A stretch of DNA of 22,107 nucleotides from a virus, in IMG/VR virus record IMGVR_UViG_3300037504_000178, positions 1 through 22,107 of that record; one strand, given 5' to 3'. Below are positions 1 through 22,107 of this stretch, in pieces. Within the stretch, counting starts at the first letter, position 1, and the number at the start of each line of letters is the position of its first letter. A program made the translations under genes and the position numbers. Below the pieces are notes generated by a model. It was not told where the DNA came from. It saw only the letters and a list, made by a program, of their open reading frames with translations, and made no database searches.

Positions 1-378
1 GGTCTCGTAGTCGCCGGCTTCGAGCGCGGCCAGCATGTTCCGGAACGACAGCAGCCCGCCGACGCCCAAGTTGAACGCCATCTCCAGCACGGCCTGCCGG
101 CGCGTCGTGTCCAGCTTCTGACGCCACCACGGCAGCCGACGGTCCAGCTGCGCGCGCACGCTGGCGATGTCGTTGCGCAGCAGCTCCTCGGCCTCCTGCT
201 CGCTGACGCCGTTGCCGTTGGTGACCAGCCGGCCGTAGCCGATTGTTGGATTGCCCTGGACGGTCGTCCCCGGCCCGATGGGCTGGCCGGTGGCGTCGTC
301 ATAGACGACGTGCCGGTCGCCGCTGCGCACCGCGCCCTCGTGGCGCTTGATGCGGCTGAGAAGTTCGTCGTCGCTCAT
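1..378 (-). CDS. Phage lysozyme/endolysin, GH24-like, 3' end cut by window edge
   Basis: Cell-wall lytic enzyme expected to cleave peptidoglycan glycan strands at lysis. The first 126 residues are visible; the rest lies beyond the left edge. The N-terminus carries RHEG (Glu14), then VYDD (Asp27/Asp28), then PTIGYG (Thr45), the Glu/Asp/Thr arrangement of T4-type (GH24) lysozymes. A later stretch, AVLEMAFNLGVGGLLSFRNM, matches the helical core that follows in this family. The Asp-to-Thr spacing is about 17 residues against 6 in T4 lysozyme, so the active-site loop is enlarged. No signal peptide or membrane segment is seen, so it would need a holin or similar for export. The ATG at 378 overlaps the upstream stop (ATGA) and has GGGAG upstream. 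The family call is firm; exact bond specificity is inferred. Confidence 0.85.
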   Translation of the reverse strand, partial: MSDDELLSRIKRHEGAVRSGDRHVVYDDATGQPIGPGTTVQGNPTIGYGRLVTNGNGVSEQEAEELLRNDIASVRAQLDRRLPWWRQKLDTTRRQAVLEMAFNLGVGGLLSFRNMLAALEAGDYET

Positions 379-782
379 CGGTTGCTTTCTCCCGTGTGTC
401 CGTTGCGGTACACCTGATCGATTCGGCGGTGACTGTCCTTGATGTCGGAGCGCAACTCCTCGCCCAACCGGTGAACGGAATCCTCGATGCGCTTGGTTGA
501 CCGCTCCAAATCGTCAGTCGTCACCATCCGGTTCTTGATGCCGCTGATCTCCTTGTCGTGGCCGTCCACCCGCTCCCGCAGCGTGGCCACCTCCTGCAGC
601 ATCTCCGACCGGTCTTCGCGCGCTTCTTCGGCCTGTGTCTGCCGCATGTTCCACACCTGCCTATGCAGCGCCCCGAGCCACGCCATCACCAGCGCCGCGC
701 CACCGCCGACCGCCCATTTCAGGGTCTCCAAGCTGCCGTTGCCTTCAGGCAATCCGCACTCCTCTGTCCCGTCAGTTTGCAT
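375..782 (-). CDS. Small membrane protein with long coiled coil, probable lysis-associated protein
   Basis: A 135-residue protein. I chose ATG 782 because GGGAG lies just upstream and because the longer open frame to 1106 would run into the spike gene. Residues about 22-40 (WAVGGGAALVMAWLGAL) form one membrane segment. Residues about 45-130 are highly charged and heptad-like, predicted coiled coil, with many Glu, Arg and Asp. It sits directly upstream of the lysozyme with an ATGA overlap, which points to a role in lysis. A single N-terminal membrane anchor followed by a coiled coil resembles inner-membrane spanins and some holin-associated proteins. I see no lipobox-bearing partner reading frame for an outer-membrane spanin inside it. 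Function is inferred from position and topology, not from a recognised motif. Confidence 0.7.
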   Translation of the reverse strand: MQTDGTEECGLPEGNGSLETLKWAVGGGAALVMAWLGALHRQVWNMRQTQAEEAREDRSEMLQEVATLRERVDGHDKEISGIKNRMVTTDDLERSTKRIEDSVHRLGEELRSDIKDSHRRIDQVYRNGHTGESNR

Positions 783-814
783 CTGGACTCCCGCGCCGCC
801 GGCCGGGGCGCTGC

Positions 815-3133
815 CTAGCCTGCCTTGACCACCTGGACCAAGCTGCTGCTGATGGGGATCATCTCCACGCACTCGTACGGGCCAACGGCCAAGTCCGCGC
901 TGTTCGGCGTCCGGATTTTGGAAGCGTTGTACTTGAGCGTGAACGTGTTGCTGGCGTCGCCGTTGCGAACCACGATGCGCGGGCAGTCGGCCGGAATGGC
1001 CGAAAAGTCGATGTCGGTCACGTTCACGCTGCCGCCCGGCGTGTACACGTTGAGCGTGCGATCGACTGTCATCACGCCGCCAGAAACGCTGCCGACACTG
1101 CCCCACGGCCTGTAGGCAATCGTGTCCGCGCGTTCCAGGGACACGCCGGATGGCCGCGCTTCTTGTGGTCGAAAATCCCGCGCGCGATCATTTCCGCCCA
1201 CGACATCGCGGATACGGTACTCGCGGCCGGCGGTTACACCTTCAATCGTGTTTTCGCCGAGGATGACAGTTGAGGCGCTGTTGGTGTCCTGGAATTGAGC
1301 CGAAATCCCGTTGCTCGTCGTCACGCCGTCGCCGGTGATCTTGTTGTGATTGACCATCGTGCCGGTCATGCGGACGGCCGTGTCCGTTTCGACGAGCGCG
1401 ATGCCATCCCACCCTGTCTCGGTGATTGACGAGCGGCGTTGCAGCACTCGGTTATGGTGGATATTGCCGTCTCGGGCCGGCCCGCCGCTGGTGCCGTACA
1501 GGATGCCGCCGCCAGTCGTGTCCAGGATGGTGTTATCGTGGATGGTAATGTCGGTGGCGTATTCGTTGTAGGTGCCACTCTCCCACCAGCCGTTTGCCAG
1601 CACACCAAACTTGTTGGCCTGCAAGCGGACCAGGTGGACAAGCTCGTCGACGTAGGTCTGCGGCAACGCCTCGTCCAGCGTGATGTCGGTGCCGCTAATT
1701 GACGAATAAGTCGCGATGAACACCGGCTGGTTAGTGTATTCCGGGATGATCGCGAGCGCGCCCGACGACAAAAAGCCGCTCGCGTCGTCCACCGTGAGCG
1801 TGGTCGATCCGCGATTGCCGTTGCAGGTGGCGAACACCTCACTGTCGACCTCGGCGCCAGCGCCCACGATCACGTTGTCATGGACCGACCCGTTCTGCGG
1901 CCCGTAGGTCATCATCACGCCGTTGCTGCCGCACAGCAGGACCGTGTTGTCGTGGCAGGTGAAGTTGCGGATGCCGCTGTACGGCCCCTGCGACCAATCG
2001 CTCGTCGCGGTCGCCTGCAAACTGACCGGGGTCGGGTTAATGAGGACGACCTGCGCGTTTTGGTCGTCCGTGATCGAGCGCACCTGCACGATGGCAAAGT
2101 CCGAGCCGTCGCGCAGGATGTAGGGATCGCCGATCCGCACGGTCGTGAAAGCGTTGGCGGTGTCCGACGACAGCGTGACCTCGTCACCGCGATTATAGCT
2201 GCTGCCTGTAAGCGTCAACTCCTCGGACGTCGAGTTCACCAGCTCGATTGAGCCCAGGAAAATCCCGTTGATGTCGCTGGCGACGATGACGTTGCCGCTG
2301 ACATGCACCCACTGGTTTGAGCGGCTGATCGAGAACCCGTTGTCCAGCGAGTACCAGAACAGGTTGTCGATGAAGCGGACGGCGTTGCAATTGATGATGC
2401 CGGGATCGGCGTTCAGGCGCGTGTGCTTGTTCCGCTGATAGACGACGAGGCCCACGTCGTCGATCTTTACCGACCCCTCGCCCATGTTCTCGAACTCGCA
2501 GTCTTCGATGACCGCGACAGTCCGCTCGCCAAGCACGCCATCAATGTTGATGGCCTGCTTCATCTTCTTGTTCGACGTACCCGTGGGTTTGTAGGGATAG
2601 GTGTCGCGCTGCGCCTCGCCGTTGAACTTGAGGTTGGCGAAGTACGCGCGCCGGACCCGGCGGTCGGTGCCGTCCGATGTCGCCTGAGAGAAGAACGGAA
2701 TGATCCCGGCCGCCGCGCGGATCTCGACCAGTCCACCGCGCGGGCCGAAGAAAATACAGTCGGACCCGTCGACGGGCTCAAGATGATCGCCGAAGTAGTA
2801 CCCGTCCCCGCTCGGCGGCGGGAGATAGACCGGCAGGCCCGTGTCCTGCGCCGCCTTCATCGCCGGCTGGTCATCGTGCAGCGTACCGCCCCACACGCTG
2901 CTGCCGGCGTCGGCGTCGAAGTCCTGCGGGGTGACGTAGAAGCCCGTTTCCAGGGCCGACGCTACCGTCCGGCTGATCGCACCTGTATAATCTGGGGTGT
3001 AGGAAGTATTTGCCGCCGTCAGCAGCTGGTCTTTGCGCGTGTGCTTACTTGACCCGTCCGACGCATCGCTGACGAAAAAGCGATCAGCGTCTGCGACATT
3101 GGAAAGATTTGGCAGGTCGGCGGACTTCGGCAT
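815..3133 (-). CDS. Tail spike / receptor-binding protein with right-handed beta-helix
   Basis: A 772-residue protein at the distal end of the tail cluster, likely binding and possibly degrading host surface polysaccharide. Residues 1-45 look like a tail-attachment segment (ADLPNLSNVADADRFFVSDA). Residues about 64-120 match the pectate-lyase-3 type start (VTPQDFDADAG, then GGTLHDDQPAMKAA, then PVYLPP). From about 160 to 630 there are repeated beta-helix turns such as VSGNVIVASDINGIFLG, FTCHDNTVLLCGSNGVMM and ITIHDNTILDTTGGGILYG. Two non-helical inserts interrupt the helix, at about 294-387 and 430-510. Residues about 670-772 form a separate C-terminal beta domain. It starts 9 bases after the tail-tip stop. 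Catalytic residues cannot be assigned from sequence alone, so depolymerase activity is a possibility only. Confidence 0.85.
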   Translation of the reverse strand: MPKSADLPNLSNVADADRFFVSDASDGSSKHTRKDQLLTAANTSYTPDYTGAISRTVASALETGFYVTPQDFDADAGSSVWGGTLHDDQPAMKAAQDTGLPVYLPPPSGDGYYFGDHLEPVDGSDCIFFGPRGGLVEIRAAAGIIPFFSQATSDGTDRRVRRAYFANLKFNGEAQRDTYPYKPTGTSNKKMKQAINIDGVLGERTVAVIEDCEFENMGEGSVKIDDVGLVVYQRNKHTRLNADPGIINCNAVRFIDNLFWYSLDNGFSISRSNQWVHVSGNVIVASDINGIFLGSIELVNSTSEELTLTGSSYNRGDEVTLSSDTANAFTTVRIGDPYILRDGSDFAIVQVRSITDDQNAQVVLINPTPVSLQATATSDWSQGPYSGIRNFTCHDNTVLLCGSNGVMMTYGPQNGSVHDNVIVGAGAEVDSEVFATCNGNRGSTTLTVDDASGFLSSGALAIIPEYTNQPVFIATYSSISGTDITLDEALPQTYVDELVHLVRLQANKFGVLANGWWESGTYNEYATDITIHDNTILDTTGGGILYGTSGGPARDGNIHHNRVLQRRSSITETGWDGIALVETDTAVRMTGTMVNHNKITGDGVTTSNGISAQFQDTNSASTVILGENTIEGVTAGREYRIRDVVGGNDRARDFRPQEARPSGVSLERADTIAYRPWGSVGSVSGGVMTVDRTLNVYTPGGSVNVTDIDFSAIPADCPRIVVRNGDASNTFTLKYNASKIRTPNSADLAVGPYECVEMIPISSSLVQVVKAG

Positions 3134-3142
3134 CTTCGGCCC

Positions 3143-5701
3143 CTACTCGTTAAACAGCGTTGCGGTCAGCTCAGTGTCGGCGGAAATGTCGGGCAGCGGC
3201 GACGCCGACGCGGCGCGTGCATAGGCCGCGACGGTGGCGTTAGTCGCTTTTTGGAATCCAGTTGTGGCGACGCTTATGGTGCCGCTTAGTGGAACCGATA
3301 CGGTTTTGCGCTCTACGGTCTTGCCGGCGACCTGCAACCACACGTCGACGTCGCCGGCTGCGGTTCCGCCCTCGGTCAATGTGAACAGCGCGGCGCCGAA
3401 TGACGGCCCGTTGCCCGACAAGGTGACGCTCGCCGTCTGCGTGTTGTTGTCCGGCACGGAGACGCCGGTCGTGGTGCTGGTCGTGGTCGTCGAGACCACC
3501 TGGTCGCTTAGGTCCCCACCATCGACGGTGTCAGCGGCCGGCGTCGTCTGGCTCGTAATCGCCGTCCAATCCGATTGAGCGCCGTTCGCACTGATAAAAC
3601 GGACGCGGAAGTCGTAGTCGGTGTTCTGCGCCAAAGCCGCGACTTCGGCCTCTGTCTGGTCGCCCGGCACCGTGACAGCCGGTTTCCAGTTGCTGGCGCT
3701 GGACAGCTTGAACTGAACCTGCGCCAGCCCGCCCTTGCGGACGAACTGGTCGGCGGCGAGATCCCAACTGATCGTGCCGTCGATCTGGAGCTTGAGCGTC
3801 GTCGCGTAGGTAACAGAAAGGCCAGTTGGCGCGGCCGGGCGCGTTGTCGTCAACACCGTCTCAGGAGCGGGATCGACGGCGGTTTCTTCCGTGTCGGCCC
3901 AACTGTAGACGTCGGGCGCGGTCTCGCGCAGCTCCATGTCGACGCCGAGCCGCGGCACGTCGTTTTCGTCCGTCTCAACCGCCAACTGCCAGGACACGAC
4001 CTCAAACGGCTTTTCGCTCCAGCCAAAGCGGTCGTTGTTGATCGCCACGATGTCGCCGGGTTGCGTCTGCAGCGCACGCAAGTTTGCCGGGTAGCTGACG
4101 CGGATCTCATTTCGATGCCGGCGCAGCTTGATCTTGGCCAGCCGCTGCGCTTGATGCGGGCGCGTCGTAAACGGCAGGTCGTGCTCGCCCCAAAGCCGTT
4201 CGCCGTCTTCAGTCTTCGCGCTGTCGCTCTTGTAGACCGGATAATCGGTCGGCACGCCGTCTTGAATCTCCGGCGCGTACACGCCCTTGACCGCATTGAA
4301 CCGCTCCCGGCGGCTGTGCCGAGTGCGGACGCCGATCGTGTCGCGAGCGTCGTCTTCGTCCAGCGTCAGCGTCGGGCTGCGATAGCTGCCGGCAAACAGC
4401 TTCCAGGTGTCGCCGACGTGGACCGCGTAGCCGGCCATGCTCGTCAGCATGTCCGTCAAAATTTGGTCCGGCTGTCGGCTCTGCTTAACCGTGCCGTTGA
4501 GCGTGTACCGCGGCTCGCCAGTCTTGGTAACGGTGATGTCGCCGCTACCGGCGTCGGTGATGTCGACAAACTTTCCGGCCAGCGCGTCGGCGTAGGTGCT
4601 CGCTAGCTCAAACTGTGGATCGGCGCCGTCGTCAGTGCGCTTCCGCCGGTTGACAATCACATAGTAGCTAACTCCGGCCACCAAACCAGCCGGAACACTG
4701 CCAGTTGACGATACTTTCACGCGGTCGCCAGTAACAAGCTCCAGCAGCCGTCCGTCATGCTCCATCCAGTTACCGGTAGCGCTGACAGAAATAATTTCAA
4801 AGTTCTTGGGTTGAGTGGCGACAATCTCGTCACAGGTATTTGCCGCGCCTGCTGTGTAGGCGTCGTCAATCTCGGCAGCCGTGTAACCAACGCCGCCGTC
4901 CGTCGTCGACGTCAACAGGTAGTCGCGCACGCACAGTGCACTGTTGGGCGTCCAGCGGATCGCGCCGTCGCGCACGTCCTTTACTTCCTTGCCTTTGATC
5001 CAGGCGCTGATGTTCGGAATGCCGGCCGGAAAAACGTCCTGATCGTACTCAAGCCGGACGTAGACGTAGGCGATGCCGCGGAAGCGATAGCTATCAGTGG
5101 CGCCGGTTTCGGCCACAAGATCGGCGTCCGCCGCCTGATCGTCGGCGCCGTTGCCGAACTTGATGCGGACCAACCCGTCGTACTTGTTGGGCGCCTGCAC
5201 GAGCCCGTTGCCGTCAAGCTCGCTGCGGTAGATCGGATACTCGTCCAGATACACCGCGTCAAACTGGTGGACCTTATGATCCGCCATTGCGACGATCATG
5301 TGTAGGTACTTGTTGTCGTCGGTGCTCTCGACGAACAGGATCGGCCCGGACACGCGCGCCTCACCGTAAATCATCCGGCGGGCGTTGATCGGCTGGCGCA
5401 CCTGCTGTGCCCGGTCGCTAAGGTCGTTGGACAACGGCGACCCAAGCGACGGCGGGTCCGGCGCCAAGGCTTGCGACGCGGCCGACGCGGCGAGGCTGAG
5501 GGCGAAAGTGCCGGCGCCGATGGCGATGGCGCTGGCCGTGGTCGACAAGCCCAAGATTGTCGTGCCGGCCAAGGCCGCGCCACCGCCGGCCGCGATTCCG
5601 GAAATGGCCGCGCCGGCAATGGCGCTGGCCGTAACAGGCATACAAACGCCGGCCGCTTCCAGCTCGCGCCGGAGGCCGTAAGGAGCTGCGGTGTTTTTCA
5701 T
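3143..5701 (-). CDS. Tail tip / central hub protein (gpJ-like, Phage-tail_3 type)
   Basis: An 852-residue protein that should form the tail tip and contact the host; it is the positional counterpart of lambda J and of the large GTA tip protein. Residues 22-80 are Ala/Gly-rich and hydrophobic, with a possible membrane-inserting segment. Residues about 95-290 (QPINARRMIYGEARVSGPI, FDAVYLDEYPIY, YVYVRLEYD) are typical of the N-terminal hub region. Residues 398-600 (RYTLNGTV to VSWQLAVETDEN) hold the conserved phage tail domain. A roughly 100-residue extra domain (about 297-396) is inserted between CDE and RYTLNGTV. A fibronectin type III domain covers about 621-722, followed by a Thr-rich linker (about 736-746) and a C-terminal beta domain to 852. 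The ATG at 5701 overlaps the upstream stop (ATGA). Confidence 0.88.
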   Translation of the reverse strand: MKNTAAPYGLRRELEAAGVCMPVTASAIAGAAISGIAAGGGAALAGTTILGLSTTASAIAIGAGTFALSLAASAASQALAPDPPSLGSPLSNDLSDRAQQVRQPINARRMIYGEARVSGPILFVESTDDNKYLHMIVAMADHKVHQFDAVYLDEYPIYRSELDGNGLVQAPNKYDGLVRIKFGNGADDQAADADLVAETGATDSYRFRGIAYVYVRLEYDQDVFPAGIPNISAWIKGKEVKDVRDGAIRWTPNSALCVRDYLLTSTTDGGVGYTAAEIDDAYTAGAANTCDEIVATQPKNFEIISVSATGNWMEHDGRLLELVTGDRVKVSSTGSVPAGLVAGVSYYVIVNRRKRTDDGADPQFELASTYADALAGKFVDITDAGSGDITVTKTGEPRYTLNGTVKQSRQPDQILTDMLTSMAGYAVHVGDTWKLFAGSYRSPTLTLDEDDARDTIGVRTRHSRRERFNAVKGVYAPEIQDGVPTDYPVYKSDSAKTEDGERLWGEHDLPFTTRPHQAQRLAKIKLRRHRNEIRVSYPANLRALQTQPGDIVAINNDRFGWSEKPFEVVSWQLAVETDENDVPRLGVDMELRETAPDVYSWADTEETAVDPAPETVLTTTRPAAPTGLSVTYATTLKLQIDGTISWDLAADQFVRKGGLAQVQFKLSSASNWKPAVTVPGDQTEAEVAALAQNTDYDFRVRFISANGAQSDWTAITSQTTPAADTVDGGDLSDQVVSTTTTSTTTGVSVPDNNTQTASVTLSGNGPSFGAALFTLTEGGTAAGDVDVWLQVAGKTVERKTVSVPLSGTISVATTGFQKATNATVAAYARAASASPLPDISADTELTATLFNE

Positions 5702-6114
5702 CCGATCCGCCAGGCTCGTTTAATGCTGGTGCGCGGGTGCCGGGCCAGGCCCGGACTGGCGGCGGCGACGACGGTGCGTTCCTCGACGATGCCGCACGTC
5801 TCGCCGCCCTCAGCCTCGATCACGGCCACGTCGCCGCGGCCGGCATACCCAGGGGCGATTTCAGGGCAGCCGTGCGCGGCCATGCGCGCGGCCACGACGC
5901 CGACGACGCCGCCGTACTCGGTCAAAATGCGGCGCGCGCCATCGCGTCCGCTGTAGGGACGCACTAGGCCGGCCGGATCGATGCCGGTTTGCGCTTTCAC
6001 GGCATCGCAGACAAACGCGCAGCAGTCGTGCTGACCGTATTCCCAAGCAGTCTCGGTGCGCGCGGCCAGAAACGCCGCCAACCGCTCCGGCCAGTCCTGT
6101 CGCCGCGGCAGCAC
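5698..6114 (-). CDS. NlpC/P60-like tail protein (DUF6950 type, gpK position)
   Basis: A 138-residue protein with the motif EYGQHDCCAFVCDAV at about residues 25-39, which contains the Cys nucleophile signature of small phage NlpC/P60-like papain-fold proteins. The following YSGRDGARRILTEYGG, PGYAGRGDVAVIE and terminal KRAWRIG fit the DUF6950 pattern. Members sit just before the tail-tip gene, as lambda K does, and may trim peptidoglycan during DNA entry or act as a structural tip part. The usual downstream catalytic His is not obvious (TCGIVEERTV where one would expect an HVGI-like motif), so enzymatic activity is uncertain. The start is GTG at 6114, because the reverse complement of 6112-6114 is GTG. 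It overlaps the previous stop as TAGTG. No in-frame ATG lies near. Confidence 0.8.
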   Translation of the reverse strand: MLPRRQDWPERLAAFLAARTETAWEYGQHDCCAFVCDAVKAQTGIDPAGLVRPYSGRDGARRILTEYGGVVGVVAARMAAHGCPEIAPGYAGRGDVAVIEAEGGETCGIVEERTVVAAASPGLARHPRTSIKRAWRIG

Positions 6115-6671
6115 TACCGCCCCCAGACTATGCTGCGCCCGTCGTTGAGCGACGTCACCTGCGACAGGCCTTCGTCGTCCGGAAAGCGGTCTTGCTGGTC
6201 TTCCTGCGTGTACCGGCGCGTTTTTGGGCGCTGCAGGTCGATCAGGCGGTTCTCGGCCGTGAGGTCGATGCTGGCCGTCTCGCCGCCTTCCTCAATATTC
6301 ATCTGGTCCATGCGGCCGCGGAAGAAGGGGTACGGCGGCAACAGCGTCCCGTCGCTCGCTAGCGCGCCTAGCCAAGCAAAGATCGGTCGCTCTTGGTAGG
6401 GTTCGGTCAGGGCAGTAGCGATGATGTCCGACGGAATGCCGGACAGGCTGAACGTCATGCCGTTGGCGCGGATCTCGCGCGTTTCCTTGGCCGGGCGCAG
6501 TTGCAGCAGATCGCCGGCACCCTTGTAGGTGTCGCCGCCCCACTCAACGTCGCCGTAGCCACCCCAGATGTTCAGATCGCCGCTGTCGAACTGCGCCTGA
6601 ACCAGCACGATCGGCGTGACCTGTTGGCCGGCAAAGTGCGCGCCGGTCTGGCTGTCGATGTCGCGAGCCAT
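6114..6671 (-). CDS. Tail tip/baseplate protein, GTA gp13 (DUF2163)-like by position
   Basis: A 185-residue protein between the distal-tail-like protein and the NlpC/P60-like protein. In gene transfer agents and many siphoviruses this slot holds the hub protein of DUF2163 type, comparable to lambda gpL. The sequence is beta-rich. It has a segment on the substrate 'window' of such proteins (NIWGGYGDVEWGGDTYKGAG), a conserved-looking IRANGMTFSLSGIPSDII block and a C-terminal region, FFRGRMDQMNIEEGG. I recognise the general pattern but cannot fix the family from sequence alone. ATG 6671 is clear. The gap to the upstream stop is 3 bases. Confidence 0.7.
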   Translation of the reverse strand: MARDIDSQTGAHFAGQQVTPIVLVQAQFDSGDLNIWGGYGDVEWGGDTYKGAGDLLQLRPAKETREIRANGMTFSLSGIPSDIIATALTEPYQERPIFAWLGALASDGTLLPPYPFFRGRMDQMNIEEGGETASIDLTAENRLIDLQRPKTRRYTQEDQQDRFPDDEGLSQVTSLNDGRSIVWGR

Positions 6672-6674
6672 CGA

Positions 6675-7403
6675 TCAAATCTCTTCCCGCGCCTGCAAGG
6701 TGAACCCGTAGACCGTCGGCGCCTCGATCTGCCATTCGCTGACGTTGCTCGCGAGGCGGAATACGCCTTTGGCATTGACCAGCGTCACGGGCGTGCCGTC
6801 CGCGTGCGCCGCCCTCAGCGGCGGCCAAACGTCGACGGTAGCGTCGCCAGCCTCGTTCGACGCCGTCTTGGTCAACACCTTGTGCAAGCGGGCGTCCAGT
6901 CCGCTTGCAATCTGGATGAGGTCGCCAGGCAGGAAGATGTCGGCTTTACTCGGATGCAGGTTGCGCAGAGACAGCGTTTCGCTGCGCGCTGCCTGGTTGC
7001 CGTCGACCTGTACGTCGCCGACACTCAACGAGCCGATGGCTTGGTCCATCAGCAGCGGGCTTCCATCGTCGGCCAAGAGCGTGCTGCCATTGTCGGCGAG
7101 TAATTCGTCTTCCTGCAAGGTCAGGACCGCGCTGCCCTCGGCGTAGGCGCGGGCAGGGTCGCCAAGCAGGAAGCGGCGGCGCCCGCCATCTGCCGCGAGC
7201 AAGAAAGCTTCAAATTCACCGCCTTCGCGCTGGTTGAGCAGCGGCGGCACTTCGATCTCGGCCAGCCACAGTCGGCCCGGATGGCTTTGAACCTGTTGCT
7301 TAAAGCTGAACGGGCTTTCGGTCCGAGCGATGGCGGACCGCGCGCGCAGCGTGATCCGCGTCATGCCAAACGCGGGGAAGTCCAGCGGCTCACTGATGGT
7401 CAT
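6675..7403 (-). CDS. Distal tail-like protein, first gene after tape measure
   Basis: A 242-residue protein directly downstream of the tape measure, where distal tail proteins normally lie. These form the ring that joins tail tube to tip. Residues about 33-82 (FKQQVQSHPGRLWLAEIEVPPL, then GGRRRFLLGDPA) match the pattern of such proteins, where a sequence on tail-axis packing precedes a LGDP element. Residues 99-120 hold a short repeated unit, LLADNGS / LLADDGS / LLMDQ. Residues about 155-200 (FLPGDLIQIASGLDARLHKVLTK, then ATVDVWPPLR) form a beta-barrel-like half. It starts with ATG 7403, three bases after the tape-measure stop. The assignment rests mainly on position and pattern. Confidence 0.65.
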   Translation of the reverse strand: MTISEPLDFPAFGMTRITLRARSAIARTESPFSFKQQVQSHPGRLWLAEIEVPPLLNQREGGEFEAFLLAADGGRRRFLLGDPARAYAEGSAVLTLQEDELLADNGSTLLADDGSPLLMDQAIGSLSVGDVQVDGNQAARSETLSLRNLHPSKADIFLPGDLIQIASGLDARLHKVLTKTASNEAGDATVDVWPPLRAAHADGTPVTLVNAKGVFRLASNVSEWQIEAPTVYGFTLQAREEI

Positions 7404-7406
7404 GGC

Positions 7407-9641
7407 CTAGTCCCGCCCGCCATACTGGGGTCGGCGCTTCATCGTCTCGTCGACATTGTTTGTGCTGGCGCTGACGATTCCCGGCACGGCTCGCCGGATT
7501 CCATCCGCCGCGGCGCGCTGCGCGATCTGCGCAACCTGACGGTCACCGTTCGCCGACAAGTTGATCGTCTGGTAGACGTTGACCCCGCCGCCAGTGCCGC
7601 CCTTCTGTTGCTGCGGCGTCTGGACGTTTACGCGCTCGCCGTCGCGGGCAAAGAAGCTGACCAGCCGGTTGTCGCGGCCGGCGTCGACCCGAGGAAAACT
7701 GCTGCCGACGTTAAAGCTGCCGCCGTCGGCGAAGGTCGGAAGCGGCTGCCCGAGGCCGCCGGCCGACGACGACACGGCCGCGCCGCCGGTGGCGCCGGCC
7801 GTTGCGCCGAAAATGTTGCCTAGATTCCCGCTTAACGCGTCAGCACCGGCGTTGATTACGCTGCCAATGGTGGATCGGTCACCGCCAAGGATAGCATTCT
7901 TCAGCGGGTTAATGGCGGCCAGCTGAATGAACATCTGCATGACCTCGGACAGCACGCCCTGTGCCACGCTTTCAAAGCTCACCATCGCGTTTTCGCCGCG
8001 CACCATCGCGTCCGTGATTGAAGACCCGATGCGGTCGAACGCGCGGTCGCCGAATCGTTCAAGAAGCTGAAACTCCCTGCGATAATTGTCGACCTGCCCG
8101 GTCGCCTGCTGAAGCTGCTGTCCAGCCTGCTGCGCCAGCTGGTTGAACTCGCGCTGGCTGATCCGGTTGGCGTCCAACGCCATCTGCAGGTTCTGCATGC
8201 GCTGCTGGTAGCGCGCCCAGGCCGGGTTGAGGTCGTTCTGGAGCTTCTGGCCCAGTCGGTCCAGCTCGGCGCGCTGTTGGGCGACCAGGTCGTTCGTTCG
8301 GCTGACCGCGTCCGCGCCCGGCAGGCCGGCGGGGACCGGACTGGTGTCGCCGCCCCCGCTACCGGGTGCCGGTGACGTGCCGCCGAACTGCGTGATGTCG
8401 ATCGACGTGCCGCCCCCGCCGCCGGATGATTGCCCGCTGGCGATCTTGCGCTCTGTCGCTTCGATCTCAGCGTTCAGCATCGTGATCCGCCGGTCGATCT
8501 CGGTCAGGCCGGACTCGCCCTCGTTCGCCATCGTCCGACTGCGCTCGACGAGGCGGTCCCGCTGCTCGCGCAGCGCCTCCAGTCGCGCCTCTTCGGCGCT
8601 TTGCTCGTTGCCGCCTAGGCCGCGGGTCATCAGGCCCATAACTTCGGGAGATAGCGCCCCAGCCGTCCCGCCGATGATCGCGCCCGGAACACCGAACCGG
8701 CTTCCTTTGAACGCACCCACCACACCAAGGACAAGGCGTGTGATGTTTTCCATCCGCTGCAAAAGTTCGTCGGCGTCTTGCGTGACCGTCGCCAGCGCGC
8801 TTCCCAGCGCTTCGCCGAACTGATTGCTGAGCCGAGTCACGCTCGACAGCGCTTCTTCGACACCGTCAAACTCGCTGGTGAAACCTTCAATGACGCCCGT
8901 GTCGAACGCCGACCGCGCGGCCAGGCGCAGCGTATCCAGCTCGCCGGCGGCCTGCGCGCCCTTGCGGATCAACGCTTCGTCCAGCACAAGGCCAAACTCG
9001 TTAGCCCGCTGGGCCAGCCGATCAAAGCCCTGCGAGCCTTCTGTCAGCAGCGGCAACAGCCGCTGGCCGATTTCGTCCTCCAAGATCCGCACGGCCGCTG
9101 CGGCACGCTTACTTGGGTCCTCCGTGCGCGCGATCGCGTCCGCAACCAGCCGCATCAGCTGCGCCGGGTTCTTGCCGCGCAGCTGGTCAACGCTGATGCC
9201 GATCGCCTGGAAGTCTTCCTGGATCGACTTCGTGCCGTCGATCGCGTCCTGCGCCCGGTCGGCTAGGGTCGCCAGCGCGTCGTTGACGTCCTTCTGCTGC
9301 AGACCGAACCGGCTGAAGGTGAACTGCAGCTCTTGGACCGTCTCGACGCCGACGCCCAGGCTGTCGGACATCCGCTGCACCTGCTCGGCACTGTTCAGCG
9401 CCTGCGTGCCGAGCCGGCCAAGCTCGCGTGCGCCGGCCGCCGCGGCCAAGCCGCCCAAGGCTGCGCCGACGCCTTGAATGCCGCGGCCGAGGCGCTGGAA
9501 ACGCTGATCGATCTTCTGTAGCCTCTTGCCGACAGAGCGGTCGAACTTCTGCACACCGTCGTCCGCCCGGCGCAGCTCGCGGCGCAGCTGTTCCGTGGTG
9601 GCGTCGATCCTGACCAGCAAATTTTCGGCGGATTGCGCCAT
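7407..9641 (-). CDS. Tail tape measure protein
   Basis: A 744-residue protein that sets tail length and is threaded through the tail tube. It has a charged coiled-coil N-terminus (about 10-52), an Ala/Gly hydrophobic stretch (about 57-70) and long helical regions. A second hydrophobic region spans about 301-330, another coiled coil about 345-402, a Gly-rich linker about 403-435, and further helix to about 590. The C-terminal part is Gly/Ser-rich. It lies after the chaperone pair and before the distal tail gene, the standard siphovirus order. By the general rule of about 0.15 nm per residue the tail would be near 110 nm (inference). ATG 9641 has GAGG about 6 bases upstream. The opposite-strand gene at 9664 begins just behind its start. 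Confidence 0.93.
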   Translation of the reverse strand: MAQSAENLLVRIDATTEQLRRELRRADDGVQKFDRSVGKRLQKIDQRFQRLGRGIQGVGAALGGLAAAAGARELGRLGTQALNSAEQVQRMSDSLGVGVETVQELQFTFSRFGLQQKDVNDALATLADRAQDAIDGTKSIQEDFQAIGISVDQLRGKNPAQLMRLVADAIARTEDPSKRAAAAVRILEDEIGQRLLPLLTEGSQGFDRLAQRANEFGLVLDEALIRKGAQAAGELDTLRLAARSAFDTGVIEGFTSEFDGVEEALSSVTRLSNQFGEALGSALATVTQDADELLQRMENITRLVLGVVGAFKGSRFGVPGAIIGGTAGALSPEVMGLMTRGLGGNEQSAEEARLEALREQRDRLVERSRTMANEGESGLTEIDRRITMLNAEIEATERKIASGQSSGGGGGTSIDITQFGGTSPAPGSGGGDTSPVPAGLPGADAVSRTNDLVAQQRAELDRLGQKLQNDLNPAWARYQQRMQNLQMALDANRISQREFNQLAQQAGQQLQQATGQVDNYRREFQLLERFGDRAFDRIGSSITDAMVRGENAMVSFESVAQGVLSEVMQMFIQLAAINPLKNAILGGDRSTIGSVINAGADALSGNLGNIFGATAGATGGAAVSSSAGGLGQPLPTFADGGSFNVGSSFPRVDAGRDNRLVSFFARDGERVNVQTPQQQKGGTGGGVNVYQTINLSANGDRQVAQIAQRAAADGIRRAVPGIVSASTNNVDETMKRRPQYGGRD

Positions 9642-9651
9642 AGGAAGCCTC

Positions 9652-9656
9652 GGAGG
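9652..9656 (+). promoter_or_regulatory. Strong Shine-Dalgarno (GGAGG) of the forward-strand gene
   Basis: GGAGG lies 7 bases before the ATG at 9664 on the plus strand, near-ideal spacing. It is the main reason to accept the small forward gene as real. I found no convincing -35/-10 pair just upstream, where the sequence doubles as the start of the tape-measure gene on the other strand. Confidence 0.75.
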
Positions 9657-9663
9657 TTAGCGG

Positions 9664-9846
9664 ATGGCCAAGACGATGACGTGCAAGCACTGCCAGGGCA
9701 CGGTCGCAAAGAACGCCGACAAGTGCCCGCATTGCGGCGGCTGGACTACGTTCAACGCCGTCACGACCGCGTTGGACAGCGCCGGCAACATGATTCTGCT
9801 ATTCTTCGTTCTGGCTTTGCTGGGCGGCGTCCTGCTGTTCGCTTGA
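9664..9846 (+). CDS. Zinc-ribbon protein with one C-terminal membrane segment, opposite strand to the operon
   Basis: A 60-residue protein and the only forward-strand gene I accept. Two CxxC knuckles (CKHC at residues 7-10, CPHC at 21-24) form a zinc ribbon, followed by a hydrophobic helix (MILLFFVLALLGGVLLF, about 43-59). It would sit in the inner membrane with the ribbon probably in the cytoplasm. A GGAGG at 7-base spacing supports the ATG. It fills the 157-base space between the chaperone and tape-measure genes. Its last 48 bases overlap the 3' end of the chaperone frame tail to tail. Small zinc-ribbon/membrane proteins are common in bacteria but lack a settled function. As an opposite-strand insert it resembles a moron, and superinfection exclusion or another host-altering role is a guess. 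Confidence 0.75.
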   Translation: MAKTMTCKHCQGTVAKNADKCPHCGGWTTFNAVTTALDSAGNMILLFFVLALLGGVLLFA

Positions 9847-10131
9847 CCGCCGCCGCGGCTGCCGGCCAGCCTTGCGCGCACTTGCCATCCCGCGCAGGGC
9901 CGACTTGATGTCCTGTTGCACCCGCTCCGGCTCCGGCGGCTTCTGCTGCCGTTGGCTGCCGTCGCTGTCGCCAGATCCGAACGGGTTAGTCTTGATCTTG
10001 CAGTCGATGAAGCCCTCGAACGCCAGCTCGATCTGCGGTATCGGCGTGGTCAGGGCGGCCTCGGGCGACCAGCCGAGCCAGCCGGTCGCCCGCTTGAACA
10101 CGTCGTCGCAGTAGGCGTCGAGGGTTAGGAG
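9799..10131 (-). CDS. Tail chaperone T-domain, made by -1 frameshift from the upstream chaperone gene
   Basis: This open frame has no ribosome binding site or good start of its own. Its only early start codon is a GTG at 10101 in the middle of a conserved-looking helix. Reading from the slippery site gives LLTLDAYCDDVFKRATGWLG and onward, including GWSPEAALTTPIPQIELAFEG, which is typical of the T half of siphovirus tail assembly chaperones. The fused product is 222 residues: 112 from the upstream frame and 110 from this one. In lambda the GT fusion binds the tape measure while G coats it. The C-terminus (RRRSSEQQDAAQQSQNEE region) is polar and low in complexity and overlaps the forward-strand gene on the other strand. 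The stop is TAG at 9801-9799. Confidence 0.85.
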   Translation of the reverse strand, partial: LLTLDAYCDDVFKRATGWLGWSPEAALTTPIPQIELAFEGFIDCKIKTNPFGSGDSDGSQRQQKPPEPERVQQDIKSALRGMASARKAGRQPRRRSSEQQDAAQQSQNEE

Positions 10132-10466
10132 TTTCCCCCGTCGTCGCCCTCGCTGGGCTCGTCACCTGGAGGCCGGCCGCCGTTGGACAGCACCGACAGG
10201 TATTCCGCCACCGACTCGGAGACGTTGAAGATGCCGGCGGCGAACACGTGCTCCTGCATCGCCTCCGCCTGCTTTTTCGACAAGCTGGCGCCCTGGGTGA
10301 TGATGTAGGTAATGGCGTCGAAGTCCGCGCGCATCACCCGCTCGATCGCGGTGCGGAAGTCGCCGTAACGCCGGTTAATGTTCCGTATCGCCGTGACGGT
10401 CGGCTTGAGGGTGTAGGTCTCCTCGCCGCAGTCGACTTCGACCTGACCGGCGTCGATCTTGCTCAT
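10125..10466 (-). CDS. Tail assembly chaperone G-domain (GTA TAC_11-like)
   Basis: A 113-residue helical protein that should bind the tape measure and help the tail tube polymerise around it. The pattern GEETYTLKPTVTAIRNINRR, then FRTAIERVMRADFDAITYII, fits the gene-transfer-agent-type tail chaperone family (PF11836-like). Its C-terminal end is acidic and Gly-rich and carries the -1 frameshift site two codons before the stop. It sits between the tail tube and the tape measure, as lambda G does. TAAGGAG overlaps the tail-tube stop and gives the ribosome binding site about 10 bases before ATG 10466. Confidence 0.88.
   Translation of the reverse strand: MSKIDAGQVEVDCGEETYTLKPTVTAIRNINRRYGDFRTAIERVMRADFDAITYIITQGASLSKKQAEAMQEHVFAAGIFNVSESVAEYLSVLSNGGRPPGDEPSEGDDGGNS
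10131..10137 (-). promoter_or_regulatory. Programmed -1 ribosomal frameshift site, slippery heptamer GGGAAAC
   Basis: Minus-strand 10137-10131 reads GGGAAAC, phased as G GGA AAC in the chaperone frame, two codons (TCC TAA) before its stop. This is a canonical X XXY YYZ heptamer; lambda G-T uses GGGAAAG. A -1 slip to GGG AAA leads straight into the downstream open frame (CTC CTA ACC CTC GAC) with no stop until 9799. Both phase and location are correct, so chance is unlikely. A GAGGG about 10 bases upstream might stimulate slippage, but this is speculative. Confidence 0.9.
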
Positions 10467-10481
10467 GGGTCAGCGTGCTCC

Positions 10482-10931
10482 TTACGCGGCCGCGGTCTCG
10501 GTGATGTCGGAGACGATTTCCATCTGAACCGTGCCCGACACGTAGTCGTTAGTGGTGCCGATCGCGGTCGTGAACGACATGATGAGCGCGTCAAACTCGA
10601 ACGTCGTCGGGCTGGTGCCGGAGCCGGACGGTGCGTCGTTCAGCTCGATCTTGATCGGCACGGAGTCGTCGCTGTCGACAGCCGCCTGCAGATCCGTCTG
10701 CCCTTGGTCGGTCAGGTCGCGCGCGAGCTCGACGCTGAACGACCCCTCGTCGTAGGCGCCCTTGTACTTCCGGGTCCGCCGGTCGGCGAGCGGGTTGAAG
10801 GTGCCGCGCTCGTAGGAGCGGCCAAACTCCGGGATGTTGGTGATGCCTGAGACCTTGGTGTAGGTGGGCGGGCTGCTGCTGTCGCCAATGTGCAGCGTCG
10901 CGCCGGCGGACGTGGTGTAGTTGTCGGCCAT
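10482..10931 (-). CDS. Major tail (tube) protein
   Basis: A 149-residue beta-rich protein expected to form the tail tube. It begins ATLHIGDSSSPPTYTKVSGI and continues with EFGRSYERGTFNPLADRRTR, KYKGAYDEGSFSVEL and, near the end, GTTNDYVSGTVQMEIVSDI. These are the strand patterns of the lambda-V/Phage_tail_2 group. It is shorter than lambda V (246 residues) and lacks a C-terminal Ig domain. AGGAGGA lies about 8 bases before ATG 10931, the strongest minus-strand ribosome binding site I noticed, which suits an abundant protein. An intrinsic terminator lies about 30 bases upstream of its start codon. The chaperone gene follows after a 15-base gap. Confidence 0.9.
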   Translation of the reverse strand: MADNYTTSAGATLHIGDSSSPPTYTKVSGITNIPEFGRSYERGTFNPLADRRTRKYKGAYDEGSFSVELARDLTDQGQTDLQAAVDSDDSVPIKIELNDAPSGSGTSPTTFEFDALIMSFTTAIGTTNDYVSGTVQMEIVSDITETAAA

Positions 10932-10960
10932 GACGGCTGTCCTCCTGCTGAGTGGCCATG

Positions 10961-10989
10961 AAAAAGCCCGCCGCGGCCAGGCGACGGGC
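10961..10989 (-). terminator. Rho-independent terminator between tail-terminator gene and tail tube gene
   Basis: Read on the minus strand: GCCCGTCGC, loop CTGGCC, GCGGCGGGC, then TTTTT. The stem is 9 bp (one G-U) with a 6-base loop (10966-10974 against 10981-10989) and a five-U tail. It points in the operon's direction, so a transcript from upstream would be partly ended just before the tail tube gene. Confidence 0.75.
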
Positions 10990-11020
10990 CGGTTTGCCGT
11001 GGTGGTGGCGCCGGCGGCGC

Positions 11021-11416
11021 CTACTGCTGCGTGCGTGCTCGCAGCGTCATCGAGCCGGTGAACGTCCGGCCGTCGAGATCGCGCGTGATTTGCGTCGACG
11101 TCGCTTGCACGTCCCAGGCGCGGCCGGTGCCGAGCGTCAAGCGCGCGCGGTCGAGCAGCGTTTCCAGCTGCGCGAGGATGCTGTACACTTCGCTCTTGCC
11201 GGGCTCGTTCGACCAGACGTTCAGGGTCACGAACCGCTCGCGACCCAGCTCGGTGTGCGTGCTGAAGTCGGCGCTGTTTTCGTCGCCGATCTCGATGTAC
11301 GGGTACGCGGCGTCGGTCGGCGGCGGGTTATAGACCGGGACGGCGGTCCCGCCGACGGTGACGTTGCCGTCGAGCGCGCCGTAGATCGCCTTCTGCAGTT
11401 CAAAGCCGACGTTCAT
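11021..11416 (-). CDS. Tail terminator/completion protein, DUF3168-like
   Basis: A 131-residue protein that should cap the head-proximal end of the tail tube, as lambda U and related DUF3168 proteins do. The pattern begins FELQKAIYGALDGN, then AVPVYNPPPTDAAYPYIEIGD, then DFSTHTELGRERFVTLNVW. Near the end is TRDLDGRTFTGSMTLRARTQQ. All of this is typical of the family. It lies between the gp10-like gene and the tail tube, the usual position. It starts with ATG 11416, overlapping the previous stop (ATGA). The gap after it, 10932-11020, contains the terminator and a strong ribosome binding site. Confidence 0.87.
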   Translation of the reverse strand: MNVGFELQKAIYGALDGNVTVGGTAVPVYNPPPTDAAYPYIEIGDENSADFSTHTELGRERFVTLNVWSNEPGKSEVYSILAQLETLLDRARLTLGTGRAWDVQATSTQITRDLDGRTFTGSMTLRARTQQ

Positions 11417-11919
11417 CGCCCGGTACTCAACTGGTCAAGCGCGCGCCGGATCGCCCGGCGCGATTCCTCGGTGAAGTACCGCCGGTTGACGTCCATCGCC
11501 GGCCGCATGAACGGCCGCGCCGGCTGCGGCGGGATATTACGGCTCGGCACGCCTTTGGTGCCGAACTCGTACCAGTAGGCCTTGAAAAACTGGAACAGCT
11601 CCTCGCTCTTGGCCTTGGACAGCCGCACGCTGGACCGCCGGGCCGCGCCGAACGCCGACCGCGCGCCGCCGGCGCGCTGGTTCTTTCGCGCCGCCAGATC
11701 GGCTGCCTTGGCGCTGGGACCAACAACCGCGGTCAACCCGTCGCGGCCGTACTTGACCTCGATGCTCTGCTTAATGCTGGTCGGCTGCACCCGCGCGATC
11801 GCGTCCAGGCGCACGGCCTCGGCGCCGTTGCGCACGACCTCGACCACGCCATCGCTGATCTGGTCCGGCGCCCGGCGCAAGGTCCGGCGCAGGCGGTTGA
11901 CGCCCTTGATGCCGCTCAT
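11413..11919 (-). CDS. HK97 gp10-like head-tail joining / tail completion protein
   Basis: A 168-residue protein of the HK97 gp10 group, which takes part in head-tail joining or tail completion. The start GIKGVNRLRRTLRRAPDQI, the basic Ala/Arg stretch around residues 70-95, and YWYEFGTKGVPSRNIPPQP followed by FMRPAMD are characteristic (the EFGT and PARPFMRPA motifs). It couples by ATGA to the head-closure gene before it and to the DUF3168 gene after it. Confidence 0.88.
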   Translation of the reverse strand: MSGIKGVNRLRRTLRRAPDQISDGVVEVVRNGAEAVRLDAIARVQPTSIKQSIEVKYGRDGLTAVVGPSAKAADLAARKNQRAGGARSAFGAARRSSVRLSKAKSEELFQFFKAYWYEFGTKGVPSRNIPPQPARPFMRPAMDVNRRYFTEESRRAIRRALDQLSTGR

Positions 11920-12269
11920 GGTAGTGCGTCCTGCTTGTCGCCACTGGCCGCCTCAATGCGCATGTACGGCGCGCGCGGGCCGTGGTCTTCGATGAAGCCG
12001 ATGCCGAAGGCCATGCCGTTCCACACCAGCGCCATGTCTTCGGTCACGCCGGCATCACGGCGCATGGTGAACTCGGTGTCGCGCGGGTAGTCGGTCTGGG
12101 CCGCCGCGAACCGCCGCTCGCCGCTCATGGTGCGGACTTTCATCCAGCGGGTAGCGAAGTCTTGCCAGGTCTCGGTGAACCCGCCGGCGCCGTCGGAGAC
12201 CTGCACGCGCTCGCGGATGGTGACGCGCTGGTCAAGCTCGCCTGGGTCGAGTTGCAGGCCTGTGGTCAT
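11916..12269 (-). CDS. Head closure / head-tail adaptor protein (Phage_H_T_join-like)
   Basis: A 117-residue beta-barrel protein that closes the portal-connector channel and presents the tail docking surface (SPP1 gp16-type). The start LDPGELDQRVTIRERVQ, then GAGGFTETWQDFATRWMKVR, and the middle GERRFAAAQTDYPRDTEFTMR are standard for this family. It would normally follow the gp6-like connector directly, but here three carbohydrate-type genes lie between them. It starts with ATG 12269, overlapping the glycosyltransferase stop (ATGA). Confidence 0.9.
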   Translation of the reverse strand: MTTGLQLDPGELDQRVTIRERVQVSDGAGGFTETWQDFATRWMKVRTMSGERRFAAAQTDYPRDTEFTMRRDAGVTEDMALVWNGMAFGIGFIEDHGPRAPYMRIEAASGDKQDALP

Positions 12270-12868
12270 GGTTGCCAGTCCACCTCATGCGGCCGCGGCT
12301 TCCCGTGGAAGCACACCACCCGCGCGCCGGGCGTGCGGCCGTGCACCTTGTAGCTCACCACCGCGCCGGGCGCGGCGTCCTGCCAGGTCGCCAGCCGGCC
12401 GCCGACCCGCGCGCTGATGAACGCCTGGTCGCCCCAGCGGTCGCCGGTCCGGTGCGTCGCCATGACGTGCTGTGCGTCCGCGGCGAACGCGTCGTAGAGC
12501 GCGCTCCTGTCGCCGTGCCAGCCCATGACGCCGGAGCCGTGCCGGTCGGGCCGCGTGAAGTCCTGGAGCATCAGGAAGCGGTCGGGCTGGATCGCCTGCG
12601 CCAGCGGCGTCAGGTCGCCGGTGACGATCGTGTCCAAGTCCAGGTACAGCGTCGGCCCGGTCAGCAGGCCGGGGCGGAACAGCTCCAGCTTGCTCCACCA
12701 GCCCGGCCAGCCATGTTTCAGCGCGTGCGTCGCCACCTCTGGCACGTCCGACAAGCAGACGAAGCGCGCGCCCGGCAAATGCTGTTTGACGCCGGCGTGC
12801 AGGCGGTGGACGTATTCGAGCGTGAAGTCGCCGCCGCTTTTCAACACCGCTGCGACGGTGACGGTCAC
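12266..12868 (-). CDS. Glycosyltransferase, GT-A fold with DxD motif
   Basis: A 200-residue protein. The N-terminal VTVAAVLKSGGDFTLEYVHR and then PGARFVCLSDVPEV form the nucleotide-sugar-binding half. LYLDLDTIVTGDL contains a DxD motif (Asp77, Asp79) that would bind Mn2+ and the sugar nucleotide. The end, VVCFHGKPRPHEVDW, has the His/Gly/Lys cluster (about 186-196) seen at the C-terminus of GT8-like retaining enzymes. It therefore probably moves a sugar from a nucleotide donor to an unknown acceptor. No signal peptide or membrane segment is seen, so it acts in the cytoplasm. The start is GTG 12868, overlapping the sulfotransferase stop as GTGA, with GGGAG 7-8 bases upstream. An earlier start would run far into the upstream gene. 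Confidence 0.8.
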   Translation of the reverse strand: MTVTVAAVLKSGGDFTLEYVHRLHAGVKQHLPGARFVCLSDVPEVATHALKHGWPGWWSKLELFRPGLLTGPTLYLDLDTIVTGDLTPLAQAIQPDRFLMLQDFTRPDRHGSGVMGWHGDRSALYDAFAADAQHVMATHRTGDRWGDQAFISARVGGRLATWQDAAPGAVVSYKVHGRTPGARVVCFHGKPRPHEVDWQP

Positions 12869-13443
12869 GCCGGGCTCCCATGCTTCCACAAAGCCGGATC
12901 GATCCACTCCCGCGCGGTCGCCTCGTCCAGCGTCAGCCCCAGCCGATCGAACGCCGGCCGGATCTGATCTAGCTCGCCCGCGACCAGCCGGTCGGTCCAG
13001 ACCTTCACCACCGGCCAGCCGGCCTCGGCGAGCTCGTCCATGATCGACCAGGCGCGCGGCACTGGCTGGCGGTTGGGGTTGAACCCGGCGTCGGCCCGGC
13101 TCGCCTCGATCTGCGCCTGCGGCCGGTAGCAGCAGACGATAGCGGCGATGTCCGGCACGTGCCGCCAGTAGCCGTCGAACCATTGCGCCCCGACCTTGGC
13201 GCCCCACGGCTGCCGGCCGTCCCAGCCCTGCTGGCGTAGCGCCGTCTTCCAGGCCATGTCGAAGCTGACCGGCCGTTGCCGGCCGTGCTCGACCTGCTTC
13301 CACCAACGGTTCTCAAAGTAGCCTTTGGGGTTGCGGTCGTCTGCGGCCATGCAGGTGCCGAAGAACACGCCATGCTGGGCGAACAGGCCGGCGGTCATGC
13401 TGGTGCCGCTGCGGCTGGCGCCGAGGATGACTACGCCGGGCAC
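12865..13443 (-). CDS. Sulfotransferase-like P-loop protein
   Basis: A 192-residue protein with the PAPS-dependent sulfotransferase signatures. The 5'-phosphosulfate loop GASRSGTSMTAGLF is at residues 8-21. A 3'-phosphate-binding element, CCYRPQAQIEASR, has Arg107 and Ser115 correctly spaced. DRNPKGYFEN at about 36-45 is typical of small bacterial and phage sulfotransferases. The reaction would be transfer of sulfate from PAPS to a hydroxyl or amine of a sugar or protein; the acceptor is unknown. A GTG start at 13443 with GAGG 10 bases upstream is preferred, because the next ATG (residue 16) would destroy the P-loop. It overlaps the upstream gene by 13 bases and is coupled to the glycosyltransferase after it. 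Confidence 0.8.
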   Translation of the reverse strand: MPGVVILGASRSGTSMTAGLFAQHGVFFGTCMAADDRNPKGYFENRWWKQVEHGRQRPVSFDMAWKTALRQQGWDGRQPWGAKVGAQWFDGYWRHVPDIAAIVCCYRPQAQIEASRADAGFNPNRQPVPRAWSIMDELAEAGWPVVKVWTDRLVAGELDQIRPAFDRLGLTLDEATAREWIDPALWKHGSPA

Positions 13444-14036
13444 GCCAGCACTTCCTCAATCGTCGCCCGCCGAAAGCCAGTGATCGCCGTCGCCCGACTG
13501 CAGTTGACCACCTCCACGCCGCGCCGCGCCAGATCCGGCGCCACCGCGTCGAAGTGCGCGACCCAGGCCGGCATGTCGTCGGCGTCCGGGTTGCCCAGCG
13601 GCGCCGGGTGCCGGCCGTGGTAGTGGATCTGGCCGCCGGTGTGCTGCATGTCGTAGCCGAGCAGAAGCACGCGGGCTGCGCCAAAGTTGACCGCGGCCAA
13701 GTGCAGCGCCTGGTAGCCGCTGTTCTGCCCGGCGCGGACGTGGCAAGGGCGATCGTCCAGCCCGCCGCCAGAGACGCAGATCAGCTTGGTGACGCCCGCC
13801 GGCGGATCGTCGACCAGGCAGGTCTTCAGCCGGTCGTAGGCGAGCGCGGCCGGGTGCGCGTGCCACCAGCGGCCGTCGCAGGCGTGGTGGACGTCCGCCC
13901 AAGGCGCCATATCCAAGCCAGCGTTGTTAACGGCGATGGTCGGCAGGCCGGCCGCGCGCACGGCATCGCAGTCGGCGCGCGTAAGCGAAGGGCCGCTGGC
14001 GATGCAGGCGACGGTGCGGCCGTGCCAGTCTTTCAT
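13431..14036 (-). CDS. Rossmann-type protein with GPSL motif (DUF115 / GT42 sialyltransferase-like)
   Basis: A 201-residue protein. It opens with RTVACIASGPSLTRADCDA, the 'xxSGPSL' nucleotide loop shared by DUF115 proteins and CstII-like sialyltransferases. It continues with IAVNNAGLDMAPWADVHHACD, NSGYQALHLAAVNFGAARVL, LLGYDMQHTGG, then NCSRATAITGFRRATIEEVL. That order (GPSL, SGxxA, LxGxD, NxS, terminal helix) is the family pattern. It is likely a glycosyltransferase or a sugar-nucleotide/phosphate enzyme; the exact reaction cannot be read. ATG 14036 overlaps the connector gene's stop (ATGA), so it is translated with the head genes. It is the first gene of the three-gene cassette. Confidence 0.75.
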   Translation of the reverse strand: MKDWHGRTVACIASGPSLTRADCDAVRAAGLPTIAVNNAGLDMAPWADVHHACDGRWWHAHPAALAYDRLKTCLVDDPPAGVTKLICVSGGGLDDRPCHVRAGQNSGYQALHLAAVNFGAARVLLLGYDMQHTGGQIHYHGRHPAPLGNPDADDMPAWVAHFDAVAPDLARRGVEVVNCSRATAITGFRRATIEEVLACPA

Positions 14037-14710
14037 ACTGCCTTCGTCCGGACCCGCAGCCCGGTCAGGATGTTGTCGACGTACGGCGTATGCTCGATGC
14101 TGCTGCCGATGTGCACGGCCGAGCGCGCCTGGTCGCGGGCGGCCACGCGCGCCTTGATGTACGTCTTCACGCGCTCCGGCACGGCGCTCGCGTCGTCGCC
14201 GTAGCCGGCGGTGTAATCGATTTGCACGGCCGCGCCGATGTCGTCGGTCGGCGGCCAAGTCTCGTCTTGATTCAGCTCGATGTAGCCGTAGGGGTGCGCG
14301 TCCGCGACGACGCGATAGCGGCTGCTGTCGAGCGTCTGCTCCTGGCCGTCTTCGTCGGTGTACTTGACCGCGTCGACCGTCTGCAGCGGCGGGAACGGCA
14401 GGTAGATGCGCCGGCCGCGGTTGTTCGGCAGCGGCTTGACCAGGTTGCGCGCTGGGTGCGGCACGTGATCGGGGAAGTAGTCGAGAGTCAGGCGCAGCGT
14501 CTGCGTGATGAGGCAGCGACCCAGCCAGCCGTGCGGCCCGTCCAGCTCGCCCGTCACGGCGTCGATCTCGCCCTGCAGGAACGCGTCGTCGGACGTGCCG
14601 TCGATGCGCAGGGCGAGCTTGACGTCGTCGAGCGTCACCGGGCTGTTGGCCGGCGCCGTTTCGACGGTCACCGCCGGGTTGAGCCAGAACTGCCGATCGT
14701 CGCGGTGCAT
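14033..14710 (-). CDS. Head-tail connector protein, HK97 gp6 / phiE125 gp8-like
   Basis: A 225-residue mainly helical protein that should form the ring under the portal. The pattern SPVTLDDVKLALRIDGTSDD, then LQGEIDAVTGELDGPHG, then LITQTLRLTLDYFP is the classic gp6-like connector start. Also present is LPPLQTVDAVKY-like PFPPLQTVDAVKYTDEDG, then a C-terminal helix VKTYIKARVAARDQA. It sits after the small basic protein and before the sugar cassette, with ATGA overlaps on both sides. Confidence 0.88.
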   Translation of the reverse strand: MHRDDRQFWLNPAVTVETAPANSPVTLDDVKLALRIDGTSDDAFLQGEIDAVTGELDGPHGWLGRCLITQTLRLTLDYFPDHVPHPARNLVKPLPNNRGRRIYLPFPPLQTVDAVKYTDEDGQEQTLDSSRYRVVADAHPYGYIELNQDETWPPTDDIGAAVQIDYTAGYGDDASAVPERVKTYIKARVAARDQARSAVHIGSSIEHTPYVDNILTGLRVRTKAV

Positions 14711-14964
14711 CAGCTGGCGCTACCCTTCCCGCGGCCGCTGCGCTTCCGACCGCGCCGGCCGCCGGACGCCGACGGCTGAACCTGGTCGGACGACACAGCG
14801 AACGTCTGCGGCGTCTCGTCTTTCGGCGTCGGCGCCGGTGTGTTGTCCAGGCAACCAGCGCGCACGAGCCGCTGCCGCTGCGCGTCGTCGTGCGGCGTGA
14901 AGTCCGCGCCCGGCAGCACCCGCTTGCCGGTGGCGCGGTCGATGAACTCGTTGATCACCTTCAT
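14710..14964 (-). CDS. Small protein with basic Gly/Arg-rich C-terminus, unknown function
   Basis: An 84-residue protein. The N-terminus (VINEFIDRATGKRVLPGADF) resembles the start of small head-module proteins found between decoration protein and connector genes in some siphoviruses. Residues about 45-65 are Pro/Thr/Ser-rich, and the end (GGRRGRKRSGRGKGS) is strongly basic and probably binds nucleic acid or an acidic partner. The start codon is ATG 14964; the ribosome binding site is weak. Its stop overlaps the connector's start (ATGA). Function not known. Confidence 0.72.
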   Translation of the reverse strand: MKVINEFIDRATGKRVLPGADFTPHDDAQRQRLVRAGCLDNTPAPTPKDETPQTFAVSSDQVQPSASGGRRGRKRSGRGKGSAS

Positions 14965-14973
14965 GGGTGGTCA

Positions 14974-14999
14974 CGGGCGGGCCGTCGCCGACCCGCCCG
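14974..14999 (-). other. GC-rich hairpin between two head genes, no U tail
   Basis: CGGGCGGG (14974-14981) pairs with CCCGCCCG (14992-14999), an 8-bp stem with a 10-base loop. It lies in the 47-base gap between the decoration-like gene and the small basic protein. There is no T-tract on either side, so this is not an intrinsic terminator; it may slow decay or mark a processing site. Confidence 0.5.
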
Positions 15000-15011
15000 C
15001 CCCTTCATCGG

Positions 15012-15407
15012 CTACGGATTGTAGCGCGGGACGCCGCGCACCAGCGTGGCCGACCCGTTCACGCCGGAGCCCTCGCACGTCACCTTAACGGCGATGTGCG
15101 TGAAACCGGCGTCCATGTCCTCGGCCTTCGCCTCGGCGATTGCCGACAGCTCCTCGCCGCCGCTGCCGGCGGTGACGCTGGTCGCGGTGCCGATATCCTT
15201 GGCGTTGGTGCCGCTGGAATCCTCGGCCTGCTGGAACTGGACGGTGGCGCTGTTGCCGGCCGACACGGTCGCGGTCGACAGGAAGGCCAGGAACCGACGA
15301 AACCCGGCAGCGTCGTACCAACTGCCGGTGCGGTCGGTGGTGATGTCCTGCGGCGCGACGCCGACGTCGTAGCGCGCCGCCTCGGACAGCTTCTTCGAGT
15401 TGAGCAT
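15012..15407 (-). CDS. Probable head decoration or minor structural protein
   Basis: A 131-residue beta-rich protein directly after the capsid gene. The pattern SWYDAAGFRRFLAFLSTATV, then NSATVQFQQAEDSSGTNAKD, then a Gly-rich turn and terminal TLVRGVPRYNP fits a common phage family next to capsid genes. That family is often described as decoration or 'structural protein'. I cannot identify a named family with certainty. GGGAG lies 8 bases before ATG 15407. Hairpins flank the gene on both sides. Confidence 0.7.
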   Translation of the reverse strand: MLNSKKLSEAARYDVGVAPQDITTDRTGSWYDAAGFRRFLAFLSTATVSAGNSATVQFQQAEDSSGTNAKDIGTATSVTAGSGGEELSAIAEAKAEDMDAGFTHIAVKVTCEGSGVNGSATLVRGVPRYNP

Positions 15408-15429
15408 CGCTGTATCTCCCGGATGCAGC

Positions 15430-15455
15430 GACGGGCCGCGCGATGGCGGCCCGTC
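15430..15455 (-). other. Perfect 10-bp hairpin just downstream of the capsid gene
   Basis: GACGGGCCGC (15430-15439) and GCGGCCCGTC (15446-15455) form a perfect 10-bp stem with a 6-base loop, 17 bases beyond the capsid stop codon. No run of U follows in the operon's direction. It is strong enough to protect the 3' end of capsid mRNA from exonucleases or to slow polymerase. Confidence 0.6.
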
Positions 15456-15471
15456 AGGTTGGCGTCAGCTC

Positions 15472-16731
15472 TTACGACGGCACGTCGAGCAAGACGAACG
15501 GGCTCACCTCGTAGCCGTTCTCTTCCTTGAACGGCTCGGTCAGCCAGCCCTGGCCGTCGACGTTGGTGAAGATCTTCACCACCGTCTTGTTCTTGGTGAA
15601 GTGAACGTGCTCCGACGCCGCGACGAAGGGGCCCGACCCGTCCTTGATCAGGTAGTAGGACATGTCGAGCAGCGAGATGTCGCCCTTCGTGCCGAGGCCC
15701 GGGTTGCGCTCGTTGATGATCACCGGGCGGCCGAGCAGCCGGGCGGGCTCGCCCTCGCGGGCCGAGTTCGTCCAGATGTAGCTGCCCTGCGGATCCTGCA
15801 GCTGGCGCAGCTTCGGCAGGACCGCCTTGCTGATCAGCCAGACGCCAGCGCCGTGCAGGCGCGCCTCCATCTCCACCAAGTCGACGTACTGGACGTCGTT
15901 GGCGGAGTTCCGGTTGACCGTGTAGACCGCCGGGCTCTGGTACATGCCCTGCGGCTTGGCCACGCCGTCACCGCGGAGGAACGCGAGATCCTGCGCCTGG
16001 ATCATCGCGCCGCGCAGCTGCCGCTCCAGGAAGCTCTCCGCCGCCTGCCAGTTGCGCAGGAGCTTGTCGGTCACGACCGTATGGCCGGCGACCTCGTGCG
16101 GCTGCAGGGTGATCTCGCGGAACGACATGTCGGTCTCGGGCTTCGTCGCGCCCTCGCCGATCCATTCGACCTGGACGCCGCCATAGCGGTTCTGCGGCGC
16201 GGTGCCGGTCTGATCCAGCGACGGCATGGTAATCGCCGCGTCCGGCGGGGTGCCGGCTTCGATCACCTCGGCCCGCGGCCGCACGATCGCCTCCTGCGGA
16301 TCGACGGACATGATCGTCTGCCGGAACTGCTGCGGCACGACGAAGCCGCCCTGGGAACCCTCGTCGTAGCGCTGCTCGCCGCGCACGTCGGGCTGCTCGA
16401 AGTTCAGCCGCTGGTCGTTCGGGTTGAAGCGGACGGCGTGCATGAACTCGCCCAGGCTCTCGAACTCGCGCTTGGCCTCGGGGCCGCCGCGCTCGATCGG
16501 CTGACGTTGGGTCGCCGTCTGTTCCGGCTTCTGGAGCTGTTCCTCGCGCGTCTCGACGTCGAGCCGACGTTCGATGCGCTTGTCCAGCTGTTCGACGTCT
16601 TGCTTGTAGGCGTCGTAGAGCTGGGTCTCGTCTTCGCTGAGATCGCGGTCCTCGGCGTCCGCCGTGTCGACGATAGCCTTCATCTGCTGGACCGCCTCAG
16701 CTCGCTTTTCGCGAAGCTGCTGCAGGCTCAT
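15472..16731 (-). CDS. Major capsid protein, HK97 fold with N-terminal scaffold (delta) domain
   Basis: A 419-residue precursor. I take ATG 16731 as the start (MSLQQL), with GAGGG upstream; the longer frame to 16800 would include the terminator. Residues about 1-85 are charged helical coiled coil (LREKRAEAVQQM, DAYKQDVEQLDKRI), the delta domain cleaved by the head protease in HK97. From about 90 the HK97 core begins (FESLGEFMHAVRF). Within it are EGSQGGFVVPQQFRQTIM, an E-loop-like region, LRGDGVAKPQGM and LGRPVIINERN. Near the end is HVHFTKNKTVVKIF. The protease gene lies just upstream, as expected, and an intrinsic terminator separates the two. Confidence 0.95.
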   Translation of the reverse strand: MSLQQLREKRAEAVQQMKAIVDTADAEDRDLSEDETQLYDAYKQDVEQLDKRIERRLDVETREEQLQKPEQTATQRQPIERGGPEAKREFESLGEFMHAVRFNPNDQRLNFEQPDVRGEQRYDEGSQGGFVVPQQFRQTIMSVDPQEAIVRPRAEVIEAGTPPDAAITMPSLDQTGTAPQNRYGGVQVEWIGEGATKPETDMSFREITLQPHEVAGHTVVTDKLLRNWQAAESFLERQLRGAMIQAQDLAFLRGDGVAKPQGMYQSPAVYTVNRNSANDVQYVDLVEMEARLHGAGVWLISKAVLPKLRQLQDPQGSYIWTNSAREGEPARLLGRPVIINERNPGLGTKGDISLLDMSYYLIKDGSGPFVAASEHVHFTKNKTVVKIFTNVDGQGWLTEPFKEENGYEVSPFVLLDVPS

Positions 16732-16770
16732 GGGTTCTTCCCTCTCGGTGGACGCCGGCCGGTGGTCACG

Positions 16771-16807
16771 AAAAAGCCCCGCGGGCGCCGGCTGACCCAC
16801 GGGGCTT
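16771..16807 (-). terminator. Rho-independent terminator between head protease and capsid
   Basis: Minus strand: AAGCCCCGTGGG, a 10-base loop, then CCCGCGGGGCTT and a T-run. The 12-bp stem has one G-U pair (16774-16785 against 16796-16807), and TTTTT (16775-16771) closes it. It points along the operon, 40 bases before the capsid start. No new promoter is visible between it and the capsid gene. Confidence 0.8.
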
Positions 16808-16829
16808 GCTCCTGGTTGTCGCTCCGAGC

Positions 16830-17759
16830 CTAGCGGCCGGTGCGCTCCATGATGTCGATGTCCCGCTGCGCAAGGGCGCGCGCCTTCCGACGGCCGCCGG
16901 CGTTGCCGCCGCCGCGGTTCTGCGGGCGCGGCTCGGCGCCGAAGCGGGCGAGCACGTCTTCCAGCGTGGCCACACGGTCGACCATGTTCTCGCTTAACGC
17001 CGCCTGCGCTTGGACCGGGCGCCCCTGGCCCATGCCTTCGGTGACGTCGCGCTTGCGGACGTTGCGGTTGCGCGCAACGGCGTCGACGAACATGTCGTAG
17101 TAGGTGTCAACGCGGCTCTGCAGGGCGTCGCGCGCCTCGTCGTCCAGCGGTTTCGTCGGCGCGGCCTCTGCCTTGTAGCGGCCGGCGGAGATGATGGTCT
17201 CGCGGATGCCTTCGGACTCCAGGAACTGCGAGATGTCCTGGTGCACCGTGTAGACACCGATCGAGCCGACCATGCCGGACGGCGTGACGGCCAGGTCCTC
17301 GGCGGCCGACGCGATCCAGTAGGCGGCGGAAGCCGCCAGCGAGTTCGCCACGGCGACGATCGTCTTCTGCCCGCGCGCCTCGTAAATCTCTTGCGCGGTC
17401 TCCGGCACGCCGAAAACGGAGCCGCCCGGGCTGTCGATGTCGAGCACGATCGCCTTCACGTCATCGTCGGCGAGCGCGCTGCGGAATTGCTGCTGGAACC
17501 GCTGCAGCTTGAGTCCTGGGTCCGACATCTCATCGCCGCTGGGGCGCTGGGTGATCATGCCGACCACCGGCAGCACCATGACGCTGCCCTCCTGCCGTGC
17601 GACGTCGCGCGCCTGGCGGTCGCTTACGCGGCCCTCGTAGGCCGGCGGCTCGCTACCCAGTGCCTTGGCGCGCAGGAACGTCGCCACAGCCTCGAACTTC
17701 TGCAGGTCGAGCGCGCAGGGATGGCCCGCGAACTCGGCGATGATGCGCCCGTACTTCAT
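16830..17759 (-). CDS. Head maturation protease, S49/ClpP-like
   Basis: A 309-residue serine protease that should cleave the capsid delta domain during prohead maturation. It shows IVLDIDSPGGSVFG (about 104-117), the oxyanion-side motif of S49 proteases. NSLAASAAYWIASAA follows with the nucleophile Ser144, then GMVGSIGVYTVHQD. SAGRYKAEAAPTKPL contains the likely catalytic Lys196, the Ser/Lys dyad of SppA-type enzymes. The last 50 residues are Arg- and Gly-rich and probably bind the capsid or scaffold. It overlaps the portal stop (ATGA) and precedes the capsid. It acts inside the prohead. There is no signal peptide, consistent with a phage role rather than with SppA. Confidence 0.92.
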   Translation of the reverse strand: MKYGRIIAEFAGHPCALDLQKFEAVATFLRAKALGSEPPAYEGRVSDRQARDVARQEGSVMVLPVVGMITQRPSGDEMSDPGLKLQRFQQQFRSALADDDVKAIVLDIDSPGGSVFGVPETAQEIYEARGQKTIVAVANSLAASAAYWIASAAEDLAVTPSGMVGSIGVYTVHQDISQFLESEGIRETIISAGRYKAEAAPTKPLDDEARDALQSRVDTYYDMFVDAVARNRNVRKRDVTEGMGQGRPVQAQAALSENMVDRVATLEDVLARFGAEPRPQNRGGGNAGGRRKARALAQRDIDIMERTGR

Positions 17760-18961
17760 TCGTCCGTCGTCTCCTCGCCGCCCTGCGGCTGCATGTTGCG
17801 CGGCTCCAGGAACTCGCCGAGCCCGTCTTCTTCGTTCATCTCTTCCTTGGCGCGGGCCTCGTTGCGGTTCAGCCAGCCGTTCTGGATGCCGGAGGCGTAG
17901 TAGTTGATCCGGGCCGAGGTATCTCCGCGCTCAAGCGCCGAAACGTTGAACTTGACGAAGTAACCGGCCTCGCGCTCCTGCCGGGTGAACAGCTTGCGGT
18001 TCGCTTCCTGCTCCCAGCGCACCAGCCAGGGCTGGAGCGTGTACCGGACAAAGCCGAGGCCCATCTGCTCGATGCCGGAGCCCCACGACGTCGTCTTTTC
18101 GTGGCTCTGAATCATCCACAGCGGGACGTTGTAGATGCGAGCTATCTCGGCGATCTGAAACTCGCGCGAGCCCAGAAACTGCGCATCCTCAGGCGGTATT
18201 GTCGTCTGGACGAACTTCGCGCCTTCTTCGAGCACCTTCACTCGGTGCGCGTTGCTTAGGCCGCCCTGCTCGTCCAGCGATTCCTGCAGGTTCTGCTGCG
18301 CCTGCGGCCCGAGCCGGCCGGGGTACTGGATGAAGCCGCCGGACTTGGTGTCGTTCGCGAAGAACTTTGCGCCGAACCGCTCCATCGCGAGACCGAGCCC
18401 GACCGCCTCGCGCGCCATCGCGATCGGCGAGTAGCCGACGTACCCGTCGAAGCCCAGCGCCGGCACGTGCAGCACATCGTCGGCATCCAGCGTTTTCTGC
18501 TCGCCGTCAATGGTCGTACGAAAGCGCAGCGTGCCGCGGTTGTCCTTGTCCGGCCAGGTCCGATCCGGCAGCAACGGCCACAGCCCCACCGCCTGGCCGC
18601 GGCCGTTGCGCTGGATGTCGGTGTAGCCGTTGCCCCAAAGCAGGATGTGATGCTGCTTGGTGTTCCGGTAGGTGAACGCGGTCATGTGGTCGTTGGCGCT
18701 GTTGGTCAGCACCGGCCACAGCGGATGATCGCGCGCTTCTTCGCGTCCGCGCTCCGTGCGCTGGTAGACCTTCAACGGCAGCTGTGCCACGGCCTCGCTG
18801 ACAAGCCGCACGCAGGCGTAGACGACGGGCAACTGCAGGGCCGTGTATTCGCTGACCTGCACGCTCGACTTGGTCGGACCGCCGCCGAGCGCACGCAGGA
18901 ACCAGCCACCCTCGTCACTGACGGTGTGCGACGGGCCGTACCGGCTGCCGATGATCCCCAT
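17756..18961 (-). CDS. Portal protein, HK97 family
   Basis: A 401-residue protein that forms the dodecameric DNA entry ring. Recognisable HK97-portal landmarks in order: YTALQLPVVYACVRLVSEAV (about 40-58), LPLKVYQRT, DHPLWPVLTN, TKQHHILLWGNGYTDIQRN, ADDVLHVPALGFDGYVGYSP, then IARIYNVPLWMIQ and YTLQPWLVRWEQEAN. The acidic, Gln-rich C-terminus is common. Length is typical for the family (about 390-430). It starts with ATG 18961, two bases after the stop of the small membrane protein, and its stop overlaps the protease start. Confidence 0.94.
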   Translation of the reverse strand: MGIIGSRYGPSHTVSDEGGWFLRALGGGPTKSSVQVSEYTALQLPVVYACVRLVSEAVAQLPLKVYQRTERGREEARDHPLWPVLTNSANDHMTAFTYRNTKQHHILLWGNGYTDIQRNGRGQAVGLWPLLPDRTWPDKDNRGTLRFRTTIDGEQKTLDADDVLHVPALGFDGYVGYSPIAMAREAVGLGLAMERFGAKFFANDTKSGGFIQYPGRLGPQAQQNLQESLDEQGGLSNAHRVKVLEEGAKFVQTTIPPEDAQFLGSREFQIAEIARIYNVPLWMIQSHEKTTSWGSGIEQMGLGFVRYTLQPWLVRWEQEANRKLFTRQEREAGYFVKFNVSALERGDTSARINYYASGIQNGWLNRNEARAKEEMNEEDGLGEFLEPRNMQPQGGEETTDE

Positions 18962-18962
18962 T

Positions 18963-19121
18963 CTAGCCCCGCTTGCTGCGCGCGATGTCTAGGCCGACGC
19001 CGAAAAAGATCACGCCGACGACGACACACGCCCAGCCGGTCCCGGCGAGCAACCACGTACCGTAGCCGACGGCGCCGACCCCAAGCAGCATCAGGATGTC
19101 TTCAAGATCCGGCTTAGACAT
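18963..19121 (-). CDS. 52-residue membrane protein between large terminase and portal
   Basis: A short gene whose ATG (19121) lies 8 bases inside the terminase 3' end and whose stop (TAG) sits one base before the portal ATG, so translation is coupled on both sides. It has two hydrophobic stretches, about residues 9-26 (ILMLLGVGAVGYGTWLLA) and 29-44 (GWACVVVGVIFFGVGL), and a basic end (RSKRG). This suggests a two-pass inner-membrane hairpin. The tight packing between essential genes argues that it is real and conserved in position. I do not recognise it. Small membrane proteins in this slot are known in related phages, but their function is not settled. Confidence 0.72.
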   Translation of the reverse strand: MSKPDLEDILMLLGVGAVGYGTWLLAGTGWACVVVGVIFFGVGLDIARSKRG

Positions 19122-20850
19122 CGATCGTCAGCACCCCTCGGGTTTCGTAAACGCTGCGCGGGTCGCCTTCGTCCGCCATCCACCGCGCCAGCGCCATCAG
19201 ATGCGCTACCACACCATCAATCTTCTGGCTGTCGCGCTCCTTGCGCGGGTAGACGTTGTCCTTCGCGTCGGTCTTGGCCGTGACGTTGGACACCATCCAG
19301 GTCATCACCGGGTCGCCGTTGTGCACGACCTGTCCGGCCCGCGTGATCGCGTCGAGCTGCTTCATCGGCTCGGAGAAGTTCAGCACCGTCGGCCGGACCT
19401 CGACGACCGGCACGCCCTGCTCCTGCAGCCGCGTCACCAGCATCGTCGCCTGGTGTGGGTCGTAGGCGACCTCCTCGACCTGGTACTCGCCAACCGCGTC
19501 CAGGATCGATGCCTCGATTTCGGCGAAGTCGATGATCTCGCCGTCGGTAACGCTGATCCAGCCGTCGTTCACCCAGCCGCGGTAGTGCTCGTTGTCCGGC
19601 TCTTCGACCGTCGCCTCCGGTAACCAGTAGCAGCCGAAGCGCACGTACCGCCGGCCGGCCTCACGCAGGCGCCGAACGACCGGCGTGTCGTCGCAGCGCT
19701 GCAGGTCGAACACCAGCTCCATCGCCGCGATGTCCACCTTGGACGCCAGGTCGAGCCCGACCTTGCACGGCTGGCCGGCGAAGTCGGCCGGGCTTAGCTG
19801 GTCGTCGCCGCAGCGGATCCACTTCTCGACGTTGAAGTAGGCCTCGCGCGAGCCGACCCAGACGTTGAGGTGCTTGGTCTTGAACGTGCCCTGCTTGCGC
19901 CCGTTGTTGATCGCCTCGCGCTGCTGGGCGCGGAGGAAGTCGCCGCTGACCGAGACGTCGTAGTTCGGGTTCGCCTTGCGCAGCGCGTCCTCGCTGGTCC
20001 AGTCGTCGTCGGCGTCAACGCCCCAGATGCAGGCGAACAGCTGCTCGTTCTCGGCCGCGCCCTCCAGCACCTTCTGCGCGTCAAGCTGCGCCTGGTAACA
20101 GGGCCCCTCGAGGTTCTCGCCGGCGGTGGTGATGATCAGCTGGATAGGCTGCTCGCGGGCGCCCATGCCGGTTTCCATCGCGTCGACCTGCTCGTCGGTC
20201 TGGTGCTCGTGATACTCGTCGTGGATCGCGCAGCTGGGCGAAGACCCGTCGCCCGGCTTGCCGATCAGCGGCTCGAAGCGGCTACCGTTGGCGTCGATGT
20301 GCAGGTTCTGCGCGTTCACCTGGACGCCGAAGCGCTTCTGGAACGCCGGTGTTCGCTGAGCCATCAGCTTGGCCGGCCGGAACACCTCCCAGGCCTGCTT
20401 CTCCGTCGTCGCGCCGGAGTAGACCTCAGCGCCGTACTCCTTGTCGGCCGCCAGCATGTAGAGCCCTATCGCCGCGGCTAGGGCGGACTTGCCGTTCTTC
20501 CGCGGGATCAGCCAGAAAACCTTGCGGAATCGTCGGAGCCCGTCGCGCTTGCGCAGCCAGCCGAAGAGTACGCAAATCAGGAACTTTTGCCAAGGCTCCA
20601 GCACCAGGCGCTCGCCGTCGCGCGCCCATTTGCCCTTCGTGTGCGGCAGCAGCTCAATGAACCGGCAGACCCGCTCGGCCTTTTCCCGGTTGAACTTGTA
20701 CGGCCAGTCGCGCCGCTTCTCCCGCTTCCGGTCGTTTAGGTGGCGCTCGCACGCCGCGCGCACCCACGCGTTCGCCAGCACGCGGCCAGCGACGACGTCG
20801 CGCGCATATTTCTCGGCCGCCTGGCAGTGCGGATGCTTGGTGCGTGCCAC
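19114..20850 (-). CDS. Terminase large subunit (TerL)
   Basis: A 578-residue DNA-packaging motor. The ATPase domain has a Walker A motif IPRKNGKSA (residues 115-123), a Walker B motif CAIHDEYHEH with Asp211 and Glu212, and a coupling motif TTAG (241-244). The C-terminal RNase H-like nuclease has VGLDLASKVD (Asp367, likely first metal ligand), VAYDPHQA (Asp464) and KIDGVVAHLMALARW (Asp545). These fit HK97/phage terminase-1-type TerL, and the length is typical. It should cut at cos or pac together with TerS and the HNH protein. The start is GTG 20850. ATG 20852 is out of frame and is rejected. Confidence 0.95.
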   Translation of the reverse strand: MARTKHPHCQAAEKYARDVVAGRVLANAWVRAACERHLNDRKREKRRDWPYKFNREKAERVCRFIELLPHTKGKWARDGERLVLEPWQKFLICVLFGWLRKRDGLRRFRKVFWLIPRKNGKSALAAAIGLYMLAADKEYGAEVYSGATTEKQAWEVFRPAKLMAQRTPAFQKRFGVQVNAQNLHIDANGSRFEPLIGKPGDGSSPSCAIHDEYHEHQTDEQVDAMETGMGAREQPIQLIITTAGENLEGPCYQAQLDAQKVLEGAAENEQLFACIWGVDADDDWTSEDALRKANPNYDVSVSGDFLRAQQREAINNGRKQGTFKTKHLNVWVGSREAYFNVEKWIRCGDDQLSPADFAGQPCKVGLDLASKVDIAAMELVFDLQRCDDTPVVRRLREAGRRYVRFGCYWLPEATVEEPDNEHYRGWVNDGWISVTDGEIIDFAEIEASILDAVGEYQVEEVAYDPHQATMLVTRLQEQGVPVVEVRPTVLNFSEPMKQLDAITRAGQVVHNGDPVMTWMVSNVTAKTDAKDNVYPRKERDSQKIDGVVAHLMALARWMADEGDPRSVYETRGVLTIDV

Positions 20851-20851
20851 A

Positions 20852-21313
20852 TCAGATCGCGTCGAAGGGGTTGCTGTTGTCGTTGCCGCCGGCCGACACC
20901 TTACCGACGCTGGCCGGCGTCAGGCCGAGCTCGGCCAGGCACGACGTTGCGCGCCGCATCGCGTCGGACCGCTGCGTCACCTCCGGCCGCGGGCGGATCA
21001 TCCGGCCGCCTTGGCTGTTTGTCGTCTCGTAGGTCCGGCCATGGTCGGTAATCATGATTGAGCACTCGTGCACTTCGCCCAGCGCCAGTGCCGCGTTCAT
21101 AATCGTGTGCTGGTCGTGCGGGCTGGCGCGGCCCTGCTCGTCGAGCGCCTGGACGATCTGGTTGAAGTAGGCGAGCGCGAGTTCGTCCATCCAGTCCGGC
21201 GCGACCGGCGTGCCCTGCGAGCGGGCCGGTGCGTTCGGGTTATCGCGGTCGGGCCGGGACGTCCCGTGGATCACCTTCAGATCGTGCGGCTTTCGTTTCC
21301 TGCCGGTGCTCAT
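20852..21313 (-). CDS. Terminase small subunit, P27-like (TerS)
   Basis: A 153-residue DNA-recognition subunit. The start KRKPHDLKVIHGTSRPDRDN matches the P27-type small terminase N-terminus (LK.I.GT/N...R). DWMDELALAYFNQIVQALDEQ and the helices after it resemble the core, and the tail (NDNSNPFDAI) resembles the C-terminal tail that meets TerL. I take ATG 21313, which overlaps the HNH stop (ATGA); the open frame further upstream is the HNH gene in another phase. It should bind cos or pac DNA and load TerL. Confidence 0.88.
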   Translation of the reverse strand: MSTGRKRKPHDLKVIHGTSRPDRDNPNAPARSQGTPVAPDWMDELALAYFNQIVQALDEQGRASPHDQHTIMNAALALGEVHECSIMITDHGRTYETTNSQGGRMIRPRPEVTQRSDAMRRATSCLAELGLTPASVGKVSAGGNDNSNPFDAI

Positions 21314-21924
21314 CAGGCGTGCTCGCCGATCAAGAGGAGTTGGCCGCCGGCGCCGTCGCGCTTCGCGACGTTGCAAGCCCGGCAAGCGCACTGGGTGTTG
21401 CGGTAACTGTGCTCGCCGCCTTGTGCCAACGGGACAATGTGGTCGAGTTCCGGCGCTTTCGGGTGGTAGCTGCCTCGCTTGGTCTTCAGCGTTTTCGTGC
21501 CGCAAAGCTGGCAGCGGTAGCCGTCGCGCTCAAAAACGCGCTGAACCGAAACAAACTCCGTCTGCGTGCCAAGCACTCGTGCTCGTCTAGCAGCTGAGCT
21601 GTCGCGGTTGTTGGAGCGCTTGCTGCACGTCGCCGAGCAATAATTTAGCCGATGCGTATCAACCGGCCGGAACTCTACTCCGCACTCCTTGCACGCTCGT
21701 GACTCTGCGCGGCGGCGCCTGTAGAGAGACTCTTGTTGGCACGCTTTTGAGCAGTAAGAAGCCTTGTTTTTTGGTAGTGGCGACGAACCACAAACCTCAC
21801 ACGATGATTTGAAAGAGCCTCGCGCTTTAGGCCCGCAATCATCGCAAAATTTTGTGCCGTAAATCGGTGTCGCACCGCAGCGCTTGCACGCCCTATCGTG
21901 ACGTAGCATCTTTCGGTTAGCCAT
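21313..21924 (-). CDS. HNH endonuclease with three N-terminal zinc-finger pairs
   Basis: A 203-residue nuclease likely working with terminase, as HK97 gp74 does in cos cleavage. The C-terminal HNH module runs from about 130: YRCQLCG (Cys138, Cys141), ELDHIVPLAQGG (Asp161, His162), YRNTQCACRACNVAK (Asn176, Cys181, Cys184, Asn185). It is the HNN variant because the last His is Asn. Residues 1-105 carry three extra zinc-binding Cys clusters (13/16/27/30, 42/45/58/62 and 78/81/96/100), which are not part of the minimal phage HNH. This gene has the lowest GC in the window (about 45-57% by line). AGGAG lies about 6 bases before ATG 21924. It overlaps TerS by ATGA. Confidence 0.88.
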   Translation of the reverse strand: MANRKMLRHDRACKRCGATPIYGTKFCDDCGPKARGSFKSSCEVCGSSPLPKNKASYCSKACQQESLYRRRRAESRACKECGVEFRPVDTHRLNYCSATCSKRSNNRDSSAARRARVLGTQTEFVSVQRVFERDGYRCQLCGTKTLKTKRGSYHPKAPELDHIVPLAQGGEHSYRNTQCACRACNVAKRDGAGGQLLLIGEHA

Positions 21925-21954
21925 CGGCCGCTCCTATCCAGCGGTTGGTGGTCA

Positions 21955-22000
21955 GGGCCGGCGTCGGTGTTACCGCACCGCGTCGGCCCGATTTGTTTTT
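21955..22000 (+). terminator. Terminator-like hairpin upstream of the HNH gene
   Basis: On the plus strand, GGGCCGGCGTCGGTG (21955-21969), loop TTACCG, CACCGCGTCGGCCC (21976-21989), then GATTTGTTTTT. The stem has two G-U pairs and one bulged base. It has a T-rich tail only in the plus direction, so it could end leftover forward or antisense transcription. On the minus strand it is simply a stable leader hairpin. Confidence 0.5.
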
Positions 22001-22017
22001 GGCGCCATGTTGGCGCC
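22001..22017. repeat. Double GGCGCC palindrome in the leader
   Basis: GGCGCC occurs at 22001-22006 and 22012-22017, separated by ATGTT. Each half is itself palindromic, and the pair can fold as a hairpin on either strand. With the neighbouring 21955-21989 stem it makes the leader rich in structure. A role as operator, binding site or part of cos is possible, but nothing in the sequence proves it. Confidence 0.45.
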
Positions 22018-22072
22018 GGCCACCGCGAAGGTGGTCTTGAGGCTCAACGGCTGTCGCCGTGAACAGCACCTG

Positions 22073-22101
22073 ATTTTAGTACCGTTTTGACGATACGTCT
22101 A
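22073..22101 (-). promoter_or_regulatory. Possible sigma70-type promoter for the late operon
   Basis: On the minus strand TAGACG (22101-22096) and TAAAAT (22078-22073) are 17 bases apart, ideal spacing. Matches to consensus are 4/6 for -35 and 5/6 for -10. Transcription would start near 22065 and run through a leader of about 140 bases before the HNH gene. GACGATACGTC (inverted repeat arms of 4) overlaps the -35 and might be an operator. Such short matches can occur by chance. Confidence 0.3.
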
Positions 22102-22107
22102 GTTGCC

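Follow-up and report, generated by a model that had tools for sequence, protein, structure and literature searches.

A putative glycan-modification cassette with a sulfotransferase in the head-tail connector operon of an IMG/VR phage

Three overlapping genes lie between the head-tail adaptor gene and the head-completion gene of a phage in IMG/VR, and they encode a GPSL-type protein, a PAPS-type sulfotransferase (ST), and a GT8-like glycosyltransferase (GT). In many uncultured phages the same trio occupies the corresponding genomic region, and it is therefore probably a recurring kit that adds a sulfated sugar to the virus particle or to the host surface. The explanation that we hold with moderate confidence is that the genes are a phage-borne glycan-modification cassette within the connector operon, giving a sulfated glycan that is most likely attached to a virion protein. 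A glycan-modifying role had been proposed in an earlier note made from the bare sequence, and the enzyme families support it. Glycan modification by phages is known; the predicted sulfation and the location in the connector operon would be new.

Gene order in the connector region

The window, i.e., the whole stretch of 22,107 nucleotides that was analyzed, contains a standard late region of the HK97 type, encoded on the minus strand. TerS, TerL, portal, protease, capsid, and a gp6-like adaptor are encoded upstream of the three extra genes, while a head-completion protein (HCP), a gp10-like protein, a tail terminator, and a tail tube protein are encoded downstream (Table 1). The earlier note had placed three open reading frames between the adaptor and the head-completion gene and had listed four overlaps across the cassette and its borders (ATGA, 13 bases, GTGA, and ATGA, where the 13-base overlap is that of the ST gene with the GPSL gene); the placement is as described, and the overlaps are found exactly so. 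Its statement that the two connector genes are normally adjacent also holds, as gp6 and HCP are at most 150 bp apart in 42 and at most 300 bp apart in 47 of the 50 TerL-anchored relatives in which both genes were found. The virion genes on either side likewise bear out the late, structural setting, and the cassette is presumably co-translated with them late in infection.

Table 1. Features of the cassette and its borders in the window.
Feature	Position	Strand	Evidence
gp6-like head-tail adaptor, upstream cassette border	14033..14710	-	PF05135 (Phage_connect_1) 3.6e-6, above cut-off; phrog_442 7e-21
GPSL protein, 201 aa	13431..14036	-	phrog_4603 8e-44; MptE-like (PF01973, formerly DUF115) at family level
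PAPS-type sulfotransferase (ST), P-loop protein, 192 aa, GTG start	12865..13443	-	motifs, profile, AF2 fold
GT8-like GT-A glycosyltransferase (GT), 200 aa, GTG start	12266..12868	-	phrog_1962 1.3e-49; LDLDT, FHGxP
Head-completion/head-closure protein (HCP), downstream cassette border	11916..12269	-	PF05521 (Phage_HCP) 3.3e-21; phrog_25 1.9e-17
Exchangeable ST+GT segment	12260..13447	-	blastn of the window against L007, L008, and L009

Purine-rich stretches resembling Shine-Dalgarno sequences are found upstream of the starts, and the third-position GC content is 0.86-0.94 in all five genes. None of the five encodes a transmembrane-like stretch (the highest Kyte-Doolittle value for a 19-mer is 1.36), and from their sequences all three cassette proteins look soluble. 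No GtrA flippase or GtrB bactoprenol transferase is found beside the GT between 11916 and 14710. The signal is not one of chance; homologues and profile matches of the GPSL protein and the GT reach 1e-27 to 1e-49, the ST reaches 7e-25 (L056), and the trio recurs. Elsewhere in the window, positions 815-3133 encode a β-helix protein, perhaps a tail spike, and positions 5698-6114 a DUF6950 protein.

The three enzyme families

The earlier note had called the middle protein a PAPS-type sulfotransferase, and this call is upheld; from its motifs and its modeled fold the protein is predicted to bind PAPS and transfer sulfate. The family profile matches human tyrosylprotein sulfotransferases (TPST) at 6.9e-7, and seven of eight family members match Sulfotransfer_3. 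The protein found at the same place in a sister phage (L009) is above the cut-offs for both Sulfotransfer_3 and Sulfotransfer_4, while the window protein itself reaches 15 bits against a cut-off of 27 (E 0.031). In an alignment of 32 sequences R11, G13, G29, E44, R107, and S115 are invariant, and S12 and T14 are conserved at 90% or more. The invariant residues contribute to both phosphate-binding motifs: the 5'-phosphosulfate motif R11-S12-G13-T14, which is an RSGT-type loop following the first strand, and the 3'-phosphate motif R107-x7-S115, where the two residues are eight apart, a spacing which we take to be that of SULT1E1. The AF2 model has a pLDDT of 89.9, and its first match in the PDB is TPST2 (Foldseek E 4.4e-4, probability 1.00, TM-score about 0.57 by query length). 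TPST1 and TPST2 are thus the best solved relatives of the family both by profile and by fold, but they are Golgi enzymes of eukaryotes and share only 12-15% identity with the ST.

Guanylate and dephospho-CoA kinases follow the sulfotransferases in the Foldseek list, and together with the low Pfam score this could be taken to mean that the protein is instead a P-loop enzyme resembling nucleotide or sugar kinases. Such an identity is most improbable, given that the Walker A lysine is absent while the RSGT and R-x7-S motifs are present with an invariant glutamate, that the profile matches TPST, and that sulfotransferases rank first by fold.

The call of a GT-A glycosyltransferase for the third protein stands. 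The phrog_1962 profile, which represents the PmgQ family, covers residues 4-198 (E 1.3e-49), and PmgQ of phage P1 and a protein encoded by Citrobacter phage phiNP are homologous to it. It contains the sequence LDLDT at residues 76-80, which is a DxD motif, as well as FHGxP, and its family profile matches the GT8-like GT-A enzymes Skp1 galactosyltransferase (4.6e-5) and glycogenin (0.004). No Pfam family convincingly claims the protein; a lumazine-binding match (E 0.0026, below the cut-off and in one of 18 members) was treated as chance.

The GPSL protein had been described as GT42/DUF115-like, and only the second half of this description is retained. The phrog_4603 profile covers residues 12-200 (E 8.3e-44), and homologues are P1 PmgO, D3 Orf7, and PAJU2 gp10. 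The MptE-like family PF01973, formerly DUF115, is matched in 16 of 19 GPSL records and is above the cut-off of 34.6 bits in two relatives (L010 and L016, 36.6 and 37.2 bits). The window protein itself gave no PF01973 match in the same profile search, and the MptE-like assignment is therefore one by family. The CST-I profile (GT42, PF06002) matched none of the 19 GPSL records in a search run without a positive control, and CstII chains were reached at E 0.04-0.08 only. The AF2 model has a pLDDT of 91.9, and Foldseek returns generic Rossmann folds at TM-scores of about 0.3 and no specific transferase. A GT42 or sialyltransferase identity was rejected on these grounds, and the protein is a probable glycosyltransferase of the MptE-like kind as judged from its family. 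The DUF115 proteins are related to the Maf flagellin glycosyltransferases. Maf-dependent glycosylation of flagellin takes place in the cytoplasm (PMC4065374).

The name alpha-2,3-sialyltransferase that PHROGs and RefSeq phage records use for phrog_4603, P1 pmgO, and D3 orf7 looks unsupported, and MptE-like (PF01973) fits better. A TerL-matched phage (L229:6202-7023) encodes a further GPSL-type protein, missed by the seed profile, immediately upstream of gp6.

Recurrence and exchange of the cassette

The earlier note had suggested a search for the trio in other phage genomes. A scan of IMG/VR for the ST only, built on an alignment of distant ST members, gave 363 relatives, of which the nearest 80 were fetched; being the nearest to the query, these 80 loci are not a random sample. 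Among the 53 of them with at least 5.5 kb upstream, the GPSL gene is present in 45, the GT gene in 45, and the full trio on one strand in 38, and in the cases that were checked the trio lies between head and neck/tail genes. Seed-only profiles used without iteration gave identical counts for GPSL, GT, and trio. When the ST sequences are clustered at 60% identity, 11 of the 14 clusters contain the full trio. Contigs anchored on the GT already held the same ST and GPSL genes. In contrast, 47 control contigs matched by TerL contain two GPSL genes and no GT or ST gene, while gp6 is found in 45 and HCP in 43 of them; TerL was used as the anchor since a portal-based control had given too few loci.

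The commonest order is GPSL-GT-ST. The window has an ST of the second type with a GT directly after it, overlapping or adjoining, and this order is also found in L069, L091, L095, L105, and L142. Some cassettes, these five among them, encode a pair of differing sulfotransferases along with at least two glycosyltransferases, which suggests sulfation at more than one site or the use of alternative acceptors. Head and neck/tail genes also flank the cassette in L061 and L072, where the head types differ from that of the window. Cassettes of the L061/L064 type, from uncultured IMG/VR phages, have GPSL, a PmgQ-type GT, and ST in one run from the head to the neck/tail genes. They differ from the window in having the order GPSL-GT-ST, additional methyltransferase-like and hexapeptide genes, other head genes, and an ST that is only 27% identical to that of the window. 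An amidase- or endolysin-like gene (L061:11222-11665) separates the cassette from the neck genes. Cassettes led by GPSL are located between gp6 and HCP in Bradyrhizobium sp. NFR13 (L149), a cultured strain whose prophage carries gp6, GPSL, a GT9-like gene, and HCP, and in a MAG assigned to Anaerolineaceae (Chloroflexota; L153). In many podovirus-like contigs (L028-L063, e.g., L039:7148-8355) the capsid gene is separated from the tail tubular genes by genes for GPSL and a PmgQ-type GT. The larger cassettes add FkbM and other methyltransferases, GT9 (heptosyltransferase-like) and GT2 enzymes, a nucleotide-sugar epimerase, and hexapeptide acyltransferases, and these are parts of a small glycan pathway.

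Comparison by blastn with close relatives of the window displays exchange at gene borders. L007 is 94% identical to the window at the DNA level up to position 13447, at the end of the GPSL gene, and divergent beyond it; its capsid is 99% identical to that of the window, yet its ST differs. The capsids of L008 and L009 are unrelated to that of the window, while their GPSL genes are 82-84% identical to it as DNA. The match ends at 13447 in L008 and at 13376 in L009, the ST-GT region is divergent, and similarity resumes at 12251-12260 in both and continues at 83-84% into the tail genes. In L008 one other ST alone replaces the ST-GT pair between the conserved GPSL gene and HCP with the conserved downstream genes, while L009 has GPSL, another ST, and HCP plus about 3 kb of inserted DNA. 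The ST-GT pair therefore behaves as an allele that is exchanged as one unit at gene borders. The cassette is not tied to a single capsid protein, since GPSL is conserved across unrelated capsids and the ST changes under capsids that are 99% identical. Opposite-strand ORFs resembling HTH regulators are found after the sulfotransferase within the connector operon (L009:7926-10379 and L007:6639-6974), and L009 also has two transposase-like ORFs within this operon.

Such mosaic borders could also mean that the enzymes share no pathway and are cargo, accumulated independently at a head-tail module border where insertions are tolerated. The region holds other enzymes in phages D3 and PAJU2, and in L188 the genes between gp6 and HCP are unlike glycan enzymes. 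Independent accumulation is nevertheless improbable, as the three families occur together, mostly in one order and often as direct neighbors, across the 11 ST clusters, are nearly absent from this slot in TerL-matched phages, and belong to cassettes that contain almost exclusively glycan enzymes.

Known relatives and the possible acceptor

The GPSL and GT genes are not new; they correspond to the long-sequenced pmgO and pmgQ of P1 and orf7 of D3. The earlier claim that the trio is not a described system is thus half right, in that no description of a cassette with a sulfotransferase was found. No relatives of the ST were found by tblastn with two queries against 50,697 phage records or in PHROGs at E < 0.01, and exact 8-mers gave no close relatives in IMG/VR. 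UniProt does contain viral proteins named sulfotransferase, one of them from Xanthomonas phage FoX4. A phrase search of the open-access literature gave no paper devoted to the sulfotransferases of phages. We know of no report of sulfated virion glycans in bacteriophages.

In P1 the genes form the cluster pmgO-pmgP-ppp-pmgQ (the hdm genes of P7), where PmgO is 35% identical to the window GPSL protein and PmgQ 36% identical to the window GT. As in the window, pmgO and pmgQ are close together on one strand, and the pmgL-pmgQ stretch is headed by an annotated late promoter, LPpmgL. The P1 cluster differs in that it lacks a sulfotransferase, has a phosphatase gene in between, and lies outside the connector genes; the genes of phiNP are also outside the connector slot. 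PmgP (L003:7504-8130), next to PmgO, appears to be another GPSL-type protein with only faint similarity to PmgO, and the same pair is found in phiNP. P1 pmgO, pmgP, and pmgQ are dispensable for plaque formation (PMC10695390), and the cassette is accordingly seen as an accessory trait. The Pseudomonas phages D3 and PAJU2 have a GPSL homologue (36-43%) beside Ad1 or Hc1, and additional enzymes are encoded in the interval from Hc1 to the gp10/tail terminator genes. The partners are different, orf12 encoding a protein that is GT9-like as judged from its relatives and orf13 a methyltransferase, and the two phages have neither a sulfotransferase nor a PmgQ-type GT.

In mycobacteriophages such as Che8, capsid and tail proteins are reported to be glycosylated by phage-encoded glycosyltransferases (Freeman, 2023, via PMC12619734 and PMC11256854). 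The parts consulted of these two sources do not mention a sulfotransferase, and the GT genes of Maravista are there placed near the genome end, unlike the connector slot of the window.

Within the preferred explanation, the cassette, inserted in the head-tail connector operon, would be translated late in infection together with the genes of the virion. The first sugar would be attached or extended by the MptE-like GPSL protein, in the way that the related Maf enzymes act on cytoplasmic flagellin, and the GT8-like, PmgQ-type enzyme would add a further sugar. The ST would then cap this product, or a side chain of the acceptor, with sulfate from host PAPS; by analogy with TPST it may act on the side chains of virion proteins. 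The resulting particles would have a negatively charged, exchangeable coat glycan, which could alter adsorption, stability, or recognition. We infer the acceptor, the enzyme activities, the sugar donor, the order of the steps, and the benefit.

A structural protein of the virion is the most likely acceptor because the cassette is placed among virion genes and overlaps them translationally, because it has no membrane partners, because the nearest solved relatives (TPST, Skp1 galactosyltransferase, and glycogenin) modify proteins, and because the mycobacteriophages offer a precedent. Against this explanation are the fold of the GPSL protein, which has no specific transferase match, the weak Pfam score of the window ST, the location of the genes outside the connectors in P1 and phiNP, the dispensability of the P1 genes, and the lack of a link to one capsid protein.

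A serious rival, which we judge less likely, is that the cassette acts on a surface glycan of the host, such as LPS, O-antigen, or a capsule precursor, while this is still cytoplasmic, either in lysogens or at a late stage of infection. Such a modification would serve to block superinfection or the re-adsorption of progeny to debris. Seroconversion by phages is a well known strategy. The larger cassettes do resemble polysaccharide loci in their epimerase, GT2, GT9, methyltransferase, and hexapeptide acyltransferase genes, the cassette alleles are independent of the capsid type, and the P1 genes are non-essential. However, the window cassette contains no membrane partner such as a flippase or a GtrA/GtrB-like protein, its three enzymes look soluble, and conversion genes inside a virion operon would be unusual.

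Modification of DNA bases must also be considered. A thymidylate-synthase-like gene is the usual source of hydroxymethyl bases, and to our knowledge glycosylated DNA is not known in P1 or D3. Such a gene (PF00303) was found in only four of 21 contigs that bear the cassette or are related to those that do; these contigs may be incomplete, and the window itself is a fragment. The cassette genes are located within the virion operon, away from replication genes. Phage sulfotransferases have been listed among auxiliary genes and proposed to take part in DNA modification (PMC10829341, PMC8290583), and one published proposal assigns sulfotransferases and glycosyltransferases of phages a part in modifying nucleotides (Iyer, 2013, via PMC10829341). 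Hypermodification of DNA by these enzymes is nevertheless very unlikely.

With a virion acceptor as the preferred reading, it can tentatively be suggested that a widespread and hitherto unrecognized class of tailed phages decorates its own virions with a sulfated glycan by means of an exchangeable cassette in the connector operon. If the trio works as proposed, these phages have their own means of altering their coat, or the surface of the host, in charge and chemistry from within the virion operon. This would provide a function for pmgO and pmgQ of P1 and orf7 of D3, it would explain the repeated insertions at the border between the head and tail modules, and sulfation would join the known modifications made by phages.
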